Of a DNA stretch of 64,000 bases, positions 1 to 64,000 are shown in pieces. Under the pieces are notes generated by a model, which saw only the letters and a list, made by a program, of their open reading frames with translations, had not been told where the DNA came from and made no database searches. Location of the stretch: positions 1,054,001-1,118,000 of the forward strand of contig NZ_CP101824.1 of NCBI RefSeq assembly GCF_024498195.1, given 5' to 3'. This DNA comes from Halovivax cerinus (GTDB lineage Archaea > Halobacteriota > Halobacteria > Halobacteriales > Natrialbaceae). How positions within the stretch are numbered: position 1 is the stretch's first letter; each line of letters starts with the position of its first letter. A program made the position numbers and the translations under genes.

Positions 1-1
1 G

Positions 2-184
2 AGCGTGACGAACGCACTCCGCACGATGCAAGCCGAGGAGGTAAAGCGACTCCCGATCCGCGGCGGCAGGAAACCCCTCGGCATCGTCACGCTCACCGAC
101 ATCGCCTGGCACCTCCCCGACCGCCTGCGAGAGCGGCCGGGTCTGTCGACGCGCCGGCAGGGACGACGTCGCGACGGTCGGTGA
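2..184 (+). CDS. CBS domain protein, C-terminal end (cut by window edge)
   Basis: The first bases read in frame 2 as the end of a protein, with no start inside the window. The visible 60 residues contain the stretch GIVTLTDIAWHL, typical of the last strand and helix of a CBS domain, followed by a basic tail. CBS domains bind adenosine nucleotides and usually act as regulatory modules. What the rest of the protein is cannot be seen. The call rests on this one motif. Confidence 0.6.
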   Translation, partial: SVTNALRTMQAEEVKRLPIRGGRKPLGIVTLTDIAWHLPDRLRERPGLSTRRQGRRRDGR

Positions 185-223
185 CCCTCGGAGCGGTGAG
201 CAACTCGGCGGTGGGCCGGTCAC

Positions 224-276
224 CACGCACTCCGGGCCACTCCACGCACTCCGGGCCACTCCACGCACTCCGGGCC
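224..276. repeat. 19-bp direct repeat, nearly three copies
   Basis: The unit cacgcactccgggccactc starts at 224, 243 and 262, and the last copy is incomplete. It lies between the CBS gene and the convergent membrane-protein gene. Nothing else was recognised between 185 and 424. Confidence 0.8.
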
Positions 277-424
277 GACCACTCTCTTCGGCCTGCCCGC
301 TCCTCTCGCGCTACGCGTCCCCGAGGTATCGAGATTCGAACGATCGAGCCCGTGCGTTCGGAGCGAGTCGATCCGGGCAAGCGGGAGCGACTGCGTTGAT
401 GGACGGTGACCGGGTGGCCCGCGA

Positions 425-853
425 TTACCGCGCGATCGGCGAGAAACGATCCGTCAGCGCGACGACGCTGGCCGCCGCGACGACGACGTGCATGACCATC
501 AGGACGAGCACGGCACCGACGGTCGCGCCGGGCTCGTTCTGGAGGACCCAGTAATCCGGGCCGAACGACAGGAGGAGGACGGCCGCGGCGACGCCCATGA
601 ACGTTCGATCCGGTCGGTCGGATCGGCGCGTGAGCAGACCGAAGACGAGGGTCGCGCCGAGCACGCCGAGGACGGTAAAGAGCGCGACTGGGCCGACGGA
701 TAGCTGTTGAATCGACGCGACGAGGTCGGCCGCGCGGACGACGCCGAGGAGGAGACCGTTGCCCACCAGCGCGAGGACGAGGGCGACGACACCCCTGACG
801 GCGAGCGTCGCGGTCGGGATCGATTCACCGGCGGCGTCGAATTGCGATGCCAT
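425..853 (-). CDS. Four-helix membrane protein, DUF6069-like
   Basis: A 142-aa protein with four hydrophobic segments, at roughly residues 13-38, 50-68, 82-100 and 112-132. The layout and the segment ending DYWVLQNEPGATVG resemble the small DUF6069 family known from actinobacteria and haloarchaea, but that match is from memory. An open frame continues upstream to 1126 over the next gene. I took the ATG at 853 because the sequence before it is arginine-rich and reads like a shadow frame. The gene is divergent from the TPP enzyme. Function unknown. Confidence 0.7.
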   Translation of the reverse strand: MASQFDAAGESIPTATLAVRGVVALVLALVGNGLLLGVVRAADLVASIQQLSVGPVALFTVLGVLGATLVFGLLTRRSDRPDRTFMGVAAAVLLLSFGPDYWVLQNEPGATVGAVLVLMVMHVVVAAASVVALTDRFSPIAR

Positions 854-969
854 GTGTCTATCCGGCGCGTTGTACGCAGGACGGTTAGAGTGTACCCATT
901 TCGCTTCGGCGGTGACCCGCGAGGGTCGGAACACGGCCGTTGAAATACCGGCCCCGCGAACGGGCGTCC

Positions 970-2628
970 ATGCGCGTGAGCACTGCGGTCGTCGACCGGC
1001 TCGCCGAGAGCGGGATCGAGGCCGTCTTCGGGATCCCGGGGAAGCAGACGTTGCCGTTAAACGAGGCGATCGGCGGGCGCGACGACGTCCGGTTCGTGAT
1101 GGCCCGCCACGAGACGGCCGTCTCACACCAGGCGTGGGGCTACGCCGAGACGAGCGGGAAGACCGCGGCGACTGTCGTAGTCCCGGGTCCCGGCGATATG
1201 AACGCGATGAACGGGCTGAAGAACGCGTACAACGACTGTACGCCGCTGGTCCACATCGCCGTCGAGACCGAACCCGAGATCCGCGGCGGCGAGGGCATCC
1301 ACGAGACGCCGCCGGACACCTACGACAACGTCGTCAAAGAGAACGTCCTCGTCGAGCGCCCGGAGGGCGCGATCGCCGCGCTCGAGGAGGCCATCGCCAT
1401 CGCCGAGACGGCGCCGACGGGTCCCGTCCGGGTTGGAATTCCGAAGAACTTCCTCGGGAAGGACGTGGCCGTGGCCGAGCCGCCCAAATTTTCGCGGGAC
1501 GGGCCGTCCGGCGCCGCGGAGGGGGACGTCGCGGCCGCCGCGGACCTCCTCGCCGACGCCGACGAACCGGTCGTCATCGCCGGCGGTGGCGTCCGATCGG
1601 CGGACGCGAGCGTCGACCTGGAGGCCGTCGCGACACGACTCGACGCGCCCGTCGTGACTACCTACAAGGGCAAAGGGACGATCCCGGCCGATCACCCGCT
1701 CTCGGCGGGCACGCTGTCGGGAAGCGCCCCGCCCGCACTCCTCTCCTTGCTTGCCGACGCGGACGCCGCGCTCGCCGTCGGAACGAACTTCGACGCGGTC
1801 GCGACTCGCGCCTGGTCCGTCGAGGTGCCAGACGAGCTGGTCCACGTCACGCTCGACCCGGACGATCTGGGAACGGGCTACGAACCCGCCGTCAGCCTCC
1901 TCGCGGATGCCGCCGATGCGCTCCCGGCGTTGGGGGAGGCGCTGGCCGAGCGCGACGTCTCCGGCCCGACCGGCCCCGACGAGACGCCGGGGATCCGGCG
2001 CGCCCGAGCCGTTCGTGACGACTTCGCCGACCGCGTCGTCGAGCTGCAGGTGACCGACGCCCCGCTCACCTCCGTCACCGCGCTCGAAACGGTCCGCGAT
2101 GTGCTCCCCCGTGACACTGTCGTCGCGGCCGACGCCGGCGGGTTCCGCGTCTGGGGGCTCAACGCCTTCCCCGCCTACGGCCCGCGATCCTACGTCAATC
2201 CCGGCTCCTGGGCGACCATGGGAACCGGTCTTCCGTCGGGCATCGGCGCGCAGGTCGCGAACCCGGACGACGACGTCGTCGTCCTCACCGGCGACGGCGG
2301 GTTCATGATGTGTATCCACGAGATCCACACCGCCGTCGCCGAGGCCCTCCCGCTCACGATCGTCGTCTTCCGTAACGAGGACTACGCGATCATCAGCGAG
2401 GAGGCCGAACGCTCCTACGCACTCGCCGAGAGCGCCTACGGCTGGCCCGACGCGCCGATCGACTTCGTCGCGATGGCCGAGAGCATGGGGATGACTGCGA
2501 CGCGAGCCGAGGGTCGGGACGCGGTCGCCGAGGCGGTCTCGGAGGCCGTTTCGACCGACGAGCCGGTCCTCGTCGAGGTTCCGACGGATCCGCACGAACC
2601 GCAGGCCAGTGAGTGGCTCGCGACGTAG
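970..2628 (+). CDS. Thiamine diphosphate-dependent enzyme, acetolactate synthase-like
   Basis: 552 aa with the three-part layout of the acetolactate synthase/pyruvate oxidase family: N-terminal PYR domain with the activating glutamate in the motif RHET (E48), a central Rossmann-like domain, and a C-terminal TPP domain with GDGG at 441-444 followed by N in FRNEDY. The family decarboxylates 2-oxo acids and passes the two-carbon unit on. No regulatory-subunit gene lies beside it, so I would not call it IlvB; haloarchaea carry several such paralogues of unknown substrate. The start at 970 has an A/T-rich box (gaaata) 28 nt upstream and begins MRVSTAVVDRL, a normal PYR-domain start. Confidence 0.85.
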   Translation: MRVSTAVVDRLAESGIEAVFGIPGKQTLPLNEAIGGRDDVRFVMARHETAVSHQAWGYAETSGKTAATVVVPGPGDMNAMNGLKNAYNDCTPLVHIAVETEPEIRGGEGIHETPPDTYDNVVKENVLVERPEGAIAALEEAIAIAETAPTGPVRVGIPKNFLGKDVAVAEPPKFSRDGPSGAAEGDVAAAADLLADADEPVVIAGGGVRSADASVDLEAVATRLDAPVVTTYKGKGTIPADHPLSAGTLSGSAPPALLSLLADADAALAVGTNFDAVATRAWSVEVPDELVHVTLDPDDLGTGYEPAVSLLADAADALPALGEALAERDVSGPTGPDETPGIRRARAVRDDFADRVVELQVTDAPLTSVTALETVRDVLPRDTVVAADAGGFRVWGLNAFPAYGPRSYVNPGSWATMGTGLPSGIGAQVANPDDDVVVLTGDGGFMMCIHEIHTAVAEALPLTIVVFRNEDYAIISEEAERSYALAESAYGWPDAPIDFVAMAESMGMTATRAEGRDAVAEAVSEAVSTDEPVLVEVPTDPHEPQASEWLAT

Positions 2629-2710
2629 CGAGGACGGTCCGAGTCGGCTCGGCGATCGCGTCCGTCGGAAGACGACTGGTTTTTTGCCTGTTCCGCCCCC
2701 ACCGCCAGAT

Positions 2711-3394
2711 ATGAAGGCGGGTGACGGCTCGGCCGAGGCGAAGCGCCGGGCGGGGCACGCGGCGGCCGAAGCCGTCGAGGACGGCACGATCGTCGGCCTC
2801 GGGACCGGGAGCACGGCGGCCTACGCCATCGAGGCGATCGGGCGGGCCGTCGAGAACGGCCTGGACGTCCACGGCGTCGCGACCTCCGCGGAATCGGCCC
2901 AGTTGGCCCGCGAGTGTGGAATTGCGCTGACCACACTCGCAGCCGTCGACGGTGTCGATCTCGCGATCGACGGCGCCGACCAGGTGGCCGATGGCGACCT
3001 GATCAAGGGGGGCGGGGCCGCCCACACGCGCGAGAAGCTGATCGACGCGGCGGCAGACCGCTTCCTCGTGGTCGTCGACGACTCGAAACTCACCGAGACG
3101 CTCTCCTGGCCGATCCCCGTCGCCGTCCTCCAGGGGGCCGAATCGGTCGTCGCCGACCGGCTCCGTGACCTCGGCGGCGAGCCCACGTTGCGCGAGGCCG
3201 AGCGAAAGGACGGACCGGTCGTCACCGACGACGGCCACCTCGTCATCGACTGCGACTTCGGCGAAGTCGACGATCCGGAGGAACTCGCGACGGCGCTGTC
3301 TGCGATCCCCGGCGTCGTCGAACACGGCCTGTTCGTCGATCTCGCTGACGAGATCTACGTCGGCAGCGCGGACGGCGTCGACGTACTTCGGTGA
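2711..3394 (+). CDS. rpiA: Ribose-5-phosphate isomerase A
   Basis: 227 aa, the normal length for RpiA. It interconverts ribose 5-phosphate and ribulose 5-phosphate, which in haloarchaea feeds nucleotide and aromatic synthesis. Visible family motifs are the phosphate loop GLGTGSTA near the N-terminus, DGADQV in the middle, and KGGGAAHTREK with the catalytic region. The start at 2711 is supported by a T-tract at 2680-2685, the right distance for a leaderless promoter. An open frame reaching back to 2609 overlaps the previous gene and is not needed. Confidence 0.95.
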   Translation: MKAGDGSAEAKRRAGHAAAEAVEDGTIVGLGTGSTAAYAIEAIGRAVENGLDVHGVATSAESAQLARECGIALTTLAAVDGVDLAIDGADQVADGDLIKGGGAAHTREKLIDAAADRFLVVVDDSKLTETLSWPIPVAVLQGAESVVADRLRDLGGEPTLREAERKDGPVVTDDGHLVIDCDFGEVDDPEELATALSAIPGVVEHGLFVDLADEIYVGSADGVDVLR

Positions 3395-3537
3395 GCGCAC
3401 TCACAGAGCGTGTCGCACGGCGAGGAACGGGTTCTCGTCGGACGGGCGGAATCGTGTGGGTATCGTCTGCCCGTGTAGGGTCGGGTTTGGCATCGAAACG
3501 AACGGTTTTTGCGGAGGTGTGCCGATCGGTGGGCTAG

Positions 3538-4599
3538 ATGCCCGAGACAGCCGATCGGAAGGACGACCACATCCGGATCATCGAGGAAGAAGACGTCGAG
3601 ACCAGCGGAACCGGCTTCGCCGACGTCGAACTCGTGCACGAGGCGCTTCCGGAGATCCACCGCGACGAGATCGATCAGTCCACTTCGCTGTTCGGGCACG
3701 AACTGTCGGCACCGATCGTCATCGAGAGTATGACGGGCGGTCACCCCAACACGACGAAACTGAACCGCAACCTCGCGGCGGCCGCCCAGGAGACGGGCAT
3801 CGCCATGGGCGTTGGCAGTCAGCGCGCCGGGATCGAACTCGACGATCCCGACCTGCTCGAGTCATACACCGTCGTTCGCGACGTCGCTCCCGACGCCCTC
3901 CTCTACGGCAACGTCGGCGCGGCCCAGCTCTCCGAGTACGGGGTCGAGGCGGTCGAACGGGCCGTCGAGATGATCGACGCCGACGCGATGGCGATCCACC
4001 TGAACTTCCTCCAGGAGGCCGTCCAGCCCGAGGGCGACGTCGACGCGCGCGGGTGTCTCGACGCGATCGAGCGCGTGGCGGACGGGCTCTCGGTCCCGGT
4101 CGTCGTCAAGGAGACCGGCAACGGCATCTCGCGCGAGACGGCCGCGCGACTCGCCGACGCGGGCGTCGACGCCATCGACGTCGCCGGTAAGGGGGGAACG
4201 ACCTGGTCGGGGATCGAGGCCTACCGCGCCAGAGCCGTGGGGGCCGATCGACAGGCGGGTGTCGGGGACCGGTTTCGGACCTGGGGACTTCCGACGGCGG
4301 TGAGCACGGTCGAAGCGGTCGACGCACACGACTGTGTGATCGCCAGCGGGGGCGTCCGCTCCGGCCTCGACGTCGCGAAGGCGATCGCGCTCGGAGCCCG
4401 TGCCGGTGGGCTCGCCAAACCGTTCCTGGCTCCGGCGGGTCGGGGCCGCGAGGCCGTCGTCGACCTGATCGAGACGCTGCAACTCGAACTCGAAACCGCG
4501 ATGTTCGTCACGGGGTCGGACACGGTGCCCGCGCTCAGAGAGACGACCCCCGTCGTGCTCGGTCGAACGAGAACGTATCTGGATCAGCGACGGGCCTGA
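3538..4599 (+). CDS. fni: Isopentenyl-diphosphate delta-isomerase, type 2
   Basis: 353 aa, FMN-dependent TIM-barrel enzyme interconverting IPP and DMAPP in the mevalonate route to archaeal ether lipids, carotenoids and quinones. Motifs seen: [17 protein letters not shown] with the substrate-binding region, [21 protein letters not shown] with the conserved Q, and glycine-rich phosphate-binding stretches GKGGTTW and SGGVRSGLD. The start is supported by a T-tract at 3506-3510. It stands alone between rpiA and an unrelated acidic protein. Confidence 0.95.
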
Positions 4600-4783
4600 G
4601 TACCGTCGGCGATCGATCGGCTGAACGCCACAGTGGAATCCGGACCCGGGTCGGGGTCGGGCGCGTCGATCGGATCCGTAGACCGCAAACTACGATCGAT
4701 TGAACGCTCTCAAGAGATGCCGTCGTCACCTCAACACGGGCTTGAAAGCCGGTGGCTGATACTTTTATTGATTTTTTGAGCAA

Positions 4784-4792
4784 AATTTATAA
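4784..4792 (+). promoter_or_regulatory. TATA-like box of the 4821 gene
   Basis: The stretch aatttataa sits about 33 nt before the ATG at 4821 inside an unusually A/T-rich patch (4758-4795). It is the clearest TATA-like element in this part of the window. Confidence 0.5.
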
Positions 4793-4820
4793 CCGTACAC
4801 CCGGTCGTGTTTGGCTGAGA

Positions 4821-6275
4821 ATGGGGTCACGTATCGAGGACGACCGTTGCGAGGACCCGGTTCGACGATCCGAGTCGCTCGAGACCCTCATGGAGTCGAC
4901 CGACCGAACCACGGAGGAGATCGTCGAGGCGCTGCGCGAGAGTGGTCCGCGACGGCACGTCTCCGAGACGAACGTCGACGACGTCCTCGACGATCTCTCA
5001 AGATCCCTGGAGACGGACGCCGACGGCGCGTTCTCGCTCTCCGGTGGCCCGACGCGCACCATCTCGACGACCGGCATCGACGAGGTGTTCGAAACCCTCG
5101 AAGCGGAGGCTCCACCACTGTCGCCCGACACGTCTCAACCCGAGGTGGATCCGTCGGAACAACGCGCCTCCGTGACGCACCGACGGGTCGACGCTGCTCG
5201 CGAACGGTCGCTGGACGACGAACCCACGGAGTCGTTCGGCTCACTCTCGGGCGGTGATCCCACGCGGACGGTGTCCGACCAGAGTGTCGACGACATTCTC
5301 TCCCTCATAGAAGAGGGTGAGGCGTCCGATGTCGACGCCGACGATCCGGGCGACGACACTGCGGCTGCCCTCAGACCACCCGATGCAGGCGAACAACTCG
5401 CCTCGCTACTCTCGGACGTCGACGAGCCACTCGGCGATCCGGACGTACCGCCAACTGCCGGATCAGACGACCCTCGGGCTGACTCAGCGGGACGCGAGCC
5501 GGAGGACGACCGCGCAACCGGTGCGACCGTCGACCGCTCGAGCGCGATCGACATCGAGACCGCGGCGGCCGAGATGGACAGTCTTCGCTCACCGGGGGTC
5601 GACCCGGACGACGAACGGACGGCAGGTTCGGACCCCGGCGAACCGGCCGCCGAACGAGACTCGTGCGACGGGAGCGTCGAGACGGAACCTGTGGACCTGC
5701 CCGCACAGCCGTCGTCGAAACCGCCGTCGGACGGCGGCTCGGGGACGGCGACCGAGGCGACCCCGCCGTCGATAGATCCAGCCGCACCGACCTGCGAGTC
5801 GAACGTCGCCGACGGACCACGGCCACTCGTCACGCGCGCCGAACTCGAAGAGATCGCCTCGCTGGTCTCCGACGCGAACCCCGACGAGACGATCGCGAAC
5901 TCCCGTCAGCCGGCGTCGACGCCGGAACCGTCCGTCACGGCGGTGGGCGCTGGCTCGACGCCGACTGCGACCGTGGACCATCTGGCGGGGTCAAATTCGG
6001 CGGGCAGTGCGGTTACCGTCGCCGACGTCGAACCCCCGACGGACGGCCGGCCAGCCCACGCGACCGACTCGCGACCCGCGACGACCAGCGACGCACGACC
6101 CGATACGACCGCCGACGATCCTCGGGACGTCGCCGAAACCGAGGATTCGTCCAGCTCTCGGGAACCCGACGGTTCCTCCGGCGTGGACGCGACCGACCGG
6201 TCGTCCGCGTCGCGAACGCTCGTCGCGCGGATCCGGACGTTCGGTCGGCACCTTCTCCGACGTGTGCGACGGTAG
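4821..6275 (+). CDS. Acidic, low-complexity protein with internal SLSGG-TRT repeats
   Basis: 484 aa, function not recognised. The first 150 residues carry a motif twice: SLSGGPTRTIS followed by GIDEVFETLE, and SLSGGDPTRTVS followed by SVDDILSLIEEG. A related helix, NVDDVLDDL, precedes the first copy. The middle is rich in D, E, S, T and P and is probably disordered. Near residue 345 there is another short helix, TRAELEEIASLVSD. The C-terminus is basic (FGRHLLRRVRR). There are no membrane segments or cysteine clusters. This looks like a scaffold or adaptor with repeated short helical binding motifs. The upstream frame from 4752 crosses the promoter patch and was excluded. Confidence 0.7.
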   Translation: MGSRIEDDRCEDPVRRSESLETLMESTDRTTEEIVEALRESGPRRHVSETNVDDVLDDLSRSLETDADGAFSLSGGPTRTISTTGIDEVFETLEAEAPPLSPDTSQPEVDPSEQRASVTHRRVDAARERSLDDEPTESFGSLSGGDPTRTVSDQSVDDILSLIEEGEASDVDADDPGDDTAAALRPPDAGEQLASLLSDVDEPLGDPDVPPTAGSDDPRADSAGREPEDDRATGATVDRSSAIDIETAAAEMDSLRSPGVDPDDERTAGSDPGEPAAERDSCDGSVETEPVDLPAQPSSKPPSDGGSGTATEATPPSIDPAAPTCESNVADGPRPLVTRAELEEIASLVSDANPDETIANSRQPASTPEPSVTAVGAGSTPTATVDHLAGSNSAGSAVTVADVEPPTDGRPAHATDSRPATTSDARPDTTADDPRDVAETEDSSSSREPDGSSGVDATDRSSASRTLVARIRTFGRHLLRRVRR

Positions 6276-6369
6276 TCGTCGGTGCGTGGCAGAGACACTG
6301 CTCGAGAGGCTGCGATCGCGAACGCGGTGGCTCTCCTGTCGGCGTCCGAAGAATGTGGTCGATGTGACC

Positions 6370-6537
6370 TTACAGGTCGCGCGGCTGGACGGTCTTCCGG
6401 TCGTTCGCTTCGGCTCGCCGAGCGGCGTCGTCGAGGAGGGCCTCGACTTCGTCGTCGAGCGCGTCGTAGAAGTCCGAGGCGACGTTTTTGTCATCGAGCG
6501 CTTCTTTCACAGCGGCCTTGACGATAAGGTCTGCCAT
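6370..6537 (-). CDS. DUF1931 histone-fold-like protein
   Basis: 55 aa, almost wholly helical and acidic. It begins MADLIVKAAVKEALDD and ends DRKTVQPRDL. This matches the short haloarchaeal DUF1931 proteins, a single histone-fold relative; the ending TVQPRDL resembles the last loop of archaeal histones. Longer frames upstream (to 6639) run through a promoter-like region and were rejected. It probably binds DNA or a histone-fold partner, which is inferred from the family only. Confidence 0.8.
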   Translation of the reverse strand: MADLIVKAAVKEALDDKNVASDFYDALDDEVEALLDDAARRAEANDRKTVQPRDL

Positions 6538-6803
6538 ACGATTACCCCGTTCTGCCCACCCCCTTATAAGCGTTCTGTTTAATACACGCTCTAGCGCCCC
6601 TGAGGATGGCACGAGCGCGCGTGTGGCGCGTGTTCTCACCGAAACCTATATGCCGGATGAGCATTCGCAGGGGCGATCGGTCCGCCGAATCACGTGTTCG
6701 ACGCTCGCGCGCGCTCACGGCGGTGTTGGCGAGCACCGTGCGGTCGGTGTCTCGACATCGACGTGACGAGAGGATTTTTGCCGACCCGCGCGAGAATCGA
6801 TCC

Positions 6804-7052
6804 ATGTCCCGACACGCGGTCTACGTCCTCCAGTGTGCCGACGGGACGCTCTACACCGGCTACACGACCGACGTCGACCGTCGTGTGGCCGAACACAACG
6901 CCGGCGAGGGAGCGAAGTACACACGATCTCGGACGCCCGTGGAGGTGGTTCACGTCGAGCGATACGACTCGCGATCTGACGCGATGGCCCGTGAGTACGA
7001 GATCAAACAGCTCTCGCGGACGCAGAAAGAACGGCTCGTCGGGCTCTCGTGA
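6804..7052 (+). CDS. GIY-YIG nuclease-like protein (UPF0213/YhbQ type)
   Basis: 82 aa, a minimal GIY-YIG domain: [18 protein letters not shown] holds the two short strands (VYV and YTGYTTD), then [14 protein letters not shown] and a helix ending the domain with an E/K-rich stretch. It is the usual length of YhbQ/UPF0213 proteins, thought to be small nucleases. A T-tract at 6775-6779 lies 27 nt before the ATG, supporting this start over a longer frame from 6606. Confidence 0.9.
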
Positions 7053-7103
7053 GGGTGGCGGCTCCGTGCGACCGACCCGCCCGACGCTGTCCGATGCACG
7101 CCG

Positions 7104-7697
7104 TCAGTCGTCGTCGGCGGTGATCGGCTCCCGTGCCGCCGCGCCGTCGATGAACGCGTACTCGACGAGTCGTTCGCCCAGGGTCTCGACGCGGTCGTCG
7201 AGCGTGGGGTCCCGAAAGGCGCGGCCGTCGATGGCGTCCGGATCGGCGACGAAGGCGTCGCTCGCGTTCCTGATGCCGACCTGGTGGGGGAGCGCCCATC
7301 CGTGGACGTTGCGAACCGTCGAGCGCATGTGGTCGAGCGTCGGGCCGAAACTGCCGCCGCCGGCGGTGGCGAGCAGGCCGACGGTGGTGTCCTCGTACTC
7401 GGTCTTGCCGCAGTAGTCGTGAAAATTCTTCAGCGCACCCGAATACGACCCGTGGTAGACGGGCGTGCCGAGGGCGACGGCGTCGGCGTCGCGGACGAGC
7501 TGGCAGACCGTCTCGGCGTCCCCCTGTTCGTCGAGGTCCGGATCGTACACCGGGAGATCGTACTCCCGGAGGTCGAGGAGGTGTGTCTCGGCGCCGGCTC
7601 GTTCCGCGGCGTCCAGGACGTACCGGAGGGCGGTCCGCGTGTAACTCCCGTCGCGAAGGCTACCGACCACCGCGAGCACGGTCGGAGAGGGGGTCAT
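7104..7697 (-). CDS. NAD(P)H-dependent FMN reductase
   Basis: 197 aa flavodoxin-fold protein. The N-terminus VVGSLRDGSYTRTALRYV is the phosphate-binding loop of the NADPH-dependent FMN reductase family, and ALGTPVYHGSYSGALKNFHDY is the second flavin-contacting loop. Such proteins reduce flavins or quinones with NAD(P)H. The start has a tata-like ctatacg about 27 nt upstream on the minus strand. It is convergent with the GIY-YIG gene. Confidence 0.85.
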   Translation of the reverse strand: MTPSPTVLAVVGSLRDGSYTRTALRYVLDAAERAGAETHLLDLREYDLPVYDPDLDEQGDAETVCQLVRDADAVALGTPVYHGSYSGALKNFHDYCGKTEYEDTTVGLLATAGGGSFGPTLDHMRSTVRNVHGWALPHQVGIRNASDAFVADPDAIDGRAFRDPTLDDRVETLGERLVEYAFIDGAAAREPITADDD

Positions 7698-7938
7698 GGA
7701 CGTCCTTCGGCGGCGCTTCGTATAGGCACGTCGTCTTCGAGGTGGCACGCTGACGGGACCGGCCTGTCGTGAGCGCGATCGCGTTGCTGGCCGTCCAGGT
7801 CTGTCCGTCGTCGTCTTCGCGACAGGGTAGCGACGGTCGGTGCGATCGCTCGCGCCGGATCCGGTCGGCGAACCGTCGAGCCCCGTTTTCGATCGGATAA
7901 CCGACACTATTAGTTCCGCGCCCTCCTATCGCCTCCCA

Positions 7939-8700
7939 ATGCACGGAGAGGACGGTTCGTACCGCGGGGCGCGAGCCAGGTTCTACGACGAGCAGCTACG
8001 AGAGACGGACCGCCCGGACGTCGCGTACTACCGCGACCTGGCGACGTCGGTCGACGGCCCGGTGCTGGAGACGGCCTGTGGCACCGGCCGGATCTACCTC
8101 CAACTGCTCGCGGCGGGCGTGGACGCCGATGGCTTCGACCTGTCAGCCGACGCGCTCGCCGTCCTCCGCGAGAACGCGGCCGAACGCGGGCTCGACCCCG
8201 CCGTCTGGACGGCCGACCTCACCGACTTCGCGGTCGATCGCGAGTACGCCCTCGCGACCTGTCCCTTCAACGCGATCCAGCACCTGGAGACCGTCGACGA
8301 CCAGCTGGCGGCGCTCGAGTCGGTCCACGACGCCCTCGCACCGGGCGGGCGCTTCGTCTTCGACACGTTCGTCCCGGGCTTCGACGTGATCTGTGAGACC
8401 TACGGCGAGTGGCAGGAGCGCACGGTCGCGTACCGGGGCGTCGATCACGAACTCCGGACGCGGACGCGGGTCGTCGACGAGGTCGAACAGCGCTTTGCGG
8501 TCGAGACGGAGCTGTCCGATCCGGACGGGGAGCCCGTGTTCGCCGAGACCGACCGGCTGTCGATGCTGCCCAAACAGCAGGTCGAGGTCCTGGCCCGGAA
8601 GTCACCGTTCACCGAGTGGTCGGTCACCGGGGACTTCACGGACGAGCCGATCGAAGACGGTCACTCGATCCAGGTGTGGGAGCTGCGGCGGGAGGCGTGA
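7939..8700 (+). CDS. Class I SAM-dependent methyltransferase
   Basis: 253 aa. Motif I appears as VLETACGTGRIYLQLLAAG (about residues 40-58), followed by the acidic residue in DGFDLSADAL. Motif IV is CPFNAIQHL. The fold is therefore a Rossmann-like methyltransferase, but the substrate cannot be told. An A/T-rich actatta at 7905-7911 precedes the ATG by about 30 nt. Confidence 0.85.
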   Translation: MHGEDGSYRGARARFYDEQLRETDRPDVAYYRDLATSVDGPVLETACGTGRIYLQLLAAGVDADGFDLSADALAVLRENAAERGLDPAVWTADLTDFAVDREYALATCPFNAIQHLETVDDQLAALESVHDALAPGGRFVFDTFVPGFDVICETYGEWQERTVAYRGVDHELRTRTRVVDEVEQRFAVETELSDPDGEPVFAETDRLSMLPKQQVEVLARKSPFTEWSVTGDFTDEPIEDGHSIQVWELRREA

Positions 8701-8843
8701 CCCGGACGCGGGCGTGCGTCGGATGCGTTCTGAACCGGCGCGTGCGAAACCGGCGTTCCTGAATCGGCGCGTTCGAACCGCGCGTTCGGGCCGCACTCGC
8801 GACGCAGCGTCGACTTTTTGTCACGGGCGGTGGACCGTCGAGT

Positions 8844-10304
8844 ATGGACGAAATTTCTTTCGGAACCGACGGCTGGCGGGCCACGCTCGACACCTTCACC
8901 GCCCCGCGAGTCCGGATGGTTGGGCAGGCCGTCGCGACGTACCTTCGCGACGAGGGTGAGACGGCGCCGGTGGCGGTCGGCTACGACGCCAGGGAGACCT
9001 CGCGCGGATTCGCCGAAGAGCTGGCGCGCGTCCTCTGTGCGAACGGCTTCGACGTGGTCCTCTCAGAGCGGGACTGTCCGACGCCGGTCGTCGCACACGC
9101 GATCGTCGATCGCGAACTGGCCGGGTCCCTCGTGGTGACGGCTTCGCACAACCCGCCCGAGTACAACGGTGTGAAGTTCCTCCCGTCGGACGGTGCGCCC
9201 GCGCTCCCGGCCGTGATGGACGCCATCGCGGACCGCCTCGCCGAACCGGCCCCACTCCCGGAATCGGCCCACGGTACCGTTCGGCGGGTCGACTTCCGCG
9301 AATCACACGCTGTGGCCGCCCTGAATCTGCTCGCATCGATCGCACCGGACGCGACCGATACCATCGGGACCCTGACGATCGCCTACGACGCCATGTGTGG
9401 CTCCGGTCGTGGATTCACGGACGCCCTGCTGGAGCGAGCCGGTGCGTCCGTCGAGCGCCGTCGGTGCGAGCGAGACCCGGACTTCGGCGGGACGCCACCG
9501 GAGCCCGCGCCGGGGAACCTGGAGGAGCTGGCCCGGACGGTGCGAGCCGGCGACGCCGACCTCGGGATCGCCAACGACGGCGATGCGGACCGGTTGGCCG
9601 TCGTGACGCCCGATCGCGGCCTCCTCGACGAGAACCTCTTCTTCGCGGCGCTGTACGAGTGGCTGTTGGCCCACGAGGGGGCGACCGAAGCGAGCACACC
9701 CGATGGAGCCGGCGACGACCGACAGGGGCACACGAACCGCGGATCGGGAGCGGCGGTTCGAACCGTCTCGACGACGTACCTCGTCGACCGCGTCGCCGCG
9801 GCACACGGCGAGTCGGTCCACGAGGTGCCGGTCGGGTTCAAGTGGGTCGCCGAGGCGATGGCCGAACACGACGCCCTCGTCGGCGGCGAGGAATCCGGCG
9901 GCTTCACCGTCCGCGGACACGTCCGCGAGAAGGACGGCGTCCTCGTGGCACTGCTGGCCGCGGCCATGCACGCCGAGGAGTCGTTCGACGACCGGATCGA
10001 TCGCCTTCTCGATACACACGGGACGATCGTCCAGGACAAGCGTAGCGTCGCGTGTCCCGATCCGGCGAAAGGGCGCGTCCTCGCGGACCTCGAAGCCGAG
10101 ATCCCTGACGCGGTCGCCGGCGTCGCCGTCGACGACGTCGTCACCGCCGACGGGTTCAAACTCCTGCTCGCCGACGGCTCGTGGCTGCTCGTCCGCCCGA
10201 GCGGGACCGAACCGGTGATGCGCGTGTACGCAGAGGCGGCCGATCGCGAGCGGGTCGACGCGCTCCTGGAGGCTGGGACGGCGCTCGTCGAGCGCCTCGT
10301 CTGA
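8844..10304 (+). CDS. Phosphohexomutase (phosphoglucomutase/phosphomannomutase family)
   Basis: 486 aa, slightly longer than the usual 440-460. Four family signatures are present: the phosphoserine loop VVTASHNPPEYNGVKF, the metal loop NDGDADRLAV, the sugar loop GGEESGGF, and the phosphate-binding loop RPSGTEPVMRVY. It shifts phosphate between C1 and C6 of a hexose or amino sugar, for nucleotide-sugar supply such as S-layer glycosylation. A stretch of about 30 polar residues (near 285-315) is a lineage insertion. T-tract at 8815-8819. Exact sugar specificity cannot be read. Confidence 0.9.
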   Translation: MDEISFGTDGWRATLDTFTAPRVRMVGQAVATYLRDEGETAPVAVGYDARETSRGFAEELARVLCANGFDVVLSERDCPTPVVAHAIVDRELAGSLVVTASHNPPEYNGVKFLPSDGAPALPAVMDAIADRLAEPAPLPESAHGTVRRVDFRESHAVAALNLLASIAPDATDTIGTLTIAYDAMCGSGRGFTDALLERAGASVERRRCERDPDFGGTPPEPAPGNLEELARTVRAGDADLGIANDGDADRLAVVTPDRGLLDENLFFAALYEWLLAHEGATEASTPDGAGDDRQGHTNRGSGAAVRTVSTTYLVDRVAAAHGESVHEVPVGFKWVAEAMAEHDALVGGEESGGFTVRGHVREKDGVLVALLAAAMHAEESFDDRIDRLLDTHGTIVQDKRSVACPDPAKGRVLADLEAEIPDAVAGVAVDDVVTADGFKLLLADGSWLLVRPSGTEPVMRVYAEAADRERVDALLEAGTALVERLV

Positions 10305-10408
10305 CCGTCGTCGGCCGGTACGGCGTGAGTGCCCGGTCCGACGCCGATCGGTCGCACGGTTGCTGTGCCGGCCCGGCGTTTACGGCGCCCTGTGCCGTGA
10401 CGGAGCGT

Positions 10409-10720
10409 ATGTCACCCGAGGACGACGCCGCCCGGATGGAACTCGGCGCGGACGCCTGGCACCAGGACGAGGAGGGAAACTACTACGTCGATTGTCCTGA
10501 GTGTGGCTCGGCGGCGACGCTCTCGAACGTCGTCACCCGCGGGCGCTGTAATGGCTACCTCGATCGAGACGAATCCGACACGGCGGTCGACGAGGCCGCG
10601 ATGAGCTGTACGGCGATACTCTCCTTCGAACTGGTGTACACGTCCGATCCGTCCGCGTCCGGCGCCGAGGAGGACGTCGGGGGGAGTGATGCGATCCCGC
10701 GGCCTCGCGCCGCTCGCTGA
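10409..10720 (+). CDS. Small zinc-finger-like haloarchaeal protein
   Basis: 103 aa. A CPECG pair at residues 32-36 is followed by GRCNGYL and by SCTAIL, giving four possible metal ligands, in a short acidic protein that opens with a WHQDEEGNYYVDCPECGS segment. I do not recognise a named family. A tttac box at 10379 fits this start. It follows the phosphohexomutase by about 100 nt on the same strand. Confidence 0.7.
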   Translation: MSPEDDAARMELGADAWHQDEEGNYYVDCPECGSAATLSNVVTRGRCNGYLDRDESDTAVDEAAMSCTAILSFELVYTSDPSASGAEEDVGGSDAIPRPRAAR

Positions 10721-10952
10721 TCCGGCGGTGACGGGCGACGAGACGGTCCTCGAGTCGAACGGTCACGACCGCCGTGGAATTTTGGATTCGGCAAACGGAT
10801 TTACATAGGGGCACCCGGAAGGTACGCCCAATCTCGATGTCGATTTATTATCCTAAATCTGGTGTGGAGTGCGATCTGGCTGGACCGGCTGGCGCCCACG
10901 GCGATCGGGTCGGCGCTCGCGATCGGCCGTCGACGGGAAGGGTTGACGCGCG

Positions 10953-12845
10953 ATGACCGACGCGTCCGACGTCCCGTACGATCCCGACCGCGTGACCGTC
11001 GAGGAGACGACCCATTCCGCGCCGGACGGGACCCGTCTCGCGATCACCGTCTTCCGTCCGGAGACCGCGACGGCCGACGACCCCGCGCCGCTGCTGCTCC
11101 AGCGGACGCCGTACGGCAAGCCCTCGGACCCGCCTGCAGGCGGATTCGCGGCGGCCGCGCTCGCCGACGGGTACGCGATCGCGTTCGAGGACGTGCGCGG
11201 CCGCGGCGAGAGCGACGGCGCGTTCATGCCGTGGGTCAACGAGACCGAGGACGGCGCGGCGACGATCGACTGGCTCGGCGCGAAACCCTGGGTCTCCGCC
11301 GTCGGGATGTTCGGCGGCTCTTCGCCCGGCCAGGTCCAACTGTTCGCCGCGGCGGCGCGACCCGACGCACTGGGGGCGATCGCGCCCACGTTCACCCCGA
11401 GCGACCTCCAGCGCAGCGACTTCTTCCAGGACGGGGCGATGAGCGCACTCACGCTCCTGACGTGGACGCTCGACGACGCCATCGCGGGCCACAGCGTGGA
11501 CCGGCTGGAACGACGCGGGGAGATCGACGCGGAGGCGGCCGAGGCGCTTCGAACGGCGCTCGAATCGGGGCTCGAGCGGTTGCCGGCCCTGGCGGCCCAC
11601 CGCCCGCTCGTCGACGTCCCGGCGAACGTCCTGGCCGACGCCCCGGACGACGTCGACCCGACCGACCTGATCCCGTTCTGGGAGGAGTGGACGTCCCGAC
11701 CGTCCTACGACGACTTCTGGGGCTCGTTCGACCCCGAGATGGACTACGATCGGATCGCGGTCCCCGGGCTGCACACGACCGGGTGGTACGAACTCTGCCA
11801 GCACGGGACCGTGACGAACTTCCGGATGCTCTCCCGACGGTCCCCGGCGCCCCAACACTTGGTGATCGGGCCGTGGTCGCACCAGAACCAGGGCAGCGTC
11901 CTCGGCGAGGTCGACTTCGGGACCGACGCGAGCGCGGACGCCTACGGGCGCGACGAGCAATTGCTGGCCTTCTTCGACACCTACCTGCGCGACGACCCGA
12001 CGCCGCCGTTCGCCTCGTCCGGGGAATCGCACGTGGAGACGTTCAGGGCGAGCATCCTCGACCGGTCGGAGGCCGCGCCGTCGCCATCCGAGGGGTCCGA
12101 CGCTCCGGGGGCAACCGACGACGAAGCCGCCGTCGCCGGCGCCGGCCGCTGGATCGCCCACGACGGCTGGCCGCCCGCGGACGCCAGTCGGAAACGATGG
12201 TTCCTCTCGAGCGGCGGCGAGGCGGTGACGGATCTCGCGGACGGGCGCCTCGTGCGCGATCTGCCGGAGAAGTTCCAACCGTCTGACACCTGGACTCACG
12301 ACCCCGCCGACCCGGTGCCGACGCGGGGCGGCCCGCTTTGTTGCGGCGAGCACTCCTCGGAGCCCGGCGCTTTCGACCGGCGCGACCTGCAGCGACGGGA
12401 CGACGTCGTCACGTTCACCACCGACCCCTTCGAGACGCCGGTCGAGCTCGCGGGGCCGGTGTCGTTGCGACTCACGGCCGCGACGACCGCGCCCGACACG
12501 GACTTCACGGCGACGCTGTCCCACGTCCTCCCCGACGGGCGGGCGTACAACCTGTGCGAAGGGATCCGTCGCGCACAGTACCGCTACGGCCGCGACCGAT
12601 CCGTCCCGGCGCCCGAGGCCGAGGCACCGATGACGGTCGAGATCGACATGTGGAACGTCCACTACGCGGTCCCCGCCGGCGGTCGCCTCCGCCTCGAGGT
12701 CGCCAGCAGCAATTTCCCGCGCTTCGACCCGCATCCCGGGACGCTCGATCCGTGGACGGCGACCGACGACGAGGTGCGGACCGCCGAGCAGACGCTCTTT
12801 CACGAACTTGACCGCGAGAGCGTCCTGACCGTGTCCGAGCGGTAG
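10953..12845 (+). CDS. CocE/NonD family hydrolase (X-Pro dipeptidyl-peptidase S15-like)
   Basis: 630 aa. The N-terminal alpha/beta-hydrolase part has the nucleophile elbow GMFGGSSPGQ with Ser123, after the family signature FEDVRGRGESDG. The C-terminal half is the jelly-roll domain of the CocE/NonD type, with YNLCEGIRRAQYR and RLRLEVASSNFPRFDP-like segments. Known members cleave peptides, cocaine-like esters or glutaryl amides; the substrate here is unknown. No signal peptide is visible, so it should be cytoplasmic. Confidence 0.9.
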   Translation: MTDASDVPYDPDRVTVEETTHSAPDGTRLAITVFRPETATADDPAPLLLQRTPYGKPSDPPAGGFAAAALADGYAIAFEDVRGRGESDGAFMPWVNETEDGAATIDWLGAKPWVSAVGMFGGSSPGQVQLFAAAARPDALGAIAPTFTPSDLQRSDFFQDGAMSALTLLTWTLDDAIAGHSVDRLERRGEIDAEAAEALRTALESGLERLPALAAHRPLVDVPANVLADAPDDVDPTDLIPFWEEWTSRPSYDDFWGSFDPEMDYDRIAVPGLHTTGWYELCQHGTVTNFRMLSRRSPAPQHLVIGPWSHQNQGSVLGEVDFGTDASADAYGRDEQLLAFFDTYLRDDPTPPFASSGESHVETFRASILDRSEAAPSPSEGSDAPGATDDEAAVAGAGRWIAHDGWPPADASRKRWFLSSGGEAVTDLADGRLVRDLPEKFQPSDTWTHDPADPVPTRGGPLCCGEHSSEPGAFDRRDLQRRDDVVTFTTDPFETPVELAGPVSLRLTAATTAPDTDFTATLSHVLPDGRAYNLCEGIRRAQYRYGRDRSVPAPEAEAPMTVEIDMWNVHYAVPAGGRLRLEVASSNFPRFDPHPGTLDPWTATDDEVRTAEQTLFHELDRESVLTVSER

Positions 12846-12913
12846 CCCGTCGAACCGACCGGGCGACGCACCGATTCAGTACGCCTTTAGGTCACCGTCT
12901 TGACTATTCGTCC

Positions 12914-13354
12914 ATGCTGGATGCGTATGGCTACGTCGTCAACGTCGACGGAGCGGTCGTCCGCGACGGCGAGTACCTGTTCATCGAACGCGGCGTCGAA
13001 GAGGCACACGCGGCCGAAACCCTGGCCTTCCCCGGCGGAACGCTGGAGTCGCCGCCGGGTACCGACGACCCGATCGCCGACACCGTGCGCCGCGAACTCC
13101 GTGAGGAGGTCGGGATCGAGGTCGGACGCGTCTCGTACGTCTGTAGCTCGGTGTTCGAGATGGACGGCGGGACGCCGTGTCTGAACGTCGTCACCCTGTG
13201 CGAATACGCAGGCGGCGAGGCCCGGCCTCGCGATCCGGACGAGGTCGCCGCGGTCCACTGGCTGTCGATAGCGGACCTGCACGCGCGGGCCGACGCGCCG
13301 CCGTACCTGCTCGAGTACGTCGATCGGGTCGAGGCCGCGCGGGCGACGCCATAA
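12914..13354 (+). CDS. NUDIX hydrolase
   Basis: 146 aa. The Nudix box is complete in its second half (RRELREEVGIEV) and starts at FPGGTLE, but about four extra residues (SPPGTD) sit between the first glycine-rich loop and the helix. NUDIX proteins hydrolyse nucleoside diphosphates linked to another group; specificity is not visible. A cttta box at 12884-12888 fits the start. Confidence 0.9.
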   Translation: MLDAYGYVVNVDGAVVRDGEYLFIERGVEEAHAAETLAFPGGTLESPPGTDDPIADTVRRELREEVGIEVGRVSYVCSSVFEMDGGTPCLNVVTLCEYAGGEARPRDPDEVAAVHWLSIADLHARADAPPYLLEYVDRVEAARATP

Positions 13355-13458
13355 CCGAGCCGATCGCTGGGACGCTGTTCACGACTCCTACGGGTCACCG
13401 GTGCCCACACGAGGCCTCGGTATCGCTCGGCCTCGCCGTCCCTCCCAGTTCCCGTTTC

Positions 13459-13615
13459 CGCGGTTCTCGCGCCTTCGTGCTCGCGGTTTCACCGCTCGCA
13501 ATATCGCGGTTCTCGCGCCTTCGTGCTCGCGGTTTCACCGCTCGCAATATCGCGGTTCTCGCGCCTTCGTGCTCGCGGTTTCACCGCTCGCAATATCGCG
13601 GTTCTCGCGCCTTCG
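13459..13615. repeat. 46-bp tandem repeat, three full copies plus part of a fourth
   Basis: The unit begins cgcggttctcgcgccttcgt and ends cgctcgcaatat. Copies start at 13459, 13505 and 13551, and a partial copy at 13597. The first three are identical or nearly so. The array fills the gap between the NUDIX gene and the convergent GNAT gene, so it is not in a reading frame of a known protein. There is no variable spacer between units, so it is not CRISPR. Confidence 0.9.
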
Positions 13616-13617
13616 GC

Positions 13618-13678
13618 GCTCCGAACCGCGCACGCTCCGAACCGCGCACGCTCCGAACCGCGCACGTTCCGAACCGTA
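13618..13678. repeat. 16-bp tandem repeat adjoining the 46-bp array
   Basis: The unit gctccgaaccgcgcac starts at 13618, 13634 and 13650, then a changed copy at 13666 (gttccgaaccgta). It directly abuts the 46-bp array and shares its gcgc-rich character. Confidence 0.85.
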
Positions 13679-13684
13679 CTGCTC

Positions 13685-14146
13685 TCACTCTCGCCTCTCT
13701 CGAACCCCCGCGTACCGGTCGCTGTCGAGGGCGACGATGTCGAACCCGAGCCCCTCGTAGAACGGGCGCACTCCCACGTCGAAGTGTGCGGTCAGTCGGC
13801 CCTCTCGTTCCAGCGCCGCCTCGACGAGCGCCGTACCGATCCCACGGCTGCGGTGGCTGTTCCTGACCGCGATGGCGTCTATGTGGGCGCCCCTATCGTC
13901 GAGCCGCTCCGACCCGGTGCGTTCCGGGGAGGGTTCGATGCCCTCAGTTACCGCCGCCGACGCTGCCGGTTCCAGGACGATCACTCCGCGAACCGTCCCC
14001 GCGTCGGTCGTCGCGACGAGGACGTCGTCCGCGTCGATTCGCGGCTCGAGGGCGGCGAATTCGAGCACGGCCGCGTCGAGGATCCGTCTGACGTCGAGGG
14101 AGTCGTCGGTCGTGGCGGGGCGAACCCGCTCGGACGAACGGGCCAC
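13685..14146 (-). CDS. GNAT family N-acetyltransferase
   Basis: 153 aa. The acetyl-CoA loop is RSRGIGTALVEAAL (motif A, R/Q-x-x-G-x-G/A), preceded by the strand HIDAIAVRN and followed by VRPFYEGLGFDIV, the usual GNAT C-terminal helix and strand. The substrate is unknown. Its start is 6 nt downstream of the SAMP2 stop, so the two are almost certainly co-transcribed. Confidence 0.9.
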   Translation of the reverse strand: MARSSERVRPATTDDSLDVRRILDAAVLEFAALEPRIDADDVLVATTDAGTVRGVIVLEPAASAAVTEGIEPSPERTGSERLDDRGAHIDAIAVRNSHRSRGIGTALVEAALEREGRLTAHFDVGVRPFYEGLGFDIVALDSDRYAGVRERRE

Positions 14147-14152
14147 GGTGAC

Positions 14153-14410
14153 TCACCCGCCTTTGATCAGGCGGAGGACGGTGATCTCGTCCGCCTCGAC
14201 GGGCTGGTCTTCGGGGACGGGGCGGCCGTCGACGAGGACGCTCACCTCGTGCGGGCTGTAGTCGATCGCCGTAAGGAGGTCGGCGTAGGTCGCGGGGGGA
14301 TCGGACGCATCGGCGGTCGCTCCCTCGGCGGCCGTCGTCGAATCGCCGGTAACCTCGCTGAGATCGACCTCGTGCGTTTCCTCGCCCGTCACGTCGACGG
14401 TCACGCGCAT
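14153..14410 (-). CDS. samp2: Ubiquitin-like small archaeal modifier protein SAMP2
   Basis: 85 aa beta-grasp protein ending in the diglycine LRLIKGG. The second half, with SPHEVSVLVDGRPVPEDQPV, matches Haloferax SAMP2 closely as I remember it. SAMP2 is adenylated by UbaA, is conjugated to lysines and also supplies sulfur for tRNA thiolation. Compared with the 66-aa Haloferax protein there is an extra acidic Ala/Thr-rich stretch of about 19 residues (roughly 23-40) between the first strands. It is followed closely by a GNAT gene. Confidence 0.9.
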   Translation of the reverse strand: MRVTVDVTGEETHEVDLSEVTGDSTTAAEGATADASDPPATYADLLTAIDYSPHEVSVLVDGRPVPEDQPVEADEITVLRLIKGG

Positions 14411-14525
14411 GGGTCCAGTTCGGGCTGCAGGGGCTTGAGGGCGTCGTCTGCGCGCTTCTCGCTGCGTTCGAACTGCGAGAACGCATACGGTGTGGCCGTG
14501 CGCGACGTGAGCGGCCGGCTCGGGG

Positions 14526-15251
14526 TCAGTCCTCGTAGGCCGCGTCGAAGAAGGCCGCCTCGAGGTCGACCGTTCGATCGAATATCTCGGCGACGCGGAT
14601 CTGTCGTCCGGGAGAGAGTCGCGGCCCGTAGGTGTCGAGCTGGTCGATCAGCCAGCCGGTGTAGGCGTCGAACTCCTCGTTGTCGTGGATCTCGATCCAC
14701 TCGTCTATGTACCAGCGGTCGAGATCGGTCTCGGCCGTGGCGACGTAGCCACACCAGTCGCGATAGACCCACTCGGCGGCCGCGGTGACCGCCAGGCTCT
14801 CCTCGTAGGCCCCGTCGGTCGCCGCCCGGAGCATGAAGTCGTTGAACGCGGCCGTCGTGGGGTGGATCTCCGGCGCCTCGCGTTCGGCTTCGGAGACGTC
14901 CAGTTCGTCGAACGCGCGCTGGAAGTAGTCGTTCTCGCCGCCGGTGAGGACGGTCAGCGACTCGGCCAGCCGGTTCATCTCGGCCATCGTGTGGGCCTGG
15001 CTCGCCGCGTGGGCGGTGAGGCGGGCGCCGGCCTCCAGGAACTGGTAGTCCTGGACGAGGTAGCGTTCGAAGACGTCGTCCGCGAGGTCGCCGTCGACGT
15101 ACTCCTCGACGAAGCGGTGGCGCGTCGCCGCCTCCCAGTCGGAGCGCTCGCGGAGCCACGCCGAGAAGGGGCCGTCGCGGTCGGGGTCGTAGGGGTCATC
15201 CGCGGCCGTCCGCCCCGCGGTATCAACCCCGCTCGCGCCATGGTCGCTCAT
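14526..15251 (-). CDS. TenA family protein, Glu-type (TenA_E) paralogue
   Basis: 241 aa all-helical TenA-like protein. Where classical TenA has the catalytic Cys (see the next gene), this one reads AAEWVYRDWCGY, the Glu-type variant. TenA_C proteins hydrolyse aminopyrimidine in thiamine salvage; TenA_E proteins are thought to act on related breakdown products. Its ATG overlaps the stop of the upstream tenA gene (ATGA at 15248-15251), so the pair is one operon. The N-terminal 35 residues are a polar extension. Confidence 0.85.
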   Translation of the reverse strand: MSDHGASGVDTAGRTAADDPYDPDRDGPFSAWLRERSDWEAATRHRFVEEYVDGDLADDVFERYLVQDYQFLEAGARLTAHAASQAHTMAEMNRLAESLTVLTGGENDYFQRAFDELDVSEAEREAPEIHPTTAAFNDFMLRAATDGAYEESLAVTAAAEWVYRDWCGYVATAETDLDRWYIDEWIEIHDNEEFDAYTGWLIDQLDTYGPRLSPGRQIRVAEIFDRTVDLEAAFFDAAYED

Positions 15252-15907
15252 ACGTCCCACCCCTCCTGGGTGTAACACATCTCCCAGAAATCGTGTTCGA
15301 GGCGGGCGCTCGTCAGGAACGCCTCACGCATGGCCTCGTGCTCACCGGGGTTGCGCTCGGCGCAGTCGTCGACGAGGGTGCGCATCCAGTCGACGGCCTC
15401 GTGGAACTCGTCGCTGGTGTACTTCGCGATGAAGGGCGTGTAGCGGTGCTCTTCGTCGGCGCGTTCGGCCATGTGTTCGGCGACGTCGAGGTAGCCCTGC
15501 CCGCAGGGATAGATCGCGGCGGCGATCTCGGGAAGGGTGCCCTCGTGGGCGGTGCGCACCAGGAAGTTGGTGTAGGCGACGCAAGTGGGCGCTTTCGTGG
15601 TCGATTCGAGGTCCTCGCGGGCGATGCCGTAGTCGGCGGCGAACTCCCGGTGGAGGTCCATCTCGTAATCGAGGACCGTGTGTGCGACGTTCAGCAGACC
15701 CGCCATCGTCCCTTCCCGCCGGGCTTTCGTCCCCGCGATGGCGAACGTCCGTGCGTAGTCGAGCAGGTAGCGGTAGTCCTGCTCGACCCAGTGACGGAAC
15801 GCTGCGGGATCGAGCGTTCCGTCCGCGAGTTCCGTGACGAACGGGTGGTCGTACTGTGCCTCCCAGATCTCGCTCCCGTCCGCGAGGAGCTCGTCGCTGA
15901 AGGTCAT
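15248..15907 (-). CDS. tenA: TenA family aminopyrimidine aminohydrolase, Cys-type
   Basis: 219 aa, normal TenA length. The N-terminus has HPFVTELADGTLDPAAFRHW with the early conserved helix, then QDYRYLLDYAR, and the catalytic loop is IYPCGQGYLDV with the active-site Cys. It is expected to convert aminomethyl aminopyrimidine to HMP in thiamine salvage. It is first in the operon; the next gene overlaps it by 4 nt. A palindrome overlaps its TATA region (15929-15943). Confidence 0.9.
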   Translation of the reverse strand: MTFSDELLADGSEIWEAQYDHPFVTELADGTLDPAAFRHWVEQDYRYLLDYARTFAIAGTKARREGTMAGLLNVAHTVLDYEMDLHREFAADYGIAREDLESTTKAPTCVAYTNFLVRTAHEGTLPEIAAAIYPCGQGYLDVAEHMAERADEEHRYTPFIAKYTSDEFHEAVDWMRTLVDDCAERNPGEHEAMREAFLTSARLEHDFWEMCYTQEGWDV

Positions 15908-15928
15908 GTACGCGGTGGTTGGTCGGCC

Positions 15929-15943
15929 AGCGTAATATACGCT
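15929..15943 (-). promoter_or_regulatory. Palindrome over the TATA region of the tenA operon
   Basis: agcgtaatatacgct has perfect 6-bp arms (agcgta/tacgct) around ata. It lies 22-36 nt upstream of the tenA ATG and contains the only TATA-like sequence there. A dimeric repressor bound here would block TBP. A thiamine-responsive regulator is a reasonable guess but is not shown by the sequence. Confidence 0.5.
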
Positions 15944-16057
15944 AGTGGTATAACTGGGTTATCGCTGGTGGGACGACGGCCGGTCGTACGCAGGGAACGA
16001 GCCCGTCGAATCCGCGACGTGCTGAACGTTTTAGTCACCGCGCGAGAACGACCCGTC

Positions 16058-17167
16058 ATGACCGCCGACGAGTTCACCGTCCCACCCGCGCTTTCACCCG
16101 GCGACCGGGTCGCGATCGTCGCCACATCCTCCGGCGCGGCGGCGCAGTTCCCACACGTCTACGAGCTGGGCCTGGAGCGAATCCGCGAGGAATTCGGCCT
16201 CGAACCGGTCGAGTACCCGACCGCGACGGCGGACCAGGAGACGCTGTACGCCGACCCCGAGATGCGCGCCCGCGACGTCGAGGACGCCTTCCGCGATCCC
16301 GAGATTTCCGGCGTGATCACCACGCTCGGCGGCGACGACCAGATCCGCTTCGTCGACTCTCTGGACCCGGACGTCCTCCGGGAGAACCCGACCCGCTTTT
16401 TCGGCTACAGCGACAACACCGTCCTCGCGTCGTCCCTCTGGCAGCTGGGGATCGTCTCGTACTACGGCCCGAGCGTGCTGACCGAGTTCGCGATGCAGGG
16501 CGAGATGTTCGACCACACCGTCGAGTACAGCCGCCGCGCACTGTTCGAGGGAACTATCGGCGAGATCGAACCGGCCGAGTACTTCTCGGATCACGACCTC
16601 GAGTGGGCCGATCCCGACACCCTGGATCGCCGGCGCGAGACGGAGCCCTCGGACGGCTGGCGCTGGGCTGGCGGGGCCACTGCAGAGACCGAGGGCGCCG
16701 CCGACGCGGGCGGATCCGACGGCGACGCTGTCACGGGCCGCACCTGGGGTGGCTGCCTGACCGTTCTCGATCAACTCCTCGCGGCGGACGTCGCCGTACC
16801 TGAACCGAACGATCTGGACGGCGGGATCTTCCTGCTGGAGACGTCGGAGGTCCTCCCGCGGCCCGGGTTCGCGAAGCAGTTCTTGATAGCCATGGGCGAG
16901 CGCGGCCTCCTGGAGCGCTTCGACGCCGTCGTCGTCGGCCGCGCGAAGGCCCGGAACCCGTTCGAGGAGCCGCCGGCCGAGGAGCGCCGTGAGTACCGCG
17001 CGGACCTCCGGGCGGCGATCGAAGACACGATCGAGCTGTACAACCCAGACGCGCCGATCGTCTTCGACGTCGAGTTCGGCCACTGCGCGCCGACGGTCCC
17101 GGTCCCAGTCGGGGCGATGGCGACCGTAGACCCCGCTGCGGAACGCATCTCGTTCGGAGGTGCGTGA
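16058..17167 (+). CDS. S66 family serine peptidase (LD-carboxypeptidase/MccF-like)
   Basis: 369 aa. Motifs in order: the N-terminal GDRVAIVATSSGAA, the nucleophile in GYSDNT (Ser118), the Glu region IFLLETSE, and the His in FGHCAP. The fold is that of LD-carboxypeptidases and the microcin C self-immunity peptidase MccF. Archaea have no murein, so peptide or nucleotide-peptide cleavage (MccF-like) is more likely than cell-wall recycling; that is inference. A gtttta box at 16028 precedes the ATG by 27-30 nt. The next gene starts within a few bases. Confidence 0.85.
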   Translation: MTADEFTVPPALSPGDRVAIVATSSGAAAQFPHVYELGLERIREEFGLEPVEYPTATADQETLYADPEMRARDVEDAFRDPEISGVITTLGGDDQIRFVDSLDPDVLRENPTRFFGYSDNTVLASSLWQLGIVSYYGPSVLTEFAMQGEMFDHTVEYSRRALFEGTIGEIEPAEYFSDHDLEWADPDTLDRRRETEPSDGWRWAGGATAETEGAADAGGSDGDAVTGRTWGGCLTVLDQLLAADVAVPEPNDLDGGIFLLETSEVLPRPGFAKQFLIAMGERGLLERFDAVVVGRAKARNPFEEPPAEERREYRADLRAAIEDTIELYNPDAPIVFDVEFGHCAPTVPVPVGAMATVDPAAERISFGGA

Positions 17168-17172
17168 GTCGG

Positions 17173-18690
17173 ATGTCTCGCCCTGGCTCGGAATCGACCG
17201 ACGCGCGGTCGCTCGCGACCGGTCTCCGTTCGCTCGGCGACCCGTCGATCACGTATCCGCTGTCGCCGCCGCTCACCGCCGGCTGTCCGGAGACGAGCAC
17301 CGACGCGGTGCAGTACCCGCTCGAAGTCGCGTACGACTACGACGCCGTCGACCCGGGGCTGTTCGCGGTCGGCGGGCCGGCCGGAGACGGCGGCCGACTC
17401 CCGTCCGGTCTCGACCGCTGGGCGCCGCTGCTGCCGCCGCTCGCCCCGATCGGGCTGGGGGAGGGCGACACACCGCTCCTGTCCGCGGTCGACGTCGCCG
17501 ACGCAATCGGCCTCGATACCGACTTGGTCTGCAAAGACGAGAGTCAGAACCCGACCTGGAGCCAGAAGGACCGGCTGGCCCGGTGTGTCGTGAGCGCGGC
17601 GGTCCGGGAGGGCGCCCGCGGCGTCGTCGCCTCGTCCACCGGCAACCACGGGGCTGCGGTGGCCGCATTCGCCGCCCGGGCGGGGATCGAGGCGGTCGTG
17701 GTCACGTCCCCCGAGACGCCGGCGGCCGTGAAGCGTTTCGTCGACGCGTACGGGGCGACGGTGCTCGCCGTGCCGGACGCGGCCCTGCGCCGCGAGACCG
17801 TCGACCGTCTCGCCGACGAGGGCTTTCACCCCGTCAGCACGCGAACGCCGGTCCACACCGGCCACCCGTACGGCCCGGAGGGCTACAAGACGATCGCGTA
17901 CGAGCTCCACCGCGACCTCGGACGAGTCCCGGCCACGGTGGCGGTCCCCACGTGCTACGCCGAGTTGCTCTACGGCGTCTGGAAGGGCTTTCGAGAGCTC
18001 GATCGGCTGGGCGTCGCCGACGGGACGCCGCGGATGCTCGCGTGCGAGCCCGCGGCGCGCGGACCGTTACGCGAGGCGCTGGCGACGGACGAGCCCGTCG
18101 CGTCCGTCCCCGACGACCCGACCGAGGCGTACTCCATCGCCGCCACGACGAGCAGCGTTCGCGGACGCCGCGCAGTCTCCGAGTCCGGCGGGGCGGCGAT
18201 CGGCTTTTCGGAGGCCGACCTCGCGAGCGCCGAGGAGCGCCTGGCACACCGCGGCACCTGGCAGGAGTCCGCCGGCGCGGGCGCCGTCGCAGGACTCGCG
18301 CGAGCGGTCGCAGACGGACGGGCGTCGGAACTGGGACTCGACGAGGGCCCCGTGGTCGCGATCTGTACCTCCAGCGGGTTCAAGAACGGCGAGGGACGAG
18401 CGAAGCGAGTCCCTCGGACTGGAGAGCGGGGAGCGAAACGAGCCGCGGACGGCGAGGGACGAGCGAAGCGAGTCCCTCGGACTGGAGAGCGGGGAGCGAA
18501 ACGACCCGCGAGCGGCGAGGGACGAGCGCAGCGAGAGCCTCGGACTGGAGAGCGGGGAGCGAAGCGACCCGCGAGCGGCGAGGCTGACGCTTCTGCGAGC
18601 GGAGACGGCAGTGTGGTGCCCGTCGTCGACCCCGACTGGGAGTCGGTGGCGGCGGCGCTGGCCGCGGCTGGTCACCTGGATCGCGAATAA
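17173..18690 (+). CDS. PLP-dependent threonine synthase-like enzyme with in-frame repeat
   Basis: 505 aa. The N-terminal two thirds form a fold-type II PLP enzyme of the threonine synthase family: EGDTPLL, the PLP lysine in WSQKDRLAR (K132), SSTGNHGAAVAA for phosphate binding, and a glycine-rich C-terminal loop AICTSSGFKNGE. At residue 406 the conserved end is interrupted by three 21-residue repeats rich in R, K, E and G, before the last strand and helix resume (VPVVDPDWESVAAAL). Which amino acid it acts on cannot be read. A GTG at 17164 overlapping the previous stop is an alternative start. Confidence 0.85.
   Translation: MSRPGSESTDARSLATGLRSLGDPSITYPLSPPLTAGCPETSTDAVQYPLEVAYDYDAVDPGLFAVGGPAGDGGRLPSGLDRWAPLLPPLAPIGLGEGDTPLLSAVDVADAIGLDTDLVCKDESQNPTWSQKDRLARCVVSAAVREGARGVVASSTGNHGAAVAAFAARAGIEAVVVTSPETPAAVKRFVDAYGATVLAVPDAALRRETVDRLADEGFHPVSTRTPVHTGHPYGPEGYKTIAYELHRDLGRVPATVAVPTCYAELLYGVWKGFRELDRLGVADGTPRMLACEPAARGPLREALATDEPVASVPDDPTEAYSIAATTSSVRGRRAVSESGGAAIGFSEADLASAEERLAHRGTWQESAGAGAVAGLARAVADGRASELGLDEGPVVAICTSSGFKNGEGRAKRVPRTGERGAKRAADGEGRAKRVPRTGERGAKRPASGEGRAQREPRTGERGAKRPASGEADASASGDGSVVPVVDPDWESVAAALAAAGHLDRE
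18388..18585 (+). repeat. 63-bp in-frame tandem repeat inside the PLP enzyme gene
   Basis: Units start at 18388, 18451 and 18514 with a fourth beginning at 18577 that soon diverges. Each encodes 21 residues starting GEGRAKRVPRTGERGAKR. The period is a multiple of three, so the frame is kept. The base pattern (gagggacgagcgaagcgag) is unlike the rest of the gene. Confidence 0.95.
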
Positions 18691-18715
18691 CGCGGCGATC
18701 GCCTGCAGGCAGACC

Positions 18716-18922
18716 TTACCGCAGATCGTGTTCGCGAGCGTTCGGTCCCGCATTCGCAAGCGCGGGTGTGCGAATCCGTCCGCCTGCCGAGTCGTGTTTC
18801 CGGACGAGGAGTCTGGCGAGTTCTTCCTGGGTATGATTCCGACAGAGATGATCTTCGAGGGTCCGATCCGGGGCGAGCGTCGTCTCGCAGACTGGACAGT
18901 CGACGGCTGGTTCGAATGCCAT
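18716..18922 (-). CDS. Small C2H2 zinc-finger protein
   Basis: 68 aa. Residues 9-29 fit a classical finger exactly: C-x2-C-x12-H-x4-H, in CPVCETTLAP and EDHLCRNH. Small single-finger proteins are common in haloarchaea and are probably regulators. A tccatatc element about 29 nt upstream on the minus strand supports the start. The C-terminal 25 residues look unstructured. Confidence 0.7.
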   Translation of the reverse strand: MAFEPAVDCPVCETTLAPDRTLEDHLCRNHTQEELARLLVRKHDSAGGRIRTPALANAGPNAREHDLR

Positions 18923-19149
18923 TGCTGACTGCGTTCACTCGATCGACCGATATGGATATAGCTTGCATATGCACGAGAAGTGGTGGCGTACTCGGTCGGT
19001 ACCGCGTGCCCGGTTGTCGGAGACGACGCGACCGACGGGCTGTCAGAGCCGACGAACGCCGGTTCTGATCTCGTCCGGACGTGTTCAGCCTCTCGAACTG
19101 GTCACGGTAGTGAAATATATGAGGGTGAATCGAGAACGGTCCGGTAGCA

Positions 19150-21042
19150 ATGGTGCTACAGTGGACCACCCTGGACGCCGCGTCAGACGATCCCGACGCC
19201 GTCTACGCGGCCGTCTCCGAGGCGTACGCCGACGAGCGGGTGGACGTCGAACGGGCCGAACCCGCCGACCCAGCGCCAGATCGACTCCGGCTGGACCTGA
19301 CGGGCGCGACGGACACCCCGCTCCGATCAGCGATCGAAGCCGAGGCGGTCGGGCCGCTCGACTGGGCGGTGGTCCTGTGGCAGTCGGACGAGATGTGGGG
19401 GAGTATGGCGTGGATATATCGTGGGCAGGAAGCGATCGACACCTATCGTGGATCGGTCTCCGGGTCAGCGGACACGATCGCGTATCTTGAGCGATTTCAC
19501 GGCGTTCGCGTCTCTCCGTGTACGCCGGCGACACCCGATTCGGACTACGTGCCGGCGCTCGACCTCGCGACCACCGAGTACCCGGACGATCGCCTGTCGC
19601 TCGAGACTCCGTCGTCGTTCGCTATTACGGGCCCAAACCGGTGGCTCAGCGTTATCGCCGAGACGAACGATCCGGACGCGTTCGTCGACTGGCTCGAAGC
19701 TGAGTTCGCGGAGCGTTCGCTCACGCTCGCCTCGCCGGGCGACGTGATCGACGCGCCGTGGGTGACCGACGGTCCGACGACGCTCTCACAGGAACCGGCG
19801 GCAGTCGAGTCGGACACCCGCGTTCGTGTCCGGGTTCCGTATCAGGGATCGCTGTTCGAAGGTGAGCTGGGCGTCGACCTGCCCGTCGACCATCGACGCC
19901 TGGAGACAGCGTGCAGATGGGCGGTCGTGCTCCGTGGCGACGACGACCGCGAGCAGGTCAGCGCTTGGGTGTACGAACCGGAGCGGCTGACGTTCGATGC
20001 CGTCGACGCGATCGACCGCATCGACGGCGACGACGGTCGTCGGGGTGTCGACGTCGCCGCCGCGCTGGAGCGTGTCCACGGGATCAGGATCGGTCCGACG
20101 CCGCCCGGCCGAGACGTGACCGAAGCCACAGGAGACGTGACCGAAGCAGCCGACCGACGTCCGGAGGGGTACGAACCGAAACGACGATTGCCCGAGGTGT
20201 TGGGCGACCTATCGCTCCGGATTGGAGAGACACAGGGACGTGTAGACGGGTCGATTCGGCGGCGCACGCTCCAGTCGCTGTGCGACCACCTCGACAGAAT
20301 CGGAGACAGTGACGCCGTTCGCTGTCTCGTCTCCGAAGACGGGATCGACGTTCGTTCGATACGCGACGGCGGTTCGCCCGCGCTTCGGGTAACCGTCGAG
20401 GCGGCGGCGATCGAGGTGGCAAGCGCTACCGACGGCCCGATCGTCCTGGAGCTCGATCGGCTGCTGGACGCACTTCGAGCGGTGCCCGACGCGGACCGGG
20501 TTCACGCGGACCTCGACCAGTCGAAACGAGTCGGAACGCTCGAGGCCGGCGGTTCGTCGACGCGATTCGAACTGCCGTGGCTCACGGCCTGTGAACCCGT
20601 GTCATCGGAGGTGTGGTCGCTCGATCACGGGTTCGCCGCGACAGTTCAGCTCCCTGGCGATGCGTTCCGACGGGCACTCGAGTCGGCTCGCTCGGACTCG
20701 GTGTGTCGCCTGCGGCTCCACATCGAAGGGTCTGGCACCGACCGGACGGTCGAGTTCGAGATCGTACAGGAGGAGTTCGAGTCAGACGACTCGAACGAGG
20801 CGGAGTCGACTACCGTTGGGGCGGCGCACGTCGTCGATTACGACCCGGAATCGAGCGAGATGGCCCTCATCGAGCCGCGGGTGTGGACGGAGACCCTGGA
20901 GCGAGTCGCGTCGCTCGTTCCCGACGGGGAGCCACTCACCATTCGGCTCGGACCCGCGTTTCCGGTAGAACTTTCCTATCCACTCGATACCGCTGCCGAG
21001 GGGCGCGTAACCGTGGTACTCTCACCGGTACTGAATCTGTGA
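19150..21042 (+). CDS. PCNA-like sliding-clamp domain fused to two N-terminal repeat modules
   Basis: 630 aa. Residues 350-630 follow the pattern of archaeal PCNA along their whole length: RRTLQSLCDHLDRIG, SEDGIDVRSIRDGG, the strand/helix IVLELDRLLDALRA, a central linker ELPWLTACEP, then a second half ending LTIRLGPAFPVELSY and VTVVLSPVLNL, which match the PCNA ending (LGEEFPVKL, YMLAP). Residues 1-122 and 170-315 are two copies of another module (DPDAVYAAVSEAY/DPDAFVDWLEAEF and DWAVVL/RWAVVL). The clamp-loader gene rfcS follows on the same strand. Function of the front modules is unknown. A taaatatat-like box at 19114-19121 precedes the start. Confidence 0.8.
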   Translation: MVLQWTTLDAASDDPDAVYAAVSEAYADERVDVERAEPADPAPDRLRLDLTGATDTPLRSAIEAEAVGPLDWAVVLWQSDEMWGSMAWIYRGQEAIDTYRGSVSGSADTIAYLERFHGVRVSPCTPATPDSDYVPALDLATTEYPDDRLSLETPSSFAITGPNRWLSVIAETNDPDAFVDWLEAEFAERSLTLASPGDVIDAPWVTDGPTTLSQEPAAVESDTRVRVRVPYQGSLFEGELGVDLPVDHRRLETACRWAVVLRGDDDREQVSAWVYEPERLTFDAVDAIDRIDGDDGRRGVDVAAALERVHGIRIGPTPPGRDVTEATGDVTEAADRRPEGYEPKRRLPEVLGDLSLRIGETQGRVDGSIRRRTLQSLCDHLDRIGDSDAVRCLVSEDGIDVRSIRDGGSPALRVTVEAAAIEVASATDGPIVLELDRLLDALRAVPDADRVHADLDQSKRVGTLEAGGSSTRFELPWLTACEPVSSEVWSLDHGFAATVQLPGDAFRRALESARSDSVCRLRLHIEGSGTDRTVEFEIVQEEFESDDSNEAESTTVGAAHVVDYDPESSEMALIEPRVWTETLERVASLVPDGEPLTIRLGPAFPVELSYPLDTAAEGRVTVVLSPVLNL

Positions 21043-21227
21043 CCGGGACGTCGTTCGCGGGTTATCGACCGTGACTGCCGGATCGTGACCCCGGCGAGAG
21101 GGTGCAGGTACGGTCCAGGTCGGTGAGGCGCCTCGGGCGAGGGGGCGGACCGACCGTCCCTCGCTTTCGTCTACCGCCCGAATCGGCCTTCGGTCGTTTT
21201 ATCTTCGGGCCGACCCAGGCACTTCCT

Positions 21228-22217
21228 ATGACCGAGGCCGACGCCGAGACGGAGTCGTCGCCCGACCCCACCGGCATCTGGATCGAGAAGTACCGGCCGG
21301 AATCCCTGGACGACGTCAAGGGTCACGAGAACATCGTCCCGCGCCTGCGGAAGTACGTCGAGCAGGACGACCTCCCCCACCTCATGTTCGCGGGGCCGGC
21401 CGGCGTCGGGAAGACGGCCTCAGCGGGAGCCATCGCCCGGGAACTCTACGGCGACGACTGGCGCGAGCACTTCCTCGAACTCAACGCCTCCGACGAGCGC
21501 GGGATCGACGTCGTTCGCGACCGGATCAAGAACTTCGCACGCTCGTCGTTCGGCGGCGTCGAGTATCGCATCATCTTCTTGGACGAGGCGGACGCGCTCA
21601 CGTCTGACGCCCAGTCGGCGCTGCGCCGGACGATGGAGCAGTTCTCGCACAACACGCGCTTCATCCTCTCGTGTAACTACTCCAGTCAGATCATCGATCC
21701 CATCCAGTCCCGGTGTGCCGTCTTCCGGTTCACACAGCTCTCTGACGAGGCGGTGGAGGCCCAGGTGCGCGAGATCGCCGAGACCGAGGGGATTTCCCTC
21801 ACCGACGACGGTGTCGACGCGCTCGTCTACGCCGCCGCGGGCGACATGCGAAAGGCGATAAACGGGTTGCAGGCGGCCGCGGTGATGGGCGACGAGGTCG
21901 ACGAGGAGGCCGTCTTCGCGATCACCTCGACCGCGCGACCCGAGGAAGTAGAGGCGATGGTCGAGCAGGCCATCGCCGGCGACTTCACCGCCGCGCGGGC
22001 AAGTCTCGACGACCTGCTGACCGACCGCGGACTGGCGGGCGGCGACGTCATCGATCAACTGCACCGCTCGGCCTGGGAGTTCGACCTCGGTGAACGCGAG
22101 ACCGTCCGACTACTAGAGCGGCTGGGCGAGGTGGACTACCGGATCACGGAGGGCGCGAACGAGCGTCTGCAATTGGAGGCGATGCTCGCGGCGCTGGCAC
22201 TCGCGAGTGACGAGTAG
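21228..22217 (+). CDS. rfcS: Replication factor C small subunit (clamp loader)
   Basis: 329 aa AAA+ protein. Walker A GPAGVGKT (56-63), Walker [11 protein letters not shown], sensor 1 region LSCNYSSQI, and the arginine-finger SRC motif (IQSRCAVF) are all present; the N-terminus [13 protein letters not shown] is diagnostic of RFC small subunits. It loads the PCNA clamp onto primed DNA. A gtttta box at 21196 precedes the ATG by about 29 nt. Upstream lies the PCNA-like protein. Confidence 0.95.
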
Positions 22218-22238
22218 ACCGAACGGATACGAGGATGG

Positions 22239-24461
22239 TCAAGGGGAGTTCGTAGCGCCATCCGTCCGGAAGACGAAGCGCGCACCGCCCGATTCGCTCG
22301 TATCGGCGTCGACGGTCCAGCCGTGACCGTCTGCGATTTCGGCCACGATGGAGAGGCCGAGCCCGGTACCGTCCTGGCTGGCGGTGTAGCCGAAGTCGAA
22401 GACGTTCTCGCGGTCGACCGCCTCGTCGAACCCGGCACCGTCGTCAGAGACTGCGAAGCCGTCCGGCGTGTCGGCGACGGTGACCGTCAGGACCTGGTCG
22501 TCTGCAGCAGTAGTCGCTTCTGAGCGGCTCGTCGAGCCGTGCTCGACGGCGTCTTCGGAAGCGCCAGATTCTACACGGCTCGTCGAGCCGTGCTCGACGG
22601 CGTTGCGAAAGAGGTTCTCGAAGAGCTGGCGCAGTCGGCCGCGGTCGGCCCGAACGGAGTCGGCCGCGGGGATGTCGAGGCGGGCGTCGTCGGTGTCGAC
22701 GTTCGCCCAGGCGTCGCTCGCGACCGCGGACAGCTCGACGCGTTCGGTTTCCGTCACTTCGCCGCCGGTTCGGGCGAGCGTCAGGACGTCGTCGATGATG
22801 TCGAAGGTTCGCTGGTGACTGCGTTCGACCTCGTCGAGAAGCGAGAGGTCCCCCGTCTCCCTGGTTCGTTCGAGGTAGCCCGCGGCGACGGAGAGCGGGT
22901 TTCGTAGATCGTGGCTGACGACGCTCGCGAAGCGGTCGAGCCGTTCGTTCTGGTCGCGGAGTTCTCGCTCACGCCGCTTCTGATCGGTGATGTCGGTGTA
23001 GATGGAGAAGCCTTCGGGGCTGTGCTCGCCACGCTGGAGGGGCACGACGTCGATCTTGACGTCTCTGATGCCGTCGGTCGTCTGTCGTTTGGACGTGTGC
23101 TGGACCGGCTCCCCGGCCATGAGCGCCCGGTTCAGGTCCCGGCCCTCGTCCTCGTAGCCGGGCGGCAGGATGTAGTCGTCGACGGACTCGCCGAGTATCT
23201 CCTCGTGGTCGTAGCCGAAGACGTCCTCGAAGGCGTCGTTGACGTCGCGGACGATGGGTTGGCCGTCGACGAACTCGTACCGGACGGCAGGGTCCGGGAC
23301 GTTGTCGAACAGTGCCGACAACCGGTCGCGCTCTTCGACGACCTCGGACTCGGCGCGGAGGCGGGCGAGCGTCTCGGCGACGTGTGCGGAGAGCAGCTCG
23401 ACGAGTTCGAGATCGGTCTCGTCGTACGTGTCGGGTGTCGTCGAGATAGCCTGGAAGACGCCGAAGTCGCCGACGGGGACGCTGATGACCGCGCGGAAGT
23501 CACCGGTGGTACTGTGGGTGCGGTCGTCCGCGGTCGCGTCGGCGATCAGGAACGAGTCGCCCGTGTCGTGGGTCTCGCCCATGAGCCCGTAGTCGAGCGG
23601 GAGCGAGCCGATGTCCTCGCGGATGGGCCACGACGGACGTCCTTTCGGGACGAACTCACCGTCCTCGACGATGCCGAGGTAGCAGACGTCCATTTCCAGG
23701 ATCCCCTCCGCGGCGTCGACGGCCCGCTCGAAGAGTTCGTCCTCGGTGTCGGCGCCGGTGAGCCCGAGCGTCCCTTCGTGGAGTCGTGTGACGGTCTCGC
23801 GGCGCTCGCGCAGTCGGTTCTCGACCCGGATTCGCTGGAGGGTCTCCGCGACGTGGGAGGCGAGGATCTCGGCGAGTTCGTGATCGGTCTCGTCGAACCC
23901 GCCAACCTCGGTCGAGATGGCCTGGAAGACGCCCACGTCGCCAATGGGGACGCTGATGGCCGACCGGAAGCGGTCGCTCGCCGGTCGAGCGACGTCGTGC
24001 TCGTCGGCGTCGTCCACGCGGAAGCTCTCGCCAGTCTGGAAGGTCTCGCCGGCGAGGCCACGTGTCGGCCGGAACTCCGTCTCGTAGTCGATCGGATAGG
24101 CGGAGGTGCCGGCCCGCTGGACGAGCCAGTCGCCGTCCTCGCGCTCCTCGTGAATCAGTATCGCGGAGGTGTCGAACGCGAGGACGCCCTTCGCCGTCTC
24201 TACGGCCAAATCGAACAGTCGCTCCTCGTCGCGGCAGGCGACGATCTCCGTCGCCATCTCGTGCAGTTGTGCGATCTTCGAGCGGTCGTCTGCGTGTGCC
24301 GTCCCGGTGGCCGCGGGTGCGACGCGTCTCTCCTCGCCGCCGTCCGTCCGGATCCTATCGGTGGCGATGCTGCCGTCACCGTCGGCAGTCGCCCCGTGTT
24401 CCGTGTGATCTGCAACAGCTGGTGGCGTTCGTCTATCGCCGCGTTCGGTTTCGTCTGTCAT
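22239..24461 (-). CDS. Sensor histidine kinase, GAF-GAF-PAS-HisKA-HATPase
   Basis: 740 aa, no membrane segment, so a cytosolic sensor. Two related GAF domains (about 70-210 and 235-365, sharing SVPxGDxGVFQAIST), a PAS domain (375-495), HisKA with H517 in VVSHDLRNPL, and an ATPase domain with N-box FENLFRNAVEHG, G1 VSDDGAGF and G2 GTGLGLSIV. The short phrase AVEHGSTSR occurs twice after the N-box, a local 20-codon duplication. No response regulator is adjacent. A TTG at 24506 is an alternative start. Confidence 0.9.
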   Translation of the reverse strand: MTDETERGDRRTPPAVADHTEHGATADGDGSIATDRIRTDGGEERRVAPAATGTAHADDRSKIAQLHEMATEIVACRDEERLFDLAVETAKGVLAFDTSAILIHEEREDGDWLVQRAGTSAYPIDYETEFRPTRGLAGETFQTGESFRVDDADEHDVARPASDRFRSAISVPIGDVGVFQAISTEVGGFDETDHELAEILASHVAETLQRIRVENRLRERRETVTRLHEGTLGLTGADTEDELFERAVDAAEGILEMDVCYLGIVEDGEFVPKGRPSWPIREDIGSLPLDYGLMGETHDTGDSFLIADATADDRTHSTTGDFRAVISVPVGDFGVFQAISTTPDTYDETDLELVELLSAHVAETLARLRAESEVVEERDRLSALFDNVPDPAVRYEFVDGQPIVRDVNDAFEDVFGYDHEEILGESVDDYILPPGYEDEGRDLNRALMAGEPVQHTSKRQTTDGIRDVKIDVVPLQRGEHSPEGFSIYTDITDQKRRERELRDQNERLDRFASVVSHDLRNPLSVAAGYLERTRETGDLSLLDEVERSHQRTFDIIDDVLTLARTGGEVTETERVELSAVASDAWANVDTDDARLDIPAADSVRADRGRLRQLFENLFRNAVEHGSTSRVESGASEDAVEHGSTSRSEATTAADDQVLTVTVADTPDGFAVSDDGAGFDEAVDRENVFDFGYTASQDGTGLGLSIVAEIADGHGWTVDADTSESGGARFVFRTDGATNSP

Positions 24462-24758
24462 ACTTCCTGTCCGGCGGTCCTGCGAGTGAGCGTGATAGGT
24501 GTCCAATCAGGAACCTGATCGTTATGAATCTGCCGGGAAACGTGGCGTTTCCCTCCGAGCCAGCCGTTCGTAGATACGTAATGAAGACAAAATTTACTCG
24601 CACCTCCGTGGAATACCACCCGGCGATCAGTAGTAGTTCGGCCACTGCGCTCAGTGTTCAGTCCCACAGGCTGATCGAAGTGTAAACTGACACACTCCCG
24701 ACCGTCGTCGCTCGCTGTGCGAGGGCACAGCAGTGGCGGACTCGGTTGGGCTGATCCG

Positions 24759-25070
<312 letters not shown>

Positions 25071-25229
25071 CAGACGGTATCGGCCGCGGAGTCGCGGTCG
25101 TCGGCGAGGGTTGACTCGATTCCCGTCGCGGTTGTCGCCAGAGGCGATCTCTGACGCGGGCTCACTCGCGTCTGTGCCGACATCCTACCGTCACGTCCAT
25201 TTATTATTTTCCGGAAGAAACAACCGTTC

Positions 25230-25652
25230 ATGCAATCGGACGTCCCCCGGATTGTCTACTTCTTGATTGCCGGTGTGATGGTGGTCGGTACCGGGTGGCT
25301 CGTGGTTCGGTTAGTCAATTATAGCGCCACCCACGGTCCGAACGTATGGTTCTTCGCTGCCGGGACCGCAGCCGTCTTGTTCCTGGTAGGGGGGCCGATC
25401 GCCTGGGGGGTCCGCGTGCGGGTTCCCGTCGATCGACGGCGGGAACTCAAACCTCGGTTTCAGCGGGTCCTCCTCGTGATCGCTGTCCTCGTCGCGTACC
25501 TGCTGGCGATCAACCTCCCCGACACTGAGTGGACAGACACGGTCGTAGAGGCCGTAATGCTCGGGTACTTTCTCTCGTTCGGACTGGTAGTACTCGTCGA
25601 GCGATTGGTCGTTCCAGACTCCCTCCGGTTGCCCGGGAATCGAACCGGGTAG
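25230..25652 (+). CDS. Four-helix membrane protein of unknown function
   Basis: 140 aa with four hydrophobic segments (about 8-28, 38-58, 80-98, 106-126) separated by short charged loops, the second loop being strongly basic (RVRVPVDRRRELKPRF). No family recognised. The last codons (LPGNRTG) are read from DNA that resembles a tRNA T-arm on the opposite strand, so the C-terminus may be the product of a junction. Confidence 0.65.
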   Translation: MQSDVPRIVYFLIAGVMVVGTGWLVVRLVNYSATHGPNVWFFAAGTAAVLFLVGGPIAWGVRVRVPVDRRRELKPRFQRVLLVIAVLVAYLLAINLPDTEWTDTVVEAVMLGYFLSFGLVVLVERLVVPDSLRLPGNRTG

Positions 25653-25768
25653 TCGTCGACCGACTGTTGGAGTCGGTGCGCTCTCGTGTCCAGCCGTTTG
25701 TTCGCACTGCCGCCTTGATTTTCGGCGTAACCTCGTCGTTCGAATCGGCCACCTGACGGTGAACTGAG

Positions 25769-25969
25769 ATGGGCCGTTACGAGTTCGACGAGCCGCGGCC
25801 GGACGACCCGTGCTCGCGCTGCGGGCAGGATCTGGCAAAGACGTACTGGGCGTACGTTCAGGCGGTCCACGAGGGACCGCTCTCCGATCGAGACGAGGAT
25901 GTCGAGGCGCGGCCGTACGTCATCGGGACCGACCACCGCCTCGTGACCCCGTCGTCTGCCACTGCCTGA
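25769..25969 (+). CDS. Truncated paralogue of the 29660 zinc-ribbon protein
   Basis: 66 aa. The first 45 residues are nearly identical to the protein at 29660 (MGRYEFDEPRPDDPCSRCGQ, then KTYWAYV and HEGPLS), and the same leader with an AGGTGA-like ribosome site (gacggtgaactgagatg) precedes it. After residue 48 the two diverge and the second cysteine pair is missing, so this copy can hold at most half of the zinc site. It is probably a decayed duplicate. Confidence 0.6.
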   Translation: MGRYEFDEPRPDDPCSRCGQDLAKTYWAYVQAVHEGPLSDRDEDVEARPYVIGTDHRLVTPSSATA

Positions 25970-26040
25970 CGGATTTGGCGGGCACCAAATCTGACTGCAC
26001 CTTTATTACCCCGACGGAACGTTGTGCAATCGCTGACACG

Positions 26041-26655
26041 ATGTCCACGATTCCGCCCTGGATCGAGCGCCGGATCGACCGGTCGCTCGATAAGACGCTC
26101 ACGCAGCGCCACGTCGTCGAGGTGATGCTCGACGCCGAGCGGCCGTACTTCTCGGCCGAGCAGATTCGCGCCCGGGCCCGTCCCGACGTGAGCAAGGAGA
26201 CGGTCCGACTCCGGTTGAACGAACTCCGGGAGCTGGACGTGGTCGTGGCCGACACGTATCCGGAGTCGATCACGCTGTACTACGTCAATCACCCGGAGTC
26301 ACACTGGCCGCTCTCGCCGGAGGGGAAAGCGGCGCTCGCCGGTGAGCGGCCGCTGGACACGCTCTCGGCGGGCGAATTCGTCCGGCTCCGGAACCCGGCC
26401 GGTATTCGGACCCTCGTACTCGCGGGCTTTCAACTGACGCTCGTCCTCTTCGCGATCGGTATCGCTGCCTCGCTGCTCGCTTCGGCCCTCCCGCCCGTGC
26501 CGGACACGACCGCCTTCGTCGACGCCGCGGCCACCCTCTTCGCCGTGTGTCTCGCCCTCATGACCGCCGAGCGGTTGGCGAGAGCGATTCGAACCAGACG
26601 GGCGACGCGCGGGGGCGTTCGGACCGAAATCCGCCAGGGCAACCTGACCGACTGA
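26041..26655 (+). CDS. Membrane-anchored winged-helix regulator
   Basis: 204 aa. Residues 20-85 look like a winged helix (TLTQRHVVEVML, EQIRARARPDVSKETVRLRL as recognition helix, then a wing ending TLYYVNH), and residues 125-148 and 158-178 are two transmembrane helices, with a basic tail. The layout suggests a DNA-binding domain held at the membrane. No named family. It lies 125 nt before the DUF4870-like gene on the same strand. Confidence 0.7.
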   Translation: MSTIPPWIERRIDRSLDKTLTQRHVVEVMLDAERPYFSAEQIRARARPDVSKETVRLRLNELRELDVVVADTYPESITLYYVNHPESHWPLSPEGKAALAGERPLDTLSAGEFVRLRNPAGIRTLVLAGFQLTLVLFAIGIAASLLASALPPVPDTTAFVDAAATLFAVCLALMTAERLARAIRTRRATRGGVRTEIRQGNLTD

Positions 26656-26779
26656 TGCACCCGATCACTGTGGGGCACGTACCGGGAACCGGCCGATTCC
26701 GCCCGGCGAATCACGCCCCGGCCGCACTCGAACCGACGACGACCGACTCGAAATCGATCGAACACTCCACCACGAATCC

Positions 26780-27652
26780 ATGTCGACGAACCATCGATCC
26801 ACGACCGACTGCACCGCGACGACGACCGAGACGGACGCACAACCGGGACCACGAATCCTGGCCGACCGGACTCTGGGCGGCATCTTCGTCCACCTCCTCG
26901 GCCTCGTAAGCGGGTTCGTCCTCCCGACGGCCGTCTACCTCGTATCGGATCACGACTTCACGCGAACGAACGCCCGGAACGCGATCAACTGGCAGTTCCT
27001 GTACGCGGGGCTGTACGTCGTCCTGTTCGGATTGCTGGGCGTCGCCGTGGCGATCGACACAGTCGCGCCCGAGAGCACGATCGCGTCGACCGTCGCGTTC
27101 GCCTTCGCGCTCGCGTTCGCGATCGGGTTCGTCGGAACCACGATCTTGTTGCTCGCGAACCTCGCATTCGGCCTGATCGCCACGGGGACGGCGATCTTCG
27201 GAAGCGCCTGGTCGTACCCGTTCGCACCGGACTTCGTCGGCTGGTTCGAGGCCAGCGTCGGCGGCGCTCGGACCCGCCGGGTAGCCCTCGTCGGGTACGC
27301 CCTGACAGCCCCGATCGCGTTCGCGGCCGTCTTCCGGATGGTCATGTCGGAAACCGCCACCGGAGAACTCATCGCTGCAGGCTTCGCAGGCGCCACCTTC
27401 CTCGTCGTCGCGTCGTTCATCGCGCCGGCGATCGTCGTCCGCGACGTCAGAGCGGCGGGCGAGACGCGATCCGTGTCGCCGACGGCCTGGGTCGCGTCCG
27501 TCGGGGTCCCGCTCGCCGTCGCCGGCCTGACGTACCTCCTCGCGACGCTGCAGTTCGAGTCGACGTACCCCGCCGGTGACGCGATCTACGCGTTCGCCGG
27601 GGCGGTCTGGGTCGTGACCGTGGCGTTCCTGCTCTGGCGCGCGATCAGGTGA
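26780..27652 (+). CDS. DUF4870-like multi-pass membrane protein
   Basis: 290 aa with about seven hydrophobic segments. The N-terminal third carries the DUF4870 pattern: a helix VHLLGLVSGFVLPTAVYLV, then DFTRTNARNAINWQF, and two further helices. The C-terminal half adds four more helices not typical of that family. Function unknown. The following 27653-27922 contains no gene I can support. Confidence 0.7.
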   Translation: MSTNHRSTTDCTATTTETDAQPGPRILADRTLGGIFVHLLGLVSGFVLPTAVYLVSDHDFTRTNARNAINWQFLYAGLYVVLFGLLGVAVAIDTVAPESTIASTVAFAFALAFAIGFVGTTILLLANLAFGLIATGTAIFGSAWSYPFAPDFVGWFEASVGGARTRRVALVGYALTAPIAFAAVFRMVMSETATGELIAAGFAGATFLVVASFIAPAIVVRDVRAAGETRSVSPTAWVASVGVPLAVAGLTYLLATLQFESTYPAGDAIYAFAGAVWVVTVAFLLWRAIR

Positions 27653-27922
27653 GTATCCGACCCTGTCACTCTTGTACTCGTTGAGGAATTCGGATTAGAA
27701 CTACCCTATTCCTGGAAGCCTGACCCTCGTAGATGACGAATCTCGTGGTAACGACACCCGGGAGGCTCCTGCAGTAGACCGTCCACTGAAGGTGGAGATC
27801 GGGAGGCTTGGTACAACACGTGGAGCGACGTTCAGTCCGAGACCGTTTCGAACCCCTCCAACGTACACTGTTACTGAACGAAACACTATCTTTACTGTGC
27901 GTTGTAACGATTGCCGAGTCAC

Positions 27923-29101
27923 ATGGTTTCCCGCAGATCGGTCCTCTCAGTGCTGGCAAGCACGTCTACTGCCGGGTGTACATTGCTCGCCACGGAAACT
28001 GGTCAGCAGGGCCTGGCGTTCACCGCCCCCGAATGCGACGAATCCGCTCCATGGCCGACGTTTCAAGGCGGTCCTCGACGGTTGGGCCGGACCTCGACCA
28101 GCATCGGAACGAGTCCGAGAACACGATTCGTCGCCTCGGAGGCGTTCCCGGCTGGCCGTGAGGGAATGGTGGTCTGCACCGACGACGTAGCGGTGCTGAC
28201 GTGGGAGGGAGGTCGGACCGTCTTCCGATATCACCCGTCGACCGGGACGATAGACTCGATCGAACTGGACCACCCCGCACAGGTCTATCCCGCGCTTTAC
28301 TGTTCGAACTTCGTCGTTTCTACCAACAGCGTTCGGTACAACATTGCCGGGGACGACTTTGAAATCCTCCAGGAAGAATCGACCGCGACACCCCACGCCA
28401 GCCCGCTATTCGACGGTGATCGGCTCTACGCGACGGGATCGGGCGGACTACAGGCATTCGACATCGGTGTGGGGGTACGTTGGACGCACTCGAACGACCG
28501 CCTGGTGACGGGTATCGCCAGTACTGAGGACGCGGTGTACGCCATCGAAAGTAATGCTGGCGGCGGCCAGCTCGTTGCGCTCGACGCTACTACCGGGGAC
28601 GTTCGCTGGCGGACGGACCGAATCGGCGAGACGTACGCCGACCCCGTCGTCGGCCGACACGTCTACGTGACGAACGCGGCTGGGCGGATTTTCGCTCTCG
28701 ATCGGGCCGACGGTCGCGTGCTGTGGACCCATCAGACGGGAACGCGCGACTCGCGGTTCACCGTTCCTGCCGTGGGCGACGGCGTGCTCTTCGTCTCGGA
28801 CGATGGATCGGGGAGCGTCCGCGCCGTCGAAGCGACGACCGGCGAGATACGCTGGGAAACGCCTCTCTATCGAGACGAAGACGGACAGACTCGAACGGGG
28901 ACGTTGTTCGCCCCACTCCTGACTGAGGAACACGTCGTGGTGAGTGCCGGGTCCGCAGGACTCGTCGGCCTGGGCCGGACCGACGGACGGCGACGGTTTC
29001 GGGCCGCCTCGGAACCCGTCGTGTCTCCGCTCGCAGTCGCTCACGAAACGATTTACGGTGCGACTCCCTCGGGTCTCCTCCTGGTGGAACCGTCGGGTTG
29101 A
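27923..29101 (+). CDS. Secreted PQQ-like beta-propeller lipoprotein
   Basis: 392 aa. The N-terminus MVSRRSVLSVLASTSTAGC has a twin-arginine start and a lipobox (TAGC), so export by Tat and anchoring through the Cys is likely. The body is a series of propeller blades of the PQQ-binding-like type, seen as repeated motifs such as VALDATTGDVRWRT, FALDRADGRVLWTH and RAVEATTGEIRWET. Role unknown; relatives act as scaffolds outside the cell. A distant relative is encoded at 59543. Confidence 0.85.
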   Translation: MVSRRSVLSVLASTSTAGCTLLATETGQQGLAFTAPECDESAPWPTFQGGPRRLGRTSTSIGTSPRTRFVASEAFPAGREGMVVCTDDVAVLTWEGGRTVFRYHPSTGTIDSIELDHPAQVYPALYCSNFVVSTNSVRYNIAGDDFEILQEESTATPHASPLFDGDRLYATGSGGLQAFDIGVGVRWTHSNDRLVTGIASTEDAVYAIESNAGGGQLVALDATTGDVRWRTDRIGETYADPVVGRHVYVTNAAGRIFALDRADGRVLWTHQTGTRDSRFTVPAVGDGVLFVSDDGSGSVRAVEATTGEIRWETPLYRDEDGQTRTGTLFAPLLTEEHVVVSAGSAGLVGLGRTDGRRRFRAASEPVVSPLAVAHETIYGATPSGLLLVEPSG

Positions 29102-29171
29102 GCCTCGATACCTGCCACTGAGCGGTCCGACGCAGCTTCGGTCTCAGTGTTAGCGCCACTTCGTACGGGGG

Positions 29172-29193
29172 TGACATACTCCCTGCCCGCCAG
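29172..29193 (-). mobile_element. Possible degenerate IS200/IS605-type right end
   Basis: tgacatactccctgcccgcc resembles, on the minus strand, the end seen at 56921-56954 (the ggcggggaggaggtcaa side) with a few changes, but the hairpin next to it is not preserved. No transposase gene is recognisable nearby. Weak evidence. Confidence 0.25.
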
Positions 29194-29374
29194 GAGCCGC
29201 CAACGTGGAGCACATCGCCGGGTTGGCCCTCCCGTTCGAGTAGCGCTGGATCGCGGTCGGTACCCGCGAAAACGGTACTATCGGCCCGTAGGCCCGTCTC
29301 GGTCCCGCGCTGGCGGTGTGTCTCACCGGTATGCGGTATCAGCGCCGGACATCGGATATTACAACCACCAGTAG

Positions 29375-29384
29375 CTATATATTA
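29375..29384 (+). promoter_or_regulatory. TATA box of the candidate RNA gene
   Basis: ctatatatta is one of the best TATA boxes in the window. Its centre is 27 bp before the first base of the long stem at 29406, the normal archaeal distance to a transcription start, and no ATG-led gene begins there. Confidence 0.55.
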
Positions 29385-29405
29385 TCTCCCGTCAATAGTC
29401 GGAAC

Positions 29406-29554
29406 GGAAGCCACGCGCTCCAGAGCACGCGCGGGGACATGCGCTTAGGAAATGTCCCGGGTGGAACCAGCACCCGAGACGTGGCTTCCCCCTCTAACGA
29501 GGGCCGTGAAAGAAGCCATGCTTACAAACACACTACCGAGACAAAAAGGTCTCG
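29406..29554 (+). ncRNA. Candidate structured non-coding RNA
   Basis: A perfect 10-bp stem (ggaagccacg 29406-29415 with cgtggcttcc 29480-29489) encloses at least two further perfect hairpins: gggacat/atgtccc (29434-29440/29452-29458) and gggtg/caccc (29459-29463/29471-29475) with a 7-nt loop. Two more hairpins follow: ccctc-taac-gaggg (29490-29503) and cgagac/gtctcg (29537-29554). A TATA box is correctly placed for a start at about 29406. It is not a tRNA, as the T-loop consensus is absent. It may be free-standing or the leader of the zinc-ribbon gene at 29660. Confidence 0.45.
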
Positions 29555-29659
29555 CCTACCTGTGGTACCGAGAGCACAAGCTATGCCCCGAATTCGTCTG
29601 GGAATCTAAACTGCCTGAGCGTCTGGTTCTCAGAGTCGGTCACCTCAAGGTGAACTGAG

Positions 29660-29887
29660 ATGGGTCGCTACGAGTTCGACGAGCCGGGGCCGGACGATCC
29701 GTGTCCGCGCTGCGGACAGGATCTGCAGAAAACCTACTGGGCGTACGTCCGGACGGCTCACGAGGGACCGCTCTCGTACCGGTACGAGGATACGGAGAAA
29801 CGACTGTGCGTGGACTGTATCGCGGCGATCGGGATGCTGGAACTGGCGATGGACGGTGCCGCTGGAGGTGGACAGGAGCCGGTGTAG
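29660..29887 (+). CDS. Small zinc-ribbon protein
   Basis: 75 aa with two CxxC pairs, PCPRCGQ (15-18) and LCVDCI (about 50-53), the layout of a zinc ribbon. The sequence between has KTYWAYVRTAHEGPLSYRYE. The ATG follows aaggtgaactgag, an AGGTGA ribosome site 6 nt away, so unlike most genes here it should have a leader. A shortened copy lies at 25769. Function unknown. Confidence 0.75.
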   Translation: MGRYEFDEPGPDDPCPRCGQDLQKTYWAYVRTAHEGPLSYRYEDTEKRLCVDCIAAIGMLELAMDGAAGGGQEPV

Positions 29888-30401
29888 GTCGGGGTGACAG
29901 TTGGGTTGGGGACCTATCTGGTACCGTCCTCGAGGATCGACGGGTGTGAACGCGACCGTTCGATTTGGGTTTCTCGTGATTGTGACGGTGTGTTTGCTCT
30001 TTTCCTCCCTCTCTGATGGCTGGTATTGGGATAGTCTGTTGGAGGGCAGCGAATTACTGTCGATTGAACACAGAATACTTCGCGTCGTGTGTCGATTCGG
30101 GAAACGGATTGTCTCGACGAACGACCTCAGGGACTCGTGACCGATCGGTCCTCCAGGCGTCTCGGCGTGCCCGCCCAACCACCGTTTCGCCTGCTTCAAC
30201 TGGAGATTTGCGGAGTGGGGCGGGAGCGAGGTAATTTTTTGGCTCTGTATCTTAGGGACACGCCGTGCGACGCTGTTACGGTTGCATTCCCGCTCTAGCG
30301 CACCTTTTCCCACGCCAAACCCCTCCGTTTCGACTGGAGTAGCCATAACCACTCCTCACGTCGTGGCCGGCGTCCCGTTTCTGACTCGAAACACGTTGCA
30401 G
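29888..30401. other. Region without a recognisable gene
   Basis: Several short frames exist; the best, from a GTG at about 29946, would encode one hydrophobic helix (FGFLVIVTVCLLFSSL) and then little else. I see no conserved motif and do not call it a gene. Confidence 0.4.
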
Positions 30402-30500
30402 AAACAATTATAGCAATCTAAATTGAACTGACTACATATAATGCGTTTTCGGAACCCACTACGCTCCAAAACCCGCACTGTCCCCGCGGAGGGCCGGTAG
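30402..30500 (+). promoter_or_regulatory. 99-bp leader, copy 1
   Basis: Begins aaacaattatagcaatctaa, continues with aattgaac, and ends ggagggccggtagATGGGCCGGCGG. The same A/T-rich start, end and exact 99-nt length occur before the toxin gene at 31696. The A/T-rich part probably contains the TATA box. Confidence 0.6.
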
Positions 30501-30727
30501 ATGGGCCGGCGGGATCCTATCGCCGACCGGGAGAGTGCGACCGCACACAGTCGTCCTCGATGCGTTCGCGACCGGCGGTGGTCACGCCCTCGATACCCGG
30601 CCGGTCACCGACGATACCGCCGTCGGCTTCGTCCAGGATGGTCGGCCCTGAGACCGGTGTTGTCTTCCGACCACAACGATTATCGTGGTGGCGACCGTTG
30701 TCCTCGGTGGACAACGCCGGTGGTCTG
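30501..30727 (+). pseudogene. 5' relic of a second toxin-type gene
   Basis: Directly behind leader copy 1, the frame opens MGRRDPIADRESA, like the toxin start MGRRKRRRRADRERA, and then loses all resemblance; it stops at 30728 in arginine-rich shadow-like sequence. I read this as the remaining first codons of a deleted or replaced toxin gene, not a working gene. Confidence 0.4.
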
Positions 30728-31033
30728 ATGCCGGCGACGAAACGGTTCGAGGCCGGCGACGAGTTTCCGGCGGGCGACAGATGGGAAGCACTCGCCTGGG
30801 ACGTCCCACGAAGTGACGCGTTCCCCGAGGGGCTGAAGTACAGCTTTCAGTACCTCGGTCCCGCCGACGACGCGATCCTCCGGTACGACAACGCGAACGA
30901 CGCCCACGGCGTCGGCCGCCACCACCGCCACTATCGTGGCACGGTCGAAGGAATCGAATTCGAGGGCCTTCGGTCGCACGTCCGGACATTCCTCGACGAG
31001 GTCGAAACCATCCATGACCGAGAATTCGCCTGA
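30728..31033 (+). CDS. TumE-like toxin (DUF6516 family)
   Basis: 101 aa. Typical features are LRYDNANDAHGVGRHHRHYRG followed by EFEGLRSHVRTFLDEVE, the pattern of TumE/DUF6516 toxins of type II toxin-antitoxin systems. The downstream antitoxin-like gene overlaps it by 20 nt (start 31014), the usual toxin-first order. Longer starts from 30560 are possible but read through relic sequence. Confidence 0.7.
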   Translation: MPATKRFEAGDEFPAGDRWEALAWDVPRSDAFPEGLKYSFQYLGPADDAILRYDNANDAHGVGRHHRHYRGTVEGIEFEGLRSHVRTFLDEVETIHDREFA

Positions 31034-31463
31034 CCACACCGACGATCCCCCGGTAGACAGTGAGTCTCCCTCGACCCTTCGCATCACGTCGAAGCCGTTC
31101 GAGGAGCACAGAGAGTCTGTCCTGGACCGAGCGGAGCGCTGGGAGCAGGGCGAAGCGGTCCCGCACGTCGTCAACTTTCAGGACGCGAGCCGCCTCCAGC
31201 GCATCCTCACGCCGCGACGCCTGGAACTCGTGCGAAGTCTGATGGAAGCGCCCGCCGAGAGCATCCGCGACCTCGCCGCCCGCCTCGACCGGGACGTTCG
31301 ACAGGTCCACGACGACCTCCACCTCCTGTCCGACTACCGCATCGTCCACTTCACCGAATCTGGCGGTGCCAAGCAGCCCTCGGTCCCCTACGACACGGTC
31401 CAGATCGACATCGAACTCTCGACCCCATCGGCGGACGCGACCGAATCGCAGGCATCGGCGTAG
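31014..31463 (+). CDS. HTH antitoxin, HVO_A0114-type DNA-binding protein
   Basis: 149 aa. Residues 70-125 form a winged helix (LTPRRLELVRSLMEAPAES, IRDLAARLDRDVRQVHDDL as recognition helix, then IVHFTE). Proteins of this haloarchaeal type pair with TumE-like toxins and usually repress their own operon. It overlaps the toxin gene. A relative stands alone at 35916. Confidence 0.75.
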   Translation: MTENSPDHTDDPPVDSESPSTLRITSKPFEEHRESVLDRAERWEQGEAVPHVVNFQDASRLQRILTPRRLELVRSLMEAPAESIRDLAARLDRDVRQVHDDLHLLSDYRIVHFTESGGAKQPSVPYDTVQIDIELSTPSADATESQASA

Positions 31464-31596
31464 CCGGGTCTCCGGGGTCGAACCCGCTCGGTTCGAGGAA
31501 CGGCGATCTTCCGGTTTGGGAACCGTCTATCGGCCCGACTGGTGTGACTGTTGTACCGTGAGCATCCTCGAACTAACCCAGCGGTTCTCATCTAGG

Positions 31597-31695
31597 AAAC
31601 AATTATAGGACACTAAATTGAACCCATCTCTCACGATGGGTTCTCCAATTCCCTCCACATCGAAAAGCCGCACTACCCCCACGGAGGGCGGGTAG
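31597..31695 (+). promoter_or_regulatory. 99-bp leader, copy 2, of the colicin D-type toxin
   Basis: Begins aaacaattataggacactaa and ends ggagggcgggtag before ATGGGCCGGCGG. In this copy a hairpin aacccat/atgggtt (about 31620-31642) follows the A/T-rich part; it is not present in copy 1. The length is exactly that of copy 1. Confidence 0.65.
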
Positions 31696-32880
31696 ATGGG
31701 CCGGCGGAAGCGCCGGCGGCGCGCAGATCGGGAGCGCGCGGCCGAGCGCGACCAGGCCGACGGCGAAGACGAGCGCGCCGCAGCGTCGACCAGTGGGACC
31801 CCGCTGGGCGTGCCGGACGCGCCGATCCCCGATTCTCCGATTCCCGACGCGGGCGTTCCGGACGTGGGCGCTCCCGATATGGGGATGGGCGGGGCGGCGA
31901 CACCAGGCGCAGCGATGGGCCAGGAACACGGGCGTGGGGCGACCCCGTCGCTGTCGATGCGCGGCTACGGCCCCGAGGCCCAACAGCACATTCACCGTGC
32001 GACGACGGACGCCGGGACCGATCCGGACGCGGTTCCGGATGCCGTCCTGGACGTGCTCGCAACTGGCTCTGGGCAGTCGCTCGACGCCTCGACTCAGCGA
32101 GCGCTGGAAGAGCGGATGGACGCCGACTTCTCGGACGTGGAGATTCACACCGGCCCGGAAGCGGCGAAGGCCGCCGACGCGATCGATGCCCGGGCGTTCA
32201 CGTGCGGCACCGCGATCGTGTTCAACGACGGTGAGTACGATCCCGAGAGTGCGGAAGGACAGCACCTCTTGGCGCATGAACTCGCCCACGTCAAGCAGCA
32301 GACGGGCGGCGCGAACGGAGTGAGGGCCGCCGGATCAGCGAGCGGGAGCGAAGCGACACGCGAGCCGGGTGCGGCAATCTCGATGATGCCGCAGGTGGAT
32401 GCGGATCTGGAGATTGACCCTGATCCGCAACTGGAGCGGGAGGCCGATCAGATGGCCCAGCGAGTACTAAATAGCGAAACGTTGGGGCTGGAAAATATCC
32501 AGAATACATCGATTCACATTCAACGTTCAGAGAAACAGACTCAAACTGACGATGGATCTGATGACGCGCCTGTCGACGTCACGTTCTCGGATACACAACT
32601 TCAATCGAAATTCAAGCACGCACCCGTGTTTGGTGTTGAAGAGAACTGGAATATGGATAGCAAAGAACGGTTCAAAAGCGCCTTGAAAGAGCACATTTCA
32701 GATGCGGAGACAAGAATTATTGAAGGAAAATATCAAGATCAACCGGCGATACACTACTATAACAGCCAGACCAAAAACGTGGTAATCACTAAGCCAGATC
32801 GGAGGTTTTGGACGTGTTGGAAGCTTTCGCCTGCACAGGAGAACTATCTTCTTAATACAGGTAAGATTGGAGGAAGGTAA
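31696..32880 (+). CDS. Polymorphic toxin: DUF4157 carrier with C-terminal colicin D-like tRNase domain
   Basis: 394 aa in three parts. 1-95: basic start, then a disordered stretch with PIPDSPIPDAGVPDVGAPDM. 110-205: DUF4157 domain with DFSDVEIHTGPEAAKAADAI, GEYDPESAEG and the metal motif HELAH (194-198). 290-394: colicin D-like nuclease with KFKHAPVFG (K305, K307, H308), YQDQPAIHYYN, and WTCWKLSPAQ (T373, W375) ending GKIGG. Colicin D cuts tRNA-Arg anticodon loops; its catalytic K-x-K-H and S-x-W positions match here except Ser to Thr. DUF4157 proteins often carry toxins for contractile injection systems. Codon use turns A/T-rich after about 32450. The immunity gene follows 3 nt on. Confidence 0.85.
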   Translation: MGRRKRRRRADRERAAERDQADGEDERAAASTSGTPLGVPDAPIPDSPIPDAGVPDVGAPDMGMGGAATPGAAMGQEHGRGATPSLSMRGYGPEAQQHIHRATTDAGTDPDAVPDAVLDVLATGSGQSLDASTQRALEERMDADFSDVEIHTGPEAAKAADAIDARAFTCGTAIVFNDGEYDPESAEGQHLLAHELAHVKQQTGGANGVRAAGSASGSEATREPGAAISMMPQVDADLEIDPDPQLEREADQMAQRVLNSETLGLENIQNTSIHIQRSEKQTQTDDGSDDAPVDVTFSDTQLQSKFKHAPVFGVEENWNMDSKERFKSALKEHISDAETRIIEGKYQDQPAIHYYNSQTKNVVITKPDRRFWTCWKLSPAQENYLLNTGKIGGR

Positions 32881-32883
32881 CCG

Positions 32884-33177
32884 ATGAACGAAGAATACGT
32901 CCGAAAGTATATGGACTTGATCAGAGAGTTCGTGCGTGGAGAGGCCACTGCCACCGAGTTCTCTACGAAATACATGAACGAATTTTTGGATGACGACGAG
33001 ATACCTGAGGATGAGGTATTCAAACCTCTCGACTATCTCTTTGCGGAGGCTGATGCGTATTGCGAGCCGGAACTCAGAGACGATGTTATCGGCGGCATCG
33101 GGGAAGCGGAACTCGAAGCGTCTGCAACGGAAGTATTAGAAGAGCTGAAAGAACTCCTGGACGAAAACGACAGTTAA
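32884..33177 (+). CDS. Colicin D-type immunity protein
   Basis: 97 aa, acidic and helical. It matches the colicin immunity family pattern: KYMDLIREFVRGEATATEFS, then a short helix, PLDYLFAEADAYCEPELRDD, and a C-terminal helix EVLEELKELL. It should bind and block the nuclease domain of the gene just upstream (gap 3 nt). The A/T-rich composition equals that of the toxin tip, so the two probably moved together. Confidence 0.85.
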   Translation: MNEEYVRKYMDLIREFVRGEATATEFSTKYMNEFLDDDEIPEDEVFKPLDYLFAEADAYCEPELRDDVIGGIGEAELEASATEVLEELKELLDENDS

Positions 33178-33206
33178 CCCTCGCCCCATATGGAGGCGAG
33201 ATACCA

Positions 33207-33388
33207 ATGACAGCGGCTGACCAGTCCATTGGCGAGCAGGCAGTCGCCCATCTCGTCGAACACGGTGCTGATCCCCACCACGAGAACGACGCCGGAAAAC
33301 GCCACTCTCGATCGTCCGCGAAGCCGACGCGGAGGTACCCGAATTCCTCGAACGGCCGTCGGACGAGGCGTCGTCGACAGACGCGTGA
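33207..33388 (+). pseudogene. Frameshifted ankyrin-type fragment
   Basis: From ATG 33207 the frame reads AVAHLVEHGADPHHENDAGK and then turns into nonsense-like arginine-rich sequence. Adding one A to ggaaaacg (about 33293-33300) gives GKTPLSIVREADAEVPEFLE and a stop at 33388, the end of an ankyrin repeat. Ankyrin-type immunity proteins are common in toxin loci. Without the correction the open frame runs on to 33476 and ends RFTGRLSPGQFEMDG, which resembles the small ORF at 34580. Confidence 0.5.
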
Positions 33389-33472
33389 ACGACAATACCG
33401 GTTCACTGGCCGGCTCAGTCCCGGCCAATTCGAGATGGACGGTACGCTCGAAGCACTGCTGGAGGGCGACAA

Positions 33473-33811
33473 ATGACGCAGGTCCAGTACGACGACAACG
33501 TGTTGACGATCGACGGCGAATCGATGGCCCTCGAATATGAGATTACGCAAGTGATGGAGGCGGATGGGATTATTCTCGTGGTCCTCTACCCACCCGAGGG
33601 TGAACAACACGATGGACGGAACGTCATTGCCTTCGATACGAACGGCACCCGGCTGTGGCGATCCGAGCGCCCAGAAGACGCGACGAGTCACTGCTTCGGC
33701 GAACTCTACAAAGAGGGCGAGGAGGTGATCGGCTGGAGCTGGAACTCCAACGAGTACAAGATCGACCTCGAAACGGGGGAACTCGAAAACCTCGGCTACG
33801 GCGGGAAGTAA
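33473..33811 (+). CDS. 112-aa repeat-family protein 1 (putative immunity protein)
   Basis: 112 aa, acidic, no Cys cluster, no membrane segment. Conserved over the family: an N-terminal strand set VLTIDGESMALEYEI, then VLYPPEGEQHDGRNVIAFD, LWRSERP, and IGWSWNSNEYKIDLETGELE. It is nearly identical in plan to 34711 and more distant from 33867 and 34245. Four such genes in tandem behind a toxin-immunity pair suggest an immunity array; this is context only. The ATG overlaps the previous frame by 4 nt. Confidence 0.7.
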   Translation: MTQVQYDDNVLTIDGESMALEYEITQVMEADGIILVVLYPPEGEQHDGRNVIAFDTNGTRLWRSERPEDATSHCFGELYKEGEEVIGWSWNSNEYKIDLETGELENLGYGGK

Positions 33812-33866
33812 CTCACTCCAATGAGATCCATTTCGATGCGCATTGACGGTTCGAGGTGACGGTTCC

Positions 33867-34205
33867 GTGCCACCTGTCGCGTCCGATGCGAATCTACTCA
33901 CGATCGGTGAAATGGACATCGAAGTCGAACATCCGATCGGTCAGGTACTCGAGTTGGAAGACCGAGTCCTCGTCTTGCTCTCTCCCAGTCAGGACGCCGG
34001 TCGAGACCGGCAAAACGTCCTCGCATTCTCCTACGATGGGGACCTGCTGTGGAAGTCGTCTATCCCTGAAAAATCAGACAGACACATGTTCGGCAGTTTG
34101 ACGACGGAGGATGGCGATATCATCGGCTGGAGTTGGAACAAGCAGGAATATCGCATCGATCCCGAGACGGGCGAACTGGAAGATCGAGGCTTTCGAGGAA
34201 AGTAG
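33867..34205 (+). CDS. 112-aa repeat-family protein 2 (putative immunity protein)
   Basis: 112 aa from a GTG start, chosen because it makes the length equal to the paralogues and aligns LLTIGEMDIEVEHPIGQV with their N-termini. It shares RQNVLAFSYDGDLLWKS and IGWSWNKQEYRIDPETGELE. A TTG at 33843 would add 8 residues. It is clearly a diverged member, about half identical to copy 1. Confidence 0.65.
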   Translation: MPPVASDANLLTIGEMDIEVEHPIGQVLELEDRVLVLLSPSQDAGRDRQNVLAFSYDGDLLWKSSIPEKSDRHMFGSLTTEDGDIIGWSWNKQEYRIDPETGELEDRGFRGK

Positions 34206-34244
34206 TCACCGACTATCCTCGCCGCACTCCTGAGCACTCCCAAA

Positions 34245-34583
34245 ATGACCACGATAGACGAAAGCGGTACCGAACTCCGCATCGACGGCGAGACGGTCAC
34301 CCTCCCGGAACCCATCGAAGACGTCGAGGAGGTCGACGACACGGTCGTCGTCCTCTTCGGCGATGGATCGAGTGAACCGAGCGACACGAACGTCTGGGCG
34401 TTCGCGACTGATGGGGCCAAACTGTGGGAGATCGAGGCCGCGACCCTCCCGACCGGAGACGCCTACCGCTACACTGGCATCGCGGTCGAAGACGGTGCGC
34501 TTCGCGCGTCCAACTGGAAGGGTGGGACGTATCACGTCGACCCGACCGACGGGTCGATCGTCGAAAGTGAGCTTACGAAGTGA
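34245..34583 (+). CDS. 112-aa repeat-family protein 3 (putative immunity protein)
   Basis: 112 aa, the most divergent member. It keeps the plan: strand set TELRIDGETVTLPEPIEDV, then NVWAFATDGAKLWEIEA, and ASNWKGGTYHVDPTDGSIVE. This form (W-x-G-x-Y-x-(V/L)-D-x-x-x-G) is also common in bacterial putative immunity proteins as I remember them. The stop overlaps the GTG of the next small frame (GTGA). Confidence 0.65.
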   Translation: MTTIDESGTELRIDGETVTLPEPIEDVEEVDDTVVVLFGDGSSEPSDTNVWAFATDGAKLWEIEAATLPTGDAYRYTGIAVEDGALRASNWKGGTYHVDPTDGSIVESELTK

Positions 34584-34714
34584 GCTACGAACGAGTTCGT
34601 CGGAGGCGTCGTCGACAGAAGCGTGAACGACAATTCCGGTTCACTGGCCGGCTCAGTCTCGGACAATCCGAGATGGACGAACCGCTCGAAAAACTGCTAA
34701 AGGAAACTGAATGA
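34580..34714 (+). CDS. Small basic ORF between family members 3 and 4
   Basis: 44 aa, overlapping both neighbours by 4 nt (GTGA at its start, ATGA at its end), as translationally coupled genes do. It reads RERQFRFTGRLSLGQSEMDE then LEKLLKETE. The same end occurs at 33420-33476. Conservation of this frame between the two places supports coding, but the arginine-rich front half overlaps the remnant ankyrin end (SSTEA stop) in another frame, so it may be a leftover. Confidence 0.4.
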   Translation: MSYERVRRRRRRQKRERQFRFTGRLSLGQSEMDEPLEKLLKETE

Positions 34715-35049
34715 CGCAAATTCACTACGAAGATAACGTGCTCACCATCGGTGATGAATCGATCAGTATGGAGTACACGATCAGCCAGGTGCTGGAAGAA
34801 CCAGACATCGTGATCGCGGTCCTCTACCCTCCCGAGGGTGAGCAACACGACGGACGGAACGTGGTTGCGTTCGATACGGATGGAAACCAGCTGTGGCGGT
34901 CAGCACGCCCGGAAGATGCCACCAGCCATCTCTTCGGCGAGCTCTACAAAGAGGGTGGAGACGTAATCGGCTGGAGCTGGAACCACAACGAGTACAAGAT
35001 CGACCTCGAGACGGGCGAACTCGAGAATCTCGGGTACGGCGGGAAGTAA
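34711..35049 (+). CDS. 112-aa repeat-family protein 4 (putative immunity protein)
   Basis: 112 aa. Very close to copy 1 (33473): both have the same VLYPPEGEQHDGRNV, RPEDATSH and NEYKIDLETGELENLGYGGK segments. The flanking 140 bp before each of these two genes is also duplicated, so copies 1 and 4 arose by duplication of a block containing the ankyrin tail, the small basic frame and the gene. Confidence 0.7.
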   Translation: MTQIHYEDNVLTIGDESISMEYTISQVLEEPDIVIAVLYPPEGEQHDGRNVVAFDTDGNQLWRSARPEDATSHLFGELYKEGGDVIGWSWNHNEYKIDLETGELENLGYGGK

Positions 35050-35087
35050 TCCCCACAGTGAATACTCGCACCTCCACGGGTCCGAGT

Positions 35088-35203
35088 CTACAGCAAATTC
35101 GCAGCGGGACGACGGATTTCGGGACCGATCCGGATGCGGTTCTTGACCCGGTCATCGATGTGTTCACAATTGGTGGCGGGCAGTGCTCCACGCCTCGATC
35201 CAT
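35088..35203 (+). pseudogene. Relic of a DUF4157 toxin gene
   Basis: About 115 bp read QQIRSGTTDFGTDPDAVLDP then VIDVFTIGGGQ, matching toxin residues 96-133 (HRATTDAGTDPDAVPDAVLD, VLATGSGQ). A single missing base after gggcag breaks the frame, and the match ends near 35203. No start codon or catalytic part remains. Confidence 0.7.
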
Positions 35204-35226
35204 CTTCTCAGCTTCGTCGGCGGGAC

Positions 35227-35583
35227 TTACTCGTTGTAGTAGATGTGGAGGTCGGCGAAGTCCTGCCAGTTCTGAAGGAGGTAGTCTCGCATCCGTCGAA
35301 AGGAATAGTCGTCGTCGAGCCACACCTTTTTCTGCTCGTCGATGTCGGGTGGCAGATACTCTTTGTCGAGATGGGGTTGACCGTGGCGCGTATCCATCCC
35401 GACAATTTCGTCGTTTTCGTCCAGTGGTGTCTCGGCTTTCTGGACGAGGGACCACCCGTAGTTCTCGGCGTCTGCTGCTGGGTCGTATTCCTCGTCTCTA
35501 TGAGGGTCCGGCTCGACGTACCCGACGAGGAAATAATTGTCTCCCCGATAGGTCCCGAGGTCGATACTGTCAAAGCGTTCCAT
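35227..35583 (-). CDS. Unrecognised acidic protein, possibly TumE/DUF7718-like
   Basis: 118 aa. The C-terminal half, MDTRHGQPHLDKEYLPPD followed by SFRRMRDYLLQNWQDF, has the same order of features as the TumE-like toxin at 30728 (D/H-rich strand, then a long helix with a YL/FL and DF). I suspect a member of the same toxin superfamily but cannot prove it. It is divergent from the antitoxin-like gene at 35916 across 332 bp that contains an A/T-rich, TATA-like patch at 35780-35812. Confidence 0.55.
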   Translation of the reverse strand: MERFDSIDLGTYRGDNYFLVGYVEPDPHRDEEYDPAADAENYGWSLVQKAETPLDENDEIVGMDTRHGQPHLDKEYLPPDIDEQKKVWLDDDYSFRRMRDYLLQNWQDFADLHIYYNE

Positions 35584-35915
35584 CGAACACCACCTGTTTA
35601 CCGGTCGTCGTAGCGTTTGTGTTCATAGTAGCGTGAATCACCTGAGAACTGGATGCTCGCGCGCGACCGTCGAACCAGCGTAGCCTTCGCTCCGAAACTC
35701 GTGATTTCCCGACGAAGAAGACCACTACTTAGCTAGTAGGTGGATAGAACGCCGGCCGGCGAAGCAGAACTGTCCTCACTCTAGTATTATATTCTCGGAA
35801 ACTTAAAAGTTACGGTTTCTAACGCGTGTCGGGGCCCAATCTAACTCCACCGCATCCGTACTATCGAAACACTTTTGACCGTTGCAGTCTGAACAACGGT
35901 TGAGGAGAATTGCAT

Positions 35916-36302
35916 ATGCCCGAGTTGGAAGAACCATCGACGTCGGTCCCCGATCCGAACGATTTCGAGAGCGATGTGGCGGCTGTCGACGACCGTCTGG
36001 CACTCCGTGCTGCGTTTTCGGAAACGCTCACACAGCACGGCTTCCCCGATACGCTCGTCCTCGCCCGGGAGCGCGCCGAGGACGTCTTTCACGACCGCCG
36101 CCTCGATCTGCTCGATCACTTGAACGAGCACGAACCCGACTCGGTCCGTGCCCTCGCTGCGGAACTCGGCTACGACAAAGGTGTCGTCAGCCGCGACTTG
36201 CAAAAGCTCGCTCGGATCGACATCGTCGAATACGTCGAAGACGGCCGGGCGAAAGCGCCGCGGCTCAAGCACGACCACGTCGCCATCGAACCGGTCGTCT
36301 GA
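35916..36302 (+). CDS. HTH antitoxin-like protein, HVO_A0114 type
   Basis: 128 aa. Winged helix at about 60-110: DRRLDLLDHLNEHEPDSVRA, AAELGYDKGVVSRDLQKL as recognition helix, then IVEYVEDG. It resembles the antitoxin at 31014. A gaggag ribosome site lies 8 nt before the ATG. There is no toxin gene directly beside it on the same strand; the only candidate is the divergent 35227 gene. Confidence 0.7.
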   Translation: MPELEEPSTSVPDPNDFESDVAAVDDRLALRAAFSETLTQHGFPDTLVLARERAEDVFHDRRLDLLDHLNEHEPDSVRALAAELGYDKGVVSRDLQKLARIDIVEYVEDGRAKAPRLKHDHVAIEPVV

Positions 36303-36551
36303 TCGGTTTCCGGACGTCTATCCGCCAGCCCGCTCGTCTACGACTACGGTTCGTACCCTCTGCCATTCTGCGGTTTGCCGCTCGCGTTCGGCGACTGGCC
36401 CCACTATCGAACTCCCTGCGACGACCGTTTCGGGACTCGCCGTTCGATTCCGCTCCCGTGCCGCCACCAACATGAGCCCGTAGGCGTACCGTACCGCCCC
36501 GAACCGCCGGCCTAACAAGGAGTTTCGAGCGCGTCGGCCACGCTGACAGTC

Positions 36552-38303
36552 ATGGCGGAACACTTCGGGGTCCTCGCACTGGCACCGCCACTGCTGGCGA
36601 TCGTGCTGGCGATGACGACGCGACAGGTGCTGGTGTCGCTGTTCGCCGGCGTTTGGGTCGGGGCGTTGCTCGTCGCCGGGTGGAACCCGATCGCGGCCAC
36701 GGCGCTGACGATGGACTGGCTCGTCGAGGTCGTCCGGGCGCCGTTCGACACGAAGTTCATCATCCTGATCCTGTTCATGGGCGCGGGAGCCGCGTTCATC
36801 TACCGGTCGGGCGGCGTGCTGGCGCTCGAACGCGCGATCGGCGATCGCGTGAACACCGCGCGCGACTCGCAGATACTCACCTGGGTGATCGGGGTGTTCA
36901 TCTTCTTCGACTCGTACACGAGCACCGTCGTGACGGGCAACGCGACGCGCGAACTCGCCCAGGACAACCGCTCGTCGCGGGAGATGCACGCCTACGCGCT
37001 CGACTCGACGACCTCGCCGGTCACGACGTTCGGCCCGGTCTCGAACTGGGTCGGGTTCCAGGTGTCGATGATCATCGTGGGATTCGAGGCGACGGACGTC
37101 ACCACCGAGAGCCTCGACGTCACCGCGTTCGGCCTGTTCCTGCGGTCGATCCCGTGGAACGTCTACTGCTTCATGGCGTTCTTCATGGTCGGCTTCATCG
37201 CGATCACCCAGCGATTCTACGGGCCGATGCTGTCCGCCGAGTGGCGCGCCCGTTCTACGGGCCGGACGATACGCGAGGACGCGACGCCGCTGTCGGACGT
37301 CTCAGCCGACGTCGGCGAACCGAGTGAGAAGAACCCCACGCTGGTGAACTTCTTCGCGCCGATCCTCGTCTTGCTCGTGGTCGGCCTCGTCTCGATGTGG
37401 TACCTGGGTGGCGGGCACCAGCCCGGCGTCGACGTCTCGACGGCCTTTCAGGAGACCGACGTGGCGCTCGGGTTGCTCTACGGCGCGTTCGCGTTCATGC
37501 TCGTCGGGTTCGTCGGCTCGCTCGCCTACCGGACGATGGACCTGGAGGAAGCCAGCGAGACGATCCTCGACGGCTTCAAGACGATGGTGATCGCGCTCGC
37601 GATCATCGTCCTCGCGTGGGCCATCGGCGTGGCCGCCGAGAACGTCGGTACGGCCGATTTCATCGTGGACGTGATGGTGGGCAGCGGCGTTCCCGGGGGC
37701 TTCCTCCCGCTGATCATCTTCGCCGCGGCGATGTTCGTCGCCTTCACTACCGGGACCTCGTGGGGCACGATGTCCATCCTGACGCCGCTCGCCATCCCAC
37801 TCGGCCTCGAACTCGTCGGCTCGTCGGTGCTCCCGGTCGTGATCGCGATGCTGTTCGGCGGCGCCATCTGGGGCGACCACAGTTCGCCGATCAGCGACAC
37901 CACGGTGATGTCTTCGATCTTCGCCGGTTCTGACCACATCGACCACGTCAACACGCAGATCCCCTTCGCCGCGACGGCTGCCGGCGTCACCGTGATCGTC
38001 CTCCTGCTGTACGGCTTCGGGCTGCGGAGCCCGCTCGTCGCCCTGCCGCTCGCGCTCGGACTGACGATCGTGGCGGTCCTCGCGCTCAACAAGATCGACG
38101 CGCGGCGCAAGGGGCTCCCGGAGGTGATGCCGACGGCCGAGGCCATCGAATCTGGTACCGTGGACGTCGATCGAATCGAGCGCGGCGACCGCACCGGGAG
38201 CGACGGCCGGTACGATCACCTCTCGGCGATTCCGATCGCGGCGGTCACCATCACCGTCGCGTACGTCGCGCTCGTGTTCGCGTTCGCGGCACTCGGGGGG
38301 TGA
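36552..38303 (+). CDS. Na+/H+ antiporter, NhaC family
   Basis: 583 aa with about twelve membrane segments. Family signatures: FDSYTSTVVTGNATRE with the conserved charged residues, DSTTSPVTTFGPVSNWVGF, FVAFTTGTSWGTMSILTPLA, and GGAIWGDHSSPISDTTVMSS. These belong to the NhaC/ion-transporter superfamily, exchanging sodium for protons in the cell membrane. A hydrophilic loop is at about 230-265 and an acidic one at 520-555. Specificity could also be for an organic anion such as malate/lactate. Confidence 0.85.
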   Translation: MAEHFGVLALAPPLLAIVLAMTTRQVLVSLFAGVWVGALLVAGWNPIAATALTMDWLVEVVRAPFDTKFIILILFMGAGAAFIYRSGGVLALERAIGDRVNTARDSQILTWVIGVFIFFDSYTSTVVTGNATRELAQDNRSSREMHAYALDSTTSPVTTFGPVSNWVGFQVSMIIVGFEATDVTTESLDVTAFGLFLRSIPWNVYCFMAFFMVGFIAITQRFYGPMLSAEWRARSTGRTIREDATPLSDVSADVGEPSEKNPTLVNFFAPILVLLVVGLVSMWYLGGGHQPGVDVSTAFQETDVALGLLYGAFAFMLVGFVGSLAYRTMDLEEASETILDGFKTMVIALAIIVLAWAIGVAAENVGTADFIVDVMVGSGVPGGFLPLIIFAAAMFVAFTTGTSWGTMSILTPLAIPLGLELVGSSVLPVVIAMLFGGAIWGDHSSPISDTTVMSSIFAGSDHIDHVNTQIPFAATAAGVTVIVLLLYGFGLRSPLVALPLALGLTIVAVLALNKIDARRKGLPEVMPTAEAIESGTVDVDRIERGDRTGSDGRYDHLSAIPIAAVTITVAYVALVFAFAALGG

Positions 38304-38330
38304 TCCTGGGTTCGCTGAGACCGTACTCGA

Positions 38331-40052
38331 TCACGATTCGCGTTCGACGTCGACGCCGCGGAACGCGATCGCCGTCCCCTCGCGGCTCTCCGCGACGCCG
38401 ACACGCCAGCCGTGGGCCGCGGCGACGCGTTCGGCGTCACGTCGGGGATCCGTTCCGTCGCGGGCGCCCACCTGACCCGCGAACGGGTTCCCGTCGGCGG
38501 CGCTGCTCGCGACGTAGAATCCGTCGTCTGTCGCTCCGACGGAGACGACGATGGCGTCGTCCGGGTTCGGTTCGTGGTCGACGTCCACACTCTGTCCGCC
38601 CGACTCGTCGGTTCCGGTCCGAGCGGTCGCCGCCGCGAACAGGCGTTCGAACGCGTCGCGGAGCTGGTCGCTGTCGGCCTCGAGGCGGGCGCCGGGACCG
38701 AGGTCGAGGCTCGCGTCGGTGGTTTCGACGTCGGCCCAGGCCCGGCGAGCGAGGTCGTGGAGGTCCACCGCCTCGCGGGAGACGACGACGGCGTCGCGAC
38801 CGACGAGCCTGCCCAGGTGGTCGACCGCCTCGCGCAGCTCCTCGTGGGCGGCGTCGATCTCGGCGAAGTGTTCGGGGTCGCCGGTCTCCTCGGCCACTTC
38901 GAGGTATCCGCGAGCGACGCTGAGCGGGTCGCGAACGTCGTCTAGCACGTCGCCGATCGTCTCCAGTCGGTGCGTCCGGGACGCCAATTCCCGCTCGGCC
39001 CGCCGTCGCTCGGTGACGTCCGCACAGACGACGAGCCCGACGGCCGGCCCGGAGTCGTCGGTGTCGCTCCCGGACGGGACGACCGTGACGTCGTACGTTC
39101 GAATTCCCTCGTCCGTCTCGTACCGTCCGGAAAGCATCACCTCCCGTCTTCTCCCTGGCGCGACGACGCCGTCGGGTACACTACCGTCGATGGAGGCACC
39201 TCCGCCCCGGTCGCCTGGCGGTTCGCGATCGACGCCCGGTCCGCCAGCGTTCCGTCCGGAGGCAACCACGTCGCGATCCGACCGCCTGGGATCGAGGGCG
39301 GACCGGAAGCGGTCGCCGTCGACGTCGATCCCAGCTGCGTCGAAGACGTCGGTGACCGGCCGATCGACGGCCGCTCCGGAGCCGATCCCGAAGGTCGCCC
39401 GGAAGGTGTCGTTCACGGCCGTGACGATCGCCGATCCTGTCGATTCGACGGCGTAGGCGCAGGCGGGTTCGGGCGTCGCGTCGAACGCCGCCCGGAAGCG
39501 GTCGCGCTGGTCGGCCGTCCGTTCGAGGCGATCATGGAGGTGGGTGCGAGCGTCGTCGAGCCGGTCGCGTTCTCCCGTTCGATCCGCGAGCGTCTTCGCG
39601 AGCGACGCGTAGTCGCTCGCGAGGTGCTCGGCAGCCCGACGGTGTCGGGGGGCGCTCGCAGTCGACCGATCCGCTTCGGGCGCGCTCGAACCCGAACACA
39701 CCCAGGCGATCTCGTCCGCCAGGTGGGTCGTGGCGTCGCTCGCGTCCCGGCGGACGTAGCCCGCGATGCCGTCGGTGGCACGGGCTACCGCCGGTTCGAA
39801 CGAGTCCTCGGTAAAGAGCACCACCGGGGTGTCGTCGGCGTCGTCGATCACGTCGAGGAGAGCGGCGCCGTCGGCCGTCGTCGGCGTCTCGGCGAAGACG
39901 ATGCAGTCGGCCATCCCGGCGGCGTAATCCACGTCGTCGGGCGTCGCCGGTTCGACGTCGAGTCCGTCTCCCGCCGCTTCCAGGGCTACCGCACCGCTCG
40001 CTGCGGCGTCCGACGTTACGGCGACGTAGATGACCGTTCGGCTGTCCGCCAT
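38331..40052 (-). CDS. Degenerate histidine-kinase-like protein (receiver-like, PAS, HisKA-like)
   Basis: 573 aa. 1-118: receiver-like alpha/beta domain without a clear phospho-Asp. 185-350: PAS domain interrupted by a 60-residue polar insert. 360-420: HisKA-like helix pair VLDDVRDPLSVARGYLEVA, aligning with VVSHDLRNPLSVAAGYLERT of the kinase at 22239 but with Asp371 in place of the His. 455-570: an ATPase-like remnant lacking the N-box Asn and both glycine motifs. It is therefore unlikely to phosphorylate; a binding or sensory role is inferred. Convergent with the antiporter. Confidence 0.8.
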   Translation of the reverse strand: MADSRTVIYVAVTSDAAASGAVALEAAGDGLDVEPATPDDVDYAAGMADCIVFAETPTTADGAALLDVIDDADDTPVVLFTEDSFEPAVARATDGIAGYVRRDASDATTHLADEIAWVCSGSSAPEADRSTASAPRHRRAAEHLASDYASLAKTLADRTGERDRLDDARTHLHDRLERTADQRDRFRAAFDATPEPACAYAVESTGSAIVTAVNDTFRATFGIGSGAAVDRPVTDVFDAAGIDVDGDRFRSALDPRRSDRDVVASGRNAGGPGVDREPPGDRGGGASIDGSVPDGVVAPGRRREVMLSGRYETDEGIRTYDVTVVPSGSDTDDSGPAVGLVVCADVTERRRAERELASRTHRLETIGDVLDDVRDPLSVARGYLEVAEETGDPEHFAEIDAAHEELREAVDHLGRLVGRDAVVVSREAVDLHDLARRAWADVETTDASLDLGPGARLEADSDQLRDAFERLFAAATARTGTDESGGQSVDVDHEPNPDDAIVVSVGATDDGFYVASSAADGNPFAGQVGARDGTDPRRDAERVAAAHGWRVGVAESREGTAIAFRGVDVERES

Positions 40053-40433
40053 CGGAGGTCCGTCCTGTCACGTATGTTGGGTCCGGGTAATGTATGTATT
40101 GTCTGTGTGAGTGGAGGAGTCGACCGATAATTACCGCAACCGGTGATCGCGTGTCGTCGGTCCGACGTGGGACGCCGCGGATCGGTGGTGGGACGCCGTG
40201 GCTTCGTTGTGGGTGGACGCCATAACTTCGTTGTGAGTTGATGACGTGGCTGCGTTTCGCACGGGCAGCGATCGAGTGCCAGTGAGCGAACGATCCGGGC
40301 GCGTCGAGCGACAGGTTCGAGCGAGAATTCGCCCGACAGATCCGAGCGAGAATTCGATCGGCGGGACGGGAACGGACGCGTCCGCCGCGCCGGTGCGGAA
40401 CTGTTTTACCCGCTGCGGCGCCACAATCGCACG
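40053..40433. other. Region without a gene; short imperfect repeats
   Basis: Holds two 23-bp near copies (cgacag...cgagcgagaattcg at 40309 and 40334, period 25) and a run of related ggacgcc/cttcgttgtg phrases at 40166-40245. No conserved reading frame seen. The alaS T-tract lies at 40404-40407. Confidence 0.6.
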
Positions 40434-43214
40434 ATGAGCGACCTCGAGGAGGAGTACCGTCTCGAGTACTTCAGGGAGGAGGGATTCGAGCGCGTGGAGT
40501 GTGTCTCCTGTGGGAATCACTTCTGGACGCGCGATCCCGAGCGCGAGGTGTGTGGGGAACCGCCGTGTGCGACCTACGACTTTATCGACGACCCGGGATT
40601 CGACGAGGCGCACTCTCTAGAAGAGATGCGAGAGGCGTTCCTCTCGTTTTTCGAGGACCACGACCACGAGCGCATCGAACCGTACCCGGTCGCGGCGAAC
40701 CGCTGGCGCGACGACGTCCTGCTCACACAGGCGTCGATCTACGACTTCCAGCCGCTGGTCACGTCGGGCCAGACGCCGCCGCCGGCGAACCCGCTGACCA
40801 TCTCGCAACCGTGTATCCGGATGCAGGACATCGACAACGTGGGCAAGACGGGTCGGCACACGATGGCCTTCGAGATGATGGCCCACCACGCGTTCAACGC
40901 CCGCGAAGACATCGACGATCCCGGGCAGTACGCCTTCGAGGGCGAAGTCTACTGGAAGGACCGCACCGTCGAGCTCTGTGACGAGTTGCTCGACTCGATG
41001 GGCGCGGACATCACCGAGGTCACCTACATCGAGGACCCGTGGGTCGGCGGCGGGAACGCCGGGCCCGCGATCGAGGTCATCTACAAGGGCCTCGAACTCG
41101 CGACGCTGGTCTTCATGTGCATGGAGCAAGATCCCGACGGCGAGTACGAACTCAAAGACGGGAACACCTACTCCTACATGGACACCTACGTCGTCGACAC
41201 CGGCTACGGCCTCGAACGCTGGACCTGGATGAGCCAGGGCACCCCGACGGTCTACGAGGCCATCTATCCGGAGACGATCTCGTTCCTGACCGACAACGCC
41301 GGACTCGACTACACCGACGACGAGTCCGACCTCGTCGCCCAGGCGGCCAGGCTCTCCGGCAACCTGGACATCGACGACGTCGACGACGTCGAGGCGGCCC
41401 GCGGCGACATCGCGGCGGAACTCGGCGTGGACGTCGAGGAACTGCGCGATCTCGTCGAGCCGTTAGAGCACATCTACGCCATCGCCGATCACGCCCGGAC
41501 GCTCGCGTACATGTTCGGCGACGGCATCGTCCCGTCGAACGTCGCCACGGGCTACCTCGCCAGGATGGTCCTTCGGCGGATGAAGCGTCTCTGCGACACC
41601 GTCGGCGTCGACGCGCCGCTCGACGAACTCGTCGATATGCAGGCCGACCGACTCGGGTACGAGAACCGCGACACGATTCGAGACATCGTCCGCACCGAGG
41701 TCGAGAAGTACCGCGAGACGTTAGAACGCGGCCGTCGCCGCGTCGAGGACCTGGCGCGCGAGTACGCCGAACGCGACGAGCCGATCCCCGTCGACGAACT
41801 GATCGAACTCTACGACTCCCACGGCATCCAGCCGGACATGGTCGCCGAGATCGCCGACGACCACGGCGCGACGGTCGACGTCCCAGACGACTTCTACGGG
41901 CTGGTCGCCTCACGCCACGACGATGAGACCGCGGGCGGGGTCGAGGCGAGCGGCGCCGAGGAGCGCTTCGCCGACCTTCCAGAGACGGAGAAACGCTACT
42001 ACAACGACCAGGAACGCACCCAGTTCGAGGCGGTCGTCCTCGACGTCTTCGAACGCGAGGAGGGATACGACGTCGTTCTCGACGGTACCCTCTTCTATCC
42101 CGAAGGCGGCGGACAGCCGGCCGACACCGGGACGCTCGCGACCGACGAGACGACGGTCGAGGTGACCGACGTACAGGCGGTCGACGACGTCGTCCTCCAC
42201 CGAACCGACGGCCCGATCGGCAAGGGCGAGTTCGTCACCGGTCGGATCGACGCCGACCGCCGCCGCCAGCTGATGGCCCACCACACGGCGACGCACATCG
42301 TCGGGCACGCCGCCCGCGAGGTGCTGGGCGACCACGTCCGTCAGGCCGGCGCCCAGAAGGGCGTCGACTCCTCGCGGCTCGACGTCCGCCACTACGACCG
42401 CATCTCCCGCGACCAGGTCGAGGAGATCGAGCGGGTCGCCAACGACCTCGTCACGGCGAACGTCCAGGTCTCCCAGGAGTGGCCCCACCGCAACGAGGCC
42501 GAGGCCGAACACGGCTTCGACCTCTACCAGGGCGGCATCCCACCGGGCGAGCACATCCGCCTGATCCACGTCGGCGAAGACGTCCAGGCCTGCGGCGGCA
42601 CGCACGTCGCCCGCACGGGCGATATCGGCGCGATCAAGATCCGCTCGACCGAGCGCGTCCAGGACGGCGTCGAGCGCCTCGTCTTCGCCGCGGGCGAGGC
42701 TGCCATCCGGGCCACCCAGGAGACCGAGAACGCCCTTTACGAGGCGGCCGACGTGCTCGACGTCGATCCGCAGGACGTCCCCGAGACGGCCGAGCGCTTC
42801 TTCGATGCCTGGAAGGATCGCGGCAAGCGCATCGAGGATCTCGAATCACAGCTGGCCGAAGCCAGAGCCGCCGGCGCCGACGACGCTGCGGAGGTCGAGG
42901 TGGGCGAGACGACGGCCGTCGTCCAGCGCATCGACGCCGACGTCGACGAACTCAGGGCGACCGCCTCTGCTTTCGCCGAGGAGGGCCAGATCGCCGTTCT
43001 CGGCAGCGGTCTCGACAGCGCGCAGTTCGTCGTCGCGGTCCCCGACGGCGTCGGCGTCAACGCCGGCGAGGTCGTCGGCGAACTCGCCGCGAAGGTCGGC
43101 GGCGGTGGTGGCGGGCCCCCGGACTTCGCCCAGGGTGGCGGCCCCGACGTCGACGCGCTGGAGGACGCACTCGCCGATGCACCCGACGTGCTCAAGGCGG
43201 TACGAAACGCCTGA
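40434..43214 (+). CDS. alaS: Alanyl-tRNA synthetase, archaeal type
   Basis: 926 aa. The N-terminus [22 protein letters not shown] with a zinc knuckle is the archaeal form. Class II motifs occur at [20 protein letters not shown] and in [21 protein letters not shown]. The editing domain has [17 protein letters not shown] and [13 protein letters not shown] (zinc ligands H, H, C, H). The C-terminal oligomerisation domain ends in a glycine-rich [17 protein letters not shown]. It charges tRNA-Ala and clears Ser/Gly. T-tract at 40404-40407 supports the start. Confidence 0.97.
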
Positions 43215-43244
43215 ACGGGCCCGCTGTCGGCGGTCGTCGCGGGG

Positions 43245-43433
43245 TCACCGCGGTCGATTTTCCGGGTAGTCGTGACCGAGGACGAGCGCGACCACGTTGA
43301 GCGCCAGCAGCGAGACGAGCAGGCCGAACCGCCCCCCGGAGTCGATTCCGGACACGAGGAGCGGCAGGTAGACGACGGGTAAGAGCGTACCGAGCCAGAA
43401 CGAGACGGTCGTGATGGTGGGTGCGTTCGGCAT
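43245..43433 (-). CDS. Small two-helix membrane protein
   Basis: 62 aa with two hydrophobic segments, VSFWLGTLLPVVYLPLLV (10-27) and FGLLVSLLALNVVALVLG (36-53), then HDYPENRPR. No family recognised. The frame stays open upstream to 43541; the ATG at 43433 is the first that gives a sensible membrane protein. Convergent with alaS. Confidence 0.6.
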   Translation of the reverse strand: MPNAPTITTVSFWLGTLLPVVYLPLLVSGIDSGGRFGLLVSLLALNVVALVLGHDYPENRPR

Positions 43434-43752
43434 GGGTGGCGACGTGTGCCTACGCGGCATCGGTAGGGGAGTGGTTACACTCGGCGGTCGGACCGCCGAT
43501 ACGGGCGGGGTTCGAGCGTTCACTGCGCTCGGTCGGTTCATCGACGGCTACCGCGAACGGGTGGTTGTCGGGTGCGCTGTGCATGTGGACTCGGGCCACC
43601 CCTGCTACGGTAGCGTCGGCCATTGTTATGGAAGAACTACTGGACCCGGGCCTGGGCCGTACGCGGTGCCATCCACCCAGAATGCCTCGCGTACTCGGAG
43701 GCGGGCACCGACGCGGATCGAGACGGAGTTGGAGCCGTCGTCACTCCGGAAC
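43434..43752. other. Region without a supported gene
   Basis: A TTG-started frame at about 43623 (LWKNYWTRAWAVRGAIHPEC) looks slightly protein-like but has no upstream promoter and runs into the antisense of the protease gene. Nothing else noted. Confidence 0.4.
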
Positions 43753-44865
43753 TCAGGGATCGGTCGGTCGGGCGCCGAGTTCGAGGTCGACGGTCGTCGA
43801 CTCGCCGTCGCGACGCACCTCGACGGGGACGGTCTGGCCGGGACTGGCCTGGAGGGCGAGGACGCGAGAGAGGGCTCCGCTGTCCGGGATCGGTTCGCCG
43901 GCGAGTCCGACGACGACGTCGCCGCCGACCGGGATACTGACTCCCTCGTAGGTAACCTGGTCGGTGCTCCCCTGGAGCACGCCGGCCGCCGGCCCGTCAG
44001 CCGGGACGTCGACGATCAGAACGCCGGTCGCCTCTGCCAGGTCGTTCGCCGTCGCGACGGCCGGCGTCACCTCGCGGAGTGTGACGCCCATGCGCGGGTG
44101 GTCGTACCGTCCGGCCTCGATCAGGCTGGGGAGAACGCGACTCGCGAGCGCGGCCGAGATGGCGAAGCCGACGCCCTCGACGATGCCGGCGTTGACGACT
44201 CCGACAACGCGCCCGTCGATGTCTAGCAGCGGCCCGCCGCTGTTGCCGGGGTTGACGCCCGCGTCGGTCTGGACCGCGTTCGGGATGTCGTAGCCCTGCG
44301 GGCCGGGAAGCGAACGGTTCACGCCGCTGACGATGCCCTGGGACATCGTCCCCTCGAGCCCGTAGGGGTTGCCGACGGCCAGGACCTCCTGGCCGACGGT
44401 CGGGAGGACGTCGGCGAACGGGAGCGACGCGGCGGAGTCGGGCCGGTGAACCACGTCGAGGGCGGCCAGATCGCTGTAGACGTCGGTGCCGACGACCTCG
44501 GCTTCCGTCCAGTCGCCGTTGGTGTACTGCAACTGGATCAACTCCGCACCCTCGACGACGTGGTTGTTCGTCACGAGGTGGTCGTCGAAGACGAACGCCG
44601 ACCCCTGTCCGGCACCCTCCCCGCCGTCTTCGGTCTCGACGCCGCTGACCGTCACCATCGCAACCGAGTCGATCACGTCCGCGTAGATCTCAGTGTAGAC
44701 CGTCCCGTCGGCCCGCTCCTCGAGGTCGACGGTACTGGGGAGGGAGGAGTCGCCGCGGCCCGACCGCGCGCGGGAGCCGGGTTCGGCGCAGCCGGCGACG
44801 GCGGCGAGGAATCCTCCGCCACCGGCCGCGAGAAATCCCCTGCGAGAGATAGCCGGATCGTCCAT
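43753..44865 (-). CDS. HtrA/DegP-type serine protease, Tat lipoprotein
   Basis: 370 aa. The N-terminus SRRGFLAAGGGGFLAAVAGC has a twin-arginine signal and lipobox (Cys26), so the protein should be anchored outside the membrane. Trypsin-like catalytic triad: H102 (VTNNHVV), D132 (YSDLAALDV), S209 (GNSGGPL). One PDZ domain follows from about 270 (MGVTLREVTPAVA to GDVVVGLAGEPI). HtrA proteases degrade damaged exported proteins. The start at 44865 places the signal peptide at the very N-terminus; a longer frame to 45024 was rejected. Confidence 0.93.
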   Translation of the reverse strand: MDDPAISRRGFLAAGGGGFLAAVAGCAEPGSRARSGRGDSSLPSTVDLEERADGTVYTEIYADVIDSVAMVTVSGVETEDGGEGAGQGSAFVFDDHLVTNNHVVEGAELIQLQYTNGDWTEAEVVGTDVYSDLAALDVVHRPDSAASLPFADVLPTVGQEVLAVGNPYGLEGTMSQGIVSGVNRSLPGPQGYDIPNAVQTDAGVNPGNSGGPLLDIDGRVVGVVNAGIVEGVGFAISAALASRVLPSLIEAGRYDHPRMGVTLREVTPAVATANDLAEATGVLIVDVPADGPAAGVLQGSTDQVTYEGVSIPVGGDVVVGLAGEPIPDSGALSRVLALQASPGQTVPVEVRRDGESTTVDLELGARPTDP

Positions 44866-45033
44866 ACGCCGGCAACGACCCGGACCGTCTTCAAGTCCGT
44901 GATCCGGAACTTCGAGTGATGGCGAGAGCAGGAGAGCGCCGTGTGAGAACGCGGGACCGGAACTGTCGTGACGACGCGGTCCCGAAAGCGTGAATGGAAA
45001 GCGTGTTACGCCCCACGACCTCACCTAGGTGCA

Positions 45034-46464
45034 ATGACCATCACGGATGCGGCGGCCGACCTGCTCGCGGGCGGTCCCGTCTGTGACGCCTGCCTCGGGC
45101 GGCCGTTCGCCGACCGAAGCTTCGGCCTGCGAAACGAGGAGCGCGGCCGGGCGCTTCGGACCACGCTGGCCCTCGAAGCGGACGAGCCGTACGAGCCCGT
45201 CGACCCGGTCGAGTGCTGGGTCTGCGAGGGCTACTGCGGGACGTTCGACGCCCTGGCCGACGCCGTCGTCGAGACGCTGGACGGAGTCGACTTCGCCACG
45301 TATCAGGTCGGGACGGTCGTCCCGCCGCTGGTCGAGGAGAACGACCGCTTGCTCCGAGAGGACGCCGGCATGGAGCCCGACGCCGGCGAACCGCTCAAGC
45401 GCGAGGTCAACCGCGAGGTGGGTCGGCGCGTCGGCGCGCGGACCGGTGCCGAGGTCGACTTCGAGCGCCCGGACGTCCTCTGCGTCGTCGACCTCTCGGC
45501 GTTCGACCCGTACGCGGTCCTCGAGGACGGCGACGCCGTCACGGCCCACGCCGTCGACCGCCAGATCAACCCCGCGTTCGTCTACGGCCGCTACCGCAAG
45601 ATCGAGCGCGACATCCCACAGACGGAGTGGCCCTGTCGAGAGTGTGGCGGCAGCGGCACTCAGCTCGCCGACGACGGTGAGGAGCCCTGTGACTACTGCG
45701 GCGGCTCGGGCTACCTCTACGATACGAGCATCGAGGAGACGGTTCGCCCGCACGTCGTCGACGCGATGGAGGGTCGCGAGGGTACCTTCCACGGGGCGGG
45801 CCGGGAGGACGTCGACGCCCGGATGCTCGGCACCGGCCGCCCGTTCGTCCTCGAAGTCAAACACCCCTACCACCGGACACCCGACGTCTCTGCACTCGAA
45901 GCCGAGATCAACGAGGCCGCAGCGGGCGCCGTCGAAGTCGAGGACCTCCGCCTCGCGACCCACGACATGGTCGAACGCGTCAAGGAACACGACGCCAGCA
46001 AACGCTATCGCGCCGCCGTCCAGTTCGACGAGCCGGTGAGCGTGACTGCCCTCGACGCACTCGCCGAACTCGAAGGAACCACCGTCGAGCAGTTCACGCC
46101 CCAGCGCGTCGACCACCGCCGGGCCGAGTTGACCCGCGAACGGACCGTCTACGCCATCGACGGCGAGCCGGGGATCGTCGACGAGATGGTCGACAGCGTC
46201 GACGAAGCCGTCCTGGGTGACGGGGAAGTGAACGCCGCCACCGCCACCATCGAGGTCCACGGCGCCGGCGGCCTCTACATCAAGGAACTCATCAGCGGCG
46301 ACGACGGACGAACGGAGCCGAGCGTGGCCGGACTGCTCGATACCGGCGCCGAGGTGATCGCCCTGGACGTGCTCGCTGTCGAGGGCGAGGACGAACCGTT
46401 CGAACGCGCCGACTTCTTCGTAGACGAGTCCGACGCCGACGGCGAATCCGGTGGTGACGCGTGA
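45034..46464 (+). CDS. pus10: tRNA pseudouridine synthase Pus10
   Basis: 476 aa. The N-terminal part has zinc pairs CDACLGRPF and CWVCEGYCG, a THUMP-like middle, then the catalytic domain with KIERDIPQTEWPC, a two-knuckle CRECGGSG/CDYCGGSG insertion, and GAGREDVDARMLGTGRPFVLEVKHP with the catalytic Asp. C-terminal HGAGGLYIKELISGDDGRT is typical. Pus10 makes pseudouridine 54 and 55 in archaeal tRNAs. The next small gene overlaps the stop by 3 nt. Confidence 0.95.
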   Translation: MTITDAAADLLAGGPVCDACLGRPFADRSFGLRNEERGRALRTTLALEADEPYEPVDPVECWVCEGYCGTFDALADAVVETLDGVDFATYQVGTVVPPLVEENDRLLREDAGMEPDAGEPLKREVNREVGRRVGARTGAEVDFERPDVLCVVDLSAFDPYAVLEDGDAVTAHAVDRQINPAFVYGRYRKIERDIPQTEWPCRECGGSGTQLADDGEEPCDYCGGSGYLYDTSIEETVRPHVVDAMEGREGTFHGAGREDVDARMLGTGRPFVLEVKHPYHRTPDVSALEAEINEAAAGAVEVEDLRLATHDMVERVKEHDASKRYRAAVQFDEPVSVTALDALAELEGTTVEQFTPQRVDHRRAELTRERTVYAIDGEPGIVDEMVDSVDEAVLGDGEVNAATATIEVHGAGGLYIKELISGDDGRTEPSVAGLLDTGAEVIALDVLAVEGEDEPFERADFFVDESDADGESGGDA

Positions 46465-46622
46465 CCCCCTCCGACCGACAACTCCACATCCTCTACCTCG
46501 TCGGTATCGCGCTCAACGCGATCGGGCTGGCCTACGCCATCGATTCGGGCGAGTACCTCTTCGCTGGCACATTCGTGTTGATCCTCGCGTACATCGTGTT
46601 CCGGTTCCGGCTGACGCGGTGA
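46461..46622 (+). CDS. Small membrane protein overlapping pus10
   Basis: 53 aa from GTG 46461, whose GTGA overlaps the pus10 stop; translational coupling is likely. Two hydrophobic segments: ILYLVGIALNAIGLAYAI and YLFAGTFVLILAYIVFRF. No family recognised; many haloarchaea carry a small membrane gene behind pus10 as far as I recall. Confidence 0.65.
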   Translation: MTPSDRQLHILYLVGIALNAIGLAYAIDSGEYLFAGTFVLILAYIVFRFRLTR

Positions 46623-46675
46623 GGTCTCCGAGTCCCGACCGACGCGCAGCCGCCGAGGATTCGTTTCGTTCGGTG

Positions 46676-47197
46676 CTACTCACTCGCGACGTGCCGACGG
46701 CGATACCACCCGACGGCCTCGTCGAAGAGTTGCCGTCCAAGAACGAGCAGTGCGAGCGGGATACCGGCCGAGAGTGTGAGCAGGCCGCCGAAGAAGACGC
46801 AGCCGCCGGTATCGGCGTACAGGGCAGGGAGACTCACAACCGACAGAAAGAGCGTCAGTGCGGCGAGAAGCCCGATCATGCCAGTCCAGCGGGCGCGAGC
46901 GCTCTTGATGGCGGCGACGCCGCCCGATCCGATCGAGACACCCTCTCGGACCACGTCGACGAGCACGACGACGGCCAGCGCGCCGGGCACGAGCAGTTCC
47001 GGATCGGCCGGAAATCCGGCCACCTCCGGCCACGAGGGGTACTCGATCGGGACGCCCGTGCTCATCACCCAGACGACGAGGAGTACGCCGACGGCGAGGG
47101 CGGCTTCGACCGTTCTCGCGATTCCGCACTTCAGTTTAGGTATCTGGACGTTCAGTATACCGGTCAATACGCGTTCGGTCGGGCCGAGCGGAGTCAC
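46676..47197 (-). CDS. Multi-pass membrane protein, function unknown
   Basis: 173 aa if started at the GTG 47197, giving four hydrophobic segments (AALAVGVLLVVWVM; LLVPGALAVVVLVDVV; GMIGLLAALTLFLSVV; GGLLTLSAGIPLALLVL). An ATG at 47065 would give 129 aa and lose the first helix. Neither start has a clear promoter box. Divergent from rnhB and convergent with the small gene at 46461. Ends GWYRRRHVASE. Confidence 0.55.
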   Translation of the reverse strand: MTPLGPTERVLTGILNVQIPKLKCGIARTVEAALAVGVLLVVWVMSTGVPIEYPSWPEVAGFPADPELLVPGALAVVVLVDVVREGVSIGSGGVAAIKSARARWTGMIGLLAALTLFLSVVSLPALYADTGGCVFFGGLLTLSAGIPLALLVLGRQLFDEAVGWYRRRHVASE

Positions 47198-47233
47198 AAC
47201 GATTTTGCGCCAGTCCGACGATGGCTCACCAAC

Positions 47234-47947
47234 ATGGTCTTCGGCGTCGACGAGGCGGGGAAGGGGCCAGCGCTCGGTCCGATGATCGCCGCGGCCGTCC
47301 ACGTGGACGATCGTACCCGACTCCCCGACGGCATGGCCGATTCGAAGGACCTCGCCCCCGACCGGCGCGAGGAACTGGCGGCACGCCTTCGGTCGGCCGA
47401 CGACGTCGCCGTCGGCGTCCGTGCGATCACGCCGGCGACGATCGACGACCCGGAGACGGACATGAACGGGCTCGCCGTCGCCGCCCACGCGAAAGCGATC
47501 GAGGCGGCACTGGCCGACGCGGGCCTGGCCGATTCGAGCCTGGATGGCTCGGGAGTCGACGACGATCTTCCCACGGGCACCTGTGACGCCTGCGATACGG
47601 ACGCGGACCGCTTTGCCCGGCGGGTGACCGACGCCTGCTCGCACCCGATCGACGTCGCGGCCGAACACGGCGCCGACGCCGACGACCCACTCGTAGGCGC
47701 GGCGAGCATCGTCGCGAAAGTCGAGCGAGACGCTCGCATGACCGACGTCGCCGACACCTACGCCGACGCCGGCTACGGCGATCCGGGGAGCGGCTACCCG
47801 AGCGATCCGAACACGCGCGCGTTCCTCGAGGCCTACGTGGACGAGACGGGCACCCTTCCCGACTGTGCCCGCCAGTCGTGGGCGACGTGTCGGGACGTGC
47901 TCGCCGACGCCCAGCAGTCGGGCCTCGGGGACTTCGCGAGCGAGTGA
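47234..47947 (+). CDS. rnhB: Ribonuclease HII
   Basis: 237 aa. The active-site Asp and Glu are in VFGVDEAGKGPALGPM at the N-terminus; a third acidic residue is in CDACDTDADRF and the fourth in DPLVGAASIVAKVERD. It removes RNA from RNA-DNA hybrids and single ribonucleotides. The ttttg box at 47203-47206 lies 29 nt before the ATG. The C-terminus has YPSDPNTRAFLEAY, usual for the family. Confidence 0.95.
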   Translation: MVFGVDEAGKGPALGPMIAAAVHVDDRTRLPDGMADSKDLAPDRREELAARLRSADDVAVGVRAITPATIDDPETDMNGLAVAAHAKAIEAALADAGLADSSLDGSGVDDDLPTGTCDACDTDADRFARRVTDACSHPIDVAAEHGADADDPLVGAASIVAKVERDARMTDVADTYADAGYGDPGSGYPSDPNTRAFLEAYVDETGTLPDCARQSWATCRDVLADAQQSGLGDFASE

Positions 47948-48020
47948 GCGGTTGTGTCGAGGCATCCGATACGCGGCACGTGAAGGCAGTTTTTTGCCGA
48001 CCCCGCCCGCACGCACCGAC

Positions 48021-48263
48021 ATGGAACACACTGCCGAAGCGTACGGCGAGTACTGGGGTGGCGCCGTCCGGATCGCTGTCGGCGGGCTACTCACGTGGAT
48101 CGGACGCACGGTGGCCGGTCCGTTCCTGGCACTGGACGGACTGGGCCCGACCGCCGTCGGGTTCGCCGTCTTCGCCGGAATGCTTGTCGTCGGGACGTAC
48201 GTCGCCGTTCTCGGACTCGCGCGGGTGATTCGGACAGCGGTCGCCGCCGAACGCAGTCGATGA
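48021..48263 (+). CDS. Small two-helix membrane protein
   Basis: 80 aa with an amphipathic start EHTAEAYGEYWGG and hydrophobic segments at about 15-38 and 42-66, then a basic tail. A perfect T-tract promoter (47990-47995) precedes it by 28 nt, which is the best evidence that this is a real gene. Function unknown. Confidence 0.65.
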   Translation: MEHTAEAYGEYWGGAVRIAVGGLLTWIGRTVAGPFLALDGLGPTAVGFAVFAGMLVVGTYVAVLGLARVIRTAVAAERSR

Positions 48264-48416
48264 CACGGCGAGTCGTCCCGGCCACGATCGATATGTGAGT
48301 CGCTCTGGCGACGCCACCCACTATACCCGTTACAAACCCCGTCACACGGCCGATCCAGCCGCCTGGCGTGACCGCACTTCGTCACGCTTTACCCATTGCG
48401 ATTCGAAAACCGGTGC

Positions 48417-50261
48417 ATGAGTGACGTTCCCTCGCGCGAGGAGGTCCCCGCGGAGCACACCTGGGATCTGAGCCGCATTTTCGACTCTCCTGAGGACTGG
48501 CGCGACGCCTACGACGACGTCTCCGACCGCCTCGACGAACTGACCGCCTACGAGGGTGAGACGGTATCCGACGCCGAGACCCTCCGCGTGGTTCTCGAGA
48601 CGCGTGACGCCCTCATGCGAGAGGTCGAGCGCGTCGGCGCCTACGCGCGGATGCGACGCGACGAGGATACGACCGATCAAGACCGGCAAGCGATGGCGGC
48701 ACGGGCCGAGTCGCTCGTCGCCGACGCCCAGTCGGCCGCCTCGTTCGTCGAACCGGAGATCCAGGACCTCACGACGGAGGCGTTCGAATCCTACGTCGAC
48801 GAGGAACCCGACCTGGAGCGGTATCGTCAGTACGTCGACGACGCCCTCCGGATGAAACCCCACACCCGCTCGCCGGAGGTCGAAGAACTACTCGCCGACT
48901 TCGGCGAGGTCACCGGCACCGCGGGCACCGTCTACTCGATGCTCGCGAACGCGGACATGACGTTCCCGACCGTAGCGGACAGCGAGGCGCGACGCGCCTC
49001 GGACGAATCGAGCGATGACGAATCGCGAGACCCCGACGGTGGGGAGGTCGAGATCACGCAGAGTAACTTCGTCAACCTGCTCAAACGCCCCGACCGGGAC
49101 TTCCGCGAACGCGTCTACGAGGCGTACTTCGAGGAGTGGGGCGACGTGCGAAACACGGTCTCGACGGCCTACGCCAAGAGCGTCACCGCCGACGTCCGGC
49201 TGGCCGAAGCCCGCAACTACGAGACGGCCCGCGAAGCCTCGCTGGACGACGCGAACGTCCCCGTCGAGGTCTACGACACCCTCGTCGACACCGTCACCGA
49301 CAACCTCGACGCACTGCATCGCCACGCCGAACTCAAACGCGAGGCGCTCGGCGTCGACGAACTCCGACCGTGGGACCTCTACATGCCCCTCACCGGTGGC
49401 GAAGGTCCGGAGATCCCCTACGACGAGGCCTGCGAACACGTGATCGAGGCCGTCGCGCCGCTCGGCGAGGACTACCAGGACCGGCTCGCCGAGGGCCTCG
49501 AGTCGCGCTGGGTCGACATCTACGAGAACGAGGGCAAGCGCGCCGGCGCCTACTCCGCCGGCACGTACGACACCGAGCCGTTCGTCCTGATGAACTACCA
49601 GGACGACGTCGCCTCGATGTACACGCTGGCCCACGAACTCGGCCACTCGCTGCACTCTGACCGCACCCGCAGGAACCAACCGTACGTCTACGCGAGCTAC
49701 GAACTCTTCGTCGCCGAGGTCGCGAGCACGGTCAACGAGGCACTCCTGACCGAGCACCTCTTAGAGACCGTCGAGGACCCCGAGTTCCGCGTCCACATCC
49801 TGAACGAGTTCTTAGAGCGCGTTCGCTCGACGCTCTTCCGGCAGACCCTGTTCGCCGAGTTCGAACACCGCGCACACGAACTCGAGGAGGCCGGCGAACC
49901 CCTGACCGCCGACCGGCTCGACGACCTCTTCGGCGACCTCAAGGCCCGCTACTACGAACCCGCGGCGCTCGACGATCACATCGCTCGCGAGTGGATGCGC
50001 ATCCCGCACTTCTACCGCGCGTTCTACGTCTACCAGTACTCGACCGGTATCTCGGCCGCGCTCGCGCTCGTCGACGACATCGTTTCGGACGGCGACGACG
50101 CGGCCGCCGACTATCTCGAGTTCCTCCGCCTCGGCTCCCGGGAGTACCCACTCGACCTCCTCGAGACCGCCGGCGTCGACATGCGCTCGCCCGACCCCGT
50201 CGAACGAGCGATCGACCGCTACGCGGATCGCCTCGACGAACTGGCCGAGATCGTCGACTGA
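48417..50261 (+). CDS. pepF: Oligoendopeptidase F, M3B metallopeptidase
   Basis: 614 aa, usual length. The zinc motif is HELGH (406-410) in LAHELGHSLHS, with the downstream Glu in VAEVASTVNEALL. The N-terminus EHTWDLSRIFDSPEDW is characteristic of PepF. It cuts short peptides in the cytoplasm. A short polar insertion (about 190-210) splits the N-terminal helical domain. A cttta box at 48388 supports the start. The proteasomal ATPase gene lies downstream, so both protein-turnover genes are neighbours. Confidence 0.95.
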   Translation: MSDVPSREEVPAEHTWDLSRIFDSPEDWRDAYDDVSDRLDELTAYEGETVSDAETLRVVLETRDALMREVERVGAYARMRRDEDTTDQDRQAMAARAESLVADAQSAASFVEPEIQDLTTEAFESYVDEEPDLERYRQYVDDALRMKPHTRSPEVEELLADFGEVTGTAGTVYSMLANADMTFPTVADSEARRASDESSDDESRDPDGGEVEITQSNFVNLLKRPDRDFRERVYEAYFEEWGDVRNTVSTAYAKSVTADVRLAEARNYETAREASLDDANVPVEVYDTLVDTVTDNLDALHRHAELKREALGVDELRPWDLYMPLTGGEGPEIPYDEACEHVIEAVAPLGEDYQDRLAEGLESRWVDIYENEGKRAGAYSAGTYDTEPFVLMNYQDDVASMYTLAHELGHSLHSDRTRRNQPYVYASYELFVAEVASTVNEALLTEHLLETVEDPEFRVHILNEFLERVRSTLFRQTLFAEFEHRAHELEEAGEPLTADRLDDLFGDLKARYYEPAALDDHIAREWMRIPHFYRAFYVYQYSTGISAALALVDDIVSDGDDAAADYLEFLRLGSREYPLDLLETAGVDMRSPDPVERAIDRYADRLDELAEIVD

Positions 50262-50491
50262 CCCCGAACACCGCTGATCCTCTCGATCTGTGGCCGTACG
50301 CACCCTCGCCGGACGTGCTTGAATCGCGGTCGACGACGCGTCGCGGGTCCCCAAACGATCGCTCGACCCTGAACCGGCGACCGACAGCCGGGATTTCGCC
50401 ACACCCACGGCTGTCTGTCTACCGACCATCGGTTCCCGGCCCGCGACCCAAAGGCACATTTACGTCGGCCGATTATCCACCGCTCGTCAGA

Positions 50492-51721
<1,230 letters not shown>

Positions 51722-51742
51722 CGAACTTTTTCTCTGCGCTCT

Positions 51743-51779
51743 GGCGAGACGGCGCCAGTGTGCTGGCGCACGTCTCGCC
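51743..51779 (+). terminator. Long hairpin downstream of pan
   Basis: ggcgagacg/cgtctcgcc (9 bp) continues inward into gcgccag/ctggcgc with a tgtg loop and one unpaired A: 16 base pairs in 37 nt. A T-rich ctttttct precedes it at 51726-51733. It may stop transcription or protect the pan mRNA. The rest of 51780-52066 shows no gene. Confidence 0.5.
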
Positions 51780-52080
51780 GACGCTCGGAAAAACTTCGAT
51801 GAAAAGCACTCCTCCCTCCGTTGCAGCCGCGCACGGCGCGGCTTTCACATCGGTCGTCGGCCCGCTCGCTCACTTCGTTCGCTCACGGAACACGGAACTA
51901 GTGTAAACCAGCCTTTCCCCGTGCTCGCGTGCCCGGTGGGCACGCTCGCGGCCACGGCACCGTTGGTGTCCACTCTCGTCCATAGTGGCTGCTTTCATCC
52001 GTTGCTACGAGCCGATGGGCACTGACGGCTGTTCCGAACTACATGCTACCGATACATGGTGCCATTTATGTTATACTGGA

Positions 52081-52095
52081 CACCCAGTTTGGGTG
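52081..52095 (+). promoter_or_regulatory. Palindrome between TATA box and start of the 52113 gene
   Basis: cacccagtttgggtg has perfect 6-bp arms. It lies just behind a TATA-like ttatgttata (52067-52076) and 18 nt before the ATG, an operator-like position. Confidence 0.4.
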
Positions 52096-52112
52096 GTGAA
52101 AACCCGCAGGCG

Positions 52113-52487
52113 ATGCCCTCCAAACGAACCCTCGTCCGATCACTCTCCGTGTTCGTCTACGGACTGGCGATCTTTCTGGTACTGTCCCTCTTTACCCCGC
52201 CTGGTGGGGCGCTCGTCGCGATTCCGATGGCGACGACGCTCGGCGTGATTGCCCATGCCACACGGACCGGCCGAATAGCCGAACTCGGCTACGCCACCAT
52301 CGGACTGTGGGCGGGGTTGCTCGTCTTCATCGCGTCCCTCGGGATCTGGACGGAACTCGTAGCGCCCCGCGGAGTCCGGCCGTTCGACCCGGTGGGGGTC
52401 CCGGGGATGAGCGGGGCGGTCGGCTGCGTGGTCGGTGCCTATCTACTCGCGAGCCGGAGTGTCGGTCGCGATGAGGGCGCAGTCTGA
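52113..52487 (+). CDS. Four-helix membrane protein, function unknown
   Basis: 124 aa with four hydrophobic segments: LSVFVYGLAIFLVLSLF, ALVAIPMATTLGVIAHA, YATIGLWAGLLVFIASLGIW and GAVGCVVGAYLLA. The ATG at 52113 begins MPSKRTLVRSLS; an ATG at 52056 would pass through the TATA and palindrome and was rejected. No family recognised. Confidence 0.65.
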   Translation: MPSKRTLVRSLSVFVYGLAIFLVLSLFTPPGGALVAIPMATTLGVIAHATRTGRIAELGYATIGLWAGLLVFIASLGIWTELVAPRGVRPFDPVGVPGMSGAVGCVVGAYLLASRSVGRDEGAV

Positions 52488-52563
52488 CGAACGGCCCCAC
52501 GGCGGGGGATCTGCACGGTGTCGGATCGCAACGCCTTACGCCGTCGGGGCCCGAGGGCGGGTG

Positions 52564-53043
52564 ATGAGTACGATTCGGGTCGTCTGGGGGTCGGCGACGG
52601 GGCCGACGGAGATGGCGGCCTACGACGCGGCGCTGTCGGACGCGGGTATCGAGAACTACAACCTCGTGGCCGTCTCGTCTGTGATTCCCGCGGACGTGCC
52701 CGTCGAGGCGGTCGGGACGGCACCCGATCTCGGGCCGGCGGGCGAGCGCCTGACGGTCGTCGAGGGGCGAGCGCGGGCGGCCGGGCCGACGAGCGTGAGC
52801 GCCGGCCTCGGCTGGGTGGAGTCGGTCGACGGCGGGCCGGGGTTGTTCTACGAGGCGGTGGGCGAAGTGGGTCCGGACGACGTCGAACGCCGCGTGCGGG
52901 AGGGGCTCGACGCCGGGGCCGACCTCAGGGACTGGGAGTTCGGCGAGCCGACGGTCCGCGTCGAGGAGGCCAGCGCCGAGTCGGGCGAGTACGCGGCGGC
53001 GGTCGTCGCGGCCGCCTACGGCGAGAGTGAGCCCATCGTGTAG
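52564..53043 (+). CDS. pdaD: Pyruvoyl-dependent arginine decarboxylase
   Basis: 159 aa, a normal length. The self-cleavage site is the Ser pair in VAVSSVIPADV, where the second Ser becomes the pyruvoyl group; IRVVWGSATGPTEMAAYDAAL is the usual N-terminus and FYEAVGEV supplies a conserved Glu. It makes agmatine, needed in archaea for tRNA-Ile agmatidine and polyamines. It is followed by a DUF5811-like gene on the same strand. Confidence 0.95.
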   Translation: MSTIRVVWGSATGPTEMAAYDAALSDAGIENYNLVAVSSVIPADVPVEAVGTAPDLGPAGERLTVVEGRARAAGPTSVSAGLGWVESVDGGPGLFYEAVGEVGPDDVERRVREGLDAGADLRDWEFGEPTVRVEEASAESGEYAAAVVAAAYGESEPIV

Positions 53044-53122
53044 GCCCTGTGGCGCCTACCGCCCAGTGTTGGGAGCCAAACGCTTTTGGCCAGGCGACTC
53101 GTTGGGTCGGTACCGACTTCTC

Positions 53123-53521
53123 ATGAACGCGAACACACCGTACGCCGGCCGCCCGGGAACCACGCAGGCAGGGCACCGATCGGCGGACGATCTCACGGAG
53201 GTGACGCCCGTCCAGCGGCGGGCCCTCCGGCGAGACGTCTCTCGCGTCGCCGCCCGGACGCGCGACCTTCTCCCCGACGAATACGTCGTCGACAGCGATA
53301 TCACCCGCGGCGTCAGCGGCCCGCAACTCACCGTCGCCGTCCAGCCTCCAATCGGCCACCCCGTCAGTGCCGGTTTCGCCCCCGACGTCTCACTCGTCGA
53401 AGATTCCGAATCCGTCATCGACGACGACGAGTGCGCCGAAGTCGCCCGCGGCCTCGCCGCGAGCGCAGCGCTGCAGGTCAAACAGGCCATGGGAAGCGAG
53501 TTCACGCCGACCGCCCGCTGA
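53123..53521 (+). CDS. DUF5811-like conserved haloarchaeal protein
   Basis: 132 aa, soluble and acidic. Opens MNANTPYAGRPG, then VTPVQRRALRRDVSRVAART and a C-terminal helix ARGLAASAALQVKQAM. It matches my memory of the DUF5811 family, found beside pdaD in haloarchaea. Function unknown. Confidence 0.75.
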   Translation: MNANTPYAGRPGTTQAGHRSADDLTEVTPVQRRALRRDVSRVAARTRDLLPDEYVVDSDITRGVSGPQLTVAVQPPIGHPVSAGFAPDVSLVEDSESVIDDDECAEVARGLAASAALQVKQAMGSEFTPTAR

Positions 53522-53542
53522 CTCCGCTCACTCTCGCGTCGT

Positions 53543-53749
53543 TCACTCCTCGAAGAACGTCCAGCCGTACGCGCCGCCGAGCACCGTTGCCACCAGAATG
53601 ACTACGAACAGCAGAAAGTACAGCAGGGAGTCGCGATCGCCCGCCTGTACCTCGTTCGACACGACCATGAACGCGGCGACGAGACTCACCACGACCACGA
53701 AGCCGGCGATGCCACGCCGGCTGTCGAATCGCTCCAACACGTCTCTCAT
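53543..53749 (-). CDS. Small two-helix membrane protein
   Basis: 68 aa: a short basic start RDVLERFDSRRG, hydrophobic segments AGFVVVVSLVAAFMVV and LYFLLFVVILVATVLGGAYG, and an end GWTFFEE. Haloarchaeal proteins of this shape are common. Convergent with the DUF5811-like gene. Confidence 0.65.
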   Translation of the reverse strand: MRDVLERFDSRRGIAGFVVVVSLVAAFMVVSNEVQAGDRDSLLYFLLFVVILVATVLGGAYGWTFFEE

Positions 53750-54080
53750 ACCGCCCACCACAGAGCCGTGTGTCAAAACAATTCTGGCAGATTCGACGTA
53801 CCAGCCGCTTCTGGAACGTGAGTTTCGTTGGGAACGCGGGTCTCGATGGGAATCCGGTTACCCGTTCGGGACACAGCTCTCGGTGGGAATGCAGCTATCC
53901 GTTCGGAATGCGGGACACGGGGCAGCCGATCCACCGCGAAACCGTTTTTCCCGTCCAGCCCGGAGTCCGTGTTATGTGGCGTCCCTTCCGAAACGCGGGT
54001 GACTCGCCGTGTACTCCCCGCCTTCGGTGCGAGATGGAGCCGGACGGGGCACGGCTCCGTCCCCACCCGGGTGATCGTCG
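53750..54080. other. Region with degenerate short repeats, no gene
   Basis: Contains three degraded copies of a cg(t/a/g)tgggaa phrase (53824-53890) and twice a (t/a)ccgttcgg...gggacac-like phrase. No reading frame with protein-like content was seen up to the GTG of the ATPase gene at 54081. Confidence 0.5.
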
Positions 54081-56705
54081 GTGACCGCCGACGCCGATCC
54101 CTCGTCCGACGCCACGTGTACGCTGTGCGATCTCCCACTCGAAGCCACGGCGGTTACGGACGACGCGGGCAATCGCTACTGCTGTGCCGGGTGCAAGCAC
54201 GTCGCCGGGACACTCGACGACGCGACGGACCCGGCCAGCCTCGATGGCGCCGATATCGGGGCAGGGACGGCGTCTGAGCCGGAGGAACCGACCGCTGCGC
54301 CGCCGGGGACCGAGCGCGCGTTCTTCCAGATCGAGGGAATGCACTGCTCGACGTGTGAGCTGTTCATCGAGGGTGTGGGGACCGACACCGACGGCGTCGC
54401 GGACGTCGCCGCGAGCTACGTCTCCGAGACCGTCCGCGTCGATTACGACCCCGACGAGACCGATCCCGACGCGGTCGCCGACGAACTGACCGGTCTCGGC
54501 TACACGGCCTCTCCCCGGGGGGACGCCGTGGCGAAGCGGACCGCGGCGGACAGAAACGAGATTCGCCTCGTCGTGGGGGTCCTCTTCGGCATGGTCGTGA
54601 TGATGCAGTACCTCCTGCTCGTGTACCCCCTGCACGTCAACCTCTTCTACCCCGAACGCACGCACGCGTTCCTGGTCGAGATGGTCACGAGTTCGGCCTC
54701 GGTACCGTTCTTCCTCGTCCTCTTCGCGCTGACGAGCGTCGTCCTCTTCGTCACCGGCGGACCGATCCTCAGGGGCGCCTACGTCAGCCTCAGGACGCGA
54801 AACCCGAACATGGATCTGCTGGTCGCGCTCGCGGCCACTGCGGCCTACGTCTACAGCACGCTCGCGGTCGTCTTCGGCCACCCCTCCGAGATATACTACG
54901 ACGTCACCGTCGCGATCGTCCTCGTCGTCACCGTCGGGGGCTACTACGAGGGGACGATCAAGCGCCGGGCGACCGCGGCGCTCGCGGACCTCTCGGCCGC
55001 GCAGGTCGACACCGCCGAGCGCTACGACCGGGACGGCTCGACGACCACCGTCGACGTCTCCGACCTCGCCGACGGCGACCGATTCCTCGTCCGCGCCGGC
55101 GAACGGATCCCGGTCGACGGGATCGTCGAGGAGGGCGAGGGCGCGGTCGACGAAGCCGTGATCACCGGCGAATCGCTGCCCGTCTCGACGGCTTCCGGCG
55201 AATGCGTCGTCGGCGGCGCCATTCTGGCCGAGGGCTCGCTCGTCGTCGCCGTCGACGGCGAACCGACGAGCGGCGTCGACCGCATCGCCGACCTCGTCTG
55301 GGATCTCCAGAGTGCTCGCGGCGGCATTCAGGGGCTGGCCGACCGCCTGGCGACGATCTTCGTCCCGGTCGTGGTCTCCCTGGCCGTCCTCGTGACGGCG
55401 GGCTACCTCGTCCTCGGTTCCTCCGCACCCGACGCACTGCTCGTCGGTCTCACCGTACTCATCGTCTCCTGTCCGTGCGCCCTCGGCCTCGCGACGCCGC
55501 TCGCGGTCGCGTCGAGCATCCGCGAGGCCCTAGAACGCGGAATCGTCGTCTTCGACGAGACCGTCTTCGAGCGGGTCCGGGACGTCGACGTCGTGGTCTT
55601 CGACAAGACGGGGACGCTCACCACCGGCGAGATGACGGTGCGAGACGCCGAGGGATCGGCGGAACTCCTCGAACGCGCGGCCCTCCTCGAGGGGCGCTCG
55701 GTGCATCCAGTCGCCGGTGCGATAGCGGACGCGTTCGGACCCGACGCCGGTGACGGCGGAGCGTCCGCCGACGCGACGCCCGGAACCGAGCCGGCCACCG
55801 ACGGCGGCCTCCCGGCCGGTGCGTCGACGCCGGCGGAGACCGCGGACGCCGACACATCGTCCGACTCGCCGACGAACGGCCGGTCCGATGCCGACTCGGC
55901 CACCGATCCCAGCGCGGACGAGTGGTCCGATTCCAGTTCGGCTGCCGAACGCGCCGCGGACGACCGTCTCACTACCTTCGAGTCCTACGCGACCGGCGTC
56001 GGTGGCACCGTCGACGGCGAGGACCTCCTGGTCGGCCACCCTGACCTGTTCGCCGACCGCGGCTGGACCGTCCCCGGGCCCCTCTCCGAGCGAGCCGCCG
56101 CCGAGCGGGCCGCGGGTCACCTCCCGATTCTCGTGGGCAGCGACGGCGCGGTCGGGGGGCTCGTGATCGTCGGCGACGAACCGCGCGAGGGCTGGGACGA
56201 GACGGTCACCGACCTGGCCGACCGCGGCGTCGAGGTCGTCGTCCTCACCGGAGACGAAGCACAAGCTGCGACCCGATTTCGGGAACACGACGGTGTCGCC
56301 GAGGTCTTCGCCGGTGTCCCACCCGAGGGGAAGGCCGAGACGGTCCGCCGGCTCCGCACCCGGGGGAAGACGGCCATGGTCGGCGACGGGACGAACGACG
56401 CACCCGCCCTCGCCAGCGCCGATCTCGGCATCGCGCTCGGCGGCGGGACGGCGCTGGCGGCCGACGCGGCCGACGTCGCCATCGTCGACGACGACCTGTC
56501 CTCGCTTTCGACGGTCTTTTCGATCGCGAACGCGGCGCGCAGTCGCGTTCGCCAGAACATCGGCTGGGCGTTCGCTTACAACGCGATCGCGATCCCGATC
56601 GCGGTGTCGGGCCTGCTCAACCCGCTGTTCGCCGCCGTCGCGATGGGCACGTCGAGCCTGCTCGTCGTGACGAACTCCTCGCGAACGTTGCTCGACGACG
56701 CGTAG
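54081..56705 (+). CDS. Copper-type P1B ATPase
   Basis: 874 aa. An N-terminal Cys domain (CTLCDLP, YCCAGC) precedes an HMA domain with GMHCSTC (86-92); then membrane helices, the transmembrane CPC (464-466), phosphorylation site DKTGT (508-512), and hinge GDGTNDAP. The extra N-terminal Cys domain and the layout resemble FixI/CcoI pumps, which load copper for haem-copper oxidases, more than simple CopA exporters. A low-complexity insert rich in D, S, T and A (about 555-630) splits the ATP-binding domain. Start is GTG. Confidence 0.9.
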   Translation: MTADADPSSDATCTLCDLPLEATAVTDDAGNRYCCAGCKHVAGTLDDATDPASLDGADIGAGTASEPEEPTAAPPGTERAFFQIEGMHCSTCELFIEGVGTDTDGVADVAASYVSETVRVDYDPDETDPDAVADELTGLGYTASPRGDAVAKRTAADRNEIRLVVGVLFGMVVMMQYLLLVYPLHVNLFYPERTHAFLVEMVTSSASVPFFLVLFALTSVVLFVTGGPILRGAYVSLRTRNPNMDLLVALAATAAYVYSTLAVVFGHPSEIYYDVTVAIVLVVTVGGYYEGTIKRRATAALADLSAAQVDTAERYDRDGSTTTVDVSDLADGDRFLVRAGERIPVDGIVEEGEGAVDEAVITGESLPVSTASGECVVGGAILAEGSLVVAVDGEPTSGVDRIADLVWDLQSARGGIQGLADRLATIFVPVVVSLAVLVTAGYLVLGSSAPDALLVGLTVLIVSCPCALGLATPLAVASSIREALERGIVVFDETVFERVRDVDVVVFDKTGTLTTGEMTVRDAEGSAELLERAALLEGRSVHPVAGAIADAFGPDAGDGGASADATPGTEPATDGGLPAGASTPAETADADTSSDSPTNGRSDADSATDPSADEWSDSSSAAERAADDRLTTFESYATGVGGTVDGEDLLVGHPDLFADRGWTVPGPLSERAAAERAAGHLPILVGSDGAVGGLVIVGDEPREGWDETVTDLADRGVEVVVLTGDEAQAATRFREHDGVAEVFAGVPPEGKAETVRRLRTRGKTAMVGDGTNDAPALASADLGIALGGGTALAADAADVAIVDDDLSSLSTVFSIANAARSRVRQNIGWAFAYNAIAIPIAVSGLLNPLFAAVAMGTSSLLVVTNSSRTLLDDA

Positions 56706-56757
56706 TCCGGACGTCGTCGGCTGTACGGGGCGGTCGACGGTAGACTCCGTGGGTCGG

Positions 56758-56791
<34 letters not shown>

Positions 56792-56920
56792 ACTGGATCC
56801 GATGCCCAGCGCCAGCTGTCCCGATGGGCATCGGAACGGATCCGTTCGATTCAGAGAGCGGATGCTTCGCACCGCGAGAACAGGCTACGTCGTAAACCAC
56901 AATATCCCAACGGGGGTCGG

Positions 56921-56954
56921 GAATACTCGCCCTTCAGGGCGGGGAGGAGGTCAA
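56921..56954 (+). mobile_element. Right-end relic of an IS200/IS605 (tnpB-type) element
   Basis: gaatactcgcccttcaggg followed by cggggaggaggtcaa matches the end of haloarchaeal tnpB-type elements as I remember it: a cgccc-ttca-gggcg hairpin (56928-56941) and a tail ending gtcaa. No tnpA or tnpB is present. The gtcaa overlaps the stop of the gene on the opposite strand at 56951. Confidence 0.6.
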
Positions 56955-57196
56955 GCAGCGAGAACTTCGTTCGCGTGCATGACCAGTTTCCGGTAGCCGA
57001 CGGCGTAGATCCCGGCGTACAGCATGACGAAGCCGATCGCGGCGAGCCAGCCGGCGAGGAAGAGGTCGTTGCCCCCGAGGTGCTGGAGGCTCGCACTCTC
57101 TGCGAGAACACCGACCACGGTGAACACCACTGCGAGGACGGCGTACACCGCGAGCGAGACGATCTCCACGAGTAGTTCCGATCCAATGAGCGTCAT
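56951..57196 (-). CDS. Small membrane protein
   Basis: 81 aa with hydrophobic segments LLVEIVSLAVYAVLAVVF, ALVG-like spacer, and LFLAGWLAAIGFVMLYAGIY; ends RKLVMHANEVLAA. A ctatatcg box about 26-28 nt upstream on the minus strand supports the ATG. Its stop codon lies inside the IS-end relic, so the C-terminus may have been altered by the insertion. Confidence 0.65.
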   Translation of the reverse strand: MTLIGSELLVEIVSLAVYAVLAVVFTVVGVLAESASLQHLGGNDLFLAGWLAAIGFVMLYAGIYAVGYRKLVMHANEVLAA

Positions 57197-57260
57197 AGCG
57201 AGAGTGATGAACTCGGGCGATATAGCCCTGACGCTCCGGTCGTATGCTGGGGCGTTCCGT

Positions 57261-58592
57261 TCACGCCGCCAGGTCGAACGCGACGGCGATCGACGCCTCG
57301 TCCGGCAGTCCCCAGTACCGGAACCGGTAGCGACCGGTCTGGAGGTCGGGACAGACGCGCAGTCTCCTGGTGGTGTCCCTCTCCTCGACCAGGCCATTCT
57401 CGGTCAGTTCGACCGTCCAGTCGAATCCCCCACCGGGTGGGTGGGTCGCCCTCTCGTCCGTGTACCCCACCGCCGCTTGCGAGTCCGTGCCGCGAACCTC
57501 CCGCCAGCCGTCTTCCGTCTTCACCTCGACGGCGTACGTGTGCTCGTTTCCGGTCGTCTGCTCCCTCGTAGAGACGTTCCACAGCGATATCCGAACCCCG
57601 TCGCCTCGATCGAACGTCAGGTCGTCGGTCGCGTCACTGCTGTCTCCGTACCCGGCGCCGTCACCGCTCTCGTTGGTGCTCCCTACACCGTCGCCACCGC
57701 TCTCGCCGTCGTCGCCGGTGCCGTCACCCTCGTCGAACGCGTCGGCCCGCATCGCGAACGCGGCGGCGCCGCGCTCGTCGACCGTTTCACCCCACGCGAC
57801 CTCGCCGCCCGCCGTCGAGGGGAGGCGCTCGAAGTCCTCGTCGTCGCACACGAGCGCCGTGGGTACGGCGGGCGGTTCGCCGTCCGGGCGGACGCTGCCG
57901 GGGAGGGTCGCTGGGTCGATCAGCGGGTCGGTCGAGTTCACGTCGGTTTCCTCTCCCCAGCCGTCGGTGATCGCGAGCACGGCGACGGACGGGAGGTCCT
58001 CGCCGGTCACGCGGACGTACGCCGTCGGATACGTGATCACCTGAGCGCAGCCGACGTCGCCGCCGGCGTCGTCGACCGCGGCGGCCGCACCGGTGATCGC
58101 CCCGATCTCCTCGTCGGCCGTCGTCTCGGCCGCCCTGCGTTCCGATGGAATCTCGACCGTCGAGACGGCGAGGTCGGTGACTTCGATCGTCTCGTAGCAC
58201 GCGTTCGGAGCGACCGTCTGGACGCCCAGGATCACCGACGCCTCGAAGTCGGTCTCCCGCACCCACGACGCGAGTTCCTCGTCCACGTCGTCTCGCTCTT
58301 CGGACCCGACGACTCGCGTGGCGAACGTCTCGACGTCCGTCTCTGACTGGAGGACGGCCACGAGTCCCGTCCGCGACTCGTCGTCGGCCCACCGCGGTCG
58401 CGACGACGTCTCGTCCGCCTGGAAGACCGTCGCCTCGATGTCCTCGTCCGCCGTTGTGTCGTGCTCACCGCCGTCGCTCGGATCGCCGTCGTCGCCCGTG
58501 TCGACGTCGAGCGAATCGAGACACCCGCCGAGCGAGACGCTCGCTCCCGCCCCGACCAGCCGAAGGATGGTACGCCGCCAAATCGGTCGCAT
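57261..58592 (-). CDS. Large secreted lipoprotein, function unknown
   Basis: 443 aa. The N-terminus MRPIWRRTILRLVGAGASVS with a lipobox SLGGC (about residue 24) marks a Tat-type lipoprotein. Then a long acidic region, a domain with ASWVRETDFEASVILGVQTV and a GCAQVITYPTAYVRV strand, a linker rich in G, D and S, and a C-terminal beta-rich domain ending RLRVCPDLQTGRYRFRYWG. No family recognised. Confidence 0.75.
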   Translation of the reverse strand: MRPIWRRTILRLVGAGASVSLGGCLDSLDVDTGDDGDPSDGGEHDTTADEDIEATVFQADETSSRPRWADDESRTGLVAVLQSETDVETFATRVVGSEERDDVDEELASWVRETDFEASVILGVQTVAPNACYETIEVTDLAVSTVEIPSERRAAETTADEEIGAITGAAAAVDDAGGDVGCAQVITYPTAYVRVTGEDLPSVAVLAITDGWGEETDVNSTDPLIDPATLPGSVRPDGEPPAVPTALVCDDEDFERLPSTAGGEVAWGETVDERGAAAFAMRADAFDEGDGTGDDGESGGDGVGSTNESGDGAGYGDSSDATDDLTFDRGDGVRISLWNVSTREQTTGNEHTYAVEVKTEDGWREVRGTDSQAAVGYTDERATHPPGGGFDWTVELTENGLVEERDTTRRLRVCPDLQTGRYRFRYWGLPDEASIAVAFDLAA

Positions 58593-58794
58593 ACCGGCTC
58601 TACGTGACCTCGACTTACCAACCTTACAGTGGGGTACAGAGCGGGTCGGAGTGCCATCCCGGGACGCTGTGGTCTGAATTCCGTTCGATCACGCGTCTTC
58701 CTCCTCGAAGCGCGTCGTTCGCGCGTCTCCCCCGAAGCGCGTCGACCCCGTCGGGACCGACACGCCCTTCGTCGTCCGATCCCTGCATCCTCGC

Positions 58795-59520
58795 GTGTCC
58801 TCCGAATCGTCCGCCGGCCCCGACGATCCTGCCTTTCCGACGTCGCGTCACGTCCTCCAACCGGACTGTGATCGCTGTCCGCAACTCGCCGCCTGTCGCG
58901 AGCGAATCTCGTGGGGGACTGGGCCGATAGACGCCGCCGTCCTCGTCGTCGGCGAGGCGCCGGGCGCCGGCAACCCCGACGCCGCCCGCTGGCGCGGCGG
59001 GAACTGGACGGGGATGGCCTACACCGCGCGCCACTCCGGCCGGCGGATCCGCCGGATGATGGCCGAGGTAGGGTACGCCGAGGAGAGCTACTTCACGAAC
59101 GCGGTGAAGTGCATGCCAGCGGACGAAACGCACGAGGCCGCTGCCGAGTCGGACACCGATTGCGCGAGTGAGTCCGCCGACTCGGTGAGTACGCGCGAAC
59201 CGACCGTCGAGGAACTCGCGGCCTGTCGCCCACACCTCCTGACGGAACTCGATCGCGTCGAGCCCGCTGTCGTCGTCGCGACCGGCAAACACGCCACCAC
59301 GTCGGTGCTAGCAGCTGACGACCGCTCGCTCGACGACCTCGAGGGATCAGGCTTTCTCGACACCGTTCTCGAACCTACCCGCTGCGACTCGCTGGAGACC
59401 TGGCTCCTGCCGATCCTCCATCCGTCCTATCAGGACGTCTGGATCAGTCGGATGGGGTACGAGGCCGACGAGTACGCGATCACACTCCGCGAAACGTTGG
59501 TCGAGTTGTGTGGCCACTGA
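58795..59520 (+). CDS. Uracil-DNA glycosylase, family 4/5 type
   Basis: 241 aa from a GTG start. Fe-S type Cys spacing in CDRCPQLAACRERI, active-site motif GEAPGAGNPDA, second motif ILHPSYQDVW with the conserved His, and a middle FTNAVKCMPADETHE. It excises uracil from deaminated DNA. A polar insertion of about 20 residues lies behind the middle motif. Exact subfamily (4 or 5) is not certain. Confidence 0.85.
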   Translation: MSSESSAGPDDPAFPTSRHVLQPDCDRCPQLAACRERISWGTGPIDAAVLVVGEAPGAGNPDAARWRGGNWTGMAYTARHSGRRIRRMMAEVGYAEESYFTNAVKCMPADETHEAAAESDTDCASESADSVSTREPTVEELAACRPHLLTELDRVEPAVVVATGKHATTSVLAADDRSLDDLEGSGFLDTVLEPTRCDSLETWLLPILHPSYQDVWISRMGYEADEYAITLRETLVELCGH

Positions 59521-59542
59521 CCGCTCGCGACCGGATTTCCCC

Positions 59543-60808
59543 TCAGGCCAACGCGACGATTCCGTCCGCCACCTCGACGATCACTAAGCCGTCGGCGACC
59601 AGCGTATCCCCGGCGCCGGGCGGGAGGTCCCAGGACGACAGCCGTGCCCCGTCGTCGAGTGACAGGCGAAGTACCGTGCTCCGCTGGGAGCCGGCCGCGC
59701 TGACGTAGACGTGGTCCCCGACGACGGTGGGCGCGCCGAATCCGGCGGTCCCGCTCGGCGGCGCGATACGCCAGCGGCGTTCGCCCGTGTCGGCCTCGAC
59801 CGCGTGAAGCCGCCCGGCACTCGAATCGGCGCGGCGCTCTCGAACGACGACGACCGCCGACGTCGCCGCCCCGATTTCGTACCAGCGCCGGGCGCGCCCC
59901 TCCGGCGTGTCCCCATGGACCTGTGAGAGCGGGTACTGCCACTGCTGTTCGCCGGTCGTGGGATCGAGCGACAGGAGGTCCATCCCATCGGTCCATTTGG
60001 TGATGAACACCCGGCCGTCGGGGACGACAGGTCCCGATTTCGTGTGACTCGAAACGCCCCTGTCCCAGCGGACCGATCCGTTTGCGGGATCGAGTGCGTA
60101 CAGCGTTCCGTCTCCGGACGCGAATACCCCCACTTCGGGATGAAACGATCGGACGAAGAGCCGCTCGTCGTCGACGGGGGTTACCCACAGGTGGTCGCCG
60201 GTCCGGACGTCGTACGCGTGGAGATCCCCGTCGATCGTGTCGGTGTGGTAGAATCGTCCGTCGCCGATCACCCAGTTTCCGTTGGGCGGATCGCTATGGT
60301 TCCACACCCGTTCGCCGGTGGCCGCGGCGAACGCACCGACAGGCGTTTTCCAGTCCTCGATCCGATAGTAGAGGGCACTCCCCGGTGCGGCGAGAGACGG
60401 GCCCGTTCCGCCGTCCCCGAGGTATTTTCGGCTCCACTCGACGTCCCCGTTCGCGATATCGACGGCCCAGAGGGCGACACCGCGCGATTCGGCGCCTGCG
60501 ACGAACACCTGGCCGTTCGCGACGATCGGGGGTGCCCACTCGTTGGCGTACAGTGAGTCGTCTCGAACGTCCCACACGCGCTCGAGATCTGCATCGGGGG
60601 CACTCTCAGGGGGCGGGTTGCGCGTCAGTGCTGGATCGTAGTCCGGGAATGGCCACTCGGTGTCGGCCCACGCCAACGGGGCGTGGCCGGGAACGTAGTC
60701 GGCGTCCGGTTCGCCGAGATGCGACTGCATCCCGAAGGCACCGGCGCAACCGGCGAACAGACTGCCAGCACCGATGATCATGTCACGTCTCGAAGGCAGG
60801 GTGATCAC
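59543..60808 (-). CDS. PQQ-like beta-propeller lipoprotein
   Basis: 421 aa. A twin-arginine signal (PSRRDMIIGAGSLFAGC) ending in lipobox FAGC is followed by propeller motifs: ALWAVDIANGDVEWSR, AFAAATGERVWNH, HAYDVRTGDHLW, YALDPANGSVRWDR, LSLDPTTGEQQW and HAVEADTGERRW, about six blades. It shares this plan with 27923. Expected outside the membrane; function unknown. Started at GTG 60808 to include the arginines. Confidence 0.9.
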   Translation of the reverse strand: MITLPSRRDMIIGAGSLFAGCAGAFGMQSHLGEPDADYVPGHAPLAWADTEWPFPDYDPALTRNPPPESAPDADLERVWDVRDDSLYANEWAPPIVANGQVFVAGAESRGVALWAVDIANGDVEWSRKYLGDGGTGPSLAAPGSALYYRIEDWKTPVGAFAAATGERVWNHSDPPNGNWVIGDGRFYHTDTIDGDLHAYDVRTGDHLWVTPVDDERLFVRSFHPEVGVFASGDGTLYALDPANGSVRWDRGVSSHTKSGPVVPDGRVFITKWTDGMDLLSLDPTTGEQQWQYPLSQVHGDTPEGRARRWYEIGAATSAVVVVRERRADSSAGRLHAVEADTGERRWRIAPPSGTAGFGAPTVVGDHVYVSAAGSQRSTVLRLSLDDGARLSSWDLPPGAGDTLVADGLVIVEVADGIVALA

Positions 60809-60971
60809 CCACTCCTCCTTTCGTGTTGCTATGTAAATATCTTAATACAATCTACTAGCGTATCGTTCTCTGTAGGGTACGGCCGACTGATCGGGTGCTG
60901 GACGCGCTCCGGTGGACCGAGTGACGCGGTCGCGGGTAACCTTCATACGACGTGGCGACACAGCCACAGAC

Positions 60972-61391
60972 ATGCCCACGATCTTCAGCCAGATCGTCGA
61001 CGGGGAGATCCCAGCCCGCACCGTCTACGAGGACGAGACCACGTTCGCGTTCCTGGACGCGAACCCCCTAGCGCCGGGCCACACGCTCGTCATTCCGAAG
61101 GACGAGTACGAGCGGTTGAACGACGTCCCCGACGACGTCGCGGCGGACCTGTACGCGACGATCCACGACCTCGTCCCGGCGGTCGAGGATGCGGTCGACG
61201 CCGACGGGACCACCGTCGCGTTCAACAACGGCGAGGCTGCCGGCCAGGAAGTGCCCCACGTCCACTGCCACATCGTCCCGCGCTTCGAAGGCGACGGTGG
61301 CGGTCCGATCCACGCGATCGCTGGCGAGACGCCAGATCTCGCGGACGACGAACTCGACGACATCGCAGCGGATATCGAGTCGATCGTCTGA
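60972..61391 (+). CDS. HIT family hydrolase
   Basis: 139 aa. The histidine triad is HVHCHIVPR (H-x-H-x-H), after FSQIVDGEIPARTVYEDET and FNNGEAAGQEV. Members hydrolyse adenosine nucleotide conjugates such as AMP-lysine or Ap4A. The gene's 3' part (61290-61350) has a degraded duplicate behind the stop at 61420. Confidence 0.93.
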   Translation: MPTIFSQIVDGEIPARTVYEDETTFAFLDANPLAPGHTLVIPKDEYERLNDVPDDVAADLYATIHDLVPAVEDAVDADGTTVAFNNGEAAGQEVPHVHCHIVPRFEGDGGGPIHAIAGETPDLADDELDDIAADIESIV

Positions 61392-61419
61392 GCGACCCGG
61401 GTGACCGGGGCGTACGGAC

Positions 61420-61478
61420 GGCGACGGCGGCGGTCCGGTCCACGTGATCGCCGGCGAGACGCCAGCGCTCGCGGACGA
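61420..61478. repeat. Duplicate of the HIT gene 3' segment
   Basis: 59 bp resemble 61290-61348 of the HIT gene with about six changes (ggcgacggcggcggtccgg versus ggcgacggtggcggtccga). The offset is 130 bp. It is no longer in a gene. Confidence 0.85.
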
Positions 61479-61541
61479 TCACTGGGCGGTGCGTCGACGC
61501 GGATGCAAGCCATTTTGTGCCTCCCGTTCCCGTTCGATTCC

Positions 61542-62246
61542 ATGACCAGGGGCGTCGGCGAGCACGCGCTGGTGAACGAACTGCTGCCGGACTGGCTGGC
61601 CGTCGTCTTCGGTGTCCTCACCCAGCTCGGCGACATCTGGCTGCTGTCGATCCTCCTCGCCACACTCTTCGTCCTCGGGATCCCATCCCGAACGGACGTC
61701 GCGTTCGTCGGCGGTGCGTGGCTCGCCGGACTCTCCGCGTATCGGGGGTTGAAGGAACTCCTGGCGTGGCCGCGGCCGACCGCGACGCCGCTCGACCCGG
61801 GGTCGCTTCCGGGCGTCGTCGAGACCGTCTACGAACTCACGGCGTTTAGCGCGGGGTACGGCTTTCCGAGCGGTCACGCGACGAGCACGACGGTGGTTTA
61901 CGTCGGACTGGCGTCCGTCCTCACCGTGAGCTCGGCTCGCCGACGGTACGCGGTCGCCGGCGCCATCGTCGGCGTCGTCTGTCTCGCGCGGATCGTCCTC
62001 GGTCTGCACTACGTCGTCGACGTGGTTGCCGGTGTCGCGCTCGCCCTCTCGCTACTCCTCGGGATTCGGATGCTCGCCGGTCGCAGATCGCTGGACCGTG
62101 CGACCGCTGCCTTCGCCGTGGCCGTCCCCATCGGCGTCTGCTACCTCCTCACGAGCGCCGCGGAGCCCAAGGCCGTCCTGGTTCTCGCGGCCTCGGTCGC
62201 CGGACTCCTCGGCTGGCGTCTGTACGACGAGGCCGCGTCGGCGTAA
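61542..62246 (+). CDS. PAP2 family membrane phosphatase
   Basis: 234 aa with about six membrane helices. The acid phosphatase motifs are complete: KELLAWPRP (K-x6-RP), GFPSGHATST, and ARIVLGLHYVVDV (S/A-R-x5-H-x3-D). It may dephosphorylate lipid phosphates. A tttt box at 61513-61516 lies 27 nt before this ATG; an ATG at 61503 would sit in front of the box and was rejected. Confidence 0.9.
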   Translation: MTRGVGEHALVNELLPDWLAVVFGVLTQLGDIWLLSILLATLFVLGIPSRTDVAFVGGAWLAGLSAYRGLKELLAWPRPTATPLDPGSLPGVVETVYELTAFSAGYGFPSGHATSTTVVYVGLASVLTVSSARRRYAVAGAIVGVVCLARIVLGLHYVVDVVAGVALALSLLLGIRMLAGRRSLDRATAAFAVAVPIGVCYLLTSAAEPKAVLVLAASVAGLLGWRLYDEAASA

Positions 62247-62392
62247 CCCGGTTCACCGTACTCGAAATGTCAGGGGGCGGTCTCACCGGATGGATCGGTC
62301 GAGATGAATGTTGTTATCGTTCGCGAGCACGTTCGGGCCGGTAGACGGTCCCGTCCGACTCGACGGAGGGGGCCGAACTCGAGTGATCCACC

Positions 62393-63832
62393 ATGTCAGT
62401 CTCACTGCAGGAGGAGTACCAGCTCTTCATCGGCGGCGAGTTCGTACAGGCGGCGGAGGGGGAAACCCGCGACACCATCGACCCGGCGACGGGCGAGACG
62501 CTCGCGACGGCCGCGGAGGCGACCGCGGCGGACGTCGACCGTGCGGTCGAGGCCGCCAGCGAGGCCCAGGCCGAGTGGGAATCGATGCCGGCCGGCAAGC
62601 GCGGCCGGATCGTCTCCCGGCTGGGCGAACTGATCTCCGAGCACTCGGACGAACTGGCCGAACTCGAGAGTCGAGATCAGGGCAAGCCGCTCACCCAGGC
62701 CCACCACGACGTGTCGGGTGCCGCCCGCTTCTTCGAGTACTACGGCGGCGCAGTCGACAAACTTGAGGGGCGGACGGCGCCGACGGGTGACGGCAAGCTG
62801 GCGTTCACCGAGCGCACGCCCTACGGGGTCAGCGGGCAGATCGTCCCGTGGAACTTCCCGTTCAACCTGACCGCTCGCGGCGTCGCGCCGGCGCTGGCCG
62901 CCGGCAACAGCGTCGTCGTGAAAGCGGCGCCGACGACGCCGCTCACCGCGATCCGGCTGGCGGAACTGGGCAAGGAGGCCGGCCTGCCCGACGGCGTCCT
63001 CAACGTGCTTACCGGCGGCGGGGAGCCGGGTGCCGCCCTCTCCGAACACGAGGACGTCGACGTCCTCACCTTCACCGGCAGCGTCCCGACGGGCCAGGCG
63101 GTCATGGAGTCCGCCGCGAAGACGATCACGCCCGTCACGCTCGAACTCGGCGGCAAGAACGCCTCGATCGTCACGCCGGAGGCCGACCTCGGTTCGGCCG
63201 TCTTCTGGACCTCGCTCGGCATCTTCACCAACGCCGGCCAGATCTGCTCGGCGGCCGACCGCGCGGTCGTCCACGAGTCCATCTACGACGACTTCGTCGA
63301 CGCGATCGTCGACCGTGCCGAGTCCTACGACCTCGGCCCCGGCGTCGAGGACCCCGGGATGGGCCCGCTCAACTACGAGGAACACTACGAGAGCGTCCTC
63401 GAGTACATCGACGTCGGCGTCAAGGAGGGCGCGACGCTCGCGACCGGCGGCGAACCCGCGGATCGCGACGGCTTCTTCGTCGAGCCGACGGTCTTCACCG
63501 ACGTCGAACCCGACATGCGAATCGCCCAGGAGGAGATCTTCGGCCCGGTGCTCACAGTCATCCCCTACTCCGACCCCGAGGAGGCCGTCGAGATCGCCAA
63601 CGGCGTCGAGTACGGCCTCACCGGTGGCGTCTTCTCGCAGGACATCGACGAGGCGCTCTCGCTCGCCCGCGACGTCGACGCCGGTACCGTCTTCGTCAAC
63701 GAGTGGTTCGGCGACGGCGTCGAGACGCCCTTCGGCGGCACGAAGAAGAGCGGTATCGGCCGTGAGAAGGGTATGGAAGCGCTCGACTCGTACCTCCAGA
63801 CACAGTCGATCACCGTCAACATCGACAACTAG
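62393..63832 (+). CDS. Aldehyde dehydrogenase
   Basis: 479 aa, full length. Motifs: the NAD loop FTGSVPTGQAVM, the catalytic Glu in LELGGKNASI, the nucleophile Cys in NAGQICSA, and GGTKKSGIGREKGMEAL at the end. It oxidises an aldehyde or semialdehyde to the acid with NAD(P). Substrate not readable. The closing region EDPGMGPLNYEEHYES and EIFGPVLTVIPYSDPEEAVE is as usual. Confidence 0.93.
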   Translation: MSVSLQEEYQLFIGGEFVQAAEGETRDTIDPATGETLATAAEATAADVDRAVEAASEAQAEWESMPAGKRGRIVSRLGELISEHSDELAELESRDQGKPLTQAHHDVSGAARFFEYYGGAVDKLEGRTAPTGDGKLAFTERTPYGVSGQIVPWNFPFNLTARGVAPALAAGNSVVVKAAPTTPLTAIRLAELGKEAGLPDGVLNVLTGGGEPGAALSEHEDVDVLTFTGSVPTGQAVMESAAKTITPVTLELGGKNASIVTPEADLGSAVFWTSLGIFTNAGQICSAADRAVVHESIYDDFVDAIVDRAESYDLGPGVEDPGMGPLNYEEHYESVLEYIDVGVKEGATLATGGEPADRDGFFVEPTVFTDVEPDMRIAQEEIFGPVLTVIPYSDPEEAVEIANGVEYGLTGGVFSQDIDEALSLARDVDAGTVFVNEWFGDGVETPFGGTKKSGIGREKGMEALDSYLQTQSITVNIDN

Positions 63833-63849
63833 GCGGTGCGGGCGCTTCG

Positions 63850-64000
63850 TCACGCCCAGTCGTGATCGTCCCAGCCCTCGTAATGTTTGAGCTTCGTCGT
63901 GATCTCCCAGGCCGGCCAGTCGCACTCTTGGTAGAGAAAGTCGGCGAGCCGTCCGAACGTCGAGCTGTCGAGCCTGATTCCCCGGGTGTCGAAGGACTGG
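63850..64000 (-). CDS. C-terminal end of an unknown protein (cut by window edge)
   Basis: From the right edge a minus-strand frame reads SSTFGRLADFLYQECDWPAW then EITTKLKHYEGWDDHDWA and stops at 63850. The tryptophan-rich end and codon use look genuine. The rest of the protein is outside the window. Confidence 0.6.
   Translation of the reverse strand, partial: QSFDTRGIRLDSSTFGRLADFLYQECDWPAWEITTKLKHYEGWDDHDWA

Follow-up and report, generated by a model that had tools for sequence, protein, structure and literature searches.

Purine-type translational riboswitches are built on a three-way junction that is closed by the helix P1. The haloarchaeal leader described here resembles them in its P1-closed junction, in the conservation of both inner-hairpin loops, and in a predicted expression platform that consists of a second partner for the P1 3' strand. 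It differs from them in that the AUG itself would be masked, with no Shine-Dalgarno sequence in the pairing, in the lack of an Rfam match, in a conserved motif inside the coding region, and in a copy number that reaches 32 per genome.

Among archaeal ribosomal-protein leaders, the Halobacteria S15 leader is likewise a structured haloarchaeal 5' leader upstream of a presumed target gene, and it controls different genes (PMC7247131, available text). The present family differs from it, as far as that text describes it, in occupying many loci per genome, in having no Rfam match, and in that no ribosomal-protein gene was recognised among the downstream ORFs inspected. The proteins encoded behind the leader are small and carry two Cys pairs, as do the C(P)XCG zinc-finger micro-proteins of Haloferax volcanii in PMC11241148, whose main text uses neither the word leader nor the word operon. 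The product of the second ORF at our locus (ORF2) has two such pairs of the CxxC type, invariant (C15, C18, C50, and C53) in 12 aligned sequences, and is predicted to bind zinc; it has no match above cut-off in Pfam or NCBIfam. The presumed translational fluoride riboswitch of Thermococcus kodakarensis was, according to the available text of PMC8241225, the only experimentally determined natural archaeal riboswitch as of 2021; likewise archaeal, it differs in its RNA, in its lineage, and in an export or detoxification role as opposed to a dispersed gene family. The available part of PMC4983044 gives 72% of Haloferax volcanii transcripts as leaderless, and control by structured leaders as not typical of haloarchaea. 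The presence of the leader in 285 of 391 haloarchaeal genomes runs against the picture in that part of the paper, for accessory genes without known common control. No description of the RNA was recognised in the open-licence literature searched, and an earlier mention elsewhere is possible.

Anatomy of the leader in the Halovivax cerinus window

The element was analysed within the window, which is the whole 64,000-nt stretch of Halovivax cerinus DNA. Folding of positions 29400-29560 gave a minimum free energy (MFE) of -62.8 kcal/mol, compared with -47.3 (sd 4.2) for dinucleotide shuffles, of which 0 of 200 were as good (z -3.72). The perfect 10-bp closing stem (P1) proposed in the initial annotation was confirmed, its two inner hairpins (P2 and P3) and two trailing hairpins (P4 and P5) are present as described, and the TATA box stands before the stem (Table 1). 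The same annotation placed the structure in a gap without genes, ahead of a zinc-ribbon gene. The zinc-ribbon gene is there, but the gap is not gene-free, since P5 lies inside an ORF. Rfam gave no match at gathering score in the whole window and none up to E 5 in 29350-29700, and there is no tRNA at the leader locus. The window structure is genuine and not an artefact; it is one copy of a structured-leader RNA family and not an isolated sRNA.

Table 1. Positions of the leader features and of the two ORFs in the window
Feature	Position	Strand	Sequence, pairing and basis
TATA box	29375..29384	+	CTATATATTA; seen in the sequence, about 30 bp upstream of the stem
P1 5' strand	29406..29415	+	GGAAGCCACG; 10 bp, perfect with 29480-29489; covariation
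P2 5' strand	29434..29440	+	Pairs with 29452-29458; fold and strand-swap test
P2 3' strand	29452..29458	+	ATGTCCC; conserved purine-rich loop end directly 5' of it
P3 hairpin	29459..29475	+	GGGTG-loop-CACCC; 29459-29463 with 29471-29475; fold and covariation
P1 3' strand	29480..29489	+	CGTGGCTTCC; common to both exclusive helices
P4, small variable hairpin between P1 and start codon	29490..29503	+	29490-29494 with 29499-29503
Start-codon region	29512..29520	+	GAAGCCATG; 9 bp complementary to the P1 3' strand (29480-29488)
ORF1, leader ORF, 46 codons	29518..29658	+	MLTNTLPRQKGLAYLW...; ATG at 29518
P5 hairpin within ORF1	29537..29554	+	29537-29542 with 29549-29554; holds the nucleotide motif at 29542-29554
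ORF2, second cistron, 75-aa zinc-ribbon protein	29660..29887	+	CPRC..CVDC; third-position excess in relatives

P4 is missing or very different in many distant members, and P5 forms in many members and not in all; as a universal hairpin P5 is unsupported, and the general feature is a nucleotide motif at +25 to +37 from the start codon. Upstream of the stem, 52 of 83 de-duplicated members have their best TATA-like hexamer beginning 30-32 nt ahead of P1, and because of this position we place the transcript start at P1 or a few nucleotides before it. Near-perfect palindromes of 14-24 bp, different in sequence at each locus, lie between the TATA box and P1 in L072, L077, L078, L093, L232, and L238 and look like operators of locus-specific repressors. 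Such an operator was clear (p <= 0.02, 60 shuffles each) in seven of the 83 members, in some distant loci only, and it is therefore kept outside the family definition.

Distribution of the leader family and covariation of its core

A BLAST search of the whole genome (3.9 Mb, one contig) with 29375-29660 as the query hit 36 places. A covariance model, R1, was built from 27 of the own-genome copies, with P1 and P3 as its only structure. With this model the genome yields 32 strong copies (E below 1e-9), besides a small number that are weak or degenerate; weak matches on the strand opposite strong copies are reflections of the symmetric stems. Twenty-nine of the 32 were retrieved, without those at 443352, 1446175, and 1616868. 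As regards a possible mobile element, the similarity between copies is confined to positions 1662-2273 of the query used for this comparison (window about 29361-29972), which correspond to the leader, ORF1, and ORF2, and a search with 3.8 kb around the element found no clean empty site in sister genomes. In two own-genome copies (L010 and L022) extra hairpins are inserted in P2, as expected if P2 is a peripheral stem.

With R1, the RNA was found in 115 of 391 genomes of the class (E <= 0.01). A second model, R2, which was built from 40 diverse members and extends into the coding region, raised this to 285 of the 391 and to 78 of 86 genera (E <= 0.001). As a control, R2 was run on a phylum-wide draw of 294 genomes: 35 match, all of them, among the matches listed, in the window's own order, and 0 matches fell in genomes of other orders. 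In the 24 genomes searched in depth (E <= 1e-4), copy numbers were 24 in G182, 14 in G337, and 11 in G194, with two or three in some others. Copies also occur on plasmids, including pHSAL2 of Halobacterium salinarum and plasmids of Haladaptatus halobius (two within 5.4 kb) and Halomontanus rarus. In the pHSAL2 copy the RNA ends at an ATG two codons upstream of the annotated start of HBSAL_RS12655. Halovivax asiaticus has the same ORF1/ORF2 type as the window copy, and the stretch of Haloferax lucentense that was examined has no copy.

Several further observations concern the spread of the element. G182 (L242-L261) repeats many times a unit of leader, 45-codon ORF, and Cys-containing protein of about 180 aa. 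Its sister genome G337 has several leader copies at contig ends, suggesting recent near-identical repeats. Within genus g19, four of the six genomes named (G213, G233, G326, and G328) are without a match, and other Natrialbaceae have many. A viral origin was considered and gained no match: the exact core pattern was not found in viral_contigs, and blastn of the window element gave no match in a phage collection, both being narrow tests that cover the Natrialbaceae form only.

The stems of the initial annotation are preserved by compensating changes in relatives. From alignment A1 we dropped L033 (degenerate) and L037 (a chance match), and from A2 also L010 and L022, the copies with P2 insertions. 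Alignment A4 comprises 40 sequences hand-picked for similar P2 length and for diversity from 88 sense-strand matches, and it was made with MAFFT, not fitted to the structure. For P1 and P3 together, 66 cells of A4 changed on both sides, compared with 27.4 after shuffling and at most 38 when slid, and 84.3% of cells were paired, compared with 32-48% when slid. P3 by itself had 98.8% of cells paired and four of its six pairs changed on both sides. On MAFFT alignments RNAalifold recovered P1, P3, and two pairs of P2 in one case and P3 only in another. Because the P2 region aligns poorly, P2 is recovered poorly in this way, and it was therefore tested by swapping its strands between loci (79 of the 83 de-duplicated members). 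The mean longest helix was 5.96 for the own strands and 4.78 for permuted strands (0 of 5000; z 11.7). P2 itself is variable, and its loop ends in a purine run (GAAA-like). The P3 loop has 6-7 nt; among distant members CUGGAA is its commonest sequence (12 of 72), and close variants are common.

Predicted pairing of the start codon and the motif inside the coding region

The bases before the ATG resemble the P1 5' strand (GAAGCCATG compared with GGAAGCCACG), a likeness that pointed to the P1 3' strand as a partner of each. We compared own with swapped partners for 36 segment pairs in the 83 members that remained of 166 entries after de-duplication. The strongest signal was between the two strands of P1 (z 17.8; 0 of 2000 permutations), followed by that between the P1 3' strand and the pre-AUG bases (z 14.8; 0 of 2000). 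The P1 5' strand and the pre-AUG bases gave no signal in the same members (z -0.4). The short stretch before the P1 3' strand gave a weaker signal with J12P2 (z 7.1), consistent with a longer P1 helix, and gave z 3.3 with J4 and z 2.2 with the pre-AUG bases. An earlier test of the P1 3' strand against the pre-AUG bases, with three antisense matches of A3 dropped and 86 of 88 used, gave 5.89 versus 4.56 bp for 18 distinct sequences of the strand (0 of 20000) and 6.33 versus 4.70 for 15 distant sequences (0 of 20000). Paired examples are GAAGACC-ATG with GGUCUUCC, GAACCC-ATG with GGGUUCCC, and AGAC-ATG with GUGUCUCC; in five of the 86 members the masking helix has only 3-4 bp.

Covariation of the P1 3' strand with both partners indicates that P1 and the masking of the start codon would be mutually exclusive. 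This covariation is strong but not final, as swap and permutation controls leave some shared ancestry in place. Constrained folding of 13 members compared the two states. The P1 state and the masked state had -61.6 and -59.9 kcal/mol in the window copy, -56.9 and -56.3 in L012, and -60.6 and -59.3 in L025. The masked state lies less than 2 kcal/mol above the MFE in these three copies and in L079, and it equals the MFE for L081. P1 is favoured in most of the 13, by 10-20 kcal/mol in L044, L070, and L096, which makes spontaneous switching look unlikely there without an effector or co-transcriptional kinetics.

In 161 of 167 rows, some loci being in both sets, the ATG at the end of the leader begins a reading frame that stays open for 24 codons or more; the other two frames do so in 46 and 40 of 166. 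Six rows are exceptions (L031, L011, L073, L270, and the single locus listed as both L097 and L252): their start is lost or is not ATG, they stop early, or they lack a convincing ATG. In L011 a stop stands at codon 9 although the RNA is kept, and L031 has lost the ATG; such rows would be expected if these copies are decaying, but equally if the RNA has a different role. Conservation continues beyond the start codon in the motif C-W-W-R-A-n3-U-n2-C-G, which covers codons 9-13. Among the 83 members, A at +29 is kept in 80, G at +37 in 74, C at +36 in 73, and U at +33 in 60; in the first set, 37 of 40 members have this U as the third base of codon 11. From family to family the residues encoded by codons 9-13 change, the nucleotides do not, and the conserved U falls at a wobble position; the constraint is therefore on the nucleotides.

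The remainder of ORF1 behaves differently. Over codons 14-50 of ten Halovivax-type copies (L055 and L093 being left out as non-homologous), differences by codon position numbered 456, 458, and 484, without bias, and ORF1 was rejected as a conserved peptide. ORF2 in ten related sequences had 931, 887, and 1408, an excess at third positions. Our conclusion is that what matters is the RNA together with the act of translation, and not the tail of ORF1. In Natrialbaceae, ORF1 mostly has 30-60 codons, and its stop often overlaps the start of the small zinc-ribbon ORF2 by 4 nt. By a simple rule, an ORF with Cys pairs stands there in 81 of 112 named loci.

A proposed translational switch and competing explanations

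A conserved structured leader lies directly upstream of an ORF, and comparison of the sequences gives two exclusive helices, one of them at the initiation site. We consider it probable that the element is a cis-acting, riboswitch-like translational switch in the leader of a two-gene mRNA, one of a haloarchaeal family. Among the options of the initial annotation, that of a leader or riboswitch is supported: almost every copy runs up to an ATG that begins an ORF, and the two exclusive helices both covary. In the proposed course of events, a transcript that starts at or just before P1 would fold its first ~85 nt into the three-way junction of P1, P2, and P3, closed by P1. While P1 is stable, the AUG would be free and ORF1 would be translated, P1 thus presumably being the on state, and ORF2, whose start touches or overlaps the ORF1 stop, would be translated by coupling. 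If P1 opens, its 3' strand would capture the AUG and translation would stop. A common ligand, protein, or ionic condition may act on the conserved P2 and P3 loops. A plainer alternative use of the same fold is a check on the integrity of the mRNA 5' end, as loss of the P1 5' strand would mask the AUG. The family appears to be a new one of structured leaders, riboswitch-like in layout, whose membership of the riboswitches is putative.

An RNA-binding protein could also decide between the two folds; the operon's own zinc-ribbon product might be that protein, in an autoregulatory circuit. We regard such a protein-binding leader as possible, though rather doubtful. Sequence conservation in the P3 loop (CUGGAA and variants) and at the GAAA-like end of the P2 loop speaks for it, as does the nature of the genes downstream. 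Under one uniform rule, 48 of 57 loci in Natrialbaceae and 71 of 102 distant ones have a zinc-finger-like ORF in first or second place, whereas 119 of 600 ORFs taken as controls from the same DNA are of this kind. Outside Natrialbaceae, what begins at the ATG may be a SWIM-type zinc finger, another Cys-rich protein, a protein without known family, or a short ORF that precedes a RAMP/Csm3-like gene. No ribosomal-protein gene was recognised by eye among the ORFs behind the leader, of which a sample was scanned against Pfam. Against autoregulation, the downstream products belong to several groups that are not related to each other (zinc ribbons, SWIM fingers, HalOD1-ribbon, RAMP-like), whereas the RNA core is one family. 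A single RNA core in front of so many unrelated proteins is better explained by a common effector (small molecule, ion, or protein) than by autoregulation, and a common trans-acting protein may be that effector. The zinc theme downstream is not absolute, and the putatively regulated genes are not uniform; since about three in ten distant loci fall outside this theme, zinc is not named as the ligand.

A static structured 5' UTR, which would protect the mRNA 5' end or aid 30S recruitment without switching, with the pre-AUG complementarity as a by-product (for example of a duplicated P1 5' strand), is improbable in our estimate. The strong preference for P1 in several members agrees with such a leader, and the fixed distance of the TATA box should make the 5' end and P1 coincide; yet it has no need of covariation between the pre-AUG bases and the P1 3' strand across loci with different P1 sequences. 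Attenuation by a leader peptide, in which translation of ORF1 and stalling at codons 9-13 would control ORF2, is very unlikely. ORF1 is indeed short, ORF2 abuts or overlaps its stop codon at most loci in Natrialbaceae, and codon 10 is usually Lys in that family, but the amino acids of codons 9-13 vary by family while the nucleotides are kept, codons 14-50 are without protein-level selection in the ten Halovivax-type copies, and many distant loci have no separate ORF1.

The initial annotation had also offered a free sRNA and a relic of a tnpB-type guide RNA. An sRNA that works in trans, with the start codons of sister copies as conceivable targets, would have its own promoter here, and pairing between copies is conceivable as most copies in the genome share the P1 3' strand sequence GTGGCTTCC. 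It is very unlikely, given that conservation runs through the ATG into codons 9-13, that the start-codon pairing covaries in cis, and that the swap test favours the own locus; an isolated sRNA was rejected as the main reading on the 32 copies, their end at an ATG, and the nucleotide conservation into the coding region. An additional short transcript may exist beside the leader mRNA. A guide-RNA relic of a tnpB (IS605-type) element is refuted for practical purposes: one of the 32 copies lies less than 1 kb from one of the five tnpB-type (PF07282) genes of the genome (308638-308838), but no copy lies within 10 kb of the other four, tnpB is absent from the neighbourhood of the remaining 31 copies, the RNA does not have the position of a guide RNA, which overlaps the 3' end of tnpB or follows it, an ATG and not a transposon end follows the RNA, and the IS-like end suggested at 29172 gained no support.

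Returning to the riboswitch-like switch, we propose only tentatively that it represents a new archaeal riboswitch-like class, in which one sensor across haloarchaea would bring dispersed, expanding small zinc-finger genes and mobile accessory genes (up to 32 loci per genome, including a RAMP/Cas7-like module) under one start-codon-masking signal. If true, there would be a single translational signal in a lineage considered to make little use of structured leaders. The analysis names a candidate regulon of otherwise uncharacterised small zinc-finger proteins and a new candidate for natural archaeal translational switching, and the pHSAL2 copy upstream of HBSAL_RS12655 opens the question to testing in Halobacterium salinarum, a laboratory organism.

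Two kinds of neighbouring genes were also observed. A RAMP/Cas7 (Csm3)-like gene, itself followed by one or two further genes, lies behind the leader in three genomes (L226, 576-1445, minus strand; L280, 1157-2098, minus strand; and L078), scoring E 4e-4 with PADLOC Csm3 and E 0.016, below cut-off, with Pfam RAMPs. Its homologs occur on 21 plasmid records, among them HBSAL_RS12640 of Halobacterium salinarum pHSAL2 (L290, 4998-5861), and these genes possibly belong to an undescribed haloarchaeal type III/IV-like module. In the window, 31696-32880 encodes a protein with a metalloprotease-like motif, HELAHVKQQ, which we take to be reminiscent of DUF4157 contractile-injection-system cargo; similar-looking R/K-rich N-termini are found in genes beside leader copies L021 and L026.

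What the first reader, a model, noticed from the sequence alone, without database searches (positions are those of the whole stretch)
31696..33177. Archaeal colicin D-like toxin on a DUF4157 carrier, with its immunity gene
A haloarchaeal gene joins a disordered basic start, a DUF4157 HELAH domain and a C-terminal domain with the colicin D catalytic arrangement (K305-x-K307-H308, then T373-x-W375). The next gene, 3 nt on, matches the colicin D immunity family. This combination, a tRNA anticodon nuclease on an injection-type carrier in an archaeon, would be an interspecies or self/non-self weapon. Seen: motifs and layout. Known: colicin D cuts tRNA-Arg; DUF4157 proteins accompany contractile injection systems. 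Inferred: target and delivery route.
Basis: partly seen in the sequence, partly recalled or inferred. Interest (0 to 1): 0.88.

Follow-up and report, generated by a model that had tools for sequence, protein, structure and literature searches.

The report
Archaeal colicin D-type injected toxin pair
A salt-loving archaeon carries a toxin gene built from an injection-machine carrier fused to a colicin D-type RNA-cutting tip, with its antidote gene next door, and a sister species keeps a spare copy of that antidote (and vice versa), as expected for weapons that related cells use on each other; the kind of weapon was already known, this is a well-documented new member.

Summary
ORF 31696-32880 joins an eCIS_core/DUF4157 domain (E 1e-31) to a Colicin_D domain (E 1e-18). 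The gene 3 nt downstream is a colicin D immunity protein (E 5e-8). Predicted structures match colicin D (Foldseek E 4e-9, TM 0.82) and, more weakly, ImmD. K608, K610, H611, S/T677 and W679 are kept, but D614, listed as essential, is Val. The genome (a Halovivax) has a contractile injection system, split between two sites, with a T6SS-anchor-like gene shared with Haloferax elongans, and about 14-18 DUF4157 carriers. At the same site another Halovivax has the same carrier with a GH-E nuclease tip, so this is a polymorphic toxin with a swappable tip. New here is reciprocal orphan immunity: this genome keeps an orphan copy (92% identical) of the immunity gene of Halovivax asiaticus's own colicin D toxin, and H. 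asiaticus keeps an orphan copy (91%) of this one. Downstream lies an immunity island. The kind was already known: Zhang 2012 lists colicin D tips with PVC carriers and ImmD in euryarchaea, and Zachs 2024 showed haloarchaeal T6SS secretion of DUF4157 toxins. The tRNA-Arg anticodon target remains inference.

The parts
31014..31463 (+). HVO_A0114-type winged-helix gene upstream; part of the conserved flank that fixes this site as the same locus in Halovivax G032
   Evidence: Pfam PF25212 E 1e-31 (longer ORF from 30936); 93.5% nt identity to L128 2189-2667
31696..32460 (+). Carrier half of the toxin (aa 1-255): basic disordered start MGRRKRRRRADRER, Pro-rich linker, eCIS_core/DUF4157 domain (aa 129-205) with HELAH
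   Evidence: Pfam; 72% identical to the carrier at the same site in G032; GC 0.71, GC3 0.80
32461..32880 (+). Swappable tip: linker and colicin D-type nuclease domain (aa 301-384); K305, K307, H308, T373, W375 kept, D614 position is V311
   Evidence: Pfam E 1.1e-18; PDB phmmer 3.5e-14; AF2 model pLDDT 94.5 and Foldseek to 1tfo/1v74; GC 0.44 against 0.71 in the carrier
32884..33177 (+). Cognate immunity protein (ImmD family, 'ImmA' in this report)
   Evidence: Pfam PF09204 E 5.3e-8; AF2 pLDDT 92 with 1v74_B/1tfk_B as the only confident Foldseek matches; the same pairing at most of the 72 related loci; 91% identical orphan in H. asiaticus
33207..33285 (+). Truncated SUKH-1 (SMI1/KNR4) immunity gene: only the first ~26 codons are recognisable
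   Evidence: 77% identity to aa 1-26 of the intact SUKH gene next to the orphan ImmA in H. asiaticus (SUKH assignment: Pfam)
33473..33811 (+). 112-aa family ('f112'), copy 1: probable orphan immunity gene for a different DUF4157 toxin
   Evidence: no Pfam family; homologues sit directly 3' of DUF4157 toxins
33843..34205 (+). f112 copy 2
34245..34583 (+). f112 copy 3
34711..35049 (+). f112 copy 4 (77% identical to copy 1)
35040..35204 (+). Decayed fragment of a second DUF4157 carrier
   Evidence: blastx 47% to carrier aa 80-137, E 2.7e-9

Best explanation
This is a polymorphic toxin/immunity pair loaded on a haloarchaeal contractile injection system. The basic N-terminus and DUF4157 domain attach or address the protein to the spike or tube of the injection machine (inferred). 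On contact the machine drives it into a neighbouring archaeon, where the C-terminal colicin D-fold RNase cuts RNA, most likely tRNA, and stops translation (family-based inference). The adjacent ImmD-family protein binds the nuclease and protects the producer and kin. The tip is a swappable cassette. When a tip is replaced, its immunity gene can stay behind as an orphan and protect against relatives that still use it, which gives the reciprocal orphan antidotes seen in two Halovivax species.
For: Domains and fold: toxin; immunity. Pairing: 72 related loci, most with an ImmD gene next to the toxin. Machine: sheath, tubes and DUF6760 at C1:315-321 kb; tube/LysM, hub, spike, PAAR, gp25, two baseplate J and a Tail_P2_I protein at C1:1.208-1.219 Mb. 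A six-TM gene upstream of the baseplate genes has a homologue upstream of the baseplate genes of Haloferax elongans, fitting the T6SS membrane anchor described in PMC11566945. The four genomes with DUF4157-borne colicin D all have gp25 and many DUF4157 genes; five other genomes with a Colicin_D match on another carrier have neither. Tip swap: same site in G032, 72% identical carrier but a GH-E nuclease tip (E 6.9e-26) with an ankyrin gene next to it; GC falls from 0.71 to 0.44 at the tip. Reciprocal orphans: 91% and 92% identity between cognate and orphan copies against 39-41% between the two types; one Colicin_D gene per genome but 3 ImmD in G000 and 2 in H. asiaticus. Precedent: DUF4157 proteins secreted in a T6SS-dependent way, some toxic to H. 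volcanii and neutralised by the downstream gene (PMC11566945).
Against: No experiment. D614, which Zhang 2012 lists as essential in colicin D, is Val here (66 of 74 relatives keep D; two bacterial rows also have V). The pair is not next to the CIS genes (about 120 kb from the baseplate cluster), and the CIS is split between two sites, so a working machine is assumed. Substrate specificity cannot be read from sequence.
Confidence: 0.82

Rival explanations
1. Same weapon, different RNA target: the tip is a colicin D-fold RNase that cuts tRNA acceptor stems, or RNA unspecifically, perhaps with help from the archaeal elongation factor, rather than tRNA-Arg anticodon loops.
For: PF11429 members CdiA-CT EC3006 and Kp342 are listed as tRNases, with acceptor-stem cleavage stated for EC3006 (PMC9990079); CdiA-CT O32:H37 has a similar active site but is a non-specific RNase that needs EF-Tu (PMC12585627). 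D614 is lost and K607 is Ser in the window protein.
Against: The predicted structure is much closer to colicin D (TM 0.82) than to CdiA O32:H37 (TM 0.56).
Confidence: 0.4
2. The tip is a weakened or dead relic: replacement of D614 and K607 has cost it activity and the locus is a graveyard of cassettes.
For: V at the D614 position; truncated SUKH gene and carrier fragment lie just downstream.
Against: The 394-aa frame is intact, the K/K/H/T/W set is kept, T at 677 occurs in 25 of 74 relatives and S at 607 in 12 of 74, and the cognate immunity gene is intact. At D614 the H. elongans cassette has R, but that one may itself be a displaced cassette.
Confidence: 0.1
3. An intracellular toxin-antitoxin or anti-virus suicide pair that never leaves the cell.
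For: Two-gene layout with tight spacing is also typical of toxin-antitoxin operons.
Against: eCIS_core carrier; CIS genes in every genome examined that has this architecture and in none of the five examined in which Colicin_D sits on another carrier; tip swapping and reciprocal orphan immunity.
Confidence: 0.05
4. The orphan immunity genes are neutral leftovers of cassette loss rather than retained protection.
For: Only one species pair shows the reciprocal pattern; the ImmA comparison has dN/dS 0.57 from few changes.
Against: Both orphans are full-length open frames. ImmB has dN/dS 0.24, and dS of the two pairs (0.07, 0.15) is at or below the lowest of four chromosomal genes of the same species pair (0.14-0.73). 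H. asiaticus ImmA lies in an array of immunity genes without any toxin A remnant. G011 has an intact ImmD+SUKH pair but no colicin D, no gp25 and no intact DUF4157 gene.
Confidence: 0.3

Closest known systems
Colicin D / ImmD of E. coli (PDB 1v74, 1tfk, 1tfo)
   Same: Toxin fold (TM 0.82), about 36% identity, K608/K610/H611/W679 kept, S677 as T; immunity gene directly downstream and in the same family and fold
   Different: Carrier is a DUF4157 injection-system effector instead of a colicin receptor/translocation module; D614 is V and K607 is S; archaeal host; target untested
PVC/eCIS-type polymorphic toxins of haloarchaea (Zhang 2012 PMC3482391; Makarova 2019 PMC6393860)
   Same: DUF4157 carrier with variable C-terminal tip; Tox-ColicinD in euryarchaeota with PVC carriers and ImmD is already in Zhang's table
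   Different: Here with its genome context: tip swap at one locus, orphan immunity exchange, CIS inventory
Haloarchaeal T6SS and its DUF4157 toxin-immunity pairs, Halogeometricum borinquense (Zachs 2024 PMC11566945)
   Same: DUF4157 toxins scattered in the genome with an immunity gene downstream; CIS genes including an anchor-like gene; H. elongans, shown there to antagonise on contact, carries a related colicin D cassette (L139)
   Different: Paper's main text does not mention colicin or Halovivax; CIS here is split by about 0.89 Mb
Orphan immunity genes in bacterial T6SS/CDI systems (e.g. PMC10539506, PMC12247911)
   Same: Immunity without its toxin, arrays of immunity genes, displaced cassettes
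   Different: Archaeal, and reciprocal between two congeneric species; no held paper combines 'orphan immunity' with 'haloarchaea'

Membership tests
Colicin D tRNase domain (PF11429) | Sequence match above the curated cut-off | tested here: met
   67.8 bits against 25
Colicin D tRNase domain (PF11429) | Colicin D fold | tested here: met
   Foldseek E 3.6e-9, TM 0.82, 1.8 A to 1tfo_A
Colicin D tRNase domain (PF11429) | Catalytic set K608, K610, H611, S677, W679 | tested here: met
   SKFKH and TCW motifs; S677 replaced by T as in 25 of 74 relatives. K608/K610/H611 conservation in that set is partly by construction of the search pattern
Colicin D tRNase domain (PF11429) | D614 and K607, listed as essential by Zhang 2012 | tested here: not met
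   V and S in the window protein; D614 is D in 66 of 74, K607 is K in 59 of 74. Relatives with S607 are common, and the pyocin SD paper reports only four of six critical residues kept in active colicin D-type pyocins, so this does not exclude membership but lowers confidence in identical chemistry
Colicin D tRNase domain (PF11429) | Cleaves tRNA-Arg between 38 and 39 | not testable with these tools
   needs an assay
Colicin D immunity (PF09204, ImmD) | Profile match, fold, position next to the toxin | tested here: met
   33.8 bits against 22; 1v74_B TM 0.67, prob 1.00, E 0.016; 3 nt downstream
Colicin D immunity (PF09204, ImmD) | Binds and blocks the nuclease | not testable with these tools
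CIS (eCIS/T6SS) effector with DUF4157/eCIS_core | eCIS_core domain with HExxH N-terminal to a toxin | tested here: met
   108.9 bits against 22
CIS (eCIS/T6SS) effector with DUF4157/eCIS_core | Injection machine encoded in the genome | tested here: met
   sheath, tubes, hub, spike, PAAR, gp25, baseplate J; AAA ATPase not looked for
CIS (eCIS/T6SS) effector with DUF4157/eCIS_core | CIS-dependent secretion of this protein | not testable with these tools
   shown only for other DUF4157 proteins in PMC11566945
Polymorphic toxin system | Same carrier with different tips at one locus or among paralogues | tested here: met
   G032 has a GH-E tip at the syntenic site; paralogues align to about aa 281 then diverge
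Polymorphic toxin system | Orphan or displaced cassettes and immunity arrays | tested here: met
   orphan ImmB with toxin B tail in G000; orphan ImmA, SUKH and f112 arrays

The most novel reading that the evidence does not exclude
Two sister archaeal species wage a specific conflict with colicin D-type injected toxins: each carries one toxin type and keeps, away from it, a functional orphan antidote to the other's type. This would be a first genetic signature of reciprocal toxin-immunity exchange in an archaeal T6SS, with a tip whose active site lacks D614 and may have a shifted RNA target.
Probability: 0.45. Interest if true: 0.68.

Novelty: new member of a known kind. Interest (0 to 1): 0.5.

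Why it matters
Contact-dependent killing between archaea through an injection system was shown in 2024 (PMC11566945), and in the passages of that paper read here its toxins had no assigned activity. A toxin with a recognisable, assayable activity, its antidote, a tip-swapped allele and matched orphan antidotes in a sister species make the question 'do haloarchaeal injection systems police kin and close relatives, and by what enzymes?' directly testable with standard Haloferax volcanii genetics. H. elongans, already used in that work, carries a related cassette.

Tried and rejected
NCBIfam gave nothing meaningful and PHROGs nothing, so no sign of a viral origin. phmmer of the immunity protein against the PDB found nothing significant; profile and fold comparison did. 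A tree of 71 toxin tips did not resolve the bacterial source: the window row is a long branch and deep forks are weak, so direction of transfer is not claimed. Sigma-70 promoter and terminator scans are at chance level and not suited to archaea. I considered that D614V means a dead toxin and kept it as a rival at 0.1. I first guessed that f112-associated tips are ART/TNT-like from a glance at the sequence; Pfam did not support any family for them, so this is dropped. The Graille 2004 colicin D structure paper is not held, so mutational data are second-hand (PMC3482391, PMC4964976).

Full report
Observation. The 394-aa protein has an eCIS_core (DUF4157) domain at 129-205 and a Colicin_D domain at 301-384; the 97-aa protein 3 nt downstream is a Colicin_immun protein. 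Colicin D itself is the best PDB sequence match (E 3.5e-14). None of this is near chance.

Structure. With an alignment of 42 tips the domain is predicted at pLDDT 94.5, and Foldseek returns colicin D in the first five places (TM 0.78-0.83; 1.8 A to 1tfo), with the non-specific CdiA O32:H37 tip next at TM 0.56. The immunity protein is predicted at pLDDT 92 as a helical bundle; its only confident match is ImmD (1v74_B, 1tfk_B; E about 0.02, prob 1.00).

Active site. Aligned to colicin D, the window has K608, K610, H611, T677 and W679, but S607 and V614. Zhang 2012 lists K607, K608, H611, D614 and S677 as essential; the pyocin SD paper reports that four of six critical residues (K608, H611, S677, W679) are kept in its colicin D-type pyocins. 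Among 74 tips D614 is D in 66, V in 3; T677 in 25; S607 in 12. The search pattern required the K-x-K-H motif, so conservation of those residues in this set is partly built in.

Machine and delivery. The window lies in a 3.90 Mb genome of the same genus as G029, which is Halovivax asiaticus JCM 14624 (G029:C10 has the same length, 74,988, as NZ_AOIQ01000010). The genome has sheath, two tube genes and DUF6760 at C1:315-321 kb and CIS tube/LysM, hub, spike, PAAR, gp25, two baseplate J and a Tail_P2_I protein at C1:1.208-1.219 Mb. Upstream of the second block is a 371-aa protein with six predicted TM segments and a C-terminal soluble part; its homologue lies upstream of the baseplate genes of Haloferax elongans. 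Zachs 2024 describes such a gene as the likely membrane anchor of the T6SS mode in H. borinquense and H. elongans. So a cell-anchored T6SS mode is more likely than a released particle; this is inference. The same paper shows DUF4157 proteins secreted in a sheath-dependent way, some toxic and neutralised by the downstream gene.

Carrier and distribution. G000 has 18 eCIS_core matches, some of them fragments. In the sampled haloarchaea Colicin_D occurs in 9 of 391 genomes. The four with a DUF4157 carrier (this one, H. asiaticus, Natronobiforma, H. elongans) all have gp25 and 6-34 eCIS_core matches; in H. elongans the colicin D tip sits behind a truncated carrier. The four genomes of genus g36 (the Haloarcula argentinensis group, L029-L032) and G362 have neither, and the g36 tips ride on N-terminal parts without a Pfam name.

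Tip swapping. Halovivax G032 (3,223,876 bp) has the same upstream regulator (93.5% nt) and the same carrier (72% aa) at the same site, but with a GH-E nuclease tip and an ankyrin-repeat gene after it. DNA homology ends at about window 32460, where GC falls from 0.71 to 0.44.

Reciprocal orphan immunity. H. asiaticus carries one colicin D toxin ('B', C10) with its immunity gene, and on C8 an immunity gene 91% identical to the window's ('A') with no colicin D toxin nearby; nucleotide homology begins at the toxin/immunity junction, so only the antidote is there. The window genome carries toxin A with its immunity gene, and at C1:214107-214403 an intact immunity gene 92% identical to H. asiaticus ImmB, behind a carrier fragment and the last codons of toxin B; the neighbouring genes show this is the same locus as in H. 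asiaticus, now occupied by another DUF4157 cassette. A and B immunity proteins are only 39-41% identical. Silent divergence of both pairs (dS 0.07, 0.15) is at or below the lowest of four chromosomal comparisons between the two species (0.14-0.73); dN/dS is 0.57 and 0.24; the numbers are small. A third ImmD gene sits elsewhere in G000 (L152), and G011, with no gp25, no Colicin_D and only a fragment of eCIS_core, has an ImmD+SUKH pair. The pattern rests on one species pair, so retained protection is a reading, not a proof.

Immunity island. Downstream of ImmA are a truncated SUKH-1 gene, four copies of a 112-aa family with no Pfam name, and a carrier fragment. In other loci the 112-aa family lies directly after DUF4157 toxins or carrier-like proteins (own genome L019; L126, L127, L137) or after VWA surface proteins (L131, L136, L138), so it is probably an immunity family for a different tip.

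What is known. Zhang 2012 tabulates Tox-ColicinD in euryarchaeota, PVC carriers and ImmD; Makarova 2019 figures archaeal colicin D loci. The kind is therefore known and the finding is a new member. What I did not find described is the matched orphan exchange in archaea (no held paper with both terms; the held library is incomplete).

Verdict. Observation confirmed; interpretation supported in its core; RNA target open; novelty moderate.

Noticed in passing
window 33473-35049; also L019 7263-7595, L126, L127, L137, L131, L136, L138: Unnamed ~112-aa family in four tandem copies; elsewhere directly 3' of DUF4157 toxins or of VWA/TSP3 surface proteins: a candidate new immunity family shared by two delivery routes.
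   Followed up: partly
G000:C1:315-321 kb and C1:1208-1219 kb (L013, L033): The contractile injection system genes are split about 0.89 Mb apart (sheath/tubes versus hub/spike/baseplate), wider than the ~8.7 kb interspacing region reported in H. borinquense.
   Followed up: partly
L033 4796-9262 (G000:C1:1204295-1208761): A 1488-aa Ser/Pro/Arg-rich open frame lies between the anchor-like gene and the CIS tube/LysM gene; a gap of similar size is present in H. asiaticus and H. elongans. Could be a disordered structural protein such as a tape measure, or a chance frame.
   Followed up: no
G000:C1:3249163-3249543 (L152 5163-5543): A third ImmD gene of this genome, with no carrier or toxin nearby.
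   Followed up: partly
G011 (L153 5479-6543): ImmD followed by SUKH-1 in a genome without gp25, Colicin_D or intact eCIS_core: the same ImmD+SUKH order as in H. asiaticus (intact) and in the window (SUKH truncated).
   Followed up: partly
L019 7592-10516 (G000): A 974-aa protein with two eCIS_core domains and a LysM domain in one chain, followed directly by an f112 gene.
   Followed up: no
window 35227-35583 minus strand: Weak DUF7718 match (E 3e-4, below cut-off) on the opposite strand next to the carrier fragment.
   Followed up: no
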